From Candidatus Thiosymbion sp. (GTDB taxonomy: Bacteria > Pseudomonadota > Gammaproteobacteria > Chromatiales > Chromatiaceae): a stretch of 64,000 nt of DNA. The notes beneath the pieces are model-generated. The model saw nothing but the letters and a program-made list of their open reading frames with translations. It was not told where the DNA came from and did not search any database. Where the stretch lies: assembly GCA_018435665.1 (NCBI GenBank), contig JAHDND010000048.1:1-64000 (forward strand), read 5' to 3'. The position numbers were made by a program, and so were the translations under genes. Positions 1 to 64,000 of the stretch are shown piece by piece (the stretch's first letter is position 1; every line of letters begins with the position of its first letter).

Positions 1-1394
1 ACCCTGGCGCCCTAGTCGCCTCCTTATCCTTGCACCTGCTCCTCGGGGTCCTCGCCCTGACCGGGGCGGCCTGGCTGGATTGGGGGCAGGAAGAGGCCAT
101 CCGGCCCCAGGTCATCCAGGCCACCGTCGTCGATGCGGCGATCCTGGCAGCGGCCGTGGAGCGGCAGGACCAGGCCCAGCGGGATGTTCAGCGCCAGGCC
201 GTCGCGCAGGAGCGGCGCCAGTCCGAGGAGCGGGAGCGGCAACTTGCGGCGGAGCGCGAGAATCGACTCCGGCAGGAAGCGCGGGAAGCTAAGGAAGCTC
301 AGCGTTTGCGGGAGGAGGAGCAGGCCCGCGCCCTTGAGCGGGAGCGGCAGGCGGCGGAGGCCGCCGCTCAAATGGACCGAGAGCGTCAGGCGGCGGAGGC
401 CCAGGCCCGGGCGGAAGAGGCCCGGCGTCGGCAAGCGGAAGAGGAGCGCCAGTTGCTTGAACAACAACGGCGGCTCTCCGAGATCGAGGCGCAACGCCAG
501 GCGGAGGAAGCGGCGCGCCAGGTGGAAGAACAAGCTCGTCAGGCCGAAATGCAACGTCAAGCCGAGCTGGAGCGTCAGGCGGAACGGCAACGGCAGGCGG
601 AGGCAGAGGCCCGCCAGCGCGCGGAGCAACAGCGCCGGGTTGAGGAGCAGCGTCTGGCGGAGGAAAGAGTTCAGGCCGAACGGCAGCGCCAAGCGGAAGC
701 AGAGGCCAAGCGCCAGGCCGAGGAACGCCGGCTGGCGGAGGAAAAGCGCCAGGCCGAGGCTGAGGAACGCCGGCTGGCGGAGGAGCGGCGGCAGGCCGAA
801 CAGCAACGGCGCGCGGCGGAAGAGGCGGCGCGCCAGGCTGAGGAACAACGCCGGGCGGAGGAGCAACGTCTGGCGGAGGAACGGCGCCGATCAGAAGAGG
901 CGCGGCGGGCCGAGGAACGGCGGCGCGTGGAAGCGGAGCGTCAGGCGGAGCTGAACCGGCAGGAGGAGGCGCGACGCCAAGCGGAAGCGCAGCGTCTCGC
1001 GGAAGAGCGCCGTCAGGCGGCGGAACTGGCGGCCCGGCAGGCCGAGGAACAGGCCCTGGCGGCGGCCCTGGCCGCCGAAGAGGCGGCGCGGGCCGAGCCG
1101 GTGGCCAGCGACATCCAGTTCTACGCCGCGGCCATCGACAGCCGCATTCGCGAAACCTGGTTACGTCCCCTGGGCAGCGGGCATGATCTGTCCTGCACCG
1201 TCGAGATCCAGCTCCAGTCCAGCGGGGAGGTGGTGGCCGACAGTGTCCGGGTCATCAGATCCAGCGGCGACCCGGCCTATGACCGCTCCGTGATCGCCGC
1301 CATCTACCAGGCCTCACCCCTGCCGGTGCCCACGGGCCGGTTGTTCGAGCGCTTCCGTAGGCTCAGGCTAGAATTTAAACCCGGTGGCCGGTAA
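1..1394 (+). CDS. tolA: TolA, Tol-Pal inner-membrane spanning protein (5' partial)
   Basis: TolA links the TolQR motor in the inner membrane to TolB/Pal at the outer membrane during cell constriction. The reading frame is open to the left edge. A hydrophobic segment with an internal His lies at about nt 15-80, as in the TolA anchor, so the true start is probably just outside the window; a TTG at 30 is the first in-frame start inside it. A very long Glu/Gln/Ala/Arg-rich coiled coil (about nt 150-1090) follows. A C-terminal TonB/TolA-like globular domain (about nt 1100-1394) contains an IRETWLRP-type segment, YDRSVIAAI and a final RLRLEFKPGG. It is followed by tolB, pal and cpoB in the canonical order. 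The identification is firm; only the N-terminus is missing. Confidence 0.93.
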   Translation, partial: PGALVASLSLHLLLGVLALTGAAWLDWGQEEAIRPQVIQATVVDAAILAAAVERQDQAQRDVQRQAVAQERRQSEERERQLAAERENRLRQEAREAKEAQRLREEEQARALERERQAAEAAAQMDRERQAAEAQARAEEARRRQAEEERQLLEQQRRLSEIEAQRQAEEAARQVEEQARQAEMQRQAELERQAERQRQAEAEARQRAEQQRRVEEQRLAEERVQAERQRQAEAEAKRQAEERRLAEEKRQAEAEERRLAEERRQAEQQRRAAEEAARQAEEQRRAEEQRLAEERRRSEEARRAEERRRVEAERQAELNRQEEARRQAEAQRLAEERRQAAELAARQAEEQALAAALAAEEAARAEPVASDIQFYAAAIDSRIRETWLRPLGSGHDLSCTVEIQLQSSGEVVADSVRVIRSSGDPAYDRSVIAAIYQASPLPVPTGRLFERFRRLRLEFKPGGR

Positions 1395-1466
1395 ACCCGG
1401 TCGCCATTAAATCCCGCCGCGGGCGTTCAATCCGACGGATCTCATTCGGAACACAAGAGGCGATCC

Positions 1467-2786
1467 ATGACCGTGAATACAGGCAGCTTCCTGGGCAGAT
1501 TCCTTTTGCCCCTCTTGTTCCTCGCCCTCGGCGCCAGCGGCGTCCCGCGGGCGGAGTTGACCATCGAGATCGTCGGCGGTCAGGAGGGGGCCCAGCCGAT
1601 CGCCGTGGCGCCCTTCGCCCTCGAAGGCGGCGTGGGGCCGGCCCCGGACGACCTGGCCCAGGTGATCGCCGCCGATCTGGCGCGCACCGGTCGCTTCAAG
1701 CCCCTGCCGCGCCAGGACATGCCCCCCACGCCGCCCACCGTGGAGGGGGTCGAACTGCGGGATTGGCGGGTGCTGGGGATGAATAACCTGGTGGCGGGCC
1801 AGATCAATCGCCGTCCGGATGGCTACTATGAGGTCCATTTCGCCCTGTTCGATGTCTACAGCGGCGAGCAACTGGCGAACATGAGCCTGCCCAGCAGCGC
1901 CGCCGATCTGCGCCACACCGCCCACCGCATCGCCGATATCGTTTACGAGCGCCTCACCGGGCTACCCGGGGCCTTTACCAGTCGTCTGGCCTATGTCACC
2001 AGCGAGTGGGGCGTGGATGGCCAGCGGGTCACCCTGCGGGTCGCCGATGCCGACGGCCACAATCCTCAGACCATCGTGGCCTCCAAGGAACCGCTCCTGT
2101 CGCCGGCCTGGTCACCGGATGGCCGCCGCCTGGCCTACGTCTCCTTCGAGAACCGGCAGACCGCGGTCTTCATCCAGGAGTTGACCACGGGGCGGCGCGA
2201 GCTTGTGGCGAGTTTCCCGGGCATCAACAGTGCCCCGGCCTGGTCCCCGGATGGTCGCCAACTGGCCCTGACCCTCTCCAAGGATGGCAATCCCGAGATC
2301 TATATCCTGGATCTGGGCACCCGCGCCCTGCGGCGCCTCACCGATCACCCCGGCATCGACACGGAGCCGGCCTGGTCCCCCGATGGCCGCGAGATCTTCT
2401 TTACCTCCGGGCGCGGTGGCGACCCCCAGATCTACCGCATGTCCGCCCTGGGCGGGGAGCCGACCCGGGTCACCTTCACCGGCGATTACAACGGCCGTCC
2501 TTCCTTGTCGCCGGATGGCCGCTCCCTGGTCATGGTCACCCGCGTCAACGGCCAGTTCCGCATCGCCCTGATGGACCTGGCCACCCAAAGCACCCGGCTG
2601 CTGAGCCGGGGCGGGCTGGACGAATCGCCAAGTTTCGCGCCAAATGGCAGCATGGTAATTTACGCCACCCAGAGCAATGGTCGCGGCGTGCTGGCCGTGG
2701 TCTCCACCGATGGCAAGGTCGGTCAGCGCCTTTCCCAGGATGCGGGCGAGGTGCGCGAACCGGCCTGGTCCCCCCCGCCACGCTGA
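1467..2786 (+). CDS. tolB: TolB, periplasmic beta-propeller of the Tol-Pal system
   Basis: This periplasmic protein of 439 aa is close to the usual TolB length of about 430. A hydrophobic signal peptide (residues about 10-28) is followed by an N-terminal domain that typically contacts TolA. A C-terminal six-bladed propeller follows, visible as repeated SPAWSPDGRRLAYVS-like blades from about residue 205. TolB binds Pal and TolA to couple outer-membrane constriction to the inner-membrane motor. The start is the ATG 72 nt after the tolA stop, with AAGAGGCG upstream as ribosome binding site. It lies between tolA and pal in one operon. Confidence 0.96.
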   Translation: MTVNTGSFLGRFLLPLLFLALGASGVPRAELTIEIVGGQEGAQPIAVAPFALEGGVGPAPDDLAQVIAADLARTGRFKPLPRQDMPPTPPTVEGVELRDWRVLGMNNLVAGQINRRPDGYYEVHFALFDVYSGEQLANMSLPSSAADLRHTAHRIADIVYERLTGLPGAFTSRLAYVTSEWGVDGQRVTLRVADADGHNPQTIVASKEPLLSPAWSPDGRRLAYVSFENRQTAVFIQELTTGRRELVASFPGINSAPAWSPDGRQLALTLSKDGNPEIYILDLGTRALRRLTDHPGIDTEPAWSPDGREIFFTSGRGGDPQIYRMSALGGEPTRVTFTGDYNGRPSLSPDGRSLVMVTRVNGQFRIALMDLATQSTRLLSRGGLDESPSFAPNGSMVIYATQSNGRGVLAVVSTDGKVGQRLSQDAGEVREPAWSPPPR

Positions 2787-2808
2787 GCCCCGCCTCATGG
2801 AGAAGCCC

Positions 2809-3375
2809 ATGAATCCCTTTCCCCTCTCCCCAGTCTGTCTGGCTAACTTTCATGAGGGGGCGCGCCACACCCCTGAAGATGACCGGGTCATCGGTAGCCT
2901 GCTCCTGTCGCTGGTCCTCCTGCTGGCCCTCGGCGGCTGTGCCAGCCCCGCCAAGCAGGCCGAGGTCAAGGCCCCGGGGAGCGCGGCCACCACCACCGCC
3001 CTCGCGGATCGCCCGGGGCCACCTGGGCTCAATGATCCCAACAGTCCCCTGTCCAAGCGTGTCATCTACTTCGATTACGACAGCAGTACCATCAAGCCGG
3101 AGTATGTCGAGATCCTGCGCGCCCATGCCCGTTACGTCGCCACCACCCCCAAGGCCAAGGTGATGCTGGAAGGTCACACCGATGAACGGGGCACCCGGGA
3201 ATACAACCTGGCCCTGGCCGAGGATCGCGCCAACGCGGTGCGCCGCTTCATGCGCGCCGAGGGCGCCGCCGCCGCCCAGCTTGGTCTGCTCAGCTTTGGC
3301 GAGGAAAAGCCCACCCAGCCCGGCCAGGGCGAGCCGGTCTGGGCCCTGAACCGCCGCGTCGAACTCGTCTATTGA
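2809..3375 (+). CDS. pal: Pal, peptidoglycan-associated lipoprotein
   Basis: This outer-membrane lipoprotein anchors the envelope to peptidoglycan and is the partner of TolB. The C-terminal OmpA-like domain is clear: YFDYDSSTIKPEY, then GHTDERGTREYN, then NRRVELVY at the end. A lipobox LGGC lies within LLLALGGCAS. The start chosen is the ATG at 2809, with GGAGA five bases upstream; an ATG at 2797 is also in frame. With either start the lipobox Cys is about residue 44-48, so about 27 hydrophilic residues precede the hydrophobic core. This is an unusually long n-region for a lipoprotein signal. No in-frame ATG, GTG or TTG closer to the core was seen. The family is certain; the exact N-terminus is not. 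Confidence 0.93.
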   Translation: MNPFPLSPVCLANFHEGARHTPEDDRVIGSLLLSLVLLLALGGCASPAKQAEVKAPGSAATTTALADRPGPPGLNDPNSPLSKRVIYFDYDSSTIKPEYVEILRAHARYVATTPKAKVMLEGHTDERGTREYNLALAEDRANAVRRFMRAEGAAAAQLGLLSFGEEKPTQPGQGEPVWALNRRVELVY

Positions 3376-3386
3376 GGTCATCATCC

Positions 3387-4382
3387 ATGCAGCAGCGTCC
3401 CCTGTCCCTCGCCGTCGCCGGTCTTCTGGTCCTGGTCCCGGCCTTGTCCCCCGCCGAGGATCTCGATGGCCGGGTGACCCGGCTGGAGAACATGCTCGAC
3501 AGCCAACGGGCCTCCGACCTGACCATCCAGTTCCAGGCGATGGAGCGCGAGATGCAGCGCCTCCGCGGTCTGGTCGAGCAGCAGCAGTTCGAGCTCGACC
3601 GCCTGCGGCGGCAGGGCGGCCAGGCCGCCCCGGCGGGTGGGTCGCGGCCGGGCTCCCCCGCGGGCCAGGCCCCCGGGGGAGAACCAGAGACCGCGGCCGC
3701 GGCGGGGACGGGGGCGCCGGTGGCCCGGGGTGAGGCGTCGGCGGCGCCAAAAGGCGCGGAGCCAGCGCGCCCGGGTGAGGCCTCCTCGCCGGCCACCAGC
3801 GCCACGCCCGCCGGCCAGCCGCCCAGCGGGACCCGCGCCGGAGTCGAGTCCACGGTGCCGCCGCTGACCACTGTCGCCACCCCGTCGGGGGTGGCGCCGC
3901 CAGCGCCGTCCGCGGGAGAGGTCACCCCACCGCCCGCGGCGGAGGCCCCGGAGCAACCGGCTCTGGAACAGTCAGCCGCCGCCGCCTCGCCAGGGCGTGG
4001 CGAGCAGGAGGCCTACATCAAGGCCGTCGAGCCCCTCAAGCAGCGCCGCTTCGAAGAGGCCGCGGTGACCTTGAGCGATTTCATCGCCCGGTATCCCAAC
4101 AGCGCCAGTGCCGACAAGGCCCACTTCTGGCTGGCCGAGACGCATTACGTCAACCGCAACGTCACCGCCGCCCTGAAGGAATTTCAGACCGTCCTCAAGG
4201 ACTATCCCAAAAGCTCCAAGGTACCCGGGGCCCTGCTGAAGATCGGCTACATCCAGGACGACGCCAAGGACCCCCGTGCCGCCCGCGCCACCCTGCAAGA
4301 GCTGATCCGCCGCTTCCCCCAGAGCGGCGAGGCGCGCCTGGCCCAAAGCCGGCTGGATCAGATGACCCAGGAGGGCCGCTGA
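3387..4382 (+). CDS. cpoB: CpoB (YbgF), Tol-Pal associated TPR protein
   Basis: CpoB is a periplasmic protein that coordinates peptidoglycan synthesis (PBP1B/LpoB) with Tol-driven constriction. It has a signal peptide (residues about 1-21, ending near SPAED) and then a trimerising coiled coil (about 22-75) with repeated Leu/Glu/Gln. A long Pro/Ala/Gly linker (about 80-205) follows, and finally a TPR domain with KAVEPLKQRRFEEAA, FIARYPNSASADKAHFWLAE and IRRFPQSGEA. At 331 aa it is longer than the E. coli protein (about 260 aa), mainly because of the linker. It starts 12 nt after the pal stop, which fits co-translation in the tol-pal operon. Confidence 0.92.
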   Translation: MQQRPLSLAVAGLLVLVPALSPAEDLDGRVTRLENMLDSQRASDLTIQFQAMEREMQRLRGLVEQQQFELDRLRRQGGQAAPAGGSRPGSPAGQAPGGEPETAAAAGTGAPVARGEASAAPKGAEPARPGEASSPATSATPAGQPPSGTRAGVESTVPPLTTVATPSGVAPPAPSAGEVTPPPAAEAPEQPALEQSAAAASPGRGEQEAYIKAVEPLKQRRFEEAAVTLSDFIARYPNSASADKAHFWLAETHYVNRNVTAALKEFQTVLKDYPKSSKVPGALLKIGYIQDDAKDPRAARATLQELIRRFPQSGEARLAQSRLDQMTQEGR

Positions 4383-4510
4383 GGAAGCTGGGGGAGAGGT
4401 GTCAGAGAGGAGACAGTTCGAAAGTCGCGGTGCGCTGACAATCAGGCCTTGTTCCTGATCGTAGGCGTCCCCGGTGGAACTCAGGCCCTCAGGGGGGGCT
4501 CAGGGGGCCC

Positions 4511-4960
4511 TCAGGGCAGGCGCTCGATCTCCCGCATCAGGGCCTGATAGCGATCCCCCAACTGCGCGGGCAGGCCCGCTTCCTTGGCGCCGGGGCAGCC
4601 ACCGGCCGCCTTCAGGCGGGCGAGGAACTCCTCCTGGAGGCGAGTCTGGGCGCGCCGGTAGGATTTCTCGGGGAAGAGATCGTCCTGGACCTTGAGCACC
4701 GTCAGGCGGAATTTGCTGGCCAGGAGTTTGTTGAGATTGTCCGTGCGGCGTCCGGACTGGTCGCTGCGGCAGCGGGCGTTGTAGAGATCCACCTCGGTGG
4801 CGGCGGTCACCGCCTCGATCAACAGGTTCCTGGTCGGCTCATCCAGTGGCGACTGGGCTTGGGTGGACAGGGGCAGCAGCCAGGCCAGCCCCAGCAGCAT
4901 GGTTCCTAAAATGCGCGGGCCCTGCCCGCCTATTCGTCGCCACCGGGCATGGGTCGCCAT
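4511..4960 (-). CDS. Hypothetical secreted protein, 149 aa
   Basis: I do not recognise the family. The start MATHARW at 4960 was chosen because a typical signal peptide follows: a basic n-region, the core TMLLGLAWLLPL, and a likely cleavage site near STQA|QS. The mature part is about 112 aa, helical and charged, with two Cys (NARCRSDQ and GGCPG) that could form a disulfide. The frame runs farther upstream, but that part is Gly/Arg/His-rich shadow of the SDR gene. It ends convergently with cpoB, about 130 nt away, and sits downstream of the SDR gene on the same strand. Function is unknown. Confidence 0.6.
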   Translation of the reverse strand: MATHARWRRIGGQGPRILGTMLLGLAWLLPLSTQAQSPLDEPTRNLLIEAVTAATEVDLYNARCRSDQSGRRTDNLNKLLASKFRLTVLKVQDDLFPEKSYRRAQTRLQEEFLARLKAAGGCPGAKEAGLPAQLGDRYQALMREIERLP

Positions 4961-5022
4961 GGTCAAGGGCTCCTGAGGGTGAAGGCTGATGTACCGGGCA
5001 TCACGGCCATGAGCGGCGGTGA

Positions 5023-5727
5023 TCAACTCCGCCCGTAAACGGGAATGGCGGCGCCGCTGATGGCCCGGGCGGCATCGGTGACCAGGAACAGCACCACATC
5101 GGCCAGGGCGTCGGTGCCCACCCACCGGCTGAAATCCGCGTCCGGCATGGCCGCCCGGTTCTCCGGGGTGTCCAGGGTGCCGGGAAGGATGCAGTTGACG
5201 TTGATGCCATCGTCCCGGTGCTCCTCCGCCAGGCTCTCGGTGAGGCGGATGACCACGGCCTTGGCGGCGCAATAGGGCGCCATGTGGCCCTGACCCTTGA
5301 GGGCGGCGCGGGCGGCAATGTTGACGATGCGCCCGCCGCCCAACCCCAGCAGGTGGGGGATGACGGCCCGGCAGGCGTTGAAGACGCTGCGGGCGTTCAT
5401 GTCCATCATCCGGTCCCAGTCCTGGTCGCTGGTCTGGTGGAGGGGGGGACCCATGGTGAAGCCCCCGGCGATATTGGCGAGGATGTCGATGCGCCCGAAG
5501 CGGGCCCGGACGGCGGCCACGGTCTGCTCTAGGCCTTGTGGGTCGATCAGGTCGACTGCGAATGCCGCGCTCTCCCCCAGGCCGGCCCGGGTCGCCTCCA
5601 GGGATTCAGCGTCACGGCCCAGGAGGGCGATGCTCGCCCCCCGGGCGGCGAGGGTCTGGCACACCGCCCGACCGAGATTGCCGGCGGCGCCGGTGACGAT
5701 GGCGACCTTGCCTGTGAGTTCGGACAT
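5023..5727 (-). CDS. Short-chain dehydrogenase/reductase family protein lacking the catalytic Ser
   Basis: This 234-aa Rossmann-fold protein has the classical SDR cofactor loop TGAAGNLG (residues about 12-19), an NIAGG segment (about 86-90) and the active-site YCAAK. Thirteen residues before that Tyr, where classical SDRs carry the catalytic Ser, the sequence reads NIAARAAL, so Ala replaces Ser. A family member with altered chemistry, or a binding rather than reducing role, is possible. The C-terminal part (GINVNCILPGTLDTP) is typical of FabG-like SDRs. It starts at the ATG at 5727. The substrate cannot be inferred from the neighbours. Confidence 0.85.
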   Translation of the reverse strand: MSELTGKVAIVTGAAGNLGRAVCQTLAARGASIALLGRDAESLEATRAGLGESAAFAVDLIDPQGLEQTVAAVRARFGRIDILANIAGGFTMGPPLHQTSDQDWDRMMDMNARSVFNACRAVIPHLLGLGGGRIVNIAARAALKGQGHMAPYCAAKAVVIRLTESLAEEHRDDGINVNCILPGTLDTPENRAAMPDADFSRWVGTDALADVVLFLVTDAARAISGAAIPVYGRS

Positions 5728-5882
5728 CAGTGGTTCTCCCGCGGATGGTGATGGCTGAAGGATTTGTAAGGCCAGGCCTCAGACCCACGAGACAGGAAGG
5801 TGTCCCGGTGAATCCTCATCAATCAGCAAACTGCCAAGTTGGGCTGGAGGACGGCCGCGGCAAGTCCCGCCCGGCCTGGGAC

Positions 5883-5891
5883 TGCTATGAT
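5883..5891 (+). promoter_or_regulatory. Possible extended -10 promoter for lapB
   Basis: TGCTATGAT lies 50 nt before the lapB ATG and matches an extended -10 (TGnTATnAT). No convincing -35 hexamer is present at 16-18 nt, as an extended -10 would allow. This is pattern matching only. Confidence 0.3.
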
Positions 5892-5940
5892 ACCCCCTTG
5901 AGTCCCCGACCCGGTAACCGGCCCGACTGCCCTCCCCGTC

Positions 5941-7131
5941 ATGAGTGAATGGTTCCTGCTGCTCCTGCCCCTGGCCGCCGCCTCCGGCTGGTGGGCGGCC
6001 CTGCGCGGTTCCCAGCGGTCTGGTGGGGGCGGCGCGCCAGACCCGGCCTATTTCCGTGGCCTCAATTACCTGCTCGACGACCAGCCCGATAAGGCGATCG
6101 ATGTCTTCGTCAAGCTGGCGGAGATGGACAGCGAGACCGCCGAGGTGCAACTGGCCCTGGGGGGCCTCTTCCGGCGGCGGGGCGAGGTGGATCGGGCGAT
6201 CCGCATCCATCAGGGGCTCATGGCCCGTCAGGACCTGCCCAAGGCCCTGCGCGCCCTGGCCCTTCAGGAGCTTGCGCTGGACTACATGCGCGCCGGGCTC
6301 CTCGACCGCGCCGAGCGCTTGTTTGAGGAACTGACCCAGTTTCGTGACCAGCGGCGGCGCGCCCTCCTGAGCCTGATCGACATCTATCAGCAGGAGAAGG
6401 ACTGGCGTCGCTGTCTGGAGACCGCCGACCGCTTGCAGAGCTTCCTCGGCGAGCCCATGGGCGTGGCGATGGCCCACTATCACTGCGAACTGGCCGAGGA
6501 GGCCTTGCGCCTGGGAGACGACGAGGGCGCGGCGGCCGCCCTGCGTGACGCCCTGGCGACGGACGCCGGCTGTGTCCGCGCCACCCTGCTGCAAGCCCGC
6601 CTGGCCCTGGATCGTGGCGAGGCGGATCGCGCCATCCACCTGTTCCAGCGGGTCGGGGATCAGGGGCCGCGCTTTCTCCCCGAGATCTTGCCCGGGCTGC
6701 TGGAGGCCTTCCGTGGCCGGCCGCCCTCGGACCTGCTGGAGACCCTGCGCGCCCTGCACCGCGCCCATCCAAACGGCGCCCTGCTGCTGGCCCTGGCGGA
6801 TGCGGTCGAGCGGATCGAAGGCCGTCCGCCGGCCATTCGGCTGCTGGTCGAGCATGTCCGTGGCCATGCCGACCTGGCGGCCGTCGAGCGCTTGCTGGAA
6901 CTGCGGGAGCTGCCCCTGGCCGCCGAAGGCGCCGAGGCCCTGGAAATGCTGCGCGCCCTGAGCCGGGTGGTCCGCCACCTGCGTTCGCACCAGCCCCGCT
7001 ATCGGTGCGATCATTGTGGCTATGTCGCCCGCCGGCTGCATTGGCAGTGTCCCGGGTGCAAGCACTGGGCGAGCATCCACCCCGTCGAGGCCTCCACCCT
7101 GGCCGAGAGGCCGGCGAACGGCTCCGTCTGA
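5941..7131 (+). CDS. lapB: LapB (YciM), lipopolysaccharide assembly TPR protein
   Basis: LapB tunes LPS synthesis by presenting LpxC to the FtsH protease at the inner membrane. An N-terminal membrane anchor (residues 3-20, FLLLLPLAAASGWWAAL) is followed by many TPR-like helical pairs (about 35-340). A C-terminal rubredoxin-like metal ribbon follows, with CDHCGY (about 356) and CPGCKHW (about 374). This combination is diagnostic, and 396 aa fits the family (389 in E. coli). As in many gammaproteobacteria, pyrF is the next gene downstream. I saw no lapA in the 210 nt upstream. Confidence 0.94.
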   Translation: MSEWFLLLLPLAAASGWWAALRGSQRSGGGGAPDPAYFRGLNYLLDDQPDKAIDVFVKLAEMDSETAEVQLALGGLFRRRGEVDRAIRIHQGLMARQDLPKALRALALQELALDYMRAGLLDRAERLFEELTQFRDQRRRALLSLIDIYQQEKDWRRCLETADRLQSFLGEPMGVAMAHYHCELAEEALRLGDDEGAAAALRDALATDAGCVRATLLQARLALDRGEADRAIHLFQRVGDQGPRFLPEILPGLLEAFRGRPPSDLLETLRALHRAHPNGALLLALADAVERIEGRPPAIRLLVEHVRGHADLAAVERLLELRELPLAAEGAEALEMLRALSRVVRHLRSHQPRYRCDHCGYVARRLHWQCPGCKHWASIHPVEASTLAERPANGSV

Positions 7132-7313
7132 AGCAAGGGTTTCCGCCCAGGCATGCACACCCGACCCGCGGTCACAACTTTCCAAACGAGAACGGGTGAA
7201 AAATTCCGTTTCCGCTGAGCCACAGACCCGCGTTCCACTCGTTATTCAAGGTTCCCAGATGCCCTGATTAGGGGTTTTCCTCACAGCCTCTGAGCCATGC
7301 CAGGAATAAGCCA

Positions 7314-8030
7314 TTGAACCCAGAACCCCGCATCATCGTCGCATTGGACTATCCGCGACCGGAACCGGCCCTGGCCCTGGTCGAGCGCCTCGACCCCCGC
7401 CGTTGCCGGCTCAAGGTGGGCAAGGAGATGTTCACCCGCCTGGGGCCCCCCTTTGTCGAGCGCCTGGTCACCCAGGGCTTCCAGGTCTTTCTCGATCTGA
7501 AATTCCATGACATCCCCAACACCGTGGCCGCCGCCTGCGAGGCGGCGGCGGACCTGGGGGTCTGGATGACCAACCTCCACGCCTCCGGTGGCCGGCGCAT
7601 GATGGAAGCCGCGCGGGAACGGCTGGCGCACCGCGCCAACCCGCCACTGTTGATCGCCGTCACCGTCCTCACCAGCCTGGACGCGGACGACCTGGCGGCC
7701 ATCGGTTGTCCCGGCGATCCCCGGGAGCGGGTCCTGCGCCTGGCGACCCTGGCCCGGGACGCCGGTCTCGATGGCGTGGTCTGCTCCCCCCAGGAGGCCG
7801 CCCCGGTCCGCGCCGCCCTGGGTCCGGACTTCCGGCTCGTCACCCCCGGCGTCCGCCCGGCGGGGTCCGACACGGGGGATCAGAAACGGGTCATGACCCC
7901 CGCCGAGGCCCTGGCCGCCGGCGCCAACTACTTGGTCATCGGCCGGCCTATCACCGCCGCCCCCGATCCCCTGGCCGCCCTGGCGGCGATCGAGGCGGAG
8001 TGGCAACAAGACGGGTTCCCGGGGACATAA
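7314..8030 (+). CDS. pyrF: Orotidine 5'-phosphate decarboxylase
   Basis: This cytosolic enzyme carries out the last step of de novo UMP synthesis (OMP to UMP). The 238-aa TIM barrel shows the family landmarks: IIVALDYP (strand 1), LKVGKEMF, the catalytic [11 protein letters not shown] with the Lys/Asp array (about residue 60), TVLTS, TPGVRP and YLVIGRPIT at the phosphate site. The start at 7314 is TTG in CCATTGAACCC, which gives the N-terminus MNPEPRII; AGGAATAAG lies upstream. It lies 180 nt after lapB, a common neighbour. Confidence 0.95.
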
Positions 8031-8060
8031 AGGCCTCACATCTCACTTGGCGGTGTCTCC

Positions 8061-8140
8061 GGGTCGGGTGGCCTCTGGCGGGGGTGTCGCTAGCAAGGAT
8101 GCAGGCGTCAAGCCTAGAGGGATATATTCACGGCGCCCCC
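8061..8140 (+). repeat. Dispersed palindromic repeat, copy A (degenerate)
   Basis: This is a degenerate copy of the 100-bp repeat seen intact at 8172-8271 and 35110-35209. It keeps the left arm (GGGTCGGGTGGCCTCTGGCG), the loop AAGGAT at 8095-8100 and the block AAGCCTAGAGGGATATATTC. Its inner stem has an A-A mismatch, and the right arm after 8140 has diverged beyond recognition. It lies between pyrF and galU. Confidence 0.75.
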
Positions 8141-8171
8141 AGGATGCCACTCGGCTTGGAACGTTAAAGGA

Positions 8172-8271
8172 GGGTCGGGGGGCGTCTGGCGGGGGTGTCG
8201 CCAGCAAGGATGCTGGCGTCAAGCCTACAGGGATGTATTCACGGCGTCCCTCGCCAGACGCCCCCCGACCC
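8172..8271 (+). repeat. Dispersed palindromic repeat, copy B
   Basis: This is a 100-bp element with perfect 20-bp terminal inverted repeats: GGGTCGGGGGGCGTCTGGCG at 8172-8191 and its complement at 8252-8271. An inner perfect hairpin, CGCCAGC-AAGGAT-GCTGGCG, lies at 8199-8218, followed by the conserved block AAGCCTACAGGGATGTATTC. It is very similar to copy C at 35 kb. It lies about 65 nt upstream of galU, so it probably sits in the galU leader or between transcription units. Confidence 0.85.
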
Positions 8272-8337
8272 GGAAAAGCCGTAATTTGATCGACAATCTC
8301 GAACAACAACCTCAGAAACTTCCAGCGAGGATGTCTC

Positions 8338-9210
8338 ATGGCCATGATCCGCAAGGCCGTCTTTCCCGTCGCGGGACTCGGCACCCGCTTCCTGCCCGCC
8401 ACCAAGGCCAGCCCCAAGGAGATGCTACCGGTGGTGGACAAGCCCCTGATCCAGTACGCGGCGGAGGAGTCCGAGGCGGCGGGTATCAGCCAGCTCATCT
8501 TCATCACCGGCCGGGCCAAGCGCTCCATCGAGGACCACTTCGACAAGGCCTATGAGCTAGAGATGGAACTGGGCAACGCTGGCAAGCGGGACCTGCTGGA
8601 GATCGTGCGCAATATCCTGCCGCCCCAGGTGAGTTGCATCTATCTGCGCCAGGCCGAGGCCCTGGGCCTGGGCCATGCCGTTCTCTGCGCCAAGCCGGTG
8701 GTGGGCCACGAGCCCTTCGCCGTCCTCCTCGCCGACGACCTCATCAAGGGCGAGGGCCAGGGGGCCGTGGCACAGATGGCGGACATGTACGAGCGCCACG
8801 GCTGCTCCATCCTCTGCGTCGAGGAGGTGCCTTGGGGGGAGACCAACAAATACGGTATCGTCGAGACCACACCGGGGCCCCAGGGCGAACTACGGGTCAC
8901 CTCCATCGTCGAGAAGCCCGCGCCCAAGGATGCCAAGTCTAACCTGGCGGTGGTGGGCCGCTACCTGCTCACCCCGCGCATATTCGCCAAGCTGGAGACC
9001 ACCGAGCGTGGCAAGGGGGGCGAGATCCAGCTCACCGATGCCATCTCCGCCCTGCTCCAGGACGAGCCCGTCATCGCCTACCCCTTCCGCGGCAAGCGTT
9101 ACGACTGCGGCAGCAAGCTGGGCTATCTCCAGGCCCAGGTGGAATATGGCCTGGCCCATCAGGACCTGGGCGAAGACTTCCGCGCCTACCTGCGCACCCT
9201 GGAACTCTGA
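8338..9210 (+). CDS. galU: UTP-glucose-1-phosphate uridylyltransferase
   Basis: GalU makes UDP-glucose from UTP and glucose-1-phosphate for LPS, capsule and glycogen-related sugars. The 290-aa protein carries the nucleotidyltransferase signature [20 protein letters not shown] (about residues 8-28), [12 protein letters not shown], the metal-site LADDLI, the sugar-binding EKP, and [15 protein letters not shown]. The start is the ATG at 8338; GCGAGGA about 11 nt upstream is a reasonable ribosome binding site. A palindromic repeat sits in its upstream region. Confidence 0.96.
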
Positions 9211-9328
9211 GGGCCCCTGACCCGGCCGGTGCCGGTGCCGGGGGCGGGGGTCAAGGCCAAAGACTTGCGCCTGGCGGTCCAGTCAGCAATCCGGTCCGGC
9301 CGGTCGTCGATCCGATCCGTCCATGTCA

Positions 9329-9352
9329 GGCCCCGGGACCGGACCCGGGGCC
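9329..9352 (+). terminator. Strong GC hairpin after galU
   Basis: GGCCCCGGG-ACCGGA-CCCGGGGCC is a perfect 9-bp stem with a 6-nt loop, 119 nt past the galU stop and just before the end of the convergent gene. There is no T-tract, so it may be a Rho-independent terminator of poor type, an RNA 3' end stabiliser, or chance in GC-rich DNA. Confidence 0.35.
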
Positions 9353-9355
9353 GGA

Positions 9356-9841
9356 TTAGGGGGCCTTGGGGGGACTGGATTTGGGGCCCCGAACCACGGA
9401 GCGCTTACGGCCCTGAAAGGCCGCGATTTGCTGGATGATGGGCTGGAAGGGGGCGGAGGCCAGGTCCCCGAAGCGGTCACGGGCCTCGTTCAGCAAGCGG
9501 TCGATATCGGGGATGCGGCCGGGGGGCGGTCGGTCCGGGGTCAGGGCGACTTGCAAGCCGCGCAGCCCCCCCACCTGGACGCGCATGGCCTTGGCGTGGG
9601 GCAGGGCGGTGCGCTGGTCGGTGGCCTTGAGGGCGAAGCGGGCATTCTGCCGGGCCAGGGCCAGGAAGGCCTCGCAGCGCGCCTGGGCCGCGTCGTCATT
9701 GCAGCGAACCCCCTCGCGCTCGGCGATGCAAAAGCGCTCGGCGCGGGCGCAGTCGCCGTTACGGGTGAGGAGGGTCTTCTCGTAGGGGCAGAAGCGTTCG
9801 TTGATGGCCTTATAGGCCTGGCGGAACATTTCCTGGTCCAT
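9356..9841 (-). CDS. Hypothetical Cys-rich protein, 161 aa
   Basis: The family is not recognised. The start MDQEMFRQAYKA at 9841 was chosen because the sequence upstream in this frame is Pro/Arg/His-rich shadow of other genes. The N-terminal half has five Cys (NERFCPYEK, GDCARAERFC, GVRCNDD, QARC), a spacing that could bind a metal or form disulfides; no signal peptide is seen. The C-terminal third ends in a basic Lys/Arg/Pro tail. It lies downstream of hslR on the same strand, separated by 164 nt. Confidence 0.55.
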   Translation of the reverse strand: MDQEMFRQAYKAINERFCPYEKTLLTRNGDCARAERFCIAEREGVRCNDDAAQARCEAFLALARQNARFALKATDQRTALPHAKAMRVQVGGLRGLQVALTPDRPPPGRIPDIDRLLNEARDRFGDLASAPFQPIIQQIAAFQGRKRSVVRGPKSSPPKAP

Positions 9842-10005
9842 GTTGCGCGCTCGCGGTGGTGGGTGGTTGCCAGCGGTAGCGGGCGAGGGTCGATCGCTGG
9901 GGGTGGTCTGTTGCGCGAGGTGGTGACCGGTCTCGGGCCGGGCCTCGTCGGTAGTCGGTTTCTCGACGGGATGACGCGTCCCGGGCCGCGCCTCCTGGCC
10001 AGGGC

Positions 10006-10416
10006 TCAGGAATCCATGCCCTCGGTGAAGCGCTCGATCTGGCGCCGGTCGCGCTTGGTGGGGCGGCCGGGGCGCTCCGCCAGGATGCCCAGCTCCCGGC
10101 GTTCCCGGACCAGCTCCTGGCGGCGCAGGCGACTGGCCTCCGTCTCCTCGTAGAGCAGGGCGGCCTCGGCGGCGGGTCGGCGCTGGGTGGCCAGGGCCAG
10201 GACCTGGATGTCCCAGGTCAGGGAGTCCTTGTGGATGATGAGATGGGCCCCGGGCCGGATGGGGCGGCCGGGCTTGGCGCGCTGACCCTCGACCTCGATC
10301 TTGCCACCGTTGATGGCCTCGGTGGCAAGTTGACGGGTCTTGAAGAAGCGCGCGGCCCAGAGCCATTTGTCCAGGCGCTGGCCGGCGCCCTCGTGCTCTG
10401 GCACCTGGCGGTTCAT
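10006..10416 (-). CDS. hslR: Hsp15 (HslR), S4-domain ribosome-associated heat-shock protein
   Basis: Hsp15 binds stalled 50S subunits that carry nascent peptidyl-tRNA and helps recycle them. The 136-aa protein begins with an S4 RNA-binding domain (QRLDKWLWAARFFKTRQLA, then INGGKIEVEG, at about residues 13-50). It ends with a basic tail including GRPTKRDRRQIERF, which is characteristic of Hsp15. The start codon overlaps the stop of the upstream glutaredoxin gene (ATGA), so the two are translationally coupled. Confidence 0.92.
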   Translation of the reverse strand: MNRQVPEHEGAGQRLDKWLWAARFFKTRQLATEAINGGKIEVEGQRAKPGRPIRPGAHLIIHKDSLTWDIQVLALATQRRPAAEAALLYEETEASRLRRQELVRERRELGILAERPGRPTKRDRRQIERFTEGMDS

Positions 10417-10667
10417 AAGCCCAGGCGAGGGTCGAGTTCCCCCCGGGCATCCAGGGCGGCCAGGTCGTCATAGCCACCGACGTGATAATCGTCGATGAAG
10501 ATCTGGGGCACCGTCTGGCGCCGGCTGCGCTGGAGCATGAGGCGCATCTGCTCATGGTCCAGGTCGATGCGGATCTCCTCGTAGTCCACGCCCTTGCGCT
10601 GCAGCAACTGTTTGGCGCGGACGCAGTAGGGGCAGAGGAGGGTGGTGTAGATCTGGATCGTCGGCAT
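10413..10667 (-). CDS. grxC: Glutaredoxin 3 (GrxC)
   Basis: This 84-aa cytosolic dithiol glutaredoxin has the CPYC active site (residues 12-15) in TTLLCPYCVRAKQLL. The TVPQIFID cis-Pro segment and GGYDDLAAL glutathione-binding segment are also present. It reduces protein disulfides and glutathione mixed disulfides. It is the first gene of a two-gene unit with hslR, overlapping by 4 nt. A 7-bp inverted repeat (10732-10748) lies about 65 nt upstream and could be a control site. Confidence 0.94.
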   Translation of the reverse strand: MPTIQIYTTLLCPYCVRAKQLLQRKGVDYEEIRIDLDHEQMRLMLQRSRRQTVPQIFIDDYHVGGYDDLAALDARGELDPRLGL

Positions 10668-10997
10668 AATGCGTGCCCGCTGAAGTTGGACAAAGACAGG
10701 GCAGGCCAGCTTCTGGCCGCCCCGACCCTTAAGATAAGTCCCTTATCTAGGTTAGGATTTGTGTCCCCAGAGGGACTGGCTCGATCCAGGAGGCAAGCGA
10801 TAAGCCGTTTCTTGCCGGCCTGACCGAAAACCGCAATGGCCCGGGCATCCTTGCGTCCGGCTGGCGTGACGGCTTGAAATCGGTGCGCCCGGGCAGAATT
10901 AAACCCTGCCAGGGGCGCCGCGTTAACGAAACGACCTCCCTTGTAATGCCGCCGCCCAGCCACGTCAAGGCGCTTCACCCGTTGCCCGAGAAGAACC
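10668..10997. promoter_or_regulatory. Divergent grxC/pepN intergenic region with two palindromes
   Basis: There are no genes here. Two inverted repeats stand out: GGCCAG-CTT-CTGGCC at 10704-10718, and AGATAAG-TCC-CTTATCT at 10732-10748 on the grxC side. The second is AT-rich against a GC-rich background, so it is a plausible operator. No regulator can be named from sequence alone. Nearer to pepN, GGCAG and CTGCC flank an AT-rich stretch at 10892-10910. Confidence 0.35.
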
Positions 10998-13826
10998 ATG
11001 TCACCGCCCACCCCCGCCATCACGCGCCTCGCGGACTACCGCCCCCCCGCCTTCCTCATCGAGGAGGTAGCCTTGCATTTCGAACTGGGGGCGACGGAGA
11101 CCTGGGTCGAAGCGACCCTGGACCTGCGCCGCAATCCGCTGGCCCGGCGAGGCGCGGGGGGACCGGCGGCCACCGGGCTGGCCGATCAGGCCGGCCCCCT
11201 ACGGCTGGATGGGGAGGACCTGGAGCTGGCCTGGCTGCGTCTCGACGGTCGGCCCCTGGGCCCCGGCGACTATGCCGTCGACGCTACCGGCCTGACCCTC
11301 TTCCAGGTCCCCGAGCGCTGTCGTCTGGAGAGCCGGGTGCGCATCCGTCCCGCCGAAAATACCCGGCTGGAAGGGCTCTATCTCTCCAAGGGCATGCTCT
11401 GCACCCAGTGCGAGGCCGAGGGCTTCCGGCGCATCACCTATTTCCTGGATCGCCCGGATGTCATGGCCCGCTACACCGTCACCCTGGAGGCGGATAAGGC
11501 CCAGTACCCGGTGCTGCTGGCCAACGGCAACCCCGCCGGTGCCGAGGACCTGCCGGATGGTCGCCACCGGGCGCGCTGGGTCGATCCCTACCCCAAGCCC
11601 TGCTACCTCTTCGCCCTGGTGGCCGGGGACCTGAGCCGGGTCGCGAACCGTTTCCGCACCGCCTCGGGCCGCGAGGTCGCCCTCAACATCTGGGTGGAGC
11701 CGGAGAACCTGGATAAGTGCGGCCACGCCATGACCGCCTTGAAGAACGCCATGGGCTGGGACGAGGACCGCTACGGCCGTGAGTACGACCTGGAGGTCTA
11801 CAACATCGTCGCCGTCAGCCATTTCAACATGGGCGCCATGGAGAACAAGGGGCTCAACATCTTCAACGCCAAGGCGGTCCTGGCCAGCCCGGACACCGCC
11901 ACCGACCTGGACTTCCAGTGGGTGGAGGGAGTCATCGCCCACGAATATTTCCACAACTGGTCCGGCAACCGGGTCACCTGCCGCGACTGGTTCCAGTTGA
12001 GCCTCAAGGAGGGCTTCACCGTCTTCCGCGACCAGGAGTTCTCCGCCGACCGCGGCTCCCGCGGCGTCAAGCGCATCGCCGACGTGCGGATGCTGCGCGC
12101 CCGCCAGTTTCCCGAGGACGCAGGCCCCCTGGCCCACCCGGTCCGGCCGGATGCCTATATCGAGATCAACAATTTCTACACCGCCACCGTCTACGAGAAG
12201 GGGGCGGAGCTGGTGCGCATGCTGGCGACCCTGCTGGGGCCGGAGTTGTTCCGCCGCGCCACCGATCTCTACTTCACCCGCCACGACGGCGAGGCGGTGA
12301 CCACGGACGACTTCCTGGCCTGCATGGAGGCGGCGGGCGGGCGCGACCTGGGCCAGTTCCGGCGCTGGTACACCCAGGCGGGCACCCCGGAACTGGCCAT
12401 CACCGGCCGCCATGACGCCGAGGGTCAGGCCTATGAACTCCGGGTGCGCCAGCACACCCCGCCCACGCCCGGAGAGCCCCACAAGGAACCCCTGCACCTG
12501 CCCCTGGCCCTGGGGCTCCTCGATCCTCAGGGCCGGGACCTGCCCGTGCGGTTGGCGGGGGAAACCGGCACGATCAAGGCGGGGACCCGCGTCCTGGAGT
12601 TGCGCGAGGCCGAGCAGGTCTTCCGCTTCGTCGATCTGCCCGCGGCGCCCCTGCCGTCCCTGCTGCGCGGCTTCTCCGCCCCGGTCAAGGTCCACTTTGA
12701 CTACCGGGACGAGGAACTGATGTTCCTCATGGCCCACGACAGCGACGGCTTCAACCGCTGGGAGGCGGCCCAGACCCTGGCTCAGCGCCTGCTCTTGGGG
12801 GCGGTGGTTGGTAGACAGGACACGGAGGCCTTGGACCCGGATGGCGTGGAAATAGGTGGCACGACCCGCGGTGAGTCCCTTGGGACTGCCAGCGGTGGAG
12901 CGTGTTCAAGCGGGGAGGGCGAGACGGGAAGTGCTATCGGCGCGGATGTGGGTGCCCGCCATCGCGGCGCGGAGGGCCAGCCGGGCGTGGCCGGTTTCAT
13001 CGCCGCCTTTCGCCGCGCACTGACCGACCACCGGGCCGAGCCGGCCCTGCTCGCCGAGATCCTGACCCTGCCCAGCGAGGCCTACCTGGCCGATCAGGTG
13101 GCGCTGGTCGACGTGGAGGGCATCCACCGCGCCCGGGAGCGACTGATCGCTGCCATCGCCATGGCATTGCGCGGGGAACTGCTGGCTACCTATGACCGCC
13201 TGCATGACCCGGCCCCCTACCAGCCCACCCCGGCCGCCATCGGCCGGCGTAGCCTGCGGAACCTGTGCCTGGCCTACCTCGCGGCGGCGGGTGACGCCGA
13301 GGTCCTGGCCCTCTGCCAGGCCCAGTTCGCCGCCGGCCACAACCTCACCGACCAGCTCGCCGCCCTGCGCTTGCTGGTGGACGCGGGAGGCACGATGGGC
13401 GAGGTGGCCCTTACCGCCTTCCATGAGCGCTGGTCAGGGGATGATCTGGTCCTGGACAAGTGGTTCGCCCTCCAGGCGGGGGCCAAGGCCACGGACACCC
13501 TGGCCCGGGTCCGCTCCCTGCTGGATCACCCGGCCTATGACCTGACCAATCCCAACCGGGTGCGCAGCCTAGTGGCGAGCTTCACCCTGAATCAGGTCCG
13601 CTTCCATGCCGCCGACGGCGCCGGTTATGCCTTCCTGGGAGAACAGGTGCGTGTCATCGACCCCCTCAACCCCCACCTGGCCGCGCGTCTGCTCCAGGCC
13701 CTGGTCCGCTGGCGCCGCTTTGATCCCGGCCGGCAGGCCCTGATGCGCGCCGAACTGGAGCGGGTCCTGGCCCTGCCGGGCTTGTCTAAGGACAGCTACG
13801 AGGTGGCCGCCAAGGCCATGGCCTGA
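10998..13826 (+). CDS. pepN: Aminopeptidase N (M1 family) with a low-complexity insertion
   Basis: PepN is a cytosolic zinc exopeptidase that removes N-terminal residues in the last steps of protein turnover. It shows the GAMENKG exopeptidase motif (about residue 278), the zinc motif HEYFHNW (HExxH, about 314) and the downstream NRVTCRDWFQLSLKEG with the third zinc ligand Glu. A Tyr-containing catalytic segment and a C-terminal helical domain follow. At 942 aa it exceeds E. coli PepN (870). The difference is largely a Gly/Ser/Glu-rich insert at about residues 602-660 (nt about 12805-12985), between AQTLAQRLLL and GFIAAFRRAL. The reading frame is intact on both sides. It is monocistronic. Confidence 0.95.
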   Translation: MSPPTPAITRLADYRPPAFLIEEVALHFELGATETWVEATLDLRRNPLARRGAGGPAATGLADQAGPLRLDGEDLELAWLRLDGRPLGPGDYAVDATGLTLFQVPERCRLESRVRIRPAENTRLEGLYLSKGMLCTQCEAEGFRRITYFLDRPDVMARYTVTLEADKAQYPVLLANGNPAGAEDLPDGRHRARWVDPYPKPCYLFALVAGDLSRVANRFRTASGREVALNIWVEPENLDKCGHAMTALKNAMGWDEDRYGREYDLEVYNIVAVSHFNMGAMENKGLNIFNAKAVLASPDTATDLDFQWVEGVIAHEYFHNWSGNRVTCRDWFQLSLKEGFTVFRDQEFSADRGSRGVKRIADVRMLRARQFPEDAGPLAHPVRPDAYIEINNFYTATVYEKGAELVRMLATLLGPELFRRATDLYFTRHDGEAVTTDDFLACMEAAGGRDLGQFRRWYTQAGTPELAITGRHDAEGQAYELRVRQHTPPTPGEPHKEPLHLPLALGLLDPQGRDLPVRLAGETGTIKAGTRVLELREAEQVFRFVDLPAAPLPSLLRGFSAPVKVHFDYRDEELMFLMAHDSDGFNRWEAAQTLAQRLLLGAVVGRQDTEALDPDGVEIGGTTRGESLGTASGGACSSGEGETGSAIGADVGARHRGAEGQPGVAGFIAAFRRALTDHRAEPALLAEILTLPSEAYLADQVALVDVEGIHRARERLIAAIAMALRGELLATYDRLHDPAPYQPTPAAIGRRSLRNLCLAYLAAAGDAEVLALCQAQFAAGHNLTDQLAALRLLVDAGGTMGEVALTAFHERWSGDDLVLDKWFALQAGAKATDTLARVRSLLDHPAYDLTNPNRVRSLVASFTLNQVRFHAADGAGYAFLGEQVRVIDPLNPHLAARLLQALVRWRRFDPGRQALMRAELERVLALPGLSKDSYEVAAKAMA

Positions 13827-14019
13827 GCGCGGTGTTTGGCCTTTGACCAAGCAAGAGCATGATCGGGTGTTCAGGACCTTCCGGCCGCGACCCTGACCCC
13901 CGATCCGGTCAAAGCGGCCTTGTGCTTCGGCAATCCAACCCGGTGGAGCTACACCCTGGGACAGTTAAAAAGCCGAGGCGGACAAATTACTCAGCCCAGC
14001 GCCCGAGGAACCAGGTCTT

Positions 14020-14394
14020 ATGGCAATCCCCGATCACCCTGCCCTTGATACCGCCTTGACCCCCGCGGATGCGGGTCCCGCCTGCCCAGCGCCGCGCCCC
14101 GCCGATCTGTCGGCCCTTACCCGCGTCAGTCTCCACCCCGAGCCGCCCCTGGCGGATTATCTGGCGGCCATGCGCCTGGCGGAGGTGGAAGCCCAGGCGC
14201 GCCTGGGCGAATGCATGCTCCTCTCCTGGTACGACCGGGATCGGGACTTCGAATCCCCCCAGCACAGCAGCGAGTGCCACCAGGACAGCGCCACCCCCGG
14301 CTACGTGGACTACGGCCTCCACCACGGGGCGACCCTGATGGTTGATATCCAAGAGGGGCGATTCGTCTTTTTTTATCTGCCCCTGGATTTCTGA
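14020..14394 (+). CDS. Small conserved-looking protein, 124 aa
   Basis: I am unsure of the family. Residues about 66-124 look conserved, with LSWYDRDRDFESPQ, then SECH, PGYVDYG, and finally FVFFYLPLDF. This resembles small uncharacterised AF1514-type proteins as I remember them, but I cannot verify it. There is no signal peptide or membrane segment. The N-terminal 35 residues are Pro/Ala-rich. It is a single gene between pepN and the chemosensory operon. Confidence 0.6.
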   Translation: MAIPDHPALDTALTPADAGPACPAPRPADLSALTRVSLHPEPPLADYLAAMRLAEVEAQARLGECMLLSWYDRDRDFESPQHSSECHQDSATPGYVDYGLHHGATLMVDIQEGRFVFFYLPLDF

Positions 14395-14574
14395 AGGCCA
14401 TCACCGGGTTCGGCGACGGGTCAAGCAGCTCACTTGCTGACCGGGGGCGGGAGGCTGGAATGCCCATGGCGCCGGGTTTGCCAGGCGTGGGCTTGGGCAT
14501 TCCATTAAGATGTGGACATGGTAAACAAGGCCCCCAACGCCCGGGCGCTGGGTTGCGTGGAGTATGGATTAGCC

Positions 14575-16509
14575 ATGTTCAAGAACCTGCACCTCTGGGC
14601 CAACATCATGCTGGGCATGGTGCTGGCTATCCTGATGGCGGTCGGTGCCCAGGGCTATGGCAGCCTGCTGAGCCTGGAGAGGGTCATCATGGCCGCCGAG
14701 CGGACGCGCTTGAGCGAGGATATGACGAGTCTGCAGGCGGCGATAGCGGCGGATACCCGCCAGGCGGAGGCCTTGAGTGCCTTGGTGGCCAATATTCCGG
14801 AGGTTCAGGAACGCTTCGCGGCGGGGGACCGGGCCTGGCTCCAGGCCAATTTGCTCCCCGCCTATCAGGTCCTGGCCAAGCATTACGGGGCCGTGCAATT
14901 CCAGTTCCTGACCCCGCCGGCCACCTCCTTCCTGCGGCTGCATCTGCTCGAAAAATTTGGGGACGATCTGTCCGCCATACGCAAGACCGTGATGGACACC
15001 AACCGCACCCTCGCCCCCCAGCGGGGGTTGGAGGTCGGCGTGGCGGGCCTGGGTGCCCGGGGCATGGTGCCGATCTTTGCCGGAGACCAGCATCTCGGGG
15101 TGGTCGAATTCGGCATGTCCTTCGGCAAACCCTTCTTTGAAAACTTCAAGGCCACCTTCGGGGTCGATGCGGGTCTGTACCTGGCGAATGGTGATAAATT
15201 CACCACCTTTGCCACCACCCTGGGGGAGAGCCACCTGCTCGACCCCGCGCGCTTGCGCGCGGTCCTGGCGGGAGAACCCCAACTGGTCGAGATCGAACAC
15301 GAGGGTCGGCCCTTGTTGGTCTATGCGGCCCTGCTGCGTGACTACTCCGGTCTGCCGTTGGGCGTTATCGAGCTATCCACCGACCATTCCGAGGCCGATG
15401 CCATCCTCACCGCCGCCTCTCGCCAGTCCTGGCTGATCGGCGGCCTGGCGCTGCTGTTGAGTCTCCTGATCGCCCAGGTGACGGCCCGCTCCCTGGGGCG
15501 GCGCATCCGGCTCCTGTCCGCCGGGGTGGAGCGGGTGGCCGCGGGGGACCTGAGCCGTGAGATCCCCAGCGCGGGCCGGGACGAGATCGCGGGGCTGGCC
15601 CGGGCGGCCGACACCATGCGGCGGCATCTGCATCAGCTCGTGGCGGAGGTGGAGGCCAACGCCACCGCCGTCCATCACTCCGCCCAGGAGATCGCCCGGG
15701 CGGTGGATGGTCAGGCCGCCAACTCGACCCAAATGTCCGCCTCGGTGGCGGAGATCACCTCGACCATGGAGGAACTCTCGGCCTCCTCGTCCCAGATCGC
15801 CGAGTATTCGGAATCGGTGGTGGCGGTCGCCCGCCGGACCCTGGAGGACAGCCACACCGGGGCCGAGGCCATGCAACAGTTGGCGAGCCGCATGGCGGAA
15901 AACCGCGACGACAGCCAGAGCGCCCTGCGGGAGATCCTGGATCTGGGCACCAAGTCCAAGGAGATCTCCCGCATCATGGAGATCATCGACACGGTGGCGG
16001 ACCAGACCCGGCTGATCGCCTTCAACGCCGCCCTGGAAGCCGCCTCCGCCGGGGAGGCCGGCAAACGTTTCGCGGTGGTGGCGGCGGAAATCCGCCGCCT
16101 GGCCGACTCGGTCTCCGAGTCCACCGGGGAAATCGCCCGCAAGGTGGCGGAGATCCAGGAGTCCATCGGCCGGCTGGTGGTGACCTCGGAAAAGGGCACC
16201 GCGGGCATCGAGCAGGGCATGACCGAATCCAACCAGGTGGTGCATTTCCTCACCGCCCTGGTGGACGGGGCCGGGGAGACCACCAGTGCCGCCCAGCAGA
16301 TCAGCCTCTCCAGCCAGCAACAGCGCACCGCCAGCAATCAGGTGGTGGTGGCCCTGCGGGAGATCGTCACCGCCAGCGCGGACACCGCCAACTCCGTGCG
16401 GTGCATCGCCGCCATCACCCAGGACATGACCGGCCGTTCCGCCAGCCTCAAGGAGCAAGTGGACCGCTTCCAGCTGATGTCCGACGCAGCCCCTCAGGGC
16501 CAGCCCTGA
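14575..16509 (+). CDS. Methyl-accepting chemotaxis protein (WspA-like position)
   Basis: This is the membrane receptor of the chemosensory operon. Domains in order: TM1 (about 8-28), a large periplasmic sensor of Cache type (about 30-283), TM2 (about 284-304), HAMP (about 305-358) and a coiled-coil signalling domain. The hairpin tip reads DQTRLIAFNAALEAASAGE (about 476-494), where many MCPs have DQTNLLALNAAIEAARAGE. The ATG at 14575 was preferred because TM1 then starts near residue 8, with GGAG 12 nt upstream; an in-frame ATG at 14512 would add 21 residues. The following cheB start overlaps its stop by one base. The ligand is unknown. Confidence 0.92.
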   Translation: MFKNLHLWANIMLGMVLAILMAVGAQGYGSLLSLERVIMAAERTRLSEDMTSLQAAIAADTRQAEALSALVANIPEVQERFAAGDRAWLQANLLPAYQVLAKHYGAVQFQFLTPPATSFLRLHLLEKFGDDLSAIRKTVMDTNRTLAPQRGLEVGVAGLGARGMVPIFAGDQHLGVVEFGMSFGKPFFENFKATFGVDAGLYLANGDKFTTFATTLGESHLLDPARLRAVLAGEPQLVEIEHEGRPLLVYAALLRDYSGLPLGVIELSTDHSEADAILTAASRQSWLIGGLALLLSLLIAQVTARSLGRRIRLLSAGVERVAAGDLSREIPSAGRDEIAGLARAADTMRRHLHQLVAEVEANATAVHHSAQEIARAVDGQAANSTQMSASVAEITSTMEELSASSSQIAEYSESVVAVARRTLEDSHTGAEAMQQLASRMAENRDDSQSALREILDLGTKSKEISRIMEIIDTVADQTRLIAFNAALEAASAGEAGKRFAVVAAEIRRLADSVSESTGEIARKVAEIQESIGRLVVTSEKGTAGIEQGMTESNQVVHFLTALVDGAGETTSAAQQISLSSQQQRTASNQVVVALREIVTASADTANSVRCIAAITQDMTGRSASLKEQVDRFQLMSDAAPQGQP

Positions 16510-17585
16510 TGGCGGCCCCCCGCACCCATCCCATCCGGGTCCTGGTGGTGGATGACAGCCCCACCGCCCGGGACCTGATCAGCGCCCTCATCGCGGCCGA
16601 CTCCCGTCTGACGGTGTGCGGCCAGGCCGAGGATGGGCGAGCCGCGGTCCTCCAGGCCCAGACCCTGCGGCCGGACCTGGTGACCATGGACCTGCGGATG
16701 CCGGAAATGGATGGCTTGCAGGCGATCGCGGAGATCATGGACCGGTGCGCCACCCGCATCCTGGTCGTCTCGGATGCGGCGGATGCCGCCAATGCCATGG
16801 CGGCCGTGGCTCGGGGCGCCCTGGACGCCACCTTCAAACCCAGTCTGGACGATGGGCCGGCCTTCACCGCCCGGCTGCGGATGCTGGCCGGAGTGCCGGT
16901 GATCCGCCACCTACGGAGCCTGGCGGAGGCCGGACCCGTGGCTCTGGACCTGGGGCAGGGCGGCGGCGTGGCCGGCTCCGGCGGCCCGGTGATCGCCATC
17001 GCCGTCTCCACCGGCGGCCCCCAGGCCCTGGCCCAGCTGCTGCCGGCGCTGCCCATTGGGCTCCCGGCCCCGGTGCTCATCGCCCAGCATATCAGCGACG
17101 GCTTCGCCCAAGGCATGGCCCAGTGGCTCGATACCCTCTGCCCCCTGGCGGTGACAGTGGCCCGCCACGGCGAGGCCCTGCTCCCGGGTCATATCTATCT
17201 CGCCGACCCCGCGTCTCACATGACCCTGGCGTCGGGTGACCTGATCCGCCTCGACCCCTGCTCGCCGGCCGATCGCTACCGGCCAAGCTGCGACCGGCTG
17301 CTGCACTCGGTGGCGGCGATCGGAGCCCGGGCCATCGGCCTCATCCTCACGGGCATGGGCCGGGACGGCGCCCGGGGGATGGCCGCCATCGCCGCCGCCG
17401 GCGGGGTCACCCTCGCCCAGGACGAGGCCACCTCGGTGGTCTTCGGCATGAACCGGGAGGCGATCCTGGCCGGCGGCATCCAGCGGGTACTGCCCCTGGA
17501 GGCCATCGCCGGGGAACTGATCCGACTCGCGGAGCGCATGCGAAGGCCCCTGGTCAAGCTCGCCATGGCTGGGGCCGGGGCGTGA
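16509..17585 (+). CDS. CheB/WspF-type receptor methylesterase
   Basis: This response-regulated glutamate methylesterase/deamidase resets receptor methylation. The receiver domain (about 8-125) has the acidic pair in VLVVDDSPTARD, the phospho-acceptor Asp in TMDLRMP, and Lys in TFKPS. The methylesterase domain (about 160-345) has STGGP (nucleophile Ser), AQHIS (His) and GMGRDGARG (Asp). ATG at 16509 overlaps the MCP stop as TGATG. In Wsp systems this enzyme (WspF) restrains signalling. The cheR gene follows with a GTGA overlap. Confidence 0.93.
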   Translation: MAAPRTHPIRVLVVDDSPTARDLISALIAADSRLTVCGQAEDGRAAVLQAQTLRPDLVTMDLRMPEMDGLQAIAEIMDRCATRILVVSDAADAANAMAAVARGALDATFKPSLDDGPAFTARLRMLAGVPVIRHLRSLAEAGPVALDLGQGGGVAGSGGPVIAIAVSTGGPQALAQLLPALPIGLPAPVLIAQHISDGFAQGMAQWLDTLCPLAVTVARHGEALLPGHIYLADPASHMTLASGDLIRLDPCSPADRYRPSCDRLLHSVAAIGARAIGLILTGMGRDGARGMAAIAAAGGVTLAQDEATSVVFGMNREAILAGGIQRVLPLEAIAGELIRLAERMRRPLVKLAMAGAGA

Positions 17586-19087
17586 GCCTGGAGGCCGCCA
17601 AGACTCTGCTCAAGAGTCGCCTGGGCCTGAGCTTCGAGGGCCATTGGGAACACCTCCTCCGGCGTGCCATCGAGCGCCGCCAGGCGGCCACCCGCGCGAC
17701 CGGGGCCAGCGCCCACCTGGACTATTTGGCGCGGCTTGCCCTTGACGCCGAGGAACTGGACGCCCTGACCAGCCTCCTGACCATCAACGAGACCTACTTC
17801 TACCGCGAGCCCGAGCATTTGCGACTGCTCACGGACCACCTGGCGCCGGAACTGCGGCGCAACCGCCCCCCAGGACGGCCAGTGCGCATCCTCTGCGTGG
17901 GTTGCGCCACCGGCGAGGAGCCCTACTCGATCCGCATGGCCCTGCGCGAGCGTTGGGGCGAGCAGTCCGACCGCGATTTCGCCATCAGCGGCGCGGACCT
18001 GGATCGGGAGGCCCTGGCCGCGGCCCGCCGGGGCCATTATCGCCCCCTGGCCTTTCGCGCCCTGGACCCCGCCCTGCGAGCCCGCTGGTTCACCGCCAAC
18101 CCGGAGGGTGACTGGCGGTTGGCGGACAGCATCCGTGGCAGCGTCGAGTTCCTGCAACTGAACCTGCTCGCCACCCCCTATCCCGACGAACTTCAGGGTC
18201 AAGACCTGATCTTTTACCGCAACCTCTCGATTTATTTCGATGCCCCGACCCGGCAACTCGTCATGGCCCGCTTGAGCGATCTGCTGCAACCGGCGGGCTA
18301 TCTGATCCTGGGCGTGGCCGAGACCCTCGCCAATGACTTCGGGTTCCTGACGCTGCGCGAGCAGGGGGGCGTCTGGTTTTTCGCCAAACAGCCCGCCGCC
18401 CCCGCGCCCGGACCCAAAACCACACCGCCCCGCCGGAAGCCTCCGATCCGTGTCCGGCCAGCGGTCGCGGAGGCGGCTGCCCGTTCCCGGATCGGTGACC
18501 GGGAGGCTGGGTCGGGGTCCCGGCTACCCACCAGCCGCACCTCGCCCTCGCTCACGCGGAGCCCGGTCCCGTCGCCGGCCCAGCGTTACCAAGAGGCCCT
18601 GACCCTGACGCAAGCGGAGCGTTATACCGCCGCGCTGGAGATCCTGGCTCCCCTCTGTGCCACGCCCGAGGTGGACCCGGCCCACCTGACCCTGCGGGCC
18701 CAGATCCTGTACGCTCAAGGGGATCTGGACGTGGCCGCGGAGACCGCCCGCCAGGTCCTGGTCGCCGATCCCTGGGCGCTGGAGGCCCTGGTCCTGCTGG
18801 GACGCATCAGCCGTGCCCAGGGGGACCTGGACGCGGCCGTCGAGCACCTGCGCCGCGCTATCTACCAGCAGCCGGACCATTGGCCGGCCCATGGCGAATT
18901 GGCCGAATGCCGGCGGGCCGCCGGCCAGGACGAGGCCGCCCGGCGCGAATACGGCATCGCCCTGCGCCTGCTGGCGGCGGGGCCCGAGGTCCTGGCCCAG
19001 GCCGGGCCCCTGCCGCCGGCCCTGACCTGGATGGACCTGCGCCAACTCTACCAGGCGCGGCTGGCCCGCCTGGGGCACCTGAACTGA
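17582..19087 (+). CDS. CheR-type receptor methyltransferase with C-terminal TPRs (WspC-like)
   Basis: This SAM-dependent glutamate methyltransferase acts on the MCP. The N-terminal CheR domain has INETYFYREPEHLRLL (about 70-85), the SAM site ILCVGCATGEEPYS (about 102-115) and FYRNLSIYFD. A Pro/Arg/Ser-rich linker (about 272-330) leads to tetratricopeptide repeats (about 336-499; ALTLTQAERYTAALEIL, AEAARQV-like helices, AVEHLRRAIYQQP). A CheR-TPR fusion is the architecture of WspC. It has a GTG start overlapping the cheB stop. Confidence 0.93.
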   Translation: MSLEAAKTLLKSRLGLSFEGHWEHLLRRAIERRQAATRATGASAHLDYLARLALDAEELDALTSLLTINETYFYREPEHLRLLTDHLAPELRRNRPPGRPVRILCVGCATGEEPYSIRMALRERWGEQSDRDFAISGADLDREALAAARRGHYRPLAFRALDPALRARWFTANPEGDWRLADSIRGSVEFLQLNLLATPYPDELQGQDLIFYRNLSIYFDAPTRQLVMARLSDLLQPAGYLILGVAETLANDFGFLTLREQGGVWFFAKQPAAPAPGPKTTPPRRKPPIRVRPAVAEAAARSRIGDREAGSGSRLPTSRTSPSLTRSPVPSPAQRYQEALTLTQAERYTAALEILAPLCATPEVDPAHLTLRAQILYAQGDLDVAAETARQVLVADPWALEALVLLGRISRAQGDLDAAVEHLRRAIYQQPDHWPAHGELAECRRAAGQDEAARREYGIALRLLAAGPEVLAQAGPLPPALTWMDLRQLYQARLARLGHLN

Positions 19088-19097
19088 GAGCCGCCTC

Positions 19098-21311
19098 GTG
19101 GCCCTGGACATCGGCAAATTCATCGGTCGCTTCATCGGCGAGGCCCGGGACCACCTGACCCGCCTCGAGGCCGGGCTCGCGGCCCTGGAAACCCAGCCCG
19201 ACGACGCCGAGGCCATCAATGCCCTCTTTCGCTCCGCCCACACCATCAAGGGCTCGGCGCGGATGATCAAGCTGTCGGGCATCAGCACCAACGCCCACCG
19301 CCTGGAGGATCTGCTGGGGGCCCTGCGCGCCGGTACCCGGCGCCCGGACGCCGCCAATCTGGGCCTGCTGCTCCGCGGGGTGGATGCCATCGCCGCCCAG
19401 CTCGACCAGGTCGAGGCCAGCGGCGGGGACCCGCCTGCCGACGTGGCCCTTTGCCAGGCCCTGGCCCAGGCCGCGGGCCTGGAGGAGCCCCCCGCCACAG
19501 CCGCGGCGGGGTCCCTGGCGGCCGTCGTCCCCGCGACCCGCCCGACGCCCGCCACTGCGGAAACCCTCGCCCGCCCCCCAGCGCCCTCACCGACACCCGC
19601 TTCCCCGACGGTCAGCTACCGCGCCCCGGACAGCGTCCGGGTCCCCCTGGCCAAGCTGGATGAACTGGTGCGGCTGATCGGGGAGGTCCTCTCGGTCCAG
19701 GCCCGGCTGCGTCAGCGCCTGCTGGAGGCCCAGGCGCTGGACCGGTCCGCCCAGACCACCCGCGATCGGAGCGCCCTGGGCGGGGACCCCGACCTCAGCG
19801 CCGCCCTCCACCGCTTTGTCCGGGACCTGCGGGACACGGTCCAGGCCCAGGAACTGCTGACCGCCGGCCTCGGCGAGCGCGCCCTGGTGATGCGCATGTT
19901 GCCCCTGTCCACGGTCTTCGACCCCAGCGCGCGGATGGTGCGCGAGCTGGCGCGGGCGGCGGGCAAGGAGGTGCGGTGCGAGGTCCAGGGCGGCGAGATC
20001 GAACTGGATCGCCAGATCATCGAGCGCCTCGGAGACGCGCTGGTCCATCTGGTCCGCAATGCCGTGGACCACGGCCTGGACGGGCCGGAGGAGCGGCGGG
20101 CGGCCGGCAAGCCCCAGGTTGGTCGGGTAAGCCTGAGCGCCCGCCATGCCGGTGGCGGGGTGGTGGTGGAGGTGAGTGACGATGGGCGGGGCCTGAACCG
20201 GGAACGACTGATCGCCAGGGCCATCCACAAGGGCCTGCTCGACCCCGCCCGGGCCGCGACCCTGACCGACGAGGAGGTCTGGGAACTCATTTACGAACCC
20301 GGTCTCAGCACCAGCGACATCATCACCGACCTGTCCGGACGGGGGGTCGGCATGGACGTGATCCGCCGCACCGTCATCGACGAGCTGCACGGCGCCCTGT
20401 CCCTGGTCAGCCGTCCGGGCGAGGGCAGCCGCTTCACCTTCAATCTGCCCCTGTCACTGGCCCAGATGCGGGTCCTCCTCTTCACCAGCGGCGGGCACCG
20501 TTTTGGCCTCGCCACCCAGCACGTGATCGAGCTGATCCGGGTCACCCCCGGGGAGACCATCCGCGTCGCCGAGCGTCCGGCGGTGGTGGTGCGCAACGAA
20601 TTCATCCCCCTGGTCCCGCTGGCGGAACTGCTGGGCCTGAGTGCCCAGCGGCCAGGGCCCCGGGACAAGGGGGTACGGCTGGCGGTGATCATCGGCGTGC
20701 GCCAGGCCAAGCTGGGCCTGATGATCGACGGCCTGGTGGATGCACGGGACATGGTCATCAAGAGCCTGCCCTCCCAGATGCGGAGCTGCGGTCTGGTGAG
20801 CGGTATTGTGGTCACCGGCGATCAGGCCCTGGTCAGCGTACTCCAGGCCCCGGGCCTCATGGATCTGGCCCGGCGTTACCGGGGCGAGGCCATGACCCGG
20901 AGCGCGGCGCAGGCTCCGGGGGCGACGCCCCGTGGCGAGCCCTGGCGGGTCCTGGTGGTGGATGATTCCCTCAATACCCGCGAGATCGTCAAGGAGGTGC
21001 TGGAGGCTTACGGCTACCGGGTCACCACCGCCGAGGACGGCCTGGATGGTTGGCAAAAAGCCTTGGGTGGTCGCTACAATGCGATCCTGACCGATGTGGA
21101 GATGCCGGGGCTGGACGGCTTCTCCCTCACCGCCCGATTGCGTGCCCATGCCCAATACCAGAGCACGCCCATCATCATCATCACCTCCCGCGAGCGGGAG
21201 GAAGACAAGCGCCGGGGCGTCCAGGTCGGCGCCGATGCCTACATCGTCAAGGGTGACTTCGACCAGTCCAGTCTGCTCGATACCCTGCACACCCTCTTGG
21301 GAGACCCATGA
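19098..21311 (+). CDS. CheA-type hybrid histidine kinase with C-terminal receiver (WspE-like)
   Basis: This is the central kinase of the system. The Hpt domain (1-105) has the phospho-accepting His48 in SAHTIKGSARM. A Pro-rich linker (about 130-170), a dimerisation segment (about 175-260) and an ATPase domain follow; the N box is RNAVDHGLDGPEER, G1 is VSDDGRGLN and G2 is GRGVGMDVI. A CheW-like regulatory domain (about 455-590) and a receiver (about 612-737) complete it, with VLVVDDS, acceptor Asp in LTDVEMPG and Lys in YIVKGD. No P2 domain is visible. A CheA-REC fusion with a single Hpt is the WspE layout. It has a GTG start 10 nt after cheR. Confidence 0.94.
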   Translation: MALDIGKFIGRFIGEARDHLTRLEAGLAALETQPDDAEAINALFRSAHTIKGSARMIKLSGISTNAHRLEDLLGALRAGTRRPDAANLGLLLRGVDAIAAQLDQVEASGGDPPADVALCQALAQAAGLEEPPATAAAGSLAAVVPATRPTPATAETLARPPAPSPTPASPTVSYRAPDSVRVPLAKLDELVRLIGEVLSVQARLRQRLLEAQALDRSAQTTRDRSALGGDPDLSAALHRFVRDLRDTVQAQELLTAGLGERALVMRMLPLSTVFDPSARMVRELARAAGKEVRCEVQGGEIELDRQIIERLGDALVHLVRNAVDHGLDGPEERRAAGKPQVGRVSLSARHAGGGVVVEVSDDGRGLNRERLIARAIHKGLLDPARAATLTDEEVWELIYEPGLSTSDIITDLSGRGVGMDVIRRTVIDELHGALSLVSRPGEGSRFTFNLPLSLAQMRVLLFTSGGHRFGLATQHVIELIRVTPGETIRVAERPAVVVRNEFIPLVPLAELLGLSAQRPGPRDKGVRLAVIIGVRQAKLGLMIDGLVDARDMVIKSLPSQMRSCGLVSGIVVTGDQALVSVLQAPGLMDLARRYRGEAMTRSAAQAPGATPRGEPWRVLVVDDSLNTREIVKEVLEAYGYRVTTAEDGLDGWQKALGGRYNAILTDVEMPGLDGFSLTARLRAHAQYQSTPIIIITSREREEDKRRGVQVGADAYIVKGDFDQSSLLDTLHTLLGDP

Positions 21312-21700
21312 AGATCCTGATCGTCGATGATGACCCCTTGGCGGGGGAGCTGGTCGGTGCCCTGCTGGAGGACTTCGGCCATGAGTGCCAACTGGCGGAG
21401 AACGGCATCGCGGCCCTGGAGTGCCTGGGGCCCGAGGCGGGGATCGAGCTGGTGATCTCGGACCTCAACATGCCCTTGGTGAGCGGGCTGGAGCTCTTCC
21501 AGGAACTGCGCGAGCAGGGCCAGGAGGTGGCCTTCATCCTGCTAACCGGGGATGACCCCGAGTCCCTCTGGGCCCAAACCCCGGGGCTCTCCGGGGTGCT
21601 GCGCAAGGATGGCGATCTGGAAGAGACCCTCCCGGCCCTGGTGGCATCGCTGGGGGGGGGGCTGATCAGCGGGGCTGACGAACACCGGCCATTCCCTTAA
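21308..21700 (+). CDS. Single-domain response regulator (CheY-like)
   Basis: This 130-aa stand-alone receiver has the acidic cluster in ILIVDDDPLAG, acceptor Asp in ISDLNMPLVSG, Thr in ILLTGDD and Lys in VLRKDG. It has no output domain, so it may act as a phosphate sink, a carrier towards the Hpt domain of the next protein, or a binding effector. Its ATG overlaps the stop of the hybrid kinase (ATGA). A free receiver is not part of the canonical Wsp operon. Confidence 0.92.
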   Translation: MKILIVDDDPLAGELVGALLEDFGHECQLAENGIAALECLGPEAGIELVISDLNMPLVSGLELFQELREQGQEVAFILLTGDDPESLWAQTPGLSGVLRKDGDLEETLPALVASLGGGLISGADEHRPFP

Positions 21701-21723
21701 AAATAATAACGGTACAAAGGCTT

Positions 21724-23520
21724 ATGGCGACACCACCCTCCGAGGGCTTCCAGGCGCGCAAGGCGCGGCTGCGGGAGGCATTCCGTGCCCAGTTGCCCAT
21801 GCGGCTGGCGGAAGCGCGGGAGCGCCTGGCGACGATCCAGCCCGGCGAGGCCGGTCGCGAGGGTCTGGCACGCCTGGAACTGCTCTTGCACACGCTCAAG
21901 GGCAGTAGCGGCTCCTTTGGTCTGCTCGGGACCAGCGAGGCGGTGCGGGAGGTCGATGATATGGTCAAGACGGCCCTGGCCACCCCGGATCCAGTGACAC
22001 CAGACCTTCTCATGACCCTGCAGGCCTTGCTGGACCGGCTGGCCCAGACGGACCTGGAGCCGGCGGGCGGCGGCCCCGGGGACCGCCTCGGCTTCGAGCC
22101 CATGCCCGCGGCCCCGCCCAAACCCGAGCCCGGGATAGCCGCGGCCCTCATCACCCTAGACACTGACCCCACCGCCAATCCCCGCGGTGAGCGTCCCATC
22201 CTGCTGTGCGACGACGACGGCGACCTGGCCAAGCAGCTGTGCACCCAACTGGCCTGCTTCGGTTACCAGGTCACGGCCATCAACAGCCTTGCGGACCTGC
22301 CGGCGGTAGTGGCGGTAGACCCGCCCGCCACGGTCATCATGGACGTCATGTTTCCGGAGGGTGACGACGCCGGGCCCAAGACCCTGGCCTCCCTCGTGAC
22401 CGCGACCGGGCGCCGCATCCCGAGCATCTACATCTCCAGTCGCGATGACTTCCAGGCCCGGCTGCAGGCCGTCAAGGCCGGTGGCAGCGCCTACTGCACC
22501 AAACCGGTCAAGACCACCGAGATCGTGGAATTCCTGGATGCCCTGACCAACCGGGAGTCCCCGCTGCCCATTCATGTCCTGGTGGTCGATGACGACCCCG
22601 AACTCGCCGCCCTCCACGCCCTCATCCTGGAGGAGGCTGGCATGATCACGGTGGTCGCGACCAACCCCGCCCAGGTCCCGCACCTGCTCAAGGGCTTCAA
22701 CGCCGACCTGGTGCTGATGGACCTCTACATGCCGGAATGTTCAGGCCCGGAGCTGGCCCAGGTTCTGCGCCAGATGCCCGGCCATGTGAGTCTGCCCATC
22801 ATTTATGTCTCTTCGGAGACGGATCATGAGCGCCAGATCAAGGCCCTGGAGGTGGGTGCCGACGGCTTTCTCGTCAAACCGGTGGACCCCCGGCGTTTGA
22901 TCGCGGAGGTCACCCTGCGGGCGGAGCGGATGCGCATCCTGCATGCCCTCATGGTGCGCGACGGCCTGACCGGGCTCTTCAACCACAACGCCATCATGCA
23001 GTTCCTGGAACTGAAGGTAGCCAACGCCCGCCGTGAACAGGGTACCTTCTGCTACGCCATGATCGACGTGGATCACTTCAAGCGGGTCAACGATACCCAT
23101 GGCCACCCGGCGGGTGACCAAGTCCTGATGGCCCTCAGCCGGGGCCTGCGCCTGCGTCTGCGTGAGTGCGACGTGGTGGGACGCTATGGGGGGGAGGAGT
23201 TCGCGGTGATTCTGTCCGGGGTCGGCGAGGCCCCGGCCAAGATGGTCCTGGATCAGCTCCGCCGCGGCTTTGCCGAGGTCATCTTCTATGCCGGCGAGGA
23301 GACCTTCACTTGCACCTTCAGCGCCGGAATAGCCAGCTTCCCGCGCTTCCCCACCCCTGAGGCCATGCTGGAAGCCGCGGACCTGGCCCTCTACCGGGCC
23401 AAGGGTGGGGGTCGCGATCGGGTAGAGATCGCGACCGCCGTCAGCACTGACTCCAGATCCACCCCGGAGCCGTCCGCGGTCACGACCCCGCGCGGTGGCC
23501 AGTTCGGCCATGGTCACTGA
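21724..23520 (+). CDS. Hpt-REC-REC-GGDEF diguanylate cyclase (WspR-like output)
   Basis: This is the likely output of the operon, making c-di-GMP from GTP. Domains are: Hpt (about 15-110; His56 in LLHTLKGSSGSF); REC1 (about 158-280; DDD, acceptor Asp in IMDVMFPEG, Lys in CTKPVK); REC2 (about 283-405; VVDDDPE, acceptor Asp in LMDLYMPE, Lys in LVKPVD); and GGDEF (about 415-570). The active-site motif is GGEEF, and RECD five residues before it is an intact inhibitory I-site RxxD. Canonical WspR is only REC-GGDEF, so this protein is enlarged by an Hpt and a second receiver. Its stop overlaps the cheW start. Confidence 0.93.
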   Translation: MATPPSEGFQARKARLREAFRAQLPMRLAEARERLATIQPGEAGREGLARLELLLHTLKGSSGSFGLLGTSEAVREVDDMVKTALATPDPVTPDLLMTLQALLDRLAQTDLEPAGGGPGDRLGFEPMPAAPPKPEPGIAAALITLDTDPTANPRGERPILLCDDDGDLAKQLCTQLACFGYQVTAINSLADLPAVVAVDPPATVIMDVMFPEGDDAGPKTLASLVTATGRRIPSIYISSRDDFQARLQAVKAGGSAYCTKPVKTTEIVEFLDALTNRESPLPIHVLVVDDDPELAALHALILEEAGMITVVATNPAQVPHLLKGFNADLVLMDLYMPECSGPELAQVLRQMPGHVSLPIIYVSSETDHERQIKALEVGADGFLVKPVDPRRLIAEVTLRAERMRILHALMVRDGLTGLFNHNAIMQFLELKVANARREQGTFCYAMIDVDHFKRVNDTHGHPAGDQVLMALSRGLRLRLRECDVVGRYGGEEFAVILSGVGEAPAKMVLDQLRRGFAEVIFYAGEETFTCTFSAGIASFPRFPTPEAMLEAADLALYRAKGGGRDRVEIATAVSTDSRSTPEPSAVTTPRGGQFGHGH

Positions 23521-24082
23521 GCCCGAGGCGGGTCCGGTCACCGGGCCAGGGACCGCGCCGCCCCGGCCCGATCCGGGCGATGAGCTGGGGGTAATCCTGT
23601 CCCAACGCCGGGAGGGGCGCCAGGAGATCGTGAACGTGGACGCGGCCACTATCCAACTGGTGATCTTCGTCATCGGCGACCAGCAATTCGCCCTGCCGGG
23701 GGCCCAGGTGGCGGAGATCCTGCCGCTTGCGCCCATCTTTCCGGTTCCAGGTTGCCCGCCCGCCGTGGAGGGGGTCATGGACGTGCGGGGCAATATCCGC
23801 TCGGTCCTACGTTTGGGTGACCTGCTGGGGGCGGCCCACCACCCCCTCGCCCGCCATGCCGCCATCCTGCTTGGACGTGTGGGTGACCAGGAGAGCGGAC
23901 TGCGGGTCGATCGCGTCGTGGACGTGACCCCGGTGATCCTGGAGAGCCTGATTCCCCCGCCGGATCAGTTGCCACCACCCCTCGCGGGACTGGTGACAGG
24001 GGTCTTCCAACGGCCGGAAGGCCCCGTCCTGGTGCTGGACATGGAGCGCATCTTTCAGGCCTGGCAGGACGGGCGCCTATGA
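23510..24082 (+). CDS. CheW-type coupling protein
   Basis: This adaptor joins the MCP to the CheA hybrid. After a Pro/Gly-rich N-terminal tail (about 1-45), the CheW fold shows LVIFVIGDQQFALPGAQVAE, then PPAVEGVMDVRGNIRSVLRL with the typical GxxxxRGxxxxVLDL-like signature, and LVTGVFQRPEGPVLVLDM. The start at ATG 23510 overlaps the cyclase gene end by 11 nt. The 190-aa length is normal. It would correspond to WspB or WspD. Confidence 0.88.
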   Translation: MVTEPEAGPVTGPGTAPPRPDPGDELGVILSQRREGRQEIVNVDAATIQLVIFVIGDQQFALPGAQVAEILPLAPIFPVPGCPPAVEGVMDVRGNIRSVLRLGDLLGAAHHPLARHAAILLGRVGDQESGLRVDRVVDVTPVILESLIPPPDQLPPPLAGLVTGVFQRPEGPVLVLDMERIFQAWQDGRL

Positions 24083-24591
24083 AGGCCCCAGGGGCGCCCG
24101 CTACCCCGGCGGCGTCCCGGGAGGTCAGCGCGGCCGTCGGGACCGCCTCGGGTCTGGATCTGGTGCTGTTCCACTGGGGGCCCTGGCAGCTCGCCGTCCC
24201 CGCCAGCCAGGTAACGGGGCTGGGGCCGGATACCGACCCCGAGGCACCCACGGTGGGCGATCTCCTCGAGCTGCCCGCCGCGACCTCGGACGGGGGCCCG
24301 AACCCTCCCTCCTTGTCCCGCATCCGCCGCCTGGGCCTGCGAAGGCCAGGCCCCGGGTTGGGACTGCGCGTCCAGGAACCCCTGCGCCGGGTCCGGCTGG
24401 ATGCCATGGCCATCCAGCCCCTGCCGCCCCTGATCGCGGCCCGCCTGCGCCTGCCGCTGGTGCGGGCCCTGGCCAACCTCGGGGACCCGGCGGGGGCCAT
24501 CATCCTGATTCTTGACTTCAGAGGCTGTGAAAAGACCTCTTTCATCCCGGGATTCGCGACTCCTCCCGCGCGGGATCAATCCAGCCCCTGA
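24079..24591 (+). CDS. Degenerate second CheW-like protein
   Basis: This 170-aa protein is coupled to the upstream cheW by an ATGA overlap. The first strands (LDLVLFHWGPWQLAVPASQV) and the end (LGDPAGAIILILDF) follow the CheW pattern. The central signature (VxGxxNxRGxxxxVxDL) is absent, and a Pro/Arg-rich stretch occupies the middle. Two CheW proteins (WspB and WspD) are normal in Wsp operons, so this may be the diverged second one. Its position and coupling are clear; the fold call is tentative. Confidence 0.6.
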   Translation: MKAPGAPATPAASREVSAAVGTASGLDLVLFHWGPWQLAVPASQVTGLGPDTDPEAPTVGDLLELPAATSDGGPNPPSLSRIRRLGLRRPGPGLGLRVQEPLRRVRLDAMAIQPLPPLIAARLRLPLVRALANLGDPAGAIILILDFRGCEKTSFIPGFATPPARDQSSP

Positions 24592-24601
24592 AGGTGCTCA
24601 A

Positions 24602-25549
24602 ATGCCCACCGATTTCTCCCAGACCCTGGTCATCGGCATCTCGGCCACGGCCTTGTTCGATCTGCGCGAAGCGGATCGGATCTTCCAGGAGCATCAGTCC
24701 TCCGACCCGACCACCGCCATCCGCCTCTATCGCGACTACATGTTGCAGCGGGAAAACGAGCCCCTGGCACCGGGTACCGGCATGCCCCTCGTGGTCGCCC
24801 TGCTGGATTTGAATCGCCATACCCCCGCGGGGGAGCCGGCCCTGGTGGAGGTGGTGGTCATGTCGCGCAACAGCCCCGAAACGGGCATCCGGGTGCTGAA
24901 TCACATCCGGCGGCTCAACCTGGGGATCAGCCGCCACGCCTTCACCGGCGGGGAATCGGTGGTCGACTACCTCGACGCCTTCGATGTCGACCTGTTCCTG
25001 ACCACCAACGTCGAGGATGCCCAGCGGGTCATCGACAGCGGCCAGTGTCCCGCCGCCATCGTCAAACCCCCGCCCCAGGAGCCCCGGGACCTGCCCCAGG
25101 GTCAGGTGCGGATTGCCTTCGATGGTGACGCCGTCCTCTTCGACGAAGCCAGCGAGCTGGTCTTCAAGGCCGAAGGCCTCGACGCCTTTCATCGTACCGA
25201 GAACGACCGGCAGGATATCCCCATGGGCGAGGGCCCCTATGCCACGCTGTTGCGCAAACTGGCCCTGCTCCAGGACCGGCTTCCGGAGACCGTGGAATTA
25301 TCCCCGGTCAGGATCGCGATCGTCACCGCCCGCGGCGCCCCCGCGGAGATGCGGGTCATCAAGACCTTGCGCCATTGGGGCGTTTACGTCGACGAACTCT
25401 TCTTCCTGGGCGGCATGGAGAAGGCCAAGATCCTGAAGGCCTTTCGCCCGCATATCTTTTTCGACGATCAGGACCTGCATCTGCAAGACATATCCACCGC
25501 CTATCCGGCGGGGAAGGTGCCTTACAAATCTTCCTCCCGCTTGAGCTAA
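24602..25549 (+). CDS. 5'-nucleotidase of the PF06189 type
   Basis: This 315-aa cytosolic protein resembles the bacterial homologues of cytosolic 5'-nucleotidase I, which dephosphorylate nucleoside monophosphates. Landmarks are LVIGISATALFDLREAD (about residues 9-25, with the SxTALFD block), VVMSRNSPETGIRVLNHI, RHAFTGGE, VRIAFDGDAVLFDE (acidic cluster), VTARGAPAEMRVIKTLR, and HIFFDDQDLHL near the end. The ATG at 24602 was chosen because the frame upstream is only a shadow of the CheW-like gene. It lies directly after the chemosensory operon (10 nt), so it may be co-transcribed, though no functional link is obvious. Confidence 0.85.
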   Translation: MPTDFSQTLVIGISATALFDLREADRIFQEHQSSDPTTAIRLYRDYMLQRENEPLAPGTGMPLVVALLDLNRHTPAGEPALVEVVVMSRNSPETGIRVLNHIRRLNLGISRHAFTGGESVVDYLDAFDVDLFLTTNVEDAQRVIDSGQCPAAIVKPPPQEPRDLPQGQVRIAFDGDAVLFDEASELVFKAEGLDAFHRTENDRQDIPMGEGPYATLLRKLALLQDRLPETVELSPVRIAIVTARGAPAEMRVIKTLRHWGVYVDELFFLGGMEKAKILKAFRPHIFFDDQDLHLQDISTAYPAGKVPYKSSSRLS

Positions 25550-25661
25550 AGGCCTCAGCACGGGTGTTCCATGCAGGCCTTCCCGCCCCCCCGCGCAGGG
25601 CGGGCATCTGCCACAGGCCCAGTTTGCCCGGCGGCAACTACCCCAGGTGAGGGATTACCCC

Positions 25662-25979
25662 TCAATACCCCTGAAAGAGAAAGTCCAAGGCCGCGGTGAT
25701 CTGCGTTTGCGCGGTGGCCAGTGAGGTAACCGGCGACTTCAAGGCACGTTTTGGTATCGCACCCATCTTGGGGGTTTCCAGCAAAAAGTCTTGGCCGTTG
25801 ATGGTCAATACGGGCGTGAGTCGAGTCGGTAGCTTGACCCGCGGAAAGTACGCCAGGCTGCGCAGCGGAATCACCATTCGGCTGTCCAGGCCGTCGAGCA
25901 GATCGCTCTGCACATCGAGCAAAAACGGCGTGGTCGCGGCGTGGCTGCCCGGGTTGGCGTAGACGTCAAAGCGCGCCAT
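25662..25979 (-). CDS. ccdB: CcdB-family toxin
   Basis: This 105-aa protein resembles CcdB, the DNA gyrase poison: it starts MARFDVYANPG, has FLLDVQSDLLDGLDSRMVIPL (the conserved DVQSDxxD and RMVIPL blocks), then LTPVLTINGQDFLLET, and ends with ALDFLFQGY, as CcdB ends with a LxFLxxGI-like tail. Its ATG overlaps the antitoxin stop (TGATG). It kills or arrests cells when freed from CcdA. Base composition is less GC-rich than the neighbours, which fits acquisition. Whether it is active is unknown. Confidence 0.88.
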   Translation of the reverse strand: MARFDVYANPGSHAATTPFLLDVQSDLLDGLDSRMVIPLRSLAYFPRVKLPTRLTPVLTINGQDFLLETPKMGAIPKRALKSPVTSLATAQTQITAALDFLFQGY

Positions 25980-26242
25980 CAGAAGCTTCTCCACTCATCG
26001 AGTGGCAGGCCCTCGGTTTCGAGGGTGGCGTTATAAGCCGCCACGAAATCGGCGTGTTCCTCGCGCCACCGGCGCTCCTGCTCGCGGTGGACAACTTCGC
26101 GGAGATAGGTGTCGCAGACCTGCGAAAGATTGATGTCGAGCTGCCTGGCGGCATCCAGCACATCGATGCTCAGGCTCAGATTGGTGGCACGCTTACCCGA
26201 TGAGCCAACTCGGGCGCGTGGAGCGGGCGGGGCAGTGGGCAT
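25979..26242 (-). CDS. ccdA: CcdA-family antitoxin
   Basis: This 87-aa partner of the CcdB toxin has an N-terminal ribbon-helix-helix DNA-binding segment (KRATNLSLSIDVLDAARQL, then NLSQVCDTYLREVV). Its acidic/aromatic C-terminus (EEHADFVAAYNATLETEGL, then LDEWRSF) is the CcdA signature that wraps CcdB. The start is MPT at 26242, where GGAG lies 6 nt upstream; ATGs at 26248, 26254 and 26311 are also in frame. CcdA normally autorepresses the operon. Confidence 0.87.
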   Translation of the reverse strand: MPTAPPAPRARVGSSGKRATNLSLSIDVLDAARQLDINLSQVCDTYLREVVHREQERRWREEHADFVAAYNATLETEGLPLDEWRSF

Positions 26243-26725
26243 TGCCATCTCCATGCGTATACCAGTGTGCGCATAGTCTAATCGGCGCGACCGGTCCGCC
26301 GCCATCTCCATCGAGCCGGAACGGCGACCGATGACATAGACGTGAAGCCGGCTTTCTGGAGTCCCTCCCGGAGCCCCTCATAAGGTCCCTCCTGAAGGCC
26401 TTTGAGCTTATGTTCCTTCGGCCCACCGATCGAATTTTTCCGCCGGGGTCATTTTCAGTTCCTCCAGGCCACGAATCTCGGTGATGATCAGGATGTTCTT
26501 GCTGCACCGGCGCAGCAGGGCACGTATCCAGAGGCAAAGATGAGTTTGAGTTCCATCTGGCCGGCCAAAAAGCGGGCTTAAGTTATCTGGCTTGCCTTGC
26601 CATAACACGCCTTATGATTATCTCGGGCTTGGGGGGCTGTTCGCCCAAGCCAGTCCTTGGCTTTTTCGTGGTCGGAGGTCTTGGCGGGCCCCCGCCTAGT
26701 CGGTTAATCGGAGGAGGTTGGCGTC
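26243..26725. other. Intergenic region with no clear gene and an attenuator-like structure
   Basis: This stretch upstream of ccdA and of the lipoprotein gene holds short open frames on the minus strand (for example 26408-26608, ending in LEELKMTPAEKFDRWAEGT). They look like decayed coding sequence, but none has a recognisable start or family. Alternative hairpins lie at 26626-26666 (separate entry). The GGAGGAGG before 26726 is the lipoprotein ribosome binding site. Confidence 0.4.
26626..26666 (+). promoter_or_regulatory. Overlapping alternative hairpins, attenuator-like
   Basis: GGCTTGGG (26626-26633) can pair with CCCAAGCC (26644-26651). The overlapping AAGCCA (26647-26652) can instead pair with TGGCTT (26658-26663), and this second hairpin runs into TTTTT (26662-26666). 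The two structures share AAGCC and are mutually exclusive, as in a terminator/antiterminator pair. The array ends 59 nt before the lipoprotein start. No leader peptide or ligand can be named. Confidence 0.35.
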
Positions 26726-28225
26726 ATGAGCATCCTGAGAGTCCTGGCGGTCGCGGTTTCGCTGCTGTTCTTGGTTGCCTGTGACAGCTCGAAAAGTCCG
26801 AGGACCGACCGGTCCGATGCCTTCGTCATCGAGGTCCCGAGCCTGTCGGAGACGACCTTTGGCGAGGCGCGGGACATCTACGTCCGGGGGGCCCTGGCGT
26901 TCTGGGTGACGCGGCCAGGGAATGTTCGGATCGAACTCTTCAAGGGCACCCGCCTTGAGGGAGAGCCCGTGCGGCTGATCGAGAGCAGCGTGGACCTGGC
27001 CACGGGGACGACGCCGCTCGAGGCGCTCTATCTCGACTACCCCAATGGCGAGAGGAAAGGGGGCAAGAACCTGATCATGGTCCCGGATATCGTCCAAGAA
27101 CCGGAGGGTTTCCTCTTTCCCGGCAATAAGGTGGTGGTGACGAAGGAGTATTTCGCCGGGGTCATCCTGGGGGGCGTGACCCGGAATTTCGATACCGACT
27201 ACAGCGATGCCCTGGGCCGGCCACTGGAGGATCTGCTGGCGGGCACCTATACCTTGCGGGTGACGGGCCTGTCCGGTGACCTCGCGGATGCCGTCTGGAC
27301 CATGCCACTCAGCTTTGGCCATAGCCATAAGCTCATCGGCCGCTTCCGACCCCCGGAGCATGCCGAGCGCCTGAAGGCCCATGCCCGGGAACAGGGGCTA
27401 CGTATCTTCCAGGACCCCTTCCCCGGCTATTACTGGTCCGGTAACGACGGCTATGAAATTCAGACCCGCTGGCGCGCCAACAATGCCCTGGAGGTGGTCA
27501 ACACCACCCCGGGCATCCATTACGGACCCGAGATCAACGCCGTCAACGATGCCATCCTCTACAACATCTCCCCCTGGAGCGTGACCGAAACCATCGAGCT
27601 CGCCAACATTGTCGCCCATGACTTCGTGGATAAACCCCAGACCACCTTTCTCTACTATTCCATCGGGGAACCCTCTCTGACCCTCTTCACCCCCGGGGGT
27701 GAAACGCACCTGTGGGGAGATTATCTGGCCTTGGCCCCCGGACAGGGGTTGGTCATGGTCCGCGCCGAGATCCAGACGCCCCAGGCCGCCGAGGGGGATA
27801 ACCGCTATCGCGTCAATCAGTCGGTGGTGAGGGCCTACGATCTTGAGGTGGGCGACGGTATCCAGGCGGCCGCGGGCGAGGTCATCGCGCTTTTTGGAAT
27901 TGCCAGGCCCATCCCCTCCACCGTCACGCCCACGGGATTACAGAGCACCTACAGCATCGATAATCATATTTCGACGATTCGCTACGAGATCGGCACCGCC
28001 GCGGGCGAAACCCTGCTCACGACGGAAAAGTCGGTAGGGCTGAACCGAATCTATGACCCCGCCAAGCCCGACGAGCTGTCACCCTCCGTGTACGAGTTCA
28101 AGCACGAACTCGTCCTGGATGCCATGCCAGGGAGCTTCCGCGTCAAGGCCACGGGCATGGACAGCCAGGGTCTGCCCGTGGCGGGAGCGGAACAGGTCTT
28201 CTCCCTGGAGATCGCCGCACCCTGA
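26726..28225 (+). CDS. Large lipoprotein of unknown function, 499 aa
   Basis: I do not recognise the family. The signal peptide has a lipobox LVAC (Cys19) in LLFLVACDSS; the following Asp is the inner-membrane-retention residue in enterobacteria, though its effect here is uncertain. The rest is beta-rich: repeated segments such as TYTLRVTGLSGDLADAVW and SVYEFKHELVLDAMPGSFRV, plus an SYSIDNHISTIRYEIG-like stretch, look like Ig-like or beta-sandwich modules. A strong ribosome binding site (GGAGGAGG) precedes the ATG. It stands alone, convergent with the mscK gene 21 nt away. It could be a surface or envelope lipoprotein. Confidence 0.75.
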   Translation: MSILRVLAVAVSLLFLVACDSSKSPRTDRSDAFVIEVPSLSETTFGEARDIYVRGALAFWVTRPGNVRIELFKGTRLEGEPVRLIESSVDLATGTTPLEALYLDYPNGERKGGKNLIMVPDIVQEPEGFLFPGNKVVVTKEYFAGVILGGVTRNFDTDYSDALGRPLEDLLAGTYTLRVTGLSGDLADAVWTMPLSFGHSHKLIGRFRPPEHAERLKAHAREQGLRIFQDPFPGYYWSGNDGYEIQTRWRANNALEVVNTTPGIHYGPEINAVNDAILYNISPWSVTETIELANIVAHDFVDKPQTTFLYYSIGEPSLTLFTPGGETHLWGDYLALAPGQGLVMVRAEIQTPQAAEGDNRYRVNQSVVRAYDLEVGDGIQAAAGEVIALFGIARPIPSTVTPTGLQSTYSIDNHISTIRYEIGTAAGETLLTTEKSVGLNRIYDPAKPDELSPSVYEFKHELVLDAMPGSFRVKATGMDSQGLPVAGAEQVFSLEIAAP

Positions 28226-28246
28226 GGATGAAGGCAGCGGTCATGG

Positions 28247-31200
28247 TCATGCCGTCCCCGCTGTTCCGACCCCGTGCCGGGGGTTCTGGCTGGACAGGTG
28301 GATCTCCAGGGGATCGGACCCTTTCAGATGGATGTCGCGTTGGGGGAAGGGGAGGGAGACGGCGTGCTCGCGGAATTTACGCAGGATGGCCTGCTGAAGT
28401 TCGGATGAGACCGGCCCGCGATCGTCGATGTCGGGGACGAAGCACCGGGCCTGAAGCAACAGGGCGCTGTCGCCAAAGCTTTCGAAGACGAAGGTGGGCG
28501 CCGGTTCCTTCAGGACCCGGGGGTCTTCGGCCACCGCCTCCCCCATGAGGCGCATGGCCAGACCCACGTCGGCGTTGTAGTCCACCCCCACGCGGATGAC
28601 GATGCGGTTCAGGGCATCGCTCAGGGTCCAGTTGAGCAACTGGCCGGTGATGAACTGTTTATTGGGCACCAGCAGTTCCTGGCGGTCCCAGTTGCGCACC
28701 GTGGTCGCGCGGATGCGGATCTTGGTGACCGTGCCGGTGGTGTCACCGATGGTGACCACGTCGCCGACCCGCACCGGCCGCTCGAAGAGGATGATGAGGC
28801 CGCTGATGAAATTGGCCACGATTTCCTGGAGGCCGAAGCCGATGCCCACGCCCAGGGCGGCCACCAGCCACTGGACCCGGCCCCAGGAGATGCCCAGGGC
28901 ATCGGAGACGATCATGGCGGCGATGGCGATGAGGGCGTAGGCGGTCAGGGTCTTGATGGCGTAACGGGCCCCGGGGGAGACGTCGAAGCGGTCCAGGAGG
29001 AGGATTTCGATTAGGGCCGGCAGGTTGCGCACGGCGATCGTCGCCAGGGTGATGGTCGCCAGGATGAAGGCGACGCTGGCCAGGGAGAAGTTCTTGAGCT
29101 TCTCCTCGCCACCCTCCATGCCCATGTAGGTCCAGAGGGCGATGTCCCGCAGGCGGGTGAAGGCGGGCATGACGTCCGACCAGATGGCCCAGAGGCCCAG
29201 GAGGGCGGAGACGAAGATGACGGCATTGAGCAGGCGCCGGGTCTGTTCGTCCAGGCTGGCCAGTTCCAGGCGCCGCTCGACGACGGGATTCGTGGTGACT
29301 TTGCGCTTTTCGTCTTGGGGCTGGGCGCGTTGATCGAGGGCGACCTGGAGGGCCAGCCGGCGCCGGGTGACGCTGAGCCAGCGGAGGATGGATTGTTGCA
29401 GGATCACCAGGGCCAGCAACAGCCAGAGCTGTTCCACCAGGGAGACCAACAGGGTGCCGGCGGTATATACGAAGCCGAGCAGGGCGAGCATGGCCAAGCC
29501 CAGGGGGATGGCCAGGAAGCCAAAAAACCAGAAGTGTCGCAGGCGGTAGAACCATCCCCCGGGGTGGGCGCTGAGATAGGCCTGGGGGATGCCGGAGCCG
29601 GGATGGAGCAGGCGACCGAGGAAGTAGGTCAGGGCCAGCACCAGGACGATGAGACTGAGGCGTTGCAGGCCGAGGCCGAAACTGGCGTCGGGGTCCTGGA
29701 ACAGCAGGGCGACGACGAAGGACAGGGGCACCAGGGTGGCCGTCGCCCAGGTCATGGTGCGCCGAATCAAGGTCAGGGTGGCGCCGGTCCAGCGAAAGTG
29801 CCGGTCGGCCACCCCGCCGGACAGACAGAGCAATTGCAAGAAGTGTAGCGAGAAAAAGCCCACGGCGATGGCCAGCGCGGCGGCCCCCACCCCTTTGCTG
29901 AAGGGGGTCGCCAGAGCTGGGTCATCCAGCAGGCGCCAGCCCACGGCGGCCACCACCAAGGGCCAGCGCAGGGCGAGGATGGCCGTCAGGACCAGGCCTT
30001 CCAGGGTGAGCCTGAAGCTGTCGGTCTGGACCCGGCGCAAGGGCTCCGCCAGGGCCAGGAGGGCACGCTTGATGGCGCGGCCGCGAAACAGCAGCCAGAT
30101 CAGGGGCCCCAGGGTGAACCAGAATTGGGGTTGGCTGGCGTCGTTGAGCAGGGCTTGGCCCGCCCCCAGCCAGTGGTCCGGGGTCAGGAGCCAGCGCAAC
30201 CCCCGGGGGACCGACTCGAAGGCCTCCGGATCCCAGAAGGGCGGCGCGCTGCGGGTCCAGAGGAGGTGCTGGGCGAGAAAATCCCGGTAGGTGGTGACGG
30301 TGGTGAGGCGCTCCTGGGCGGCGAAGTCCAGTTCACTGAGCAGGCGCAGATAGGCCTGGTTGGCGTCCAGGGCCTGGCCGAGGAGCTCCCGCTTACGTTC
30401 CAATTGTTCCTTCACCTGGGCCTTGAGTTGGGTGGTGTCCTCCGCCGGGGGCACGCCCTTGAGCTGCTCCCTGATCTGTTCATCCAGGTCGCGCAATTGC
30501 TGCACCTCCTCGCTGAAGCGAATCTGCCGCAGGCTAGCGGCGGCGAGGCGTTTTTCCCGCTCGCGATTGGCATTCTGAAGGTCCTCGATCTCTGGGAGCC
30601 GCTGCTGGTTGCTCAGAAGCACCTGGCCCATGGCCTCGCTCAGACCGGAAATCTCCATGCGCTGTCGGGTATTGCGGTATTCCTCATCCAGTTTCTTGGT
30701 CTCGGCGCGGATCTGGTTCAGGTTGGCGCCGAGCTGTCCCTGGGCCTCGCTGGCCTCGCTCAGTTGTTCCGAGAGCTTGGCGTTGGCCGCCGCCAGTTCA
30801 CCGACCAGGGCATGCCGGCCCTCGGCGACGCGGCTGGCCACGGCGGTCTCCTGCTTGGCCCGTTCCGCCTCCGCCTGGCGCCGTTTGCTCAGTTCTTCCC
30901 GCAGGAGTTGGACCCGGGACTGGATGTGCTTCAGTTCCAATAGGGCCTTGTCACGCTCGGCCCGCAGCAGGTCCTCGCGGACGCCTTGGGAGAGGACCTC
31001 CCGATCCAGGCGCAGCAGTTCCGCGCGCAGGGCCCGCTGGCGGCTGTCTTGGACCAGGAGGCGGGCCTCCTTCATGGCTGGGCTCTCCCCTTCCGGGGCC
31101 GGCTTGGCGACCTCCTTTTCTAGATCATCCAGGGTCTTGCGGGTATCCTGCATGCCCTGGCGGGCCACGGCCAGGCCTTGAGGCCAATCCTGGAGGGTTT

Positions 31201-31699
31201 TGTCCAGATCGGTGAGGCGCGCGGTCAGGGCGGCCTCATCGGCCACCTCTTTGATCAGTTGCTGTTCGATATCCGTGATCGCGGCCGCGGCGGACGGGGG
31301 CGCCGGTTTGACCTCCGCCTTGACCTGGAGGTTTTCGATCTCCTTGCGCAAGCGCTGAATCTCCATCGGCGCCGTTTCCAGGGTTTGGGTCAGGGCGGCG
31401 GATTTGGCGTCCTGGTTGCGTACCGCTTCCAGGTTGCTCAGAACCTTGCGGTAGAGCTCGATTAGCCGCTTGGCGGCCTCGGCATCCGCTCCGCTGGCGG
31501 ATTCCAGTTCCTTGATGCGGCTTTCGACAAAGCGCACCGTGGCGGCTGGGTCCCCTTTCGCGTCGAGAGTCTCGGCACTGGTGGGGCGGGCGTCACCGCC
31601 CTTGCCAGGGTCGGAAGGAGACGACGCCGTTGGCTGCGCCCCAGCGGTGCTCAGCGCCAGCAGGAGCGGAAAGGCGACGAACCGGCGAATCAGGAACAA
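28247..31699 (-). CDS. mscK: MscK/KefA-type mechanosensitive channel
   Basis: This 1150-aa protein protects against hypo-osmotic shock. It has a signal peptide (about 1-21), a long periplasmic coiled-coil region (about 35-430; Glu/Gln/Leu/Arg-rich) and then about eleven membrane segments from about residue 520. A C-terminal MscS domain follows (WLVAALGVGIGFGLQEIVAN pore helix, then ERPVRVGDVVTIGDTTGTV, then RIRATTVRNWDRQELLVPN). The size and the periplasmic extension fit MscK (1120 aa in E. coli) rather than MscS. The start is TTG at 31699 with GGGAG 7 nt upstream. It is divergent from the mltD-like gene. Confidence 0.92.
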   Translation of the reverse strand: MFLIRRFVAFPLLLALSTAGAQPTASSPSDPGKGGDARPTSAETLDAKGDPAATVRFVESRIKELESASGADAEAAKRLIELYRKVLSNLEAVRNQDAKSAALTQTLETAPMEIQRLRKEIENLQVKAEVKPAPPSAAAAITDIEQQLIKEVADEAALTARLTDLDKTLQDWPQGLAVARQGMQDTRKTLDDLEKEVAKPAPEGESPAMKEARLLVQDSRQRALRAELLRLDREVLSQGVREDLLRAERDKALLELKHIQSRVQLLREELSKRRQAEAERAKQETAVASRVAEGRHALVGELAAANAKLSEQLSEASEAQGQLGANLNQIRAETKKLDEEYRNTRQRMEISGLSEAMGQVLLSNQQRLPEIEDLQNANREREKRLAAASLRQIRFSEEVQQLRDLDEQIREQLKGVPPAEDTTQLKAQVKEQLERKRELLGQALDANQAYLRLLSELDFAAQERLTTVTTYRDFLAQHLLWTRSAPPFWDPEAFESVPRGLRWLLTPDHWLGAGQALLNDASQPQFWFTLGPLIWLLFRGRAIKRALLALAEPLRRVQTDSFRLTLEGLVLTAILALRWPLVVAAVGWRLLDDPALATPFSKGVGAAALAIAVGFFSLHFLQLLCLSGGVADRHFRWTGATLTLIRRTMTWATATLVPLSFVVALLFQDPDASFGLGLQRLSLIVLVLALTYFLGRLLHPGSGIPQAYLSAHPGGWFYRLRHFWFFGFLAIPLGLAMLALLGFVYTAGTLLVSLVEQLWLLLALVILQQSILRWLSVTRRRLALQVALDQRAQPQDEKRKVTTNPVVERRLELASLDEQTRRLLNAVIFVSALLGLWAIWSDVMPAFTRLRDIALWTYMGMEGGEEKLKNFSLASVAFILATITLATIAVRNLPALIEILLLDRFDVSPGARYAIKTLTAYALIAIAAMIVSDALGISWGRVQWLVAALGVGIGFGLQEIVANFISGLIILFERPVRVGDVVTIGDTTGTVTKIRIRATTVRNWDRQELLVPNKQFITGQLLNWTLSDALNRIVIRVGVDYNADVGLAMRLMGEAVAEDPRVLKEPAPTFVFESFGDSALLLQARCFVPDIDDRGPVSSELQQAILRKFREHAVSLPFPQRDIHLKGSDPLEIHLSSQNPRHGVGTAGTA

Positions 31700-31870
31700 G
31701 GGATGGCTCCCGGCAGAACGCGTGTAGGAGGGTGCGAGGGGCTATGGTCCTGCCTCCGGGAGGCGGAAGCAAGCGCAGGGGTGGGGACGAGGCATCCCGC
31801 CCGGCCCGATCCACGAGATGCCTAAACTGTTGGGGTTACCTGAAGAACACGATCCTTACGCGGGAAATTC

Positions 31871-31900
31871 TTGCCTTTTTTGTCAGGGAGTGGCTATAGT
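31871..31900 (+). promoter_or_regulatory. Predicted sigma-70 promoter of the mltD-like gene
   Basis: TTGCCT (31871-31876) and TATAGT (31895-31900) are separated by 18 nt in an unusually AT-rich stretch of the divergent mscK/mltD region. Transcription would start near 31907, giving a leader of about 75 nt before the ATG at 31982. Confidence 0.5.
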
Positions 31901-31981
31901 TTGAACTGTGCGTTGCTCAAAACGAGCGATAGCTGTTGCCTGCAAGAGACCCCGTGAGGGGACGGGGGGGAGAAGACGCTC

Positions 31982-33679
31982 ATGACATTGGCTGTGCGCT
32001 ATGTTTTCCTTTTGCTTTTGGCTAGCGTCCTGGTCTACCTGACCGGATGCTCCAGTACCGGTGACTCGGGACATAAGGTGGGTCACAAGACGTCGTCGGA
32101 TGCGACCTTCCCCATTCCTCCGGGCGTCGAGGATAACGTTGAATTCTGGCGCAAGGTCTACGGGGAAATGGATCGCTCCCAGGTGGCCGTCCACGATAAC
32201 CTCTACATGGGGGCGATCTACGAGGTGGTCGAGGTCCCCGCCGCCTACCGGGGTAGCAGCGAGAGCCGCCGGGCCTTCGTCAAGGGCAAGCAGCAGGAGT
32301 ATCAGGATCGTCTCGCCACCCTGGAACGAAAGCTGGTCAGCGGGGAGTCCCTGACCGCGGCGGATAGGGATCTCCAGTCCAAGCTGGAGGCCGTCGGCGG
32401 CCGGAACGCGGTGTTCGGCGCCTCCGACCGGGTCCGTACCCAGCAGGGTATGCGGGAGCGATTCCGTTCCGGCATGGAGATCAGTGGCCGCTATGATGCG
32501 GCCTTCCGCGAGATCTTCCGCAAGCACGGCGTGCCCGAGGACCTGGCCTTCCTGCCCCATGTCGAGTCCTCCTTCCAGTCCCGGGCCCGTTCCGGGGTCG
32601 GCGCCGCGGGCCTCTGGCAGTTCATGCCCGCCACCGGGCGCGTCTACGATCTCCAGGTAGATCATCGCATGGACGAACGCATGGACCCCATGCTGGCTTG
32701 CGAGGGGGCGGCCCGCTACCTGGCCGCGGCCCACAAGAAGCTGGGGAGCTGGCCTCTGGCCATCACTTCTTATAACCACGGTCAGGGCGGCATGGCCAAG
32801 GCCAAGAGCCTCCATGGCAACGACATCGGTAAGATCGTCCAGAACTACAAGGGCGAGGCCTTTGGTTTCGATTCCCGTAACTTCTATTCCCAATTCGTCG
32901 CCGCCCGGGAGGTCGCCGGTAATCCCGACAAGTACTTCCCCGAGGGCGTTGCCTACCACAAGCCCCACGATCACGACCGGCTAGTGCTACGAAATGCCAT
33001 GCCCGCCCAGCACCTGGCCCGGCATTATGGGCTGTCGGTCTATCAGTTGGATGACCTGAACCCCTCCTGGAGCAATGCCATCGTCCAGGGTAAGGCCAGC
33101 ATTCCCGCTGGGGCCAGTGTCTGGCTGCCCGCCGGTACCACCGAGCGGATTACCGATCACCCCGCGCCGGCCTCCAGCTCCACGCTCCTCGCCCAGGCGG
33201 AGCCTCGGGAAGAGCGCGCCAACGATTACGTTACGGTACGGCGGACCGAGGTCAGGCCGGAGGCCACATTGGCCCAGGCGGAGACTCGTGGCGGCGCCAA
33301 GGGTAAAACCGCCTCCGCCCGTCAGGCCACGGCCACCAAAGCGAACCTGGCCAGGGATGACAAGGGCGCCAAGCCGATGCTGGCCAAGGCGGATTCCAAG
33401 GCGACGGCCAAGGCCGGGGCCAAGGCAGCTAGCGGTGCGACTGGCGCCAAGGGTCAGAAGGGGGACAAGCAGGTCCTGGCCAAAGCCGATACCAGCGCTG
33501 GCAAGGGCAAGGAAAAGGACAAGGCCGCCGTCAAGACCCATGTCGTCAAGCCCAACGAGACCCTCTTCCGCGTGGCGGTCATGTACGATTTGAGCGTGAA
33601 CGAACTCAGAAAGCTCAACAAGATGAGCCCCAACGACAACACCATCAAGGCGGGTCAGCGGATCAAGGTCAGCGGCTGA
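31982..33679 (+). CDS. MltD-like membrane-bound lytic murein transglycosylase
   Basis: This outer-membrane-anchored enzyme cleaves peptidoglycan glycan strands. The lipobox LTGC has Cys23. The SLT domain (about 170-300) has the catalytic Glu in LPHVESSFQS (about 195), GAAGLWQFMPATGR and SYNHGQGG. A diverged LysM-like stretch (about 345-380) precedes a Lys/Ala-rich low-complexity linker (about 400-515). A clear LysM at the C-terminus (THVVKPNETLFRVAVMYDLS, about 518-565) binds glycan. The overall order is that of MltD. A promoter-like element lies upstream and a terminator-like hairpin lies 47 nt after the stop. Confidence 0.9.
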   Translation: MTLAVRYVFLLLLASVLVYLTGCSSTGDSGHKVGHKTSSDATFPIPPGVEDNVEFWRKVYGEMDRSQVAVHDNLYMGAIYEVVEVPAAYRGSSESRRAFVKGKQQEYQDRLATLERKLVSGESLTAADRDLQSKLEAVGGRNAVFGASDRVRTQQGMRERFRSGMEISGRYDAAFREIFRKHGVPEDLAFLPHVESSFQSRARSGVGAAGLWQFMPATGRVYDLQVDHRMDERMDPMLACEGAARYLAAAHKKLGSWPLAITSYNHGQGGMAKAKSLHGNDIGKIVQNYKGEAFGFDSRNFYSQFVAAREVAGNPDKYFPEGVAYHKPHDHDRLVLRNAMPAQHLARHYGLSVYQLDDLNPSWSNAIVQGKASIPAGASVWLPAGTTERITDHPAPASSSTLLAQAEPREERANDYVTVRRTEVRPEATLAQAETRGGAKGKTASARQATATKANLARDDKGAKPMLAKADSKATAKAGAKAASGATGAKGQKGDKQVLAKADTSAGKGKEKDKAAVKTHVVKPNETLFRVAVMYDLSVNELRKLNKMSPNDNTIKAGQRIKVSG

Positions 33680-33726
33680 TCCTACCGGGGGGTCTGGCCC
33701 CGCCCGGGATGCCCGTCATACCCCTC

Positions 33727-33766
33727 AACCCCGTCGGCCCGGAGCGGTCGCCGGGGTTGTTTGTTT
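33727..33766 (+). terminator. Intrinsic terminator after the mltD-like gene
   Basis: AACCCCG (33727-33733) pairs with CGGGGTT (33752-33758), with a GC-rich interior that can extend the stem. It is followed directly by GTTTGTTT. It lies 48 nt past the stop codon in the right orientation. Confidence 0.55.
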
Positions 33767-33920
33767 CTGCCAGCCAAGGGGCGGTCGCCGCTCTCACCGC
33801 GCTACACATCGCCAGCAGTTAACCTCCGTCCCCTTGTATCAGTCCCCCGCCCTCCGCCAGCAGTCTTTGACTCCAGCCCGCGGATCGCAGTCACTCTCCA
33901 CGCCCAGCCGAGGCATGACC

Positions 33921-35018
33921 ATGAATTTCGTCGATCTCAAGACCCAGTACGAACGCATCGAGGCGGATGTCCAGGCCCGTATCCAGGCGGTCCTGAGCCA
34001 CGGCCGCTATGTGATGGGCCCCGAGATCACCGAACTGGAGAAGCGCCTGGCGGCCATGGTCGGGGTCCGGCACGCGATTGCCGTGGCCTCCGGCACGGAT
34101 GCCCTGCTCATCGCCCTCATGGCCTTGGAGGTCGGACCGGGTGACGAGGTCATCACCACCCCCTTCACCTTCATCGCCACCGCCGAGGTGATCGCCCTGC
34201 TGGGGGCGCGGCCGGTCTTCGTCGATATCGATCCGCGCACCTACAACCTGGACCCGGCGGGGATCGCGGCGGCCCTCGGCCCCCGTACCCGGGCCATCCT
34301 GCCGGTCAGCCTCTATGGTCAGTGCGCGGATCTGGACGCCATCAACGCCATCGCCGCCGACGCGGGTCTGCCGGTGATCGAGGACGCCGCTCAGAGCCTG
34401 GGAGCGACCTACAAGGGGCGGCAGTCCGGCGGCCTGTCCACCATCGGCTGCACCAGCTTCTTCCCCTCCAAGCCCCTGGGTGCCTACGGTGATGGCGGGG
34501 CCTGCTTTACCGACGACGACCACCTGGCCCTGGCCATGCGCCAGATTCGGGATCATGGTCAGGACCGCCGTTATCACCATATCCGCCTCGGCCTCAACGG
34601 CCGCCTGGATTCCATCCAGGCCGCGGTGCTCCTGGCCAAACTCACCATCTTTCCCGATGAGGTCGCCGTCCGCGGCCGGCTTGGGGCCCGCTATTCGGAA
34701 CTCCTGGCAGGCGCCCCCTGCGTCACCCCCTTCATCGCGCCCCACAATACCAGCGTCCATGCCCAGTACACGGTGCACCTGGCGGAGCGGGACCGGGTCG
34801 CCGCCCGCTTGGGGGAACTGGGCATCCCCACCGCCATCCATTACCCCATCCCCCTGAACCTGCAACCGGCCTTTGCCGGGATCGGCCCCTCCGCCGGCGC
34901 CCTGCCGGTGTCGGAGAATGCCGCCGCCGGCGTCCTCAGCCTGCCCATGCATCCCTATCTGCGGGACGCCGAACAGATTCAGGTGGCGGAGGCCTTACGC
35001 GAGGCCCTGGCCGTGTGA
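33921..35018 (+). CDS. wbpE: WbpE-type UDP-sugar aminotransferase (DegT/DnrJ/EryC1 family)
   Basis: This PLP-dependent aminotransferase of 365 aa is close in length to WbpE. In Pseudomonas, WbpE converts UDP-3-oxo-GlcNAc-uronate to the 3-amino sugar on the way to UDP-ManNAc(3NAc)A, an O-antigen precursor. The sequence closely follows the WbpE pattern: NFVDLKTQYERIEADV, ASGTDALLIAL, IDPRTYNLDP, PVSLYGQCADLDAINAIA, EDAAQSLGATYKG, TSFFPSKPLGAYGDGGA (PLP Lys), GQDRRYHHIR and HYPIPLNLQPA. ATG at 33921 has GAGG 7 nt upstream; another ATG is at 33915. None of the other wbp genes is adjacent. Confidence 0.85.
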   Translation: MNFVDLKTQYERIEADVQARIQAVLSHGRYVMGPEITELEKRLAAMVGVRHAIAVASGTDALLIALMALEVGPGDEVITTPFTFIATAEVIALLGARPVFVDIDPRTYNLDPAGIAAALGPRTRAILPVSLYGQCADLDAINAIAADAGLPVIEDAAQSLGATYKGRQSGGLSTIGCTSFFPSKPLGAYGDGGACFTDDDHLALAMRQIRDHGQDRRYHHIRLGLNGRLDSIQAAVLLAKLTIFPDEVAVRGRLGARYSELLAGAPCVTPFIAPHNTSVHAQYTVHLAERDRVAARLGELGIPTAIHYPIPLNLQPAFAGIGPSAGALPVSENAAAGVLSLPMHPYLRDAEQIQVAEALREALAV

Positions 35019-35332
35019 GTGACCTGGTCCTGACCGTTTGTGGTCAGGGCATTCAAGTTTTCGGCAGATTTACACACATCGAATTTCAGTTTTTGGCCTT
35101 GATGAAGGAGGGTTGCGGGGCGTCTGGCGGGGGTGTTGACCGCAAGGATGCGGTCGTCAAGCCTACAGGGACGTATTCACGGCGCCCCCCGCCAGACGCA
35201 CCCCGACCCGGGAATGCCGTGGAATTGATGGGATTTGATCGGTAGATTCGATCGAGATCACAGAAACATTCGATTTTAAAAGTCGTCCGCCGGCACCTAT
35301 CCTCTCCCCAACGTCAACAGGAGGCAGCCAAG
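35019..35332. other. Intergenic region carrying repeat copy C
   Basis: There is no gene here. It contains the intact palindromic repeat at 35110-35209 (separate entry) and, after it, an AT-richer stretch leading to AGGAGGCAG, the ribosome binding site of the DUF2061 gene. Confidence 0.5.
35110..35209 (+). repeat. Dispersed palindromic repeat, copy C
   Basis: It is the same 100-bp length and layout as copy B at 8172-8271. Terminal arms GGGTTGCGGGGCGTCTGGCG and CGCCAGACGCACCCCGACCC match at 17 of 20 positions. The inner hairpin here is GACCGC-AAGGAT-GCGGTC (35138-35155): the loop is identical to copy B, while both stem sides differ and remain complementary. The block AAGCCTACAGGGACGTATTC is conserved. 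It lies about 90 nt after wbpE. Confidence 0.85.
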
Positions 35333-35554
35333 ATGACCAAAACCTTCACTTTCGCCATCGTCCACTTCACCGTGGCCTTCAGCGTGGCCTATGCGTTGAG
35401 CGGCAGCATCCTCATCGGTAGCGCCATTGCCCTGGTGGAACCGGTGATCAACACCATCGCCTACTTCTTCCACGAGAAGGCCTGGGAGCGTATCCAGGCC
35501 CGACGCCAGGCGGCGGCCGCGGACCCAGCCGTTCCGGCGGGGATGACGGCCTGA
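35333..35554 (+). CDS. DUF2061 small membrane protein
   Basis: This 73-aa protein has two predicted membrane segments (about 4-22, FTFAIVHFTVAFSVAYAL, and about 27-43, IGSAIALVEPVINTIAY). The HEKAWERI segment follows, as is usual for DUF2061 proteins. The C-terminal tail is Ala-rich. The role is unknown; related proteins are small inner-membrane proteins of gammaproteobacteria. A strong ribosome binding site AGGAGG precedes the ATG. It is a single gene. Confidence 0.82.
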   Translation: MTKTFTFAIVHFTVAFSVAYALSGSILIGSAIALVEPVINTIAYFFHEKAWERIQARRQAAAADPAVPAGMTA

Positions 35555-35626
35555 GGGTTGGTTGCCGCAACGCAAGTTGCGGTAAATCGCGGCGCTCCCT
35601 CGCCTGGTGAGGGGGGAAATCAAGCT

Positions 35627-36787
35627 TCAGGAGGGGGTCTGATCGGCGAAGGCGACCAGGTGATCCACCGCTACCCGGATGCCGATGCGCTCGCCGATCG
35701 CGTGATTGTGATGACTCTGCACCAGGCAGAGGATGACCTGGCCACTAGCCAGGCGCAGGCTGTAGAGGTATTCGGCGCCACGGAAGGCGCGATTGACCAC
35801 CTCCGCCTGGAGGGGGCTGGCGTCGTCATGGAGGATATCGTCGGGCCGAAGCAGAATTTCCCCGCGGGCGCCAGGGTACAGGCCGTGGGTGCGGCAGCCG
35901 GTGAGCAGTCCGATTTCGGTGTCCATCCGCCACTCATCCACCGCCCGCCCGGGGAGCATGACCCCCTGGCCGATGAAGTCGGCGACGAAGCGGTCCGCTG
36001 GCTCATGATAGAGGTCGAAGCCACTGCCGACCTGATGGATGCGCCCCCCGGACATGACGGCGATACGGTCCGCCATGGCGAAGGCCTCGTGCTGGTCGTG
36101 GGTGACCAGAATGGCCGTGCTCCCCTCGCGCTTCAGGACCTCTCGCACCTCCCGGGCGAGCTGCTCCCGCAATTCGGCGTCCATGCTGGAGAAGGGCTCG
36201 TCCAGCAGCAGGATGTCCGGACGCGGCGCCATGGCGCGAGCCAGGGCGATGCGCTGCTGCTGGCCGCCGGAGAGTTGATGGGGATACTTGTCCCCGGCGC
36301 CGGCCATCCCGATCAGTTCCAGCAGTTCCGCCACCCGGGTCTGGCGCTCGCGACGGTTCAGGTGGCGCAGGCCGAAGGAGACATTGCGCGCCACCGTCAG
36401 GTGAGGAAAGAGGGCGAAGTCCTGGAAGACCATGCCGGCCCGCCGGGCCTCCGGGGGCAGGTTCAGGCCGGGACCGGCGACCTGGCGGCCGTGGAGGTGG
36501 ATTTCGCCGCTGGCGACGGGCTCGAAACCGGCCACCGCCCGCAGCAGGGTGGTCTTGCCACATCCACTGGGCCCAAGCAGGCAGCCGATGTCACCCCGGA
36601 CCAGGCTGAGATCCACCCCGGAGACGATGGGGACCCCGCCATAGGCGACGGAGACGCCGCTGATCACCAGTTGCCCGCTGGCGACACGGGGGCCAGGACT
36701 CGGCTGGTTGGCGTGAAAGTCATTGCCAAGACTTTCATTCTCCGGGGCGAGGCGCGCCCCCTCAGGGCAGTTAGCAGGATCGCGCAT
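35627..36787 (-). CDS. fbpC: Ferric iron ABC transporter ATP-binding protein
   Basis: This ATPase of 386 aa powers the FbpAB iron importer. Walker A is GPSGCGKTT (about residue 75), the signature is LSGGQQQRIALARA, Walker B is ILLLDEPFSSMD, and the switch His is in LVTHDQHEA. After the ATPase domain, a TOBE-like C-terminal region (about 270-386; LRPDDILHDDASPL) is present, as in FbpC. ATG at 36787 was preferred over the TTG at 36790. About 40 residues precede the first strand, so a later start is possible. It is last in the fbpABC order, 30 nt after fbpB. Confidence 0.9.
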   Translation of the reverse strand: MRDPANCPEGARLAPENESLGNDFHANQPSPGPRVASGQLVISGVSVAYGGVPIVSGVDLSLVRGDIGCLLGPSGCGKTTLLRAVAGFEPVASGEIHLHGRQVAGPGLNLPPEARRAGMVFQDFALFPHLTVARNVSFGLRHLNRRERQTRVAELLELIGMAGAGDKYPHQLSGGQQQRIALARAMAPRPDILLLDEPFSSMDAELREQLAREVREVLKREGSTAILVTHDQHEAFAMADRIAVMSGGRIHQVGSGFDLYHEPADRFVADFIGQGVMLPGRAVDEWRMDTEIGLLTGCRTHGLYPGARGEILLRPDDILHDDASPLQAEVVNRAFRGAEYLYSLRLASGQVILCLVQSHHNHAIGERIGIRVAVDHLVAFADQTPS

Positions 36788-36817
36788 CAATTTTCGTGGC
36801 CAGGGGCGGGAAGGCGT

Positions 36818-38485
36818 TCAGTTGGGCTGGGCATGGCGGGACCGGGTGATGGAGCGGCTGAGGAGGATGACCGGCGCCAGGCCGGCGAGGACGATGGCCA
36901 GGGCCGCCGGGGCGGCGTCCGCCAGGCGCTCGTCCGCCGCCAGTTCATAGACGCGCACCGCCAGGGTATTGAAATTGAAGGGGCGCAGGATCAGGGTGGC
37001 GGGTAGTTCCTTGAGCACGTCGACGAAGACCAGCAGCAAGGCGGTGAAGAGGCTTCCGCGCAGCATCGGCAGGTGGACCCGTCCCAGGACCGCCCCGGGG
37101 CTCAATCCCAGGGCGCGGGCTGATTCATCCATGGCCGGGCGGATCTTTCCCAGGCCGCTCTCCACCGTCTGCAAGGCCACCGCCAGAAAGCGCACCAGGT
37201 AGGCGAAGAGCAGGGCGGCCAGGGTGCCGCTGAGCAGCAGGCCGGTGGAGAGGTCGAAGGTCGCCCGCATCCAGGCGTCCACCCGGTTGTCGAGCCAGCC
37301 GAAGGGGATGATGACGCCGACGGCGATGACCGTACCCGGGACGGCATAGCCCAGGCCCGCGACCCGCACCGCGGTGCGGACCGCCCGGGTCGGTTGCAGG
37401 CGCTGGCCATAGCCCAGGATCAGGGCCAGGAGCAGGGCCAGGACCGCCGCCGTCGCCGCCAGCCCCAGGCTGTGACCGACCAGCCGCCAGAAGGCCTCGT
37501 CCAGGGTGGCGCCGGCGACCTCCAGGGCCCAGGCCGCCAACTGCCCGGCGGGGACCAGAAAGCCGAAGGTGAGGGGCAGGAGACAGAAGCCCAGGGCCGC
37601 CAGGCCGCGCCAGCCGGTGAGGGGATGGCGGCGGATGGCCTGATGGCGCTGGCTGGTCTGGTGATAGCGGGCCTGGCGCCGGGACAGGCGCTCCAGGAGG
37701 ATGAGCAGAAAGACGAACCCCAGCAGCAGGGCCGCGAGCTGGGCCGCCGCCGCCGTGTTGCCGAGCCCGTACCAGGTGCGAAAGATGCCGGTGGTGAAGG
37801 TGGCGACGCCGAAGTACTGGACGGTGCCATAGTCCGCCAGGGTCTCCATCAGGGCCAGGGAGAGGCCGGCGACGATGGCGGGCCGCGCCAGGGGCAAGGC
37901 GACGGTGAAGAAGGTCCGCCAGGGCCCGTTGCCCAGGGTGCGGCTGACATCCAGCACGCACAGGGACTGGCCGAGGAAGGCGGCGCGGGCCAGCAGATAG
38001 ACGTAGGGATAAAGCACTAGGGACAGCATCACCACCGCCCCCGGCAGGGAGCGGACCTCGGGGAACCAGTAGTCGCCGAAGCCCCAGCCGAACCAGCCGC
38101 GGAGGGCCGACTGGACGGGGCCAGCGAAGTCCAGCAGCCCGGTATAGGTATAGGCGATGATGTAGGCCGGCATGGCCATGGGCAGCAGCAGGGCCCACTC
38201 GAACAGGCCCCGGCCGGGAAAGCGACACATGCTGATCAGCCAGGCGGTGCCCACGCCGCCGATCAGGGTCCCCACCGTCACCCCCAGCATGAGCCAGAGG
38301 GAATTGACAACATAATCCTGGAGCACCGTCGCCGCCAGGTGGTCCCAGACCTCCCCGGCGGGGACGAGCAGGAAGCCCAGCACCACCAGCACCGGCAGGG
38401 CCAGGACCAGGGCCAGGGCCGTCACCCCCAGCGTCCAAGGGCCCGGCCGAGCGCGCTGAGTTTCAGTCGCTGCCAGGGTTAGCAT
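36818..38485 (-). CDS. fbpB: Ferric iron ABC transporter permease
   Basis: This inner-membrane permease of 555 aa has two fused halves of about six membrane segments each, typical of FbpB/ThiP-like permeases. Each half has an EAA-type loop for the ATPase: one around DVSRTLGNGPWRTFFTVALP and one around ESARALGLSPGAVLGRVHLP. It lies between fbpA (222 nt upstream) and fbpC. It starts at ATG 38485. Confidence 0.9.
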   Translation of the reverse strand: MLTLAATETQRARPGPWTLGVTALALVLALPVLVVLGFLLVPAGEVWDHLAATVLQDYVVNSLWLMLGVTVGTLIGGVGTAWLISMCRFPGRGLFEWALLLPMAMPAYIIAYTYTGLLDFAGPVQSALRGWFGWGFGDYWFPEVRSLPGAVVMLSLVLYPYVYLLARAAFLGQSLCVLDVSRTLGNGPWRTFFTVALPLARPAIVAGLSLALMETLADYGTVQYFGVATFTTGIFRTWYGLGNTAAAAQLAALLLGFVFLLILLERLSRRQARYHQTSQRHQAIRRHPLTGWRGLAALGFCLLPLTFGFLVPAGQLAAWALEVAGATLDEAFWRLVGHSLGLAATAAVLALLLALILGYGQRLQPTRAVRTAVRVAGLGYAVPGTVIAVGVIIPFGWLDNRVDAWMRATFDLSTGLLLSGTLAALLFAYLVRFLAVALQTVESGLGKIRPAMDESARALGLSPGAVLGRVHLPMLRGSLFTALLLVFVDVLKELPATLILRPFNFNTLAVRVYELAADERLADAAPAALAIVLAGLAPVILLSRSITRSRHAQPN

Positions 38486-38707
38486 GGTGAGGCATCATGA
38501 TGCTTGGCCGGGAGGTCGGTTTCTTCAGTCCAGTGGACAGGGACGGCAGGAAGAGCGGCCCGGCCGGGCGAGCGACGATCAGTGCCGGTGGTGGTTAAGG
38601 CGCTGATCATTGGGTGGGGCGGATAGGTTGACGCCACGGGGCCAGGGGTCCCGGTCAGAAAATGGGGGTCGGGATTATACCCGAGGCGCGAGGCTTATCC
38701 GCCGCGT

Positions 38708-39733
38708 CTATTTCCAGCCCGCGCGGTCCATCAGTCGCACCGCCTCGCCGTTGAGCTCGCCCAGGCGCGTCAGATTGATGCCATCGGCCTTGAATTCACC
38801 CCAGGCGGCCAGGGTCGCGCTGATCGGCACCCCCGGACGGATCGGGTACTCGCCGTTGGTCTCCGCATACCAGGTCTGAGCCTGATCCCCGGATAGGTAT
38901 TCCAAGAGCTGGATGGCCTCGGCCTTGTTCTTGGCCCCCTGGGTCAGGGCCGCGCCGCTGACGTTGACATGGACGCCGCGGCCCTCCTGGTTGGGCCAGA
39001 AGACCTTCATTCTGGCGGCGGCCTCCCGCTGGTTGGCCTCCGGGGCGTTCAGCATGCCTGCCAGGTAATAGGTGTTGGCGATGGCCAGGTCGCATTGGCC
39101 CGCCGCGGCGGCCAGGATCTGATCCCGGTCCCCGCCCTTGGGCGGGCGCGCCAGGTTGGCGACCAGGCCCTTGGCCCAGGCCTCCGTCGCCTCGGCGCCG
39201 TCCGCGGCGATGAGGGAGGCAACCAGGGACTGGTTGTAGACGTTGTCCGAGGAACGGATGCAGATGCGCCCCCGCCACTTGGGCGCGGCCAGGTCCTCAT
39301 AGGTGGACAGCTCCTCCGGTTTGACCTTGCCCGCGACGTACATAATGGGTCGGGCCCGGAGGGTGAGGCCGAACCAGTGGCCCGTCGGGTCCCGGTAGGC
39401 CGGGGGGATGGCGCTCTCCAGGCGTGCGGAAGTGACCGCCTGGGTCACCCCGGCCTCCTTGGCGCGATGGAGCCGGCCGACGTCCGTGGTGATCAGTAGG
39501 TCCGCTGGAGAGTTCAGCCCCTCGCTTTGCAGCCGCTGAAGGAGGGCGTCCTCCTTGCCGGTGACCAGATTGACCTTGATCCCGGTCTCCTGGCTGAAAC
39601 GGTCCAGCAGGGGCTTGATCAGTTCCTCGCTGCGCGCGGAATAGAGGTTGACCTCGGCGGCCAGGAGGGGCAGGGGGAGGGCGGTCAGGGCCAGAAGGCC
39701 GGCGGCAATCAGGTGATGACGGGCGACAGGCAT
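38708..39733 (-). CDS. fbpA: Ferric iron ABC transporter substrate-binding protein
   Basis: This periplasmic iron-binding protein of 341 aa has a signal peptide with core LIAAGLLALTALPLPLLA and a cleavage site near LLAA|EVNLYS. The mature start EVNLYSARSEELIKPLLDRF is typical of FbpA-type ferric binders, and the adjacent Tyr pair in IANTYYLAGML is the usual iron ligand pair. LTQGAKNKAEAIQLLEYLSG is also a family landmark. The start was placed at MPVARHHL (39733) because the signal peptide begins there. It is the first gene of the fbpABC operon. No Fur box was recognised upstream, where a 19-bp tandem array begins. Confidence 0.9.
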   Translation of the reverse strand: MPVARHHLIAAGLLALTALPLPLLAAEVNLYSARSEELIKPLLDRFSQETGIKVNLVTGKEDALLQRLQSEGLNSPADLLITTDVGRLHRAKEAGVTQAVTSARLESAIPPAYRDPTGHWFGLTLRARPIMYVAGKVKPEELSTYEDLAAPKWRGRICIRSSDNVYNQSLVASLIAADGAEATEAWAKGLVANLARPPKGGDRDQILAAAAGQCDLAIANTYYLAGMLNAPEANQREAAARMKVFWPNQEGRGVHVNVSGAALTQGAKNKAEAIQLLEYLSGDQAQTWYAETNGEYPIRPGVPISATLAAWGEFKADGINLTRLGELNGEAVRLMDRAGWK

Positions 39734-39772
39734 GAGCAGGGGACTCCAGTTACTGTAAGGATGCACAAGGGC

Positions 39773-39905
39773 CACGAAGGCGCGAAAGGTTCACGAAGGT
39801 GCGCAAGTTTCACGAAATTGCGAAAGCTTCACGCCGTTGCGCAAGCTTCGCTCAAGGTGCGCAGCGTTCACGAAGGCGGGAAGGTTCACGAAGGCGCACC
39901 AGGTT
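39773..39905. repeat. Degenerate 19-bp tandem repeat, about seven units
   Basis: Units read like CACGAAGGTGCGCAAGTTT. They begin at 39773, 39792, 39811, 39830, 39849, 39869 and 39887, with lengths of 19, 19, 19, 19, 20, 18 and 19 nt. The CACGAAGG half and the GCGCAAGNTT half are both recognisable in most units. The period is not a multiple of three, so it is not coding repetition. It lies immediately upstream of fbpA. Confidence 0.8.
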
Positions 39906-40010
39906 CGCGCCGAGCGCTTCGGCAAGGGGGGCTCCCCACCGAGCACGCAAAACTGTAATCGCAATCTAATGCGAAGCATTCCTATTTTCAAGGCTGGCGT
40001 GGGTTCCGCC

Positions 40011-40029
40011 TCGCCAGAAGGCGATTTTT
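40011..40029 (+). terminator. Terminator-like hairpin in the helicase leader
   Basis: TCGCC-AGAA-GGCGA followed by TTTTT is a compact intrinsic-terminator shape. It points towards the helicase gene, 141 nt before its start. As there is no plus-strand gene upstream for more than 4 kb, it may be a leader attenuator or may end a small RNA transcribed from the tandem-repeat region. Confidence 0.45.
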
Positions 40030-40169
40030 CCGTGTCTTCTCCACGGGATCGTGCTATTTTGCCCAGTCCATCCGGACTGCTCCATCGCGACGGCTCGCCC
40101 CCCGGGGGACCGCCCGCTGTTCGCTCGACTGTCTCTGTATCCTAGTCTCAGGTCCCCGAGGTCATCACC

Positions 40170-42587
40170 GTGGAACCTTTCTCTCCCATGGAAAACCCAT
40201 CACCGCCGGAAGGCCCATCCCCGCCGGAAGCGCCCGCCGTGCCGGAGGCCATCTCCCCCCTGGCCCCCCCCTTGGACCCCCTCCTGGAGTGCGAGGGCTT
40301 TGATCAGCTCGGGCTAGCCCCCGCCGTCCTCGATACCGTCCAGGCCCTGGGCTACGAGGTGCCGACGCCCATTCAGTGCCAGTGCATCCCCCATTTGCTG
40401 GCCGGGCGTGACCTGCTCGGCCAGGCGCAGACCGGCACCGGCAAGACCGCGGCCTTCGCCCTGCCCCTGATCAGCCGGGTCGATCTGGGTCTGGGGCCCA
40501 AGCCCCAGGTCCTGGTGCTGACCCCCACCCGCGAGCTGGCCCTCCAGGTGGCGGAGGCCTTCCAGACCTATGCCCGCGGCCTGCGCGGCTTCCACGTCCT
40601 GCCCCTCTACGGGGGTTCCAGCTTCGGCCTCCAGGCGCGGCAACTGGAGCGGGGCGTGCAAGTGATCGTCGGCACCCCGGGGCGGGTCATGGACCATCTG
40701 CGCCGTGGCACCCTGGACCTCAAGGCCTTGCGCGCCCTGGTCCTGGACGAGGCCGACGAGATGCTCGACATGGGCTTCGCCGAGGACATCGACTGGATCT
40801 TCGCCCAGACCCCCCCGGAGCGGCAGGTGGCCCTCTTCTCCGCCACCATGCCGGAGGCGATCCGCAAGGTCGCCCACGCCCATCTGCGCGAGCCGGTGGA
40901 GGTGTGTCTGGTGGCTGCGACGCAGACGGTGGAGACCATCGACCAATACCACTGCCTGGTGACCCGCTTCCACAAGGCGGACATGCTGACCCGGGTGCTG
41001 GAGGTGGAGACCTTCGACGCCGTGCTGGTCTTCGTCCGCACCAAGTTGCAGACCCTGGAGGTGGCGGAAAAGCTCACCGCCCACGGCTTCAATGCCGAGC
41101 CCCTCAACGGGGACATGACCCAGGGTGAGCGCGAGCGCACGGTGGAGCGTCTCAAGCACGGCCGCCTCGACATCCTGGTCGCCACCGACGTGGCCGCCCG
41201 GGGCCTGGACCTCGAGCGCCTCAGCCTGGTGATCAACTTCGACATCCCCATGGACCCGTCCGCCTACGTGCACCGCATCGGCCGTACCGGCCGCGCCGGG
41301 CGCGAGGGGCGCGCCCTGCTGTTCGTCGAGCCGCGGGAGCGCCACCTGCTCAAGGCCATCGAGCGCACCATCCGCCGCCGGATCCCCGAACTGACCCCGC
41401 CGACCCCGGCGGATCTCAGCGCCCATCGCATCGAGCGCTTCTCCACCCTGGTCACCAAGACCCTGGCGGAGGAGGACCTGGACTTTTTCTACCGCCTGGT
41501 GGCCCGGATCGCCCGCGAGGGTGAACTGGAGGCCATGGACATCGCCGCGGCCCTGAGCTTCCTGGCTCAGCGCGAGCGGCCCCTCCAACCGGCCCCGGAG
41601 CCCGAGCCGGCGCCCAAGCCCAGGTTCAAGCGGCGCGCGGAGCAGGGAGAGCGCTTCGAGCGTCGCGGCCGCTACGAGGAGGGCCAGGAGCGGGGCAGCC
41701 CCGCCACCGCGGCGCGCCCGCCGCGCCCGGAGCGGCCGCCGCGCAAGCCCCCCCAGGAGCGTCAGGAACGCCGGCAATGGGTCGAGGGTCTGGATTTTCT
41801 CAAGCCCGAGGACTGGCGTGAGCGCCTCTACCAGCAGGAACATCACGAACGTTCCCAGTGGACGGAGTCCGAGGAGGATGAGGGCTACGCCCCGGGCAAC
41901 GATTTTCGCGAGCGGTCGGACTTCACCGAGGGCGAGGGCCGGCGGCGTGGCCCCTTCCGGGCCGAGCGCGCCCCGGGCGCCCCGGGCTTCGACCGTGCCC
42001 CGCGACCCCCGCGGGGGGAGGGTCAGGGCCGACCCGGCGAGCGCTTTGGCCGTCCCGATCAGCCGCAGCGCCCCGAGCGCTACCAGGAGCGGGGTGAGCC
42101 CCGTTTAGAGGCTGGCCCCCCCCGGCGACCCGAGGGTGGCTATGGCGAGGAGCGCGGTTTCGAGCGTCGCGACCGGGATCGTGACAGCGGGCTGGTGAGT
42201 TACCGCATCGAGGTGGGGCGTCGCGATGGTGTGGCCCCCCGCGAGATCGTGGGTGCCATCGCCAACGAGTCGGGGATCGAGGGTCGGTTCATCGGTCGCA
42301 TCGACATCGAGGATGACTACAGCCTGGTCGATCTGCCGGAAGGCATGCCGCGGGAGATCTTCCAGCACCTGCGCGGGGTCTTCGTCCGGGGTAAGCGGCT
42401 CAACATCAGTCTGTCCGGGGCCGGCCATGAGCGCGACCGGGGCGGGCCCGGCAAAAGGCCCTTCAAGCCCCGGGAGTTCCGGCCGGCGGGAGGCGATGAC
42501 CGCGGGGCCGGGGCCGGAGCGGGACCCGAGCGTCGCCCGGGACCGCCCCGGGGCTTTAAACCGCGCCGCCGGCCGCCCGAGTCCTGA
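40170..42587 (+). CDS. deaD: DEAD-box RNA helicase, DeaD/CsdA type
   Basis: This ATP-dependent RNA helicase of ribosome assembly and mRNA turnover is often induced by cold. It has a Pro-rich N-tail, a Q motif in PTPIQCQCIPH, motif I AQTGTGKT (about 86), PTRELALQ, motif II DEAD (about 192), motif III SAT, and motif VI HRIGRTGRAG (about 370). A long Arg/Glu/Pro/Gly-rich low-complexity region (about 470-670) follows. A DbpA/CsdA-type RNA-binding domain (about 675-745; GVAPREIVGAIANESGIEG) and a basic RG-rich tail complete it. At 805 aa it is longer than E. coli DeaD (629), mostly because of the low-complexity part. It has a GTG start at 40170; ATG at 40188 is the alternative. Confidence 0.93.
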   Translation: MEPFSPMENPSPPEGPSPPEAPAVPEAISPLAPPLDPLLECEGFDQLGLAPAVLDTVQALGYEVPTPIQCQCIPHLLAGRDLLGQAQTGTGKTAAFALPLISRVDLGLGPKPQVLVLTPTRELALQVAEAFQTYARGLRGFHVLPLYGGSSFGLQARQLERGVQVIVGTPGRVMDHLRRGTLDLKALRALVLDEADEMLDMGFAEDIDWIFAQTPPERQVALFSATMPEAIRKVAHAHLREPVEVCLVAATQTVETIDQYHCLVTRFHKADMLTRVLEVETFDAVLVFVRTKLQTLEVAEKLTAHGFNAEPLNGDMTQGERERTVERLKHGRLDILVATDVAARGLDLERLSLVINFDIPMDPSAYVHRIGRTGRAGREGRALLFVEPRERHLLKAIERTIRRRIPELTPPTPADLSAHRIERFSTLVTKTLAEEDLDFFYRLVARIAREGELEAMDIAAALSFLAQRERPLQPAPEPEPAPKPRFKRRAEQGERFERRGRYEEGQERGSPATAARPPRPERPPRKPPQERQERRQWVEGLDFLKPEDWRERLYQQEHHERSQWTESEEDEGYAPGNDFRERSDFTEGEGRRRGPFRAERAPGAPGFDRAPRPPRGEGQGRPGERFGRPDQPQRPERYQERGEPRLEAGPPRRPEGGYGEERGFERRDRDRDSGLVSYRIEVGRRDGVAPREIVGAIANESGIEGRFIGRIDIEDDYSLVDLPEGMPREIFQHLRGVFVRGKRLNISLSGAGHERDRGGPGKRPFKPREFRPAGGDDRGAGAGAGPERRPGPPRGFKPRRRPPES

Positions 42588-42927
42588 GTAGCCTCCGGGT
42601 TTGAGGCTTGAACGGGGCGAGCGATGCAGGGTGCCCGGCTGCCCATTCCCCCGTCACCCTGGATCTGGGCGGGAAGCCAACCGGCCATGTCGGTCCTGAT
42701 TCCCGGGTAACGACCTGGACCAATCTGGTTCAGATGCCAGGCCAGAGGCGCCCGGAAGGATATGTTCGCGGCACTGGGTGGTGGAGAGTATTAGCGTAAC
42801 AGGATTTACTAATATATTGACCGGGGTCAAAACCCTGGGCGCTGGCTGCTAGTATTCTTCATTGCGACGGACCTCGGCGGGTGATGCCGGGGGCCGCGCA
42901 CAACTCCAACCTTGAGGAGAAATATCC
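42588..42927. promoter_or_regulatory. Upstream region of the sulfur globule protein gene
   Basis: No gene is present. The last 150 nt are AT-richer than the surroundings. They contain a perfect palindrome TTGACC-GG-GGTCAA at 42817-42830 and the nearby TAATAT, about 100 nt before the ATG. The palindrome could be an operator. TTGACC alone resembles a -35 box, but no -10 lies at the right distance. A ribosome binding site, TTGAGGAGA, precedes 42928. Confidence 0.35.
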
Positions 42928-43275
42928 ATGTCGATCAACAGACGTTTGCTGCTTGCCGCCGCCATCGCCGGTTCGACGGTGCTGGCATCCTTCTCCGCGA
43001 ATGCCTTCTTCGGCGCCATGAACCCCTTCCGGAGCTGGGGTGGTGGGCCTTGGGGCTGGGGGGGTGATCCCTGGTATGGCGGATACTATCCCTATGGCGG
43101 TTACTCCCCCTACTACGGGGGCTGGGGCAATCCCTACGGCTGGGGTGGCTACCCCGGGTGGGGCGGTTATCCGGGCTGGGGCGGCTATCCGGGGTGGGGT
43201 TATCCCGGCTGGGGCGCCTATCCCTATGCCGCGCCCGCGGCTCCCGCCGCGCCGGCTGCCAAAAGCGCCAATTAG
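42928..43275 (+). CDS. Sulfur globule protein (Gly/Tyr/Trp-rich secreted structural protein)
   Basis: This 115-aa protein has a classical signal peptide (LLLAAAIAGSTVLASFSANA, cleavage near residue 26). The mature part begins FFGAMNPFRSWGGG and continues as GGYPGWGGYPGW-type repeats rich in Gly, Tyr, Trp and Pro, then ends in an Ala/Pro tail. In purple sulfur bacteria, small keratin-like Gly/Tyr-rich secreted proteins (Sgp) form the envelope of periplasmic sulfur globules, and this one matches in size, export and composition. No sox or dsr genes are adjacent, so the call rests on composition. The strong ribosome binding site GAGGAGA suggests high expression. Confidence 0.72.
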   Translation: MSINRRLLLAAAIAGSTVLASFSANAFFGAMNPFRSWGGGPWGWGGDPWYGGYYPYGGYSPYYGGWGNPYGWGGYPGWGGYPGWGGYPGWGYPGWGAYPYAAPAAPAAPAAKSAN

Positions 43276-43356
43276 TCTTTGAGACTGGCCCCGCGCCCGC
43301 CCCGTGCCCGCGGGCGTGGGGCGAAGCCGACGCCTCGCCTGGCTTCGAATCCCCCG

Positions 43357-46143
43357 ATGCACAGCCCCGCTGACGACGACGAACTGCGTCGCGATATCGA
43401 TCTCTTCACCGCCCTCCTCGGGGAGGTCCTGCGCGAGCACAGCCCCAAGCGGGTGCTGGTGATGGTGGAGCGCCTGCGGGAGGGTTTCGCCGCCCTGCGC
43501 GAGCGGCCGGACCCCGCCCAGCTCGACCGGCTCCTGCAACGCATCCAGGCCCTGGATGCCCAGACCCTGGCAGAGATCATCCGCTCCTTCACCATCTACT
43601 TCGGCCTGGTCAACACGGCGGAGGAGGTCCACGGCTACCGACACCGGCTGGATCAGGTCAGTGAGGGCGGTCCCCTCTGGGTCGGTTCCTTCGATCACAG
43701 CCTGCGCCAGATGCAGGCGGAGGGCATTGGCCCGGGGGAGTTGCAGCGCCTCCTGGACCGCCTGCTTTACCTGCCGGTGTTCACCGCCCATCCCACCGAG
43801 GCCAAGCGCCGCACCATCCTCGAGACCTTCCGCCGCATCTTCCTCCTGGCCCAGGACCTGCGTACCCGCCGCCTCAATGAGGAGGAGGCCGAGGAGCGCC
43901 TGGGGGCCATCCTTGCCCAGATCCAGATCCTGTGGAAGACGGACGAGGTCCGGGTGCACAAGCCCCAGGTCGCGGACGAGGTCAAGCAGGGGCTCTACTT
44001 CTTTCGCGAGTCCCTCTTCCAGGCCGTCCCCCAGGTCTACGCCAGCTTGGAGCGGGTCACCCGGCGGGTCTATGGCGCCGAGGCCGGCATCCGCATCCCC
44101 AGCTTCATCCGTTTCGGCTCCTGGATCGGCGGCGACCGGGACGGGAATCCCTTCGTCAAGCCCGAGACCACGGCCCTGGCGGTGCGCATGCATCACGCCC
44201 TGGTGCTGGAGGCCTACATCGACCGGGTTCGCGACCTGGGGCGGATGCTGAGCCACTCCGACAGCCTCTGCCAGCCCTCGCCCGCCTTCCTCGACAGCCT
44301 GGATGCCGACGAGGGCTACTGGGTCGAGACCATGGGCGAGAGCCTGCGTCGTTATGTTCATGAGCCTTACCGGCGCAAGCTGGCTATCGTCCGCCATCGC
44401 CTGGAGGCCAACCTGATCCGGGTCCAGGCCCGCCTCGCCAACGCCCACGAGGACCCACCCCGGGGTTACGACGAGGCCAAGGACTTCCGCCGCGACCTCT
44501 ATCTGATCCGCGACTCCCTCATCAGCCATGGCGACGCCAGCGCCGCCACCGGTCCCTTGCGGGACCTGATCCGTCTCGCCGAGAGCTTCGGCTTCCACCT
44601 GATGCATCTGGACCTGCGCCAGGAGGCGGGGCGCCACACCGCGGCGGTGGCGGAACTCTTCGCCCGCCAGACCGGCGCCCCGTACTACCAGGCCCTGAGC
44701 GAGGAACAGAAGCGGCTCGCCCTGGCGGAGGCCATCGGTCACCCCCATCCCTTCCACATTGACAAGCCCAGCCTCACCGCCGCCACCCGGGAGACCCTGG
44801 AGGTCTTCGAGGTCATGGCGCGCCTGGGGGCGGAGATCGGCCCCGAGGTCTTCGGGGAATACGTCATCTCCATGACCCATGAGGCCAGTCACGTCCTGGA
44901 GGTGATGCTGCTGGCGCGGCTGGCGGGCCTGGCCGGCCGTGACCCCCGGGGCTGGTTCTGCCGGCTGCGCGTCAGTCCCCTGTTCGAGACCATCGATGAC
45001 CTGAACCGCAGCGAGCGGGTCATGGCCACCCTCCTCGACGACCCGACCTACGCCGCCCTGCTGCAAGCCTCCGGCAACCAGCAGGAGGTGATGCTCGGCT
45101 ATTCGGACTCCTGCAAGGACGGGGGCATCCTCGCCTCCACCTGGCATCTCTACGAGGCCCAGCGCCAGCTCATCGCCCTGACCCAGTCGCGCGGCGTGGA
45201 CTGCCGGTTGTTTCACGGGCGGGGCGGTACCGTCGGGCGCGGGGGCGGACCCACCTATGAGGCCATCCTCGCCCAGCCGCCGGACACGGTCCATGGCCAG
45301 ATCAAGTTCACCGAACAGGGCGAGGTCCTCTCCTACCGCTACGCCAATCCCGAGACGGCGCGCTACGAACTGACCCTGGGCATCAGTGGCCTGATGCTCG
45401 CCAGCCGCTGCCTGATCCAGGCCCCGACCCCGGATCGTCAGGACTACCTGGGCGTGATGGACGAACTGGCCCGCCTGGGGGAGGAGGCCTATCGTGACCT
45501 GATCGCCAGCCCCGGCACCCTGGACTACTTCTATGAAGTGACCCCCATGGATGCCATCGCCCTGCTCAACATCGGCTCCCGGCCCTCCCATCGCCAGCAG
45601 GGGGATCGCTCCCTGGCCTCCATCCGCGCCATCCCCTGGGTCTTCGGGTGGGCCCAGTCCCGCCATACCCTCCCGGCCTGGTACAGCCTGGGCACCGCCC
45701 TGGAGCGCTGGCGCGGCGAGGAGGTGGAGCGCCTGGCCAAGTTGCAGAAGATGTACCGGGACTGGCCCTTCTTCCGCGCCCTGCTCAGCAACAGCCAGAT
45801 GGCCCTGTTCAAGGCCGAGCCGCGCATCGCCGAGCACTACCTGCGCCTGGCCCGGGACCCGGTCCAGGCTGGTCGGACCTACCAGCGCATCCGCGAGGAA
45901 TACCAGCGCAGCGTCCGCCAGATCCTCCATATCGCCGGGCTCCATCATCTGATGGAGGAGACCCCGGAACTCCAGCATTCCCTGGCCCGCCGCAACATCT
46001 ACCTGGACCCCCTCAACCACATCCAGGTCGCGCTGCTGGAGCGCTACCGCCAGGGCGCCACCCCCGAGGACCGCGAGCAGTGGCTGGACCCCCTGCTGCG
46101 GTCCATCAACGCCATCGCCGCCGGGGTGCGCAACACGGGTTGA
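43357..46143 (+). CDS. ppc: Phosphoenolpyruvate carboxylase
   Basis: Ppc carboxylates PEP to oxaloacetate, refilling the TCA cycle in autotrophs and heterotrophs. The 928-aa protein shows the catalytic His block FTAHPTEAKRRT (about 141-152), GSWIGGDRDGNPFV, the flexible-loop motif GRGGTVGRGGGP (about 622), FTEQGEVLSYRYANP, and the C-terminal LNHIQVALLERYR and AGVRNTG at the allosteric site. The ATG at 43357 was preferred because the frame upstream is Arg/Pro-rich and unlike the family. It lies 81 nt after the sulfur globule gene. Confidence 0.96.
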   Translation: MHSPADDDELRRDIDLFTALLGEVLREHSPKRVLVMVERLREGFAALRERPDPAQLDRLLQRIQALDAQTLAEIIRSFTIYFGLVNTAEEVHGYRHRLDQVSEGGPLWVGSFDHSLRQMQAEGIGPGELQRLLDRLLYLPVFTAHPTEAKRRTILETFRRIFLLAQDLRTRRLNEEEAEERLGAILAQIQILWKTDEVRVHKPQVADEVKQGLYFFRESLFQAVPQVYASLERVTRRVYGAEAGIRIPSFIRFGSWIGGDRDGNPFVKPETTALAVRMHHALVLEAYIDRVRDLGRMLSHSDSLCQPSPAFLDSLDADEGYWVETMGESLRRYVHEPYRRKLAIVRHRLEANLIRVQARLANAHEDPPRGYDEAKDFRRDLYLIRDSLISHGDASAATGPLRDLIRLAESFGFHLMHLDLRQEAGRHTAAVAELFARQTGAPYYQALSEEQKRLALAEAIGHPHPFHIDKPSLTAATRETLEVFEVMARLGAEIGPEVFGEYVISMTHEASHVLEVMLLARLAGLAGRDPRGWFCRLRVSPLFETIDDLNRSERVMATLLDDPTYAALLQASGNQQEVMLGYSDSCKDGGILASTWHLYEAQRQLIALTQSRGVDCRLFHGRGGTVGRGGGPTYEAILAQPPDTVHGQIKFTEQGEVLSYRYANPETARYELTLGISGLMLASRCLIQAPTPDRQDYLGVMDELARLGEEAYRDLIASPGTLDYFYEVTPMDAIALLNIGSRPSHRQQGDRSLASIRAIPWVFGWAQSRHTLPAWYSLGTALERWRGEEVERLAKLQKMYRDWPFFRALLSNSQMALFKAEPRIAEHYLRLARDPVQAGRTYQRIREEYQRSVRQILHIAGLHHLMEETPELQHSLARRNIYLDPLNHIQVALLERYRQGATPEDREQWLDPLLRSINAIAAGVRNTG

Positions 46144-46298
46144 GCCCTCGGGGGATGGGGGCGTAGCCATCCCTTTGCGGTCGCTCCCGTCTGACTTCTT
46201 CGGGTTTACCCTGAATCTCGCGCTTCGCTGGATGGGTTAAAATTCGCTCGGCGCTGTCTGCCCGACCGCATTTCCATCCCGATCCCACCAGGAGAGCC

Positions 46299-47495
46299 AT
46301 GCCCGCTCAGACACTGACTATCGTCAAGGCCACGGGTCAGGACGATACCCTGGCCCCCTTGACCCAGCACCGGGCCAAGGCCGCCGTGCCCTTCGGCGGC
46401 AAATTTCGCGTCATCGATTTCACCCTCGCCAACTGCCTGCACTCCGGCCTGCGCCAGATCCTGGTCCTGATCCAGTGGAAGTCCCATTCCCTGCAAAAGC
46501 ACCTGCGCGATGGCTGGTCGATCTTTCATCCCGAACTCGGGGAATACATCACCCCCATTCCGCCGCAGATGCGCGAGGGGTCCGAATGGTATGGCGGTTT
46601 CTTCAGCGCCATGCGCCAGAACCGTTTCCTGATCGAGCGCAACGCCAAACAGGATGTCCTGTGTCTGGATGGCAACCTGGTCTACCGCATGGATTATGCC
46701 GAGCTGATCCGCTACCACCGGGAGCGCGGGGCCGCCATCACCATCGCCTGCCGGGGGGTGGATACGGGGCCGGCGCCCGAGGTGGTCTTCGACCTGGCGG
46801 GGGAGGATCGGGTGCGGGGCTTGCTGCCAGGACCGGAGCTGCCGGCCGGCGGCGGTTGCGCCCCCATGGGCGTGTACCTGTTCGAGCGGGATTTTCTCCT
46901 CGACTTGCTGGAGTCGCCGGAGGAGGTCTCCGCCGCCGATGCCCTGTCCATGGCCGAGGCGGTGACCCGCCTCGCGGAACGGGTGGAGGTGTGCGTCTAT
47001 CGCTTCGGCGGTGAGCGCGGCCGGGTGTCTCCGGATCGTTACTGGAACGACCTGCGCGGTATCGATGCCTATTACGCCGCCAACATGGCCTTGCTGGAGC
47101 ACGACCCGCCGCTAAATCTCTATCAGAACGACTGGAACATCTTCACCGCCCAGGGCCAGAACCCGCCGGCGCGAACGGTGCCAGGCCTCTCGGGCACCGA
47201 GGGGATCTTCGTTAACTCCATGCTGGCGGCGGGTACGGTGGTCAGCGGCGGGGGGGTGAACCACTCCATCCTCTTCCCCCGGGTGATGGTGCAGGATGGC
47301 GCCATCGTCGAGGACGCCATCCTCTTCAACGGCGTCTCGGTCGGGGAGGGGGCCCACCTGCGCCGGTGCATCATCGACAAGGATATCCAGGTGCCACCCC
47401 AGACCCAGATCGGGTTGGACCCGGTGGCGGATCGTGCCCGCTTCCAGGTCTCCGCGGGGGGGGTGGTGGTCATTCCCAAGGATTTCCGCTTCTGA
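46299..47495 (+). CDS. GlgC-like ADP-glucose pyrophosphorylase homologue with lost catalytic motifs
   Basis: This 398-aa protein keeps the overall GlgC pattern: PLTQHRAKAAVPFGGKFRVI, DFTLANCLHSGLRQILVL, KSHSLQKHLRDGWSIF, a C-terminal left-handed beta-helix (GIFVNSMLAAGTVVSGGGV) and VIPKDFRF at the end. The nucleotide loop that should read LAGGxGxRL is instead KATGQDDTLA. The WYxGTADAVxQN block reads WYGGFFSAMRQN. The LAGDHIYxxDY block with the catalytic Asp reads LDGNLVYRMDY (Asp to Asn). The WRDVGT block reads WNDLRG. It therefore looks like a pseudoenzyme or regulatory subunit rather than an active glycogen-pathway enzyme. The frame is intact. Confidence 0.82.
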   Translation: MPAQTLTIVKATGQDDTLAPLTQHRAKAAVPFGGKFRVIDFTLANCLHSGLRQILVLIQWKSHSLQKHLRDGWSIFHPELGEYITPIPPQMREGSEWYGGFFSAMRQNRFLIERNAKQDVLCLDGNLVYRMDYAELIRYHRERGAAITIACRGVDTGPAPEVVFDLAGEDRVRGLLPGPELPAGGGCAPMGVYLFERDFLLDLLESPEEVSAADALSMAEAVTRLAERVEVCVYRFGGERGRVSPDRYWNDLRGIDAYYAANMALLEHDPPLNLYQNDWNIFTAQGQNPPARTVPGLSGTEGIFVNSMLAAGTVVSGGGVNHSILFPRVMVQDGAIVEDAILFNGVSVGEGAHLRRCIIDKDIQVPPQTQIGLDPVADRARFQVSAGGVVVIPKDFRF

Positions 47496-48220
47496 GCCAC
47501 TCCCTCCTGGCCCTGGAGCGGGGGAAGCTGCTCGCGGTCTTCGAGGCCCTGCTGGCGGCCCATGGCCCCCAGCACTGGTGGCCGGCGGAGACCCCCTTCG
47601 AGGTCATGGTCGGGGCGGTGCTCACCCAGAACACCGCCTGGACCAATGTCGAGCGCGGTCTGGCGCGTCTCAAGGGGACCCTGCTGGGTCCCGATCCTTC
47701 GGAGGTCCTGACCCCCCGGGCCATCCTCGCCCTGCCGGAGGCGGAACTTGCCGACTGCCTGCGGCCGGTGGGCTATTTCAACGTCAAGGCCCGGCGCCTG
47801 CGGGCCTTTTGTGACGCCTATCTCGCCGCCGGGGAGCGGGAGGCTCTGTCCCAGCTGGCGACCCCCGACCTGCGTCACCGCCTGCTGACGATCCCCGGGG
47901 TGGGGCCGGAGACGGCGGACGACATGCTGCTCTACGCCTTCGACCGGCCGGTGTTCGTCGTCGACGCCTATACCCGCCGGATCCTCTCCCGCCTGGGGCT
48001 TTTGGGGGGTGAGGAGGGCTACGAGACCATCCGCCAGGGCCTGGAGGCCGCCCTGGGGCCGGATATCGCCCTCTTCAACGAATACCACGCCCTCATCGTT
48101 CGCCACGGCAAGGCGGTCTGTCGCCCCAGGCCGCGGTGCGGCGCCTGTTGCCTGGCCAGCCGCTGTCCGACGGCCCTGCCGGAGCCGGAGGCCGAGGGAC
48201 GGTCGCCACTTGCCGGCTGA
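47492..48220 (+). CDS. Endonuclease III-like HhH-GPD DNA glycosylase, probable CTG start
   Basis: This base-excision repair protein of 242 aa has the helix-hairpin-helix and catalytic core LLTIPGVGPETADDMLLYAF with VVDAYTRRIL, where the Asp is the family catalytic residue. A C-terminal Cys cluster C-x5-C-x2-C-x5-C in VCRPRPRCGACCLASRCP fits a [4Fe-4S] cluster. No ATG, GTG or TTG lies near the domain start. CTG at 47492 overlaps the stop of the previous gene (CTGA) and has AAGGA 9 nt upstream, so it is the best start. A GTG at 47366 would overlap that gene by 130 nt and add low-complexity sequence. It is more like the archaeal/epsilon-type endonuclease III homologues than Nth. Confidence 0.85.
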   Translation: MSHSLLALERGKLLAVFEALLAAHGPQHWWPAETPFEVMVGAVLTQNTAWTNVERGLARLKGTLLGPDPSEVLTPRAILALPEAELADCLRPVGYFNVKARRLRAFCDAYLAAGEREALSQLATPDLRHRLLTIPGVGPETADDMLLYAFDRPVFVVDAYTRRILSRLGLLGGEEGYETIRQGLEAALGPDIALFNEYHALIVRHGKAVCRPRPRCGACCLASRCPTALPEPEAEGRSPLAG

Positions 48221-48329
48221 AGGTCGCCAGCAGCTGGCTGAACAGGCTTAGCCAGCACCCGATCCGCGGGGCTGGCGGTACTATCCGGCCCGGTGGTAGG
48301 GCGCGACGGCCAGCCGGCCCCTTTCCGGC

Positions 48330-49415
48330 TCAAGCGGCCCTGATGCCCATCTGGGAGGCCAGATAGGGCTCGACCTGGGCGACGATCTGATCCAGGGTCA
48401 ACAACTCGTCCCGGGAACAGCGCACCAGGGCGATGACCCGCTGACTGGTGGACGTGGTGCATTCCAGGAGGGACAGGTCGTTGGCCGGTGACCCGGCCCC
48501 CTGGCTCCCTTCCTGCTTGATGCCCAGTCGATCCACCCGCAGGGAGGAGGGGGCGAGCTTGAGCTCGTTGCGGGGGTCGGCCAGGATGCGATGGATCTCC
48601 GCCAGCATGGCCTCTAGCCGGCTGGTGAAGCCGCCCAGGGCGGCCCGTTCCTGGCCATTGGCCGCCAGCCGGGCCTCGGTGGCGGTGATCTTCTCCTGAA
48701 GTTCGGCGGGGTCCGCCGCCCCGTGGCGGGCCTGGGCGCGCAGGCCCTTGAGCCGGGTCTCCAGGATGAGGCGTTCATGATCCAGACCCTCCCGCTGCCC
48801 CTGGCGCTTGGTCAGGCGTTTCTTGGCCAGGCCGATGTAGAGGTTCAGGGCGCAATGGCGGGCCTCCGCGCGCACCTCCTCCTCGGTGGCGGACGGGTAC
48901 AGGAGCTGGGGATCGGTGAAGCCGACGCTGATCTGCGCCACGTCCCGTCGCACCATTTCGTCCTGGAGGCTAAGGCCGAAGACCTGCCGTTCCTTCCGCG
49001 TCAGGGTCAGGATGGCGAAGGCCTGGCTAGCGCTGGGACGGCGCTGGAAAAAATCCTGCAACTCCTTGCTACGACTGAGGAACAGAGGCAAATCGGCGCC
49101 GGTGGCAAAGAAGGCGTTCACATGGGGGTCCCGCTGCCAGGCCCGGCGGCTGAGCTCGATGGGCGGGGGGAGACGGGCGATGAGTTCCGCGATGTAATCG
49201 AGGGCGTCGGCGATGACCGGTTCGAGCAAGCGGTCGTAATGGCTCAGGGCCCGCAGCTTGGGTTCCGTCCCGGCAATGACCTCCTCGATGGCCTCGGCGA
49301 TGGTGGCCGCTCGCTCCTGCTCGGCCTCGCGGGTGGCGCGGCGGGCCAGGAGCCAGCCATTCAGCATGCCCCACAGGCCCTGGGGGGCCTGGCCGGCGAA
49401 AGCGATGCTCGTCAT
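48330..49415 (-). CDS. Hypothetical coiled-coil protein, 361 aa
   Basis: The family is not recognised. The N-terminus (about 1-80) is helical and charged after a short hydrophobic start (APQGLWGMLNGWLLA); there is no clear signal peptide. A conserved-looking middle (SVGFTDPQLLYPSATEEEVRAE) precedes a coiled coil (about 205-275; Glu/Arg/Ala/Leu heptads). The C-terminus SQRVIALVRCSRDELLTLDQ is globular. ATG at 49415 has GGAGG 9-10 nt upstream. It is a single gene, convergent with the endonuclease III-like gene. The long coiled coil suggests a scaffold or regulator, but no function can be assigned. Confidence 0.7.
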   Translation of the reverse strand: MTSIAFAGQAPQGLWGMLNGWLLARRATREAEQERAATIAEAIEEVIAGTEPKLRALSHYDRLLEPVIADALDYIAELIARLPPPIELSRRAWQRDPHVNAFFATGADLPLFLSRSKELQDFFQRRPSASQAFAILTLTRKERQVFGLSLQDEMVRRDVAQISVGFTDPQLLYPSATEEEVRAEARHCALNLYIGLAKKRLTKRQGQREGLDHERLILETRLKGLRAQARHGAADPAELQEKITATEARLAANGQERAALGGFTSRLEAMLAEIHRILADPRNELKLAPSSLRVDRLGIKQEGSQGAGSPANDLSLLECTTSTSQRVIALVRCSRDELLTLDQIVAQVEPYLASQMGIRAA

Positions 49416-49971
49416 CTTGGGAAACCTCCTCGCACAGGTGGTACTCCCCGGGATGGCGATACGGCTTTACCAGTGACAGGGGAGTGGAATGCCTCGGGGA
49501 CTGCTGGGTGGGTGGAGCCGCAGCCTCTTATTTTTGGTGCTAGCGCGCGGCGACAAGGGGCCGTGCGGTGGCAAGGCGATCCGCCGGGACGGGTCGTGAC
49601 TAAATGAAAGCATAGAAATGACAATTGTCATAGCGGGGATGAGCGGAAATGTGTTCAGGCTAGTTAGGAGGAGGTGCGCACGGAGAGGAGGCAGCGCCGT
49701 TTTCGGCGGCAACGAGGAGGTGCGCTTGGGGAGGATGCAAGGCAGTTTTCAACAGCAACGAGGAGGGCGGGGGGAGCCCATACCGGTCGCGGTTGCCAAG
49801 GTGATAGGTCAGCATTGGCGCCAAGAGCTCCGATCAACCCTGTCGACCCAAAGTAGATATGTCCCCTTCTGTCCAAAATAGAGATGTCCTGATCAGATGT
49901 CCCGATCAGCCCTGTCGCCCCTGGCCGATTTTGATTAAGATGGAACGAAATTTGCCCGTAGTGCCCTGATC
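49416..49971. other. Intergenic region with palindrome, tandem repeat and possible IS-end remnant
   Basis: This 556-bp stretch has no supported gene. It contains ATGACAATTGTCAT (perfect palindrome, 49618-49631), a 46-bp tandem repeat (49670-49761) and three nearby copies of a GATGTCC/GATATGTCC word at about 49854-49905. That pattern resembles the iterated ends of some insertion sequences. Short open frames here look like chance. Confidence 0.45.
49670..49761. repeat. 46-bp imperfect tandem repeat, two units
   Basis: Units begin at 49670 and 49716 with GGAGGTGCGC and share a central GTTTTC and a final AGCAACGAGG or GGCAACGAGG; GGAGG recurs at 49762. The first unit contains the small hairpin CGCCG-TTTT-CGGCG, which the second lacks. 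The repeat is not obviously coding. Confidence 0.65.
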
Positions 49972-50928
49972 ATGGATCTCAACTTTCTCGAATTTGAACA
50001 ACCCATCGCCGAGCTCGAGGCCAAGATCGAGGAATTGCGGCTGGTGGGCAATGACAGCGCCATCAACATCGGCGAGGAGATCGAACGCCTCCAGACCAAG
50101 TGTCGCGCCCTCACCGAGAGCACCTTCTCCACCCTGACGCCCTGGCAGATCTCGCAGCTCGCTCGCCACCCCCAGCGACCCTACACCCTGGACTATGTGC
50201 CGCGGATCTTCACCGGGTTCCAGGAACTCCACGGCGACCGCGCCTTCGCCGACGACCCCGCCATCGTGGGTGGGGTGGCGCGCCTGGCGGGGCGTTCGGT
50301 CATGGTCATCGGTCACCAGAAGGGGCGGGACACCAAGGAGAAGATCCACCGCAACTTCGGCATGCCCCGCCCGGAGGGTTATCGCAAGGCCCTGCGCCTG
50401 ATGGAACTGGCGGAGCGCTTCCGCCTGCCCATCCTCACCTTCATCGACACCCCCGGCGCCTATCCCGGGGTGGGCGCCGAGGAGCGCGGCCAGAGCGAGG
50501 CCATCGCCCGCAACCTCATGGTCATGGCCCACCTGCGCACCCCCATCATCTGCACCGTGGTCGGGGAGGGCGGCTCCGGCGGCGCCCTGGCCATCGGGGT
50601 CGGCGACCGGCTGCTGATGCTGCAATACGGGACCTATTCCGTCATCTCCCCCGAGGGGTGCGCATCCATTCTCTGGCGCAGCGCCGACAAGGCCGACCTG
50701 GCGGCGGAGGCCATGGCCATCACCTCCGACAAGCTCAAGGAGCACGCCCTAGTGGATGAGATCATCCCCGAACCCCTGGGCGGCGCCCATCGTCACCCCG
50801 ACCAGATGGCGGCAAGCCTTAAAGAGGCCCTCGTCCGTCACCTGGACATCCTCGCCGACGAGGATCTGGACGACCTGCTGGCGCGCCGCTACAAGCGCCT
50901 CATGGGCTTCGCGCGTTTCAAGGAATAA
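49972..50928 (+). CDS. accA: Acetyl-CoA carboxylase carboxyltransferase subunit alpha
   Basis: AccA pairs with AccD to transfer the carboxyl group from biotin to acetyl-CoA, giving malonyl-CoA for fatty-acid synthesis. The 318-aa protein has the N-terminal helix [59 protein letters not shown], the oxyanion-type [12 protein letters not shown] and [14 protein letters not shown]. The start ATG is at 49972. tilS follows with no gap. Confidence 0.97.
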
Positions 50929-52371
50929 GTGTCCCGCCTGGCTGGGGTGTCTTTGACGCCGGCGGGCCTTCATCGGGCCCTGGCCCCCTGGCTCCCGGCA
51001 CCTCGGGTCTGGGTCGCCTTTAGCGGGGGGCTGGATTCCACCGTCTTGCTCCACCTCCTCGCCACCAGGCCCGAGGCAACCCTGCCCCTGGCCGCCATCC
51101 ACGTCGATCACGGCTTGCACCCGGATTCCCCGGCCTGGGCGGAGCATTGCCGTCAGGTCTGCGCCGCCTTGGGCGTGCCCCTCACCGTCCGCCGTCTGAC
51201 CTTGCGCCGGAGGCCCGGGGAGAGCCTGGAGGCCCTGGCCCGGGAGGGGCGCTATGCCATCCTGCGCGAGCTGGCCGGTCCCGGGGATCTGGTGCTCACC
51301 GCCCAGCATCAGGACGACCAGGCCGAGACCTTGCTCCTAGCCCTGCTGCGGGGCAGCGGGGTCAAGGGCCTGGCGGCCATGCCTCAGGTCGCGCACCTGG
51401 GACAGGCCTACTTGCTGCGGCCCCTGCTCGGCCATACCCGGGCCCAACTCCTGGACTTGGCCCGGGCGCGGGGCCTGAGCTGGCTCGATGACCCATCCAA
51501 TGCGGATCCGGCTTTCGACCGCAATTTCCTGCGCGCCCGGATCATGCCGCTGCTGGCCGAGCGCTGGCCTGCCTGCGCCACCAGTCTGTCTCGCTCCGCC
51601 GCCCATTGCGCCGCGGCCCAGGGCCTGATCGAGGGTCAGGCGGCGGCGAAACTCCCCAGGCTGATCGGTAGCCGGCCTGGCACCCTGTCCCTGAGCCGGC
51701 TCGCCGCCCTCGATCCCGCCCTGCTGGCCGCCGTGTTGCGTCATTGGGTCGCGGGGCTGGGCCTGCCGCCCCCGGACAGCCGGCATCTGGGGCGCATCCA
51801 GGACGAATTGCTGACCGCCCGCCCTGACCGTCAGCCCCTGGTGACCTGGCCCGGCGCCGAGGCGCGGCGTTATCGCGACGACCTCTATGTCATGGCGCCG
51901 CTGCCCGTCCACCCGGCAACGCGGGTGCCTGTCGCATGGCCGGGTGCGGATGATGGCCACCGCGCCTCACCCCAGCCGCTTGCCATTGCCCTGACCCTGA
52001 GATGGCGTCGGGGTGACCTGCTCCTGCCTGCGGGTCTGGGGCAACTGCGACTGGTCGGGGAAAGGGAGGGGGGATTATTGGAGATGATGAACCCCGAGGA
52101 CTGCTGGCCAGGGGGTCTGGAAGTGCGTTTCACCGGCGAGGGCCTGATTTGCCGGCCAGGCGTTCAGGGCCATCACCGGCGTCTCAAGCACCTGTTCCAG
52201 GAGGCGGGCATCCCGCCCTGGTTGAGGCCCTATGTCCCGCGCCTGTTTGCGGGTGGCCAACTCATCGCCGTCGGGGATTTCTGGCGATGCATCCTGGACA
52301 CCGCCGCCGCGGTGGAGGACTGGGTCCTGGTCTGGCAGGGCGGTATCCGGGATCATCCAGGCTTTGGTTGA
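50929..52371 (+). CDS. tilS: tRNA(Ile)-lysidine synthetase
   Basis: TilS converts C34 of the CAU-anticodon tRNA-Ile to lysidine so that AUA is read as Ile, and is essential. The PP-loop SGGLDS (about residues 30-35) lies in VAFSGGLDSTVLLHLL. LTAQHQDDQAETLLL and LRPLLGHTRAQL are TilS landmarks, and the C-terminal domain has RRLKHLFQEAGIPPWLRP. At 480 aa it is the long (gammaproteobacterial) form. It has a GTG start directly after the accA stop, the usual accA-tilS pairing. Confidence 0.95.
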   Translation: MSRLAGVSLTPAGLHRALAPWLPAPRVWVAFSGGLDSTVLLHLLATRPEATLPLAAIHVDHGLHPDSPAWAEHCRQVCAALGVPLTVRRLTLRRRPGESLEALAREGRYAILRELAGPGDLVLTAQHQDDQAETLLLALLRGSGVKGLAAMPQVAHLGQAYLLRPLLGHTRAQLLDLARARGLSWLDDPSNADPAFDRNFLRARIMPLLAERWPACATSLSRSAAHCAAAQGLIEGQAAAKLPRLIGSRPGTLSLSRLAALDPALLAAVLRHWVAGLGLPPPDSRHLGRIQDELLTARPDRQPLVTWPGAEARRYRDDLYVMAPLPVHPATRVPVAWPGADDGHRASPQPLAIALTLRWRRGDLLLPAGLGQLRLVGEREGGLLEMMNPEDCWPGGLEVRFTGEGLICRPGVQGHHRRLKHLFQEAGIPPWLRPYVPRLFAGGQLIAVGDFWRCILDTAAAVEDWVLVWQGGIRDHPGFG

Positions 52372-52477
52372 GTGTCAGGTCAGCGTGAATTGAAGTGGGG
52401 TTAGGTGGGGTCCCTCCTGGTAGCCGTACCATCGTAGAACCCGGAATATTCACCTGTCCGCTTCTCTGACGCAGGCC

Positions 52478-53077
52478 TCAGACCGGCAGATTGGCGATGG
52501 CCGCTTCCGCCGCGGCGAAGGACTTCTCGGCGCTTTCCGGACCCATATTCATGCCCTCGGCATAGATGAACTCCACGTCGGTCATGCCCAGGAAGCCGAG
52601 GACCTGGCGCAGGTAGGGGGTCTGGGAGTCGGCCGGGGTATCGCGATAGACCCCGCCCCGGGCGCAAGCCACATAGACCCGCTTGCCCTTGAGCAGGCCT
52701 TCGGGCCCGGACTCGGTGTAGCGGAAGGTGATGCCGGCGCGGGCGATGCTGTCGATGAAGCTCTTCAACTGCACCGAGACCCCAAAGTTGTACATGGGCA
52801 CGCCCAGCACCAGGACATTGGCGGCCTGGACCCGGGCGATCATCGCCTCGTCCTGGGCGATGCGGGCGATTTGCTCGGGGGTGCGCTGATCCGCGGGGGT
52901 GAAGAGGGCGGTGACGCCCGCCTCGTCCAGGAAGGGGAGGGGGTTGCGGGCCAGGTCGCGTACCTCGACCTCCGCCTCCGGGTGGTGGCTCTTCAGGTGA
53001 GCGGTGATGGCATTGGCCAGACGGGTGGAGTTGCCGCCCTCGGAGCGGGCGCTGGCGTTGATTTGCAGGATTTTCAT
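52478..53077 (-). CDS. azoR: FMN-dependent NADH:quinone oxidoreductase/azoreductase
   Basis: This 199-aa flavodoxin-fold protein of the AzoR family reduces quinones and azo compounds with NADH. Landmarks are [19 protein letters not shown] (phosphate-binding SxRxxxSxS region), [20 protein letters not shown] (the MYNFxxPxxLK block), [11 protein letters not shown] and [12 protein letters not shown]. It lies about 195 nt from the pirin gene on the same strand and near a divergent LysR regulator. This layout suggests that LysR controls both. Confidence 0.93.
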
Positions 53078-53272
53078 CGAGAGGACTCCAGGGTTTGAGT
53101 TAAGGGTGTTTCAGGTTGGTGGAAGGTTGCTGAAAACTGGTCCGGCGGAGCGCCAGACCGGCGCGCCACTGTCTGCACGATGCTGTCTGCACGGCGCTAT
53201 CCGCTCAGCGTTACTGGAACCATGCCCTCTGGGACTTGGCTGCCGGTCGGAGTGCGGCGTAGGTCTGCGATA

Positions 53273-53992
53273 TCAATAGCTTGGCAACTCCACCGGGCGC
53301 AGATCAAAGACCAGCACCTCGGCGTTCTCGCCCTGGGCAAAGGTCAGTTCCCGGACCTGGCGCAGGCGAGCGCCATCGCCGGCGCTCAGGCGCTGGCCAT
53401 TGACCTCCAGGGCGCCGCGAGCCACGTGAACATAGGCATGGCGGTTCTCCGGCAGGGTCAGGACCTGCCGTTCCGCCCCGTCGAAGAGGCCGGCATAGAC
53501 CCGGGCATCCTGATAGACCGACAGGGAACCCTCGGCCCCATCCGGGGAGATGATCAGCCGCAGCCTGCCGCGCTTCTCGGCGTCCGCGAACCGCTGTTGC
53601 TGATAGCGGGGGGTGACCCCTTGGCGGTTGGGGATAATCCAGATTTGCAGGAAGTGCACCAGCTCCTGGCGCGAGGCGTTGAATTCACTGTGACGGATGC
53701 CGGTACCGGCACTCATCATCTGCACGTCACCGGGGCGGATGACGGAGCCGGTGCCCATGGAGTCCTTGTGCTCCAGTGCCCCCTCGAGGACGTAGGAAAA
53801 GATCTCCATGTCGCGGTGACCGTGGGTGTCGAATCCGCGGCCGGGCTGGACCTGGTCGTCGTTGATCACCAGCAGGTCGGAGAAGCCGACCTGTTCCGGA
53901 TCGTAATAGCTGCCAAAGGAAAAGCTATGGCGGGAATGCAGCCAGCCGAGCTTGGCGAGGCCGCGGTCGCCGGCGGGTCTGAGTTCGAGCAT
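53273..53992 (-). CDS. Pirin family protein (YhhW-like)
   Basis: This 239-aa bicupin of the pirin family includes E. coli YhhW-like quercetin 2,3-dioxygenases. The metal-site pattern is visible: FDTHGHRDMEIFSYVLEG with two His and a Glu, and GIRHSEFNAS with another His. FGSYYDPEQVGFSDLLVIND and PGDVQMMSAGTGIRHSE are typical of the family. The start is ATG at 53992, with GGAGG about 7 nt upstream. It is divergent from the LysR gene. Confidence 0.9.
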   Translation of the reverse strand: MLELRPAGDRGLAKLGWLHSRHSFSFGSYYDPEQVGFSDLLVINDDQVQPGRGFDTHGHRDMEIFSYVLEGALEHKDSMGTGSVIRPGDVQMMSAGTGIRHSEFNASRQELVHFLQIWIIPNRQGVTPRYQQQRFADAEKRGRLRLIISPDGAEGSLSVYQDARVYAGLFDGAERQVLTLPENRHAYVHVARGALEVNGQRLSAGDGARLRQVRELTFAQGENAEVLVFDLRPVELPSY

Positions 53993-54338
53993 GGGTGATT
54001 ACCTCCGGTGAAACCTCGCCTGGTCCGCGGGGGGCGGATCGTCGCCGGGACTTGACCGGTCCCCCCGGTGATACCTGGGCTTGGGCTTTGGTTGACTGGA
54101 TGCCCGCGGGCTGGGTCGCCTCGCGGGGGCATCATCAGGATTGGAGGTACTTTACCCACCACGACCGATGCGAAATAGGTGGCGGAACGCAATTGTGTAT
54201 TGCTTAATCAGCAACAATCCGTGGGTAGTTGTCGCTCTAATGCCCGAAGGCCCGAAAGATCGCTCGCCCACCGCCCGGACCCGGCCGCTCGGCCATCGCC
54301 TCTCAGCCCTTCCAGGAGCAAACCGGAGCAAAGCCCGC
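53993..54338. promoter_or_regulatory. Divergent pirin/LysR control region
   Basis: There is no gene in this 346-bp divergent region. The part near 54170-54230 is AT-rich and carries the LysR-type inverted repeat given separately. The remainder is GC-rich without a clear feature. Confidence 0.45.
54200..54214. promoter_or_regulatory. LysR-type operator
   Basis: TTGCTTAATCAGCAA is a 15-bp interrupted palindrome with the T-N11-A core of LysR boxes. It sits in an AT-rich patch between divergent pirin and LysR genes, about 125 nt before the regulator start. This is the classic location for autoregulation and control of the divergent target. Confidence 0.5.
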
Positions 54339-55253
54339 ATGAATCGCTTCGACGCCATGGCCACCTTCATCAAAGTGGCGGAACTGGGGAGTTTTGCCGC
54401 CGCCGCCGGGCGGCTGGGGGTGGCGCGGTCGGTGGTTACCCGCCAGATCGCCGCCCTGGAGGATCACCTGGGCATCAAGCTCATGGTGCGCACCACCCGC
54501 CGCCTGACCCTGACCGCGGGCGGGGCGGTCTATCTGAGCAAGTGTCGGGAAATCCTCGACCTGGTGGAGACGGCGGAGGCGGACGTGATGGCGGACAGCC
54601 TGACCCCCCAGGGACATCTGCGCATCGGCGTGCCACTGAGTTTCGGGCTGAAGAAGCTGGTCCCCTTGCTCCTGGAATTTTCCCAGGCCTATCCACGCAT
54701 CACCCTGGCCACGGACTTCACCGACAGCCCCCAGAACCTGGTGGAGGAGGGCAAGGATCTGCTGGTCCGGGTCGCCTCGCGTCTGGAGCCCGGGGACATC
54801 GCCCGCAAGCTGGGCAGCTCACGGCTCCAGGTCATCGCCACCCCCGCCTACCTGGCCCGCCACGGCGAGCCCCGCCATCCGTCCGAACTCGGTGGACACG
54901 ACCTGATCGGCTACACCTACCGCGGTCAGGTCCAGCCCTGGTCCTTCCGCATCGGTGGTGAGGTGGAAACCTTCTATCTGCCCTTCAAGCTCCAGGCCAA
55001 CAACGGCGAGGCCCTGGCCGAGGCGGCGGTCCGCGATCTGGGGATCACCATGGTCCCCGACTTCGTCGCCGAGGACTATCTGCGGGAGCGAGGGATGGTG
55101 ACCCTGCTCGACGACTTCACCCCGCCGGAGCTGGGCATCTATGTCTTGCTGCCGAGCAACCGCTATCTGCCCCACCGGGTGCGGACCCTGATCGATTTTC
55201 TGGCACGGCGGCTGAGAGGCGCCGCGGAAAAGGGCATCGAGGGATCAGGCTGA
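54339..55253 (+). CDS. LysR family transcriptional regulator
   Basis: This 304-aa regulator has the N-terminal winged HTH FIKVAELGSFAAAAGRLGVA, RSVVTRQIAALEDHLG and LMVRTTRRLTLTAGG (about 9-62). The C-terminal effector domain begins GHLRIGVPLSFG (about 92 on). ATG at 54339 was chosen because the HTH then starts at the usual residue 5-10, with GGAG 10 nt upstream; the frame extends 66 codons farther but is not family-like. It is divergent to the pirin and azoR genes, which it probably regulates. Confidence 0.92.
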   Translation: MNRFDAMATFIKVAELGSFAAAAGRLGVARSVVTRQIAALEDHLGIKLMVRTTRRLTLTAGGAVYLSKCREILDLVETAEADVMADSLTPQGHLRIGVPLSFGLKKLVPLLLEFSQAYPRITLATDFTDSPQNLVEEGKDLLVRVASRLEPGDIARKLGSSRLQVIATPAYLARHGEPRHPSELGGHDLIGYTYRGQVQPWSFRIGGEVETFYLPFKLQANNGEALAEAAVRDLGITMVPDFVAEDYLRERGMVTLLDDFTPPELGIYVLLPSNRYLPHRVRTLIDFLARRLRGAAEKGIEGSG

Positions 55254-55320
55254 ATTCAGTTTCCCCGGACCCTCCCGCCATGCCGAAGACTGAAATGCCG
55301 GGACGGGATAGGGAGCCCGC

Positions 55321-55575
55321 TCAGCCGCCGGTGACGGGCGGGAAGATGGCCACCTCGTCCCCATCCGCGACCGGGGTCTGGGGGGAAGCCAGCTCCTGAT
55401 TGACCGCGGTGAGCAGGGTCTCCCCGGGCCCCAGCACCTCCGCCCAGCGCCCACCACGGGCGCGCAAATGGTCAAGGAGCGCGGCCACGGTGCTAACCGC
55501 CGGTGGCAGGGTCAGGCGCTCCTCGGCGAGGTCGAGCCGTTCCCGCAGGCTGGCGAAGTAGAGCAGCTTGATCAT
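55321..55575 (-). CDS. moaD: Molybdopterin synthase small subunit MoaD
   Basis: This 84-aa ubiquitin-fold sulfur carrier is thiocarboxylated at its C-terminus and donates sulfur in molybdopterin synthesis. It has the MoaD start IKLLYFASLRERL and AVNQELA, and ends PPVTGG with the required C-terminal Gly-Gly. The ATG at 55575 was chosen over the longer frame, which is a shadow of moeA. It follows moeA by 16 nt in a moaB-moeA-moaD unit. Confidence 0.93.
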   Translation of the reverse strand: MIKLLYFASLRERLDLAEERLTLPPAVSTVAALLDHLRARGGRWAEVLGPGETLLTAVNQELASPQTPVADGDEVAIFPPVTGG

Positions 55576-55591
55576 GGGACGGGTCTCCGGA

Positions 55592-56845
55592 TCAGCCCAG
55601 CAACGTCGCCAGGGGCAGGTAGGGCACCATCTCCCCCCGGCGGATGACGCGCCCCGCGGGCAGTTCCACCAGGCCGTCCGCCCAGGCAACGGAGGACAGC
55701 GCCGCTGAGGAACGGCTGGGAAAGACCGTCACCTCCGGCTCACCGTCCGCCCCCCGCTGGAGGCGGGCGCGATGGAACTCGGTGCGTTTGTCCGGTTTCG
55801 GCCAGTCGAAGCCGGCGCGCAGGGGATAAGACCAGGGTTGCAGGTCGCCGCTCACCCCTTGCCGGCGCAAGACCAGGGGCCGGGCCAGGAGGCAGAAGGT
55901 CACGAACAGGGACACGGGATTGCCGGGACTGCCGAAGAAGGGGGTATGCTCGACCCGGCCATAGGCCACTGGCTTGCCGGGGCGGATGGCGAGGCGCCAC
56001 AGGTCAAGGTGGCCCAGTTCCTCCACCGCCGGCTTGAGGTGGTCCTCCTCGCCCACGGAGACGCCGCCGCTGGCGACGATCAGGTCCGCCTCCCGCGCCC
56101 CGCGACGCAGGGCGGCGAGGGTGGCCTCCCGGCTGTCCGCGACGATCCCCAGGTCCAGGATCTCGCACCCCAGCCCCTGGAGCAGGCCCCGGAGGGTGAA
56201 GCGGTTGGAGTTGTAGATCTGCCCCGGCCCCAGGGGCTGGCCAGGCATGACCAGTTCGTCGCCGCTGGCCAGGACCGCCACACGCAGGCGCCGGTAGACG
56301 CGCAACTCACCGACCCCCACCGCCGCGGCCAGGCCGAGGTGCTGGGGGCCGAGGCGGGTCCCGGCGGCCAGCACCTGCCGGCCAGCGCGGATGTCCTCCC
56401 CAGCGCGGCGGATGTTGGACCCCGCCGGGACATCCAGGGGGATTTGCACTTGGTCCCCGCTGGCCTGGCAGACCTCCTGCATCACTACCGTATCGGCCCC
56501 GGGGGGGATCGGTGCCCCGGTGAAGATCCGTGCCGCCGTGCCGGGCGCCAGTGGAACGCCCGTCGCCCCGGCTGGGATGCGCTGGGCCACCCGCAACCGC
56601 CCGCCCGTGGCGGCCAGGTCGGCATGGCGGTAGGCGTAGCCGTCCATGGCGCTGTTGTCCCAGCCGGGGACCTCGATGGTGCTGCTCACCGGGGCGGCGA
56701 GTACGCGCCCCAGTCCGGCCGCCGTCGGCACCGCCTCGGTGTCGCCCACCGGTTCCAGCGGGGCCAGCATCAGGTCGAGGGCCTGGCGCCAGGGCAGCAG
56801 GTGGGTGCCGCCCGCGCTGGGGGGACAGCAATCTTGCGGGTTCAT
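55592..56845 (-). CDS. moeA: Molybdopterin molybdotransferase MoeA
   Basis: MoeA inserts molybdate into adenylylated molybdopterin. The 417-aa protein shows DNSAMDGYA, FTGAPIPPGADTVVMQE, LASGDELVMPGQPLGPGQIY, the MoCF-like ASGGVSVGEEDHLK, and GKPVAYG with FFGSPGNPVS. The C-terminal domain follows (about 340-417). It lies between moaB (9 nt upstream) and moaD. Confidence 0.96.
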   Translation of the reverse strand: MNPQDCCPPSAGGTHLLPWRQALDLMLAPLEPVGDTEAVPTAAGLGRVLAAPVSSTIEVPGWDNSAMDGYAYRHADLAATGGRLRVAQRIPAGATGVPLAPGTAARIFTGAPIPPGADTVVMQEVCQASGDQVQIPLDVPAGSNIRRAGEDIRAGRQVLAAGTRLGPQHLGLAAAVGVGELRVYRRLRVAVLASGDELVMPGQPLGPGQIYNSNRFTLRGLLQGLGCEILDLGIVADSREATLAALRRGAREADLIVASGGVSVGEEDHLKPAVEELGHLDLWRLAIRPGKPVAYGRVEHTPFFGSPGNPVSLFVTFCLLARPLVLRRQGVSGDLQPWSYPLRAGFDWPKPDKRTEFHRARLQRGADGEPEVTVFPSRSSAALSSVAWADGLVELPAGRVIRRGEMVPYLPLATLLG

Positions 56846-56854
56846 AAGGTCACC

Positions 56855-57385
56855 TCAACGTTCCAGCAGGCGGGGAATGAGCTGGGCGAAATTACAGGGG
56901 CGGGTGCGGATGTCCAACTGGGGGCGGAGGATCTCCTCCCAGGCGGTGCGGCAGGCCCCGGTGGAGCCGGGCAGGCAGAAGACGAAGGTGCCGTTCGCCA
57001 GGCCAGCGATGGCGCGGGACTGGACGGTAGAGGTGCCGATGTCCTTGAAGGAGACCTGACGGAACAGTTCCCCAAAGCCCTCGATGACCTTGTCCAGCAG
57101 GGGCAGCAGGGCCTCCGGGGTGCTATCGCGCCCGGTGATCCCGGTGCCGCCGGTGCTGAGGATCACGTTGACCGCTGGATCGGCAATCCAGCGGGACAGA
57201 ACGGCCCGCAACTGATAGACATCGTCACGGACGATCTCCTTGGCCAGTACCTGATGGCCCGCCGCCTCGGCGGCCTCCTTCAGGTACTGCCCGGAACTGT
57301 CCTGCGCCTCGCCGCGACTGTCCGAGACGGTCAGCACCGCGATGTGCAGGGGTACGAAGGCGGTCTCGACGAAATGGTGACTCAT
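56855..57385 (-). CDS. moaB: Molybdenum cofactor biosynthesis protein MoaB
   Basis: This 176-aa MoCF-fold protein of the MoaB/Mog group adenylylates or binds molybdopterin. The landmarks are [16 protein letters not shown] (about 18-33), [25 protein letters not shown] (about 95-115) and [15 protein letters not shown]. It is the first gene of the moaB-moeA-moaD operon on the minus strand. Confidence 0.93.
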
Positions 57386-57773
57386 TGGTTTCTCCTGGTG
57401 GGGCGGGAATTATACCCAGCGCAACCCGAATTTCGTGTTATGGCCCCTGAGAGCGCCGGGCTTGTACCGCCCACCCCGGGCAGACAGGAACGCCGGCCAT
57501 GCAGCTAGGGAAGCAGTATATCGACCGCATAGCCCCGCACCCGCAGCTCCGGATCAATCACCGTGCAGCGGTCCAAGTCCAACTGACCGCTGGTGATCAC
57601 TCGGTCGAGATCAAAGCCCGCGGCCTTACGCCCCACCTCACCCACCCGCGCCTGCGCCCGGAGCATGCGGGGGCAGGGCATAGGTCCGCCCCCGGGGCAG
57701 GTACTGGGCAGGTATCTTGCGAAAAGACCATAAAAAGACGATATTCAGTCCTTATCAAATCTGGAGCATAGAC
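57386..57773. other. Spacer between moaB and the Phd/RelE-type pair
   Basis: This 388-bp region carries a short minus-strand frame that looks like the end of a lost gene (57505-57681, separate entry). An AT-rich stretch before the antitoxin probably holds its promoter. Confidence 0.4.
57505..57681 (-). pseudogene. Possible gene remnant, 58 aa
   Basis: A minus-strand frame reads AQARVGEVGRKAAGFDLDRV, then ITSGQLDLDRCTVIDPELRV, then RGYAVDILLP and a stop. It looks like real protein in composition, and a second frame just upstream (PAQYLPRGRTYALPPHAP) also looks coding, as if a frameshift or deletion broke one gene. I cannot name the family. Confidence 0.3.
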
Positions 57774-58049
57774 GTGCGCTACTCATCACAAATTAAGCCG
57801 ATCAGCTATCTCAAAGCCAACGCTGCCGAGGTTCTGACCCACCTCGCCGAGCAGCGTGAGCCCCTGGTCATCACCCAGAATGGTGAGGCCAATGCTGTCC
57901 TACAGGACGTCGCCTCGTTCGAAGAGACGCAAGAAGCGCTGGCCTTGCTGAAAATCCTTGCCCTGGGCAACCAGGATGTGGCCGCCGGCAAGGTCAAACC
58001 CGTGGCCGACGTCGTTGCCCGCCTACGCGCCAAGCGCGACATTGTCTGA
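57774..58049 (+). CDS. Phd/YefM-type antitoxin
   Basis: This 91-aa antitoxin has the Phd/YefM N-terminal fold: ISYLKANAAEVLTHLAEQRE then PLVITQNGEANAVLQDVASF. The C-terminal tail would bind the toxin. The GTG start at 57774 has GGAG 8 nt upstream; the frame continues upstream but only through AT-rich leader. Its stop overlaps the toxin start (TGATG). This group usually autoregulates. Confidence 0.85.
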   Translation: MRYSSQIKPISYLKANAAEVLTHLAEQREPLVITQNGEANAVLQDVASFEETQEALALLKILALGNQDVAAGKVKPVADVVARLRAKRDIV

Positions 58050-58390
58050 TGGCTGGCGCACCTGCCAAGTTCGACGTTCTGCTCACCGCGGGGGCGGAGC
58101 AGGACCTGGAGGCCATCCACGACTACATCTCCGCGTTCGACTGTGTGGCCAACGCCAACAACGTGTTGGATGAGTTGCTGAACGTGGTGGAACGTCTGGC
58201 GGAATTTCCGGAACGCGGCAGCTACCCCAAGGAACTGATTGGACTTGGGATTAAAGAATATCGCCAAGCCTTCTTTACGCCGAACCGCGTGATCTACCGT
58301 GTGACAGGCGACCAAGTCATCATTTATCTGATTGCCGATGGAAGGCGTGATATGCAATCGCTACTGTCTCGCCGCTTGCTGGGTGCTTGA
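58049..58390 (+). CDS. RelE/ParE-family toxin
   Basis: This 113-aa protein has the RelE/ParE fold: VLLTAGAEQDLEAIHDYIS, then RLAEFPERGSYPKELIGLG, EYRQAFFTPNRVIYRVTGDQ and VIIYLIADGRRDMQSLLSRRLL. The C-terminal Arg/His cluster is partly kept as DGRRD. Targets in this superfamily are ribosome-bound mRNA (RelE) or gyrase (ParE); the sequence alone does not decide. It is coupled to its antitoxin by a 1-nt overlap. Confidence 0.86.
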   Translation: MAGAPAKFDVLLTAGAEQDLEAIHDYISAFDCVANANNVLDELLNVVERLAEFPERGSYPKELIGLGIKEYRQAFFTPNRVIYRVTGDQVIIYLIADGRRDMQSLLSRRLLGA

Positions 58391-58528
58391 ACATCGGCAA
58401 CCCTCCACTACCGGGGCATCCGTCTTAGAGACTGTCCAGGAACAAACTTTTTTAAATCAATGTACTTATTAATAGGTAACCCACGCCGAAACCGAAACGC
58501 TGCGAGGTGGCCTACGCGCTGGACAGGG

Positions 58529-58813
58529 TCAATGCAGCGCGGCCAATGCCAATTCGGGGGCTTTTTTCAGTACCTTGAGCAGGGATTTGGCGGCGCCTGT
58601 GGGGTAGCGCCTACCCTGCTCCCAATTACGGATGGTCTCCAGGAGCAGTTCGATCCGCGCGGCGAATTCTGCTTGTTTCAATCCCAGGCGCTTACGGACA
58701 CGCAGCACGAGTTTGGCCACTTCCTGCCTGGCTTCCGCTTCATCTGCGGTCGCTTGTCGGGCGAGATCTGCCTCGGTGGTGGCGTCCAGTCGCTCTGGAT
58801 CGATCCGCCCCAA
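58529..58813 (-). CDS. Orphan HTH antitoxin-like regulator, possibly 5' damaged
   Basis: This 94-aa protein has a Cro/C1-type HTH in LGLKQAEFAARIELLLETIR, then NWEQGRRYPTGAAKSLLKVL, as in HigA-like antitoxins. The TTG at 58813 is the start taken here. The same frame stays open and protein-like upstream (RTPLAIPDPADPSSLALG) until a TGA at 58862-58864. An ATG one base away at 58865 is in another frame, so a small deletion near codon 2 may have broken the original start. No partner toxin lies beside it. Confidence 0.6.
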   Translation of the reverse strand: MGRIDPERLDATTEADLARQATADEAEARQEVAKLVLRVRKRLGLKQAEFAARIELLLETIRNWEQGRRYPTGAAKSLLKVLKKAPELALAALH

Positions 58814-58903
58814 GGCCAGAGAGCTTGGATCCGCGGGATCTGGAATTGCTAAAGGTGTTCGTCATACAACCGAAAAGGGCCAGGGGTCAGGGACCTGTCC
58901 GTG

Positions 58904-59443
58904 TCACCAGGTTACCGGTACAAAGCCGGAATCGTTGCGGATGACTACGCCTTCCCCGCTTTGGGCAAGGACGAAAAGCCCCTTGCGGTAGGCATAGCGG
59001 GCGACGTCGTCGGGGAGGACCATGGCGGCGACGGCGCCCATGATCCGTGCTTCCGCGTAGCGGGGCAGGAGTCGCCGCAATTTGCCCAGCCGTGCCAGGT
59101 GCTCATCGACATCGTCGTTGGAGAGGCTGCTCTTGCACTCCACCGCGATGACATCGCTGTCGTTGACCACCAGCAGGTCGATCTCGATGGCCTCGCCGAG
59201 GCGCTCGGCGCTGACGCCACGATGGACCTCATGCACGGCGATGCCGCGTGCCTGGAACAGCCGCACCAAGGCCGGCTTGACCATTTCCTCCACAAAATCC
59301 CCCAGCCTGTTACCCAGGCGGCCAAGGGAGTTCACTACCTTTTTGATCTGGCGATCCGTCTCCTGAAATTTACGGTCAGTATCCTGTTGCGCGGCTACCA
59401 ATTCCCGTAGCAGCGTCCAAACCTCGTTAGCCGTAGCGGACAT
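58904..59443 (-). CDS. PD-(D/E)XK nuclease-like protein (DUF3782 type)
   Basis: This 179-aa protein has a coiled N-terminus (about 5-40; LRELVAAQQDTDRKFQET) and then a restriction-endonuclease-like core. EIDLLVVNDSDVIAVECKSS carries the Asp and the ExK catalytic pair, preceded by GDFVEEMVKPAL with a Glu. Such proteins are common in mobile and accessory regions; their substrate is unknown. It is a single gene on the minus strand, 144 nt from the rhodanese gene. Confidence 0.78.
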   Translation of the reverse strand: MSATANEVWTLLRELVAAQQDTDRKFQETDRQIKKVVNSLGRLGNRLGDFVEEMVKPALVRLFQARGIAVHEVHRGVSAERLGEAIEIDLLVVNDSDVIAVECKSSLSNDDVDEHLARLGKLRRLLPRYAEARIMGAVAAMVLPDDVARYAYRKGLFVLAQSGEGVVIRNDSGFVPVTW

Positions 59444-59587
59444 GATATTGGCCCCCCGATGCGAAATGGGTGAAGAAACTCATTATAGGTCAGTCGTCAT
59501 GTCATTGGGCCGGATCAGGTTTTCCATGCACGATAAAGGGGTCCTTCCCTACAAGGTCATGATGACATTGTTCTAGAACGCGAAGTT

Positions 59588-60529
59588 CTATAACGCAAAC
59601 TCCTCGTCGTAGGGCTTATCCCCCCTGACCACCGGCAAGGTGAGGGCGCGATCCCAGACTCCCCATCCACCATCCACCAGCCGGATGTCCCGGTAGCCCA
59701 GGGCGTGCAATTGCAGCCAACCGAGGCTCATGCGGAAGCCGTCATGGCAGTAGAGGTAGACGGTTTTGTCCTTGGGCACGGCCTGATAGATCTCAGCCAG
59801 CGGGGCATCGTCCCGCCACTTCTGGGTCAGGGGGTCGGTGCCGTCCAGGGAGACGACGTTGATCGCCCCGGGGATGTGCCCGCCCTGCAACGCATGGCGG
59901 ATGATTTCGCCGCTGTACATCTCGGCGGGGCGGGCATCCACCAGCGTGACGCCGGGGTCGCGGCGGGAGACGACGTCAGCGTAGACGTCCGTCCAGTGCA
60001 CGAAGAGGGCGGCATCCGCCTCCTGAAGGGTGACGGTGCCCGGGGCGGGGGCAGGGGAGGGTTCCTGGGTCAGTTCGTTGAGACCGCTCCACTCCAGCGC
60101 GCCGCCGTCGAGGATTTTGATCTGGTCGGAATTGAAGCCGTAGAGCCGCAGCAGGTAGAAGAGGCGGGCGGCCAGGGCCGAGCGGGCATCGTCATAGAGG
60201 ACTAGGGTGGAGTCGTCATTCACCCCCCATCGGCGCAGGGTCGCCTGGAAGGCCTCACGGGAGGGGAAGGCCATGATCACCGGCCCCTCATTGTCCCCCA
60301 GGTCCTTGAACCGCTGGACCTGGATGGCGCCAGGGATGTGGCCGACCGTGAAGTAGCGGTGGGGGTGATAGCGCACCTCCAGCACGACGAGCCTGGGATT
60401 GCTGTCCCGCTCCGCGGCGAGCCAGTCCGCATCGACCAGAAAGTCCCGGGCCGCTAGGACGGGGTTGAGAACGGTTAGCAGCAGGGCGAGCGTCAGGAGT
60501 CGCGTTTTGAGGAAGGGGGGGGCGTGCAT
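59588..60529 (-). CDS. Periplasmic tandem-rhodanese sulfurtransferase
   Basis: This 313-aa protein is exported (signal peptide core LLTLALLLTVLNPVLA). It has two rhodanese domains. The N-terminal one (about 30-155) has Asp in the loop LVLYDDARSALAAR, so it is the inactive half. The C-terminal one (about 180-300) has the active-site Cys in VYLYCHDGFRMS. Overall it resembles thiosulfate/3-mercaptopyruvate sulfurtransferases. Export suggests a role in periplasmic sulfur chemistry, which fits a sulfur-oxidising host, but no partner genes are adjacent. Confidence 0.9.
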   Translation of the reverse strand: MHAPPFLKTRLLTLALLLTVLNPVLAARDFLVDADWLAAERDSNPRLVVLEVRYHPHRYFTVGHIPGAIQVQRFKDLGDNEGPVIMAFPSREAFQATLRRWGVNDDSTLVLYDDARSALAARLFYLLRLYGFNSDQIKILDGGALEWSGLNELTQEPSPAPAPGTVTLQEADAALFVHWTDVYADVVSRRDPGVTLVDARPAEMYSGEIIRHALQGGHIPGAINVVSLDGTDPLTQKWRDDAPLAEIYQAVPKDKTVYLYCHDGFRMSLGWLQLHALGYRDIRLVDGGWGVWDRALTLPVVRGDKPYDEEFAL

Positions 60530-60645
60530 GGTGTCTCGGTTCTGGGGTTGATTACAGGATGAAGTGGTCCAGGTTGGGATCCAGATAGGTCGGGCGCGAT
60601 TGCCGTTTGTGCTATTTTTTCATTTTCTTCCAATGAAGGTGGTCC

Positions 60646-60918
60646 ATGACAACGGTAACCGTTTCCGATAAAGGTCAGGTGGTCATCCCAGCGGCTATAC
60701 GCAGACGCCTGGGAATTGCACCAGGAAGTCAACTGGATATAGAACTGGTTGGCGATGCCATCCAGGTCCGCCAAGTGAAACGCGCCAAGCCAACGCGCCC
60801 GGAGGATGGTTATGGCATGTTGGTCAGCGGCAAACCAGGGCAACGCAGCTTGCTGGACTTTGACGTCGCTACGGCCATGCGGCTTACCCATGATGGCGGC
60901 GGATATGATCGCCCTTGA
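60646..60918 (+). CDS. vapB: VapB antitoxin, AbrB/SpoVT type
   Basis: This 90-aa antitoxin has the swapped-hairpin AbrB fold: TVTVSDKGQVVIPAAIRRRL, then GIAPGSQLDIEL. The C-terminal part (KPGQRSLLDFDVATAMRL) would wrap the PIN toxin. ATG at 60646 follows GAAGGTGG. Its end overlaps the toxin start by 14 nt, so the two are coupled. Such antitoxins normally bind their own promoter. Confidence 0.88.
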   Translation: MTTVTVSDKGQVVIPAAIRRRLGIAPGSQLDIELVGDAIQVRQVKRAKPTRPEDGYGMLVSGKPGQRSLLDFDVATAMRLTHDGGGYDRP

Positions 60919-61579
60919 TACCAACATCCTGGCACGGTTTTACGTAGAGGATCCTGGCGACACCGAGGCCCTCAAGCAACGGCCTTTGGCGCGCGCCATC
61001 ATCAGCGAGACACTGGGGCTTTTCGTGCCGCTGACGGTGATATTGGAACTGGAATGGGTGCTACGCGCCTTTTATGGCTTCGCCGCCTCCCAGGTTGCCG
61101 ATGTGTTCGACCATTTGCTAGGCCTCCCGAATCTCACTGTCGAAGATGCAGATTGGGTAACCCTAGCCGTGACTCTGCTCCGGGAGGGCATTGATTTCGC
61201 CGACGCCTTGCATCTGGCTGGCAGTCGGCATTGTCATCGACTCTTGACCTTCGATGACCGCAGGTTTGCGCGCAAAGCCCAACGGCTTCAGATCAAAACC
61301 AAAGTGGTGGTGGAGCTATGGTCAATTCTGGTGTATGAGGTCGAGGCGAGTGCAGCTTCAGGCGGCTTCCCGTTGCTCCTCCGGCGGGTCATCGGTCACC
61401 GGAATACCGTCTTGATAACGTGTTCCGCCGAGGAGGTCGGCGACCTTCTCGGGGGCACGAATCCGTCGCCAGGTCTTGGCCGCTTCTTCAGCCAACTTGA
61501 AGGCCAGGCCGAGGAAGGTGGTCCGCGAGGTGCAGTTCTTGGTCCGCGTGGTGCGATGGCGCACGGTGGCGAACGTTGA
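60905..61579 (+). CDS. vapC: VapC-type PIN toxin, C-terminus altered by an IS insertion
   Basis: This PIN-domain ribonuclease has acidic residues in MIALDTNILARF (Asp5), LELEWVLRAF (Glu), FADALH (Asp) and TFDDRRF (Asp). The native domain ends with KTKVVV at 61312. An IS256-family element is inserted there, and the frame runs on antisense to its transposase for 89 codons (ELWSILVYEVEASAASGG and so on) to a stop at 61579. Joining across the IS gives KTKVVVPS and a stop at 62775-62777, so the original toxin was 138 aa and lost only its last two residues. ATG at 60905 was chosen; ATG at 60893 is also in frame. Whether the tailed protein works is unknown. Confidence 0.85.
   Translation: MIALDTNILARFYVEDPGDTEALKQRPLARAIISETLGLFVPLTVILELEWVLRAFYGFAASQVADVFDHLLGLPNLTVEDADWVTLAVTLLREGIDFADALHLAGSRHCHRLLTFDDRRFARKAQRLQIKTKVVVELWSILVYEVEASAASGGFPLLLRRVIGHRNTVLITCSAEEVGDLLGGTNPSPGLGRFFSQLEGQAEEGGPRGAVLGPRGAMAHGGER
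61304..61312. repeat. Target-site duplication, left copy
   Basis: GTGGTGGTG directly precedes the left inverted repeat of the IS and recurs at 62760-62768. Nine bp is within the 8-9 bp range of the IS256 family. Because the sequence is itself a GTG run, its exact extent is slightly ambiguous. Confidence 0.8.
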
Positions 61580-62759
61580 TTCGATCGGGTTGGTCGTCCG
61601 TAGGTGCACCCAGTGCTCGGCCGGGTAGCGGTGAACGCCAGCAGGGCGTCCCGGTCTTTTTCCAGTTTCTCGGTCGCCTTGGGGTATTTGGCCTCGTAGC
61701 GCTTCACGAAGCGTTTGAAGGCCACCAGCGCCTCCTGACGGCTGGCGGCCATCCAGATGGCCTGCAGGTCGGCCTTGGCCTGGCCCTGCAGGTGCTTGGG
61801 CAGGACGGCGAGGACATTGCCCATCTTGTGGAACCAGCAGCGTTGGTGCACGGTGTCGGGATAGACCTGTTCCACGGCGGCCCAGAACCCCAGGGCGCCG
61901 TCGCCAACGGCCAACCGTGGACCAACGCTCAGGCCGCGTTCCTTGAGGTCGCGCAGCACCTCCAGCCAGGACGCCGTGGACTCGCGCAGGCCGTCACTGA
62001 TCGCGACCCACTCTTTGGTCCCGTCGGCCGTCACGCCGATGATGACCAACAGGCACAGGCGCGGATCATCGGTTTCGCGCAGGGGGGTGTAGATGCCATC
62101 GACCCACCAGTAAGCATACTGCCGCGCGCTCAGGTCGCGGCGCGTCCAGCCCTGGTATTCCGCACTCCACTGCGCTTTTAGACGCCCCAGCGCGGCCGGG
62201 GACAGGCCCTTGGCATCCTCCCCGACCAGCACTTCCAGGGCCTCCCCGAGGTCCCCGCTGGAGATACCTTTGAGATAGAGCCACGGCACGGCGGCGGCGA
62301 CCCGGGCACTGCGCCGCACATAGGGGGGCACCAGGGCGGAGTGGAACTTCACCCCGGCGCCGCTGCGGTCGCGCACCTTCGGCACCTGCACCGCCACCGG
62401 CCCGACCGTGGTCAGGATCGCGCGCTCGGGCAGGTGGCCGTTGCGCACCACCGCTCGGCGGCCGTGGATCATGGTCACGGTCTCAAACCCCACCAAAAAC
62501 GTCTGGACCTCCGCTTCAATGGCGCGCTGCAGGATGTCCCGAGCACCGCGGCGCACCAACTCTTCCAGGGACAGTCCCAGTTCCGTCTCAACCCCTGGTT
62601 TCAGGTCACTTGCACGGCTGGTCAGGGTGAACGTATCGTTTCGCATGGCGCACCTCTCAGTTGCTGCTTTGGGTCTTTGACAACCACATTGTCAGCAACG
62701 GTGCGCCGCCTTCCAAGTCCCATCAGCCCCGACTAATACACCAGATTCGAGCATAGCTC
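61313..62759 (-). mobile_element. IS256-family insertion sequence, 1447 bp
   Basis: The ends were set by imperfect inverted repeats: GAGCTATGGTCAATTCTGGT at 61313 and GAGCTATGCTCGAATCTGGT read inward from 62759 on the opposite strand, 23 of 27 bases matching. They are flanked by the 9-bp duplication GTGGTGGTG. It carries one transposase gene, which is frameshifted. It is inserted in the last codons of vapC. A single intact-ended copy with good repeats suggests a fairly recent insertion. Confidence 0.88.
61358..62646 (-). pseudogene. IS256-family (mutator-type) transposase, frameshifted
   Basis: The first frame (62646 down to about 61634) covers most of the protein: LGLSLEELVRRGARDILQRA, YWWVDGIYTPLRE, AISDGLRESTASWLEVLRDL, AVGDGALGFW, HQRCWFHKMGNVL and YEAKYPKATEKLEKD. 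It then leaves the family pattern after LLAF. The frame that continues correctly (YPAEHW, then VHLRTTNPIESTFATVRHRT) ends at 61358. The switch near 61632 needs a base difference, most simply a 1-nt deletion. Unless the shift is programmed or an assembly error, the transposase is inactive. Confidence 0.85.
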
Positions 62760-62768
62760 GTGGTGGTG
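62760..62768. repeat. Target-site duplication, right copy
   Basis: GTGGTGGTG follows the right inverted repeat. It is continued by CCCTCATGA, which supplies the last two codons and the stop of the original vapC. Confidence 0.8.
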
Positions 62769-62780
62769 CCCTCATGATCG

Positions 62781-63017
62781 TCAGGCCGTCAATAGTTGCT
62801 TGATCTCCTGTACCGACAGGACGCGGCCGACGCTCTTGACCTCACCGTTGATGGCCAGGCCCGGGGTGCTCATGACCCCGGCGTCGATGATGGCATTCAT
62901 GTCCGTCACCTTTTCCAAGGCATAGTCGAGGCCCAGGGACCTGGCGGCCACGTCGGCATTGAGGGCCAGGGTGGCGCACTTGGCGCAGCCGGTGCCCAGG
63001 ATTTGCAGTTTGATCAT
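62781..63017 (-). CDS. Small thioredoxin-like protein with CxxC
   Basis: This 78-aa protein begins MIKLQILGTGCAKCATLALN with the redox pair CAKC at residues 11-14. It continues with VMSTPGLAINGEVKSVGRVL, where the cis-Pro follows VMST. This is the thioredoxin_3/redox-active disulfide protein 2 pattern, often encoded beside permeases of the ArsP/DUF318 group, as here. It may help reduce or deliver a metal(loid) to the permease. The start is ATG at 63017. Confidence 0.88.
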   Translation of the reverse strand: MIKLQILGTGCAKCATLALNADVAARSLGLDYALEKVTDMNAIIDAGVMSTPGLAINGEVKSVGRVLSVQEIKQLLTA

Positions 63018-63063
63018 GTCGGTTGCTTCCGTTGTGGGAGGGTGAGTAAGGATTGTTGGAAGA

Positions 63064-64000
63064 TCAGCCATAAAAGGACCCGAATAGCAGGCCGGAGAGG
63101 GTCGCCATGACCACCACCAGGGAGCAATAGACGACTGTCTTGGCCGTGCCGAGGATGCTGCGGATCACCAGCATGTTGGGGAGGGACAGGGCGGGACCGG
63201 CCAGGAGCAGGGCCAACGCCGGGCCCTGGCCCATGCCGGCGCCGAGCAGTCCCTGGACGATGGGCACCTCGGTCAGGGTGGCGAAGTACATGAAGGCGCC
63301 GACCAGGGCGGCGAGGAAATTGGCCGCGAGCCCGTTGCCCCCCACGGCCGCGGCGACCCAGGCCGAGGGGATCAGGCCCTCCTGCCCCGGCCGCCCGAGG
63401 AGGAAGCCCGCCACCAGCACGCCGACGAGCAGCAAAGGCAGGATGAGCTTGGCGAAGCCCCAGGTCTCGGCGAGCCACTCCTCGCCCTCGCCAGGTTGCA
63501 GGGCGGCGGCCAGGGTCACCCCGATCACGCCGGCGGTGAAGGCCAGTTCCGGGTGACCGGGAAAGAGGGCGAATAGCACCATCCCCAGCACGGCGGCCCC
63601 GGCCAGGGGCGGCCAAGGCCAGCGCCAGCGCCAGGCCAGCAACAGGGCCAGGCCCAGGGCCGCTAGGGCGGTGAGGGGCCACTTCCAGACAAAGACGGCA
63701 TGCCAGACCCCACTGTCCTCGGCACTGGCCGGGGCCCAGTTGGCCAGGACCAGGATCAGGATCTGGAGGGCGAAGAACAGGACCGTCTCCCCCAAGGGCC
63801 GGCCGGCGCCGCCCCCAAGCAGCAGCCCCTGGGGCCGCGCCGCCCGGGCCTGCTCCTCCCGGCGGAAGATGCCGTGCATGATGACCCCGATGACCAGGGC
63901 GAAGACCACCGCCCCCAGGGCACGCGCCAGGCCCAGTTCCACCCCCAGGACCTTAGCGGTGAGGATCATGGCCAGGACATTGATGGCCGGTCCGGCGTAG
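63064..64000 (-). CDS. Permease of the ArsP/DUF318 group (5' partial)
   Basis: This inner-membrane permease has about eight hydrophobic segments in the part seen. The frame is open to the right edge: YAGPAINVLAMILTAKVLGV runs through the first ATG at 63969, so the true start lies outside the window. The GPAxNxLAMILTAxVLG segment and, later, LVGAFMYFATLTEVPIVQGL and LPNMLVIRSILGTAKT are typical of DUF318 permeases, which include the organoarsenical exporter ArsP. The substrate is not certain. It is paired with the small CxxC protein 46 nt downstream. Confidence 0.85.
   Translation of the reverse strand, partial: YAGPAINVLAMILTAKVLGVELGLARALGAVVFALVIGVIMHGIFRREEQARAARPQGLLLGGGAGRPLGETVLFFALQILILVLANWAPASAEDSGVWHAVFVWKWPLTALAALGLALLLAWRWRWPWPPLAGAAVLGMVLFALFPGHPELAFTAGVIGVTLAAALQPGEGEEWLAETWGFAKLILPLLLVGVLVAGFLLGRPGQEGLIPSAWVAAAVGGNGLAANFLAALVGAFMYFATLTEVPIVQGLLGAGMGQGPALALLLAGPALSLPNMLVIRSILGTAKTVVYCSLVVVMATLSGLLFGSFYG

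Follow-up and report, generated by a model that had tools for sequence, protein, structure and literature searches.

The 64,000-nucleotide stretch of DNA analysed here (the window) carries a paralogue of ADP-glucose pyrophosphorylase (AGPase, GlgC) that is probably non-catalytic and acts as a regulatory subunit, and the best explanation of the sequences compared is that such a subunit evolved independently of GlgD from Firmicutes and of the large subunit of plants. We also lean towards the broader proposition that Proteobacteria own a non-catalytic, effector-sensing AGPase subunit, derived from an extra GlgC paralogue in which substrate binding was lost at least five times, and independent of both GlgD and the plant proteins.

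In textbooks AGPase is the step at which glycogen and starch synthesis is controlled, and the enzymes of Gram-negative bacteria are treated as homotetramers. In Firmicutes, GlgD is an inactive GlgC paralogue modulating the kinetics of GlgC in GlgC/GlgD forms (PMC9093745, PMC5268466), the inactive GlgD of S. mutans being one example (PMC5268466), while gene duplication followed by subfunctionalisation gave rise to the large subunits of plants (PMC6218581). Proteobacteria are said to lack GlgD (PMC9093745), and a search of openly accessible literature retrieved no description of a non-catalytic proteobacterial AGPase. Non-catalytic bacterial AGPase subunits being already known in the form of GlgD, what is new is probably the occurrence of one in Proteobacteria; the expectation in a preliminary description of this locus that a bacterial counterpart of the plant subunit would be unusual is therefore right for Proteobacteria and too broad for bacteria as a whole.

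The gene encodes a protein of 398 amino acids in a frame that, as previously described, has stayed open (Table 1). The protein matches GlgC over its full length (E. coli GlgC in the PDB, E 1.5e-72) and combines the NTP_transferase domain with a left-handed beta-helix (Pfam NTP_transferase and Hexapep_GlmU), which is the fold of the GlgC superfamily. Its AlphaFold model, built from 73 sequences, reached a pLDDT of 89.5 and a pTM of 0.90 (with 15 sequences the pLDDT was 60), and aligns with the AMP- or FBP-bound structures of E. coli AGPase at a TM of about 0.9. The marks of catalytic GlgC (EC 2.7.7.27), namely the GGxGxRL loop, the Asp142/Asp276 pair, Lys195 and an NCBIfam score above the cut-off, are wanting: the protein scores 368.6 bits with PRK00725 (cut-off 470) and 301.8 with TIGR02091 (cut-off 424.9). 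The open frame, the profiles and the motif comparison thus bear out the earlier picture of a protein homologous to GlgC that has kept its scaffold but not its active site.

Table 1. Features of the degenerate GlgC paralogue in the window. Equivalences after the equals sign refer to E. coli GlgC unless stated; counts refer to the 48 degenerate orthologues.
Feature	Position	Strand	Remarks
Degenerate GlgC paralogue ('third' AGPase)	46299..47495	+	ATG at 46299, stop 47493-47495; 398 aa, intact ORF; profile and sequence matches, orthologues
Nucleotidyltransferase (NTP_transferase) domain, residues 9-266	46323..47096	+	Pfam PF00483
Nucleotide loop replaced, residues 11-18, ATGQDDTL (canonical AGGRGxRL); R32 equivalent = T17	46329..46352	+	
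Retained effector-pocket arginines R25 (=R40) and R37 (=R52), with K27 (=K42) and K35 (=K50)	46371..46409	+	R40, R52, K42 invariant in 48/48; K50 in 47/48
A28 (=P43)	46380..46382	+	A in 48/48
Retained Q59 (=Q74, signal loop) and S64 (=T79 of E. coli / Ser72 of A. tumefaciens, Fru6P site)	46473..46490	+	48/48
WYGGFFSAM for WYxGTADAV block (E. coli WYRGTADAV), residues 97-105; allosteric-signal residue W97 (=W113) kept	46587..46613	+	
Retained R114 (=R130, AMP adenine contact in E. coli)	46638..46640	+	48/48 invariant
LDGNLVY for LAGDHIY, residues 123-129; metal-binding D142 replaced by N126	46665..46685	+	
Retained D132 (=D148 of E. coli / Asp141 of A. tumefaciens, NN-1 inter-subunit salt bridge)	46692..46694	+	48/48
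LPGPE for VEKPA; glucose-1-phosphate Lys195 lost	46824..46838	+	G178 at 46830-46832
YWNDLRG for YWRDVGT, residues 248-254; D251 (=D276) retained	47040..47060	+	
C-terminal left-handed beta-helix domain, residues 289-392	47163..47474	+	Pfam PF24894; pLDDT ~95-99
K361 at the Arg386 (P1 pocket) position	47379..47381	+	K in 47 (1 gap)

Residues are numbered hereafter as in E. coli GlgC unless stated. The nucleotide loop GGRGTRL of E. coli reads TGQDDTL in the window protein, and AKPAV reads AKAAV. All main catalytic motifs had been described as replaced, and the loop and the WYxGTADA, LAGD and WRDVGT blocks are indeed changed; the exception is the second metal-binding aspartate, Asp276, which lies inside the WRDVGT block and is retained, as is Lys42. 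The loss of Lys195, as telling as D142N, is to be added to the list. A search among relatives combined with a contig scan recovered 48 orthologues bearing the same substitutions: R32, P43, T117, A118, H143, K195 and R275 are lost in every one of them and D142 in 44, the other four keeping it. Losses common to all 48 copies exclude chance or sequencing error as their source.

In 26 of the 88 columns that are at least 95% invariant among 41 canonical GlgCs, the degenerate clade no longer has the canonical residue; 24 of these fall within the nucleotide, glucose-1-phosphate or metal pocket segments, whose limits we assigned ourselves and drew partly post hoc, and 58 of the 60 other columns are not lost. 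Most of the replaced pocket positions are drifting: the 26 columns, nearly invariant among canonical copies, have a mean entropy of 1.63 bits, positions 194-196 reach 2.3-3.2 bits, and the sugar-phosphate loop 171-212 is the most variable stretch (2.49 versus 1.44 bits). This drift speaks against a rebuilt site; P43A and V277L, both nearly fixed, are exceptions to it, and R29-G30 is kept in most degenerate members, though the window's own genus has lost even this pair. Judged from known chemistry, the window protein would almost certainly lack normal AGPase activity by itself, and we strongly infer that catalysis is lost, the protein probably no longer binding ATP and glucose-1-phosphate productively; some residual chemistry may persist in some degenerate members, with Lys42 and Asp276 kept and, in four copies, D142 as well.

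Nearly all degenerate orthologues belong to Chromatiaceae, the purple sulfur bacteria, a few being labelled only Gammaproteobacteria. Their hosts span some 20 named genera, cultured type strains among them, and include Thiocapsa, Allochromatium, Thiocystis, Chromatium, Lamprocystis, Thiohalocapsa, Marichromatium and Halochromatium. They form a single clade (SH-aLRT 99) nested within GlgCs of Proteobacteria and Holophagaceae. The nearest relatives, at 52-57% identity, are an intact 'third' GlgC of Methylobacter, Thiogranum, Thiohalobacter, Holophagaceae and others, which has the same length and effector pocket and, unlike the window clade, retains all catalytic motifs in 31 of 31 sequences. Just outside the degenerate clade stands EFPC_118 (L082 = G017) with an intermediate site, in which R32 and D142 are kept and P43 and K195 lost.

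The window genome (5.0 Mb in 263 contigs, estimated as 100% complete) belongs to a GTDB family that takes in Allochromatium warmingii (L106) and Thiorhodococcus (L107). The earlier proposal of a true GlgC elsewhere in it was correct, and the refuting condition set alongside it, that the window protein is the only GlgC of the strain, fails, as two canonical copies were found (L002, L003). GlgC 'a' (contig C188) scores above the PRK00725 and TIGR02091 cut-offs and adjoins glgB and a GH57 gene, while GlgC 'b' (contig C23) scores above that of PRK00844; the window protein shares about 33-40% identity with canonical copies. Three matches to the glgA model lie above cut-off, one of them partial, so at least two GlgA are encoded. 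Besides the paralogue, purple sulfur bacteria hold one or two normal GlgC copies, and each of the 40 named genomes in which the paralogue occurs, be it degenerate (23/23) or intact (17/17), also encodes another, canonical AGPase. Two further genomes yielded no other AGPase match, G026 with an intact paralogue at 82% completeness and G041 with a degenerate one at 75%, which may reflect genome incompleteness. The 'b' type (PRK00844-like) is present in 23/23 degenerate genomes versus 2/17 sister genomes, an association that is not independent evidence because the degenerate genomes form one clade; gain of this copy as a general cause of decay was rejected, since none was found in G010, where decay took place independently. 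As a separate observation, one canonical GlgC-type match (G104:C12:59189-60379) contains a single in-frame TAG.

Residues of the effector pocket and of the subunit interface, in contrast, are kept. R40, R52, Q74, S79, W113, R130 and D148 are invariant in 48/48 degenerate copies; Ala replaces Ser79 in G056, a further sequence outside the 48. In characterized enzymes R40, R52 and R386 constitute the phosphate (P1) pocket for activators and AMP (PMC6773804; for R40 and R52 also PMC9234290), R130 is the AMP arginine (PMC6773804, PMC9234290), Ser72 of A. tumefaciens AGPase is the Fru6P site (PMC9234290), and the signal-loop and inter-subunit residues are represented by Gln67 and Trp106, and by Asp141, of the A. 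tumefaciens enzyme (PMC10461462). The lysine at the Arg386 position also occurs in 31/31 canonical sisters. Conservation of the beta-helix is higher among degenerate copies (mean entropy 0.68 bits) than among canonical sisters (1.05 bits), and dN/dS was 0.04-0.19 in the 14 degenerate pairs with measurable dS (0.098 between the window copy and its nearest kin, INTA.CYC.166), the same level as in canonical sister pairs (0.05-0.16). The degenerate paralogue is under purifying selection that spares effector and interface residues, and two marks of a regulatory subunit, coexistence with a catalytic AGPase and effector-site residues retained under selection, are found.

On a tree built without the catalytic columns, loss of Lys195 needs five changes, all forced by the starred branches, the count coming from a single gene family in whose tree some nodes are weak; Lys195 is accordingly reconstructed as lost independently at least five times. 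The lineages concerned are the purple-sulfur clade with EFPC_118, the G010/G110/G168/G176 group, G122, G069 and, in another family, G041. P43A recurs in three of the five, Ala having been acquired convergently in G010-type and G041 copies. R40, R52, Q74, R130 and D148 are kept in every lineage, and so is S79, bar G056; G069, G102 and G041 lack W113. Members of the G010 group are milder relatives that keep R32 and D142. Within their genus (g8), G010, G110, G127, G168 and G176 are devoid of Lys195 and Pro43 and the congeners G083 and G155 are intact; here the loss is recent and independent. In genus g66, the copies L163 (G069) and L162 (G102) have D276 replaced by N or H and W113 by A or T, so that residues disappeared here in a different order from the purple-sulfur clade. 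A very divergent degenerate copy from a different family, L051 (G041:C271:4752-5930), carries R32E, D142A and D276K.

In the window, the paralogue lies between ppc upstream and a gene for an HhH-GPD glycosylase downstream. Antisense to ppc runs an open frame of 1103 aa (42859-46170, minus strand), which is expected from high-GC codon bias and is no gene. In many other Chromatiaceae the paralogue follows lepA...recO-pdxJ, in others it adjoins gpmI or hldE, and serS is also found among the neighbours. Co-location with glg genes was observed neither in the window nor in the other Chromatiaceae neighbourhoods examined, and no glg operon surrounds G010 or the intact sister copies of Methylobacter, Thiogranum, Thiohalobacter and Holophagaceae. 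These mostly housekeeping or varied surroundings support orthology and say little on function. In the window genome GlgC 'b' lies between gpmI (iPGM) and gmhA-hldE (L058, G000:C23, 2724-8869), and elsewhere in Chromatiaceae it is the degenerate copy that has gpmI (L088) or hldE (L106) as its neighbour; neighbourhoods common to two AGPase paralogues may reflect history or function.

A regulatory partner, one of the options raised in the preliminary description, emerges as the best reading, given that neither the effector pocket nor the Asp of the NN-1 interface varies. The paralogue would keep the GlgC fold, the surfaces of the beta-helix and N-terminal interface and the pocket for sugar phosphates or AMP; we infer that it would join a canonical GlgC in a hetero-tetramer, the first candidate partner being the GlgC encoded beside glgB, and that its pocket would tune the response of the catalytic subunit to fructose 6-phosphate, FBP, AMP or Pi. 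An invariant pocket would, however, serve just as well a homo-oligomeric sensor, in which a dead AGPase homotetramer binds sugar phosphate or AMP and regulates a target other than GlgC, and the varied, glg-free neighbourhoods (ppc, recO-pdxJ, gpmI, hldE) and the low identity to canonical GlgC agree with such a role. We regard it as unlikely: a canonical GlgC accompanies the paralogue in every named genome searched, the strongly kept NN-1 Asp and beta-helix also fit a mixed tetramer, and both precedents, GlgD and the large subunit of plants, work as parts of hetero-tetramers.

The retention of Lys42 and Asp276, the near fixation of P43A and V277L, the recurrence of P43A in independent losses and the R29-G30 kept in most members could be read instead as the rebuilding of the pocket for a different reaction or substrate. 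The drift of most replaced columns and of loop 171-212, the disappearance of R29-G30 from the window's genus, and the lack of any conserved substitute set of sugar-phosphate or metal ligands in the degenerate clade make this quite improbable. There is also little probability that the protein is a weakly active AGPase which, as part of a mixed tetramer, still makes ADP-glucose; D276 and K42 remain, D142 persists in four copies, R32 and D142 are present in EFPC_118 and the G010 group, and some plant large subunits are reportedly catalytic (Ventriglia et al. 2008, as listed in the references of PMC6218581), yet R32, D142, K195, T117, H143 and R275 are all absent together from the window protein. 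Loss of otherwise invariant residues might suggest a decaying pseudogene or an assembly artefact, which is scarcely credible and was refuted by frames without a stop in the window copy and the listed full-length orthologues, by dN/dS of about 0.1, by losses common to some 20 named genera including cultured type strains, and by synteny conserved in many of them.

If the window gene does encode a regulatory subunit, purple sulfur bacteria would control glycogen synthesis through hetero-oligomeric AGPases, and a dead subunit conserved across Chromatiaceae would change the picture of Proteobacteria as having homotetramers and no GlgD. Intact sisters and intermediates would constitute a natural series from catalytic subunit to regulator, so that existing genomes would span the passage from active to dead subunit even inside one genus. 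Allochromatium vinosum is listed as a source of Fru6P-activated AGPase (PMC9234290), and a survey counted two glgC in strain DSM 180 (PMC4301808); studies of purple sulfur AGPases on extracts or on the product of a single glgC may have missed a partner.

Among known systems, the window protein resembles GlgD, an inactive GlgC paralogue with intact fold beside a catalytic GlgC, its own inactivity being predicted. Unlike GlgD, the window gene lies outside any glgBCDAP operon, and its product scores 165.2 bits on TIGR02092 (cut-off 236.6) versus 302 with the GlgC model, no higher than canonical GlgCs (150-184 bits); GlgD membership was rejected on these NCBIfam scores. With canonical GlgC (E. coli, A. 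tumefaciens; L002, L003) it has in common the fold (TM ~0.9), Arg40/Arg52, the signal residues and the NN-1 Asp, and it differs in lacking R32, D142, K195, T117-A118, H143 and R275. Large subunits of plants and green algae likewise combine duplication, loss of catalysis and effector sites retained or tuned (PMC6218581), but the window clade, whose hetero-tetramer is putative, has lost a much larger share of the active site, and trees without plant rows place this clade inside proteobacterial GlgCs. In phmmer comparisons the small and the large subunits of plants were near-equal matches for the window protein (E 1e-38 to 1e-36), and E. coli GlgC was a far better one (1e-72).
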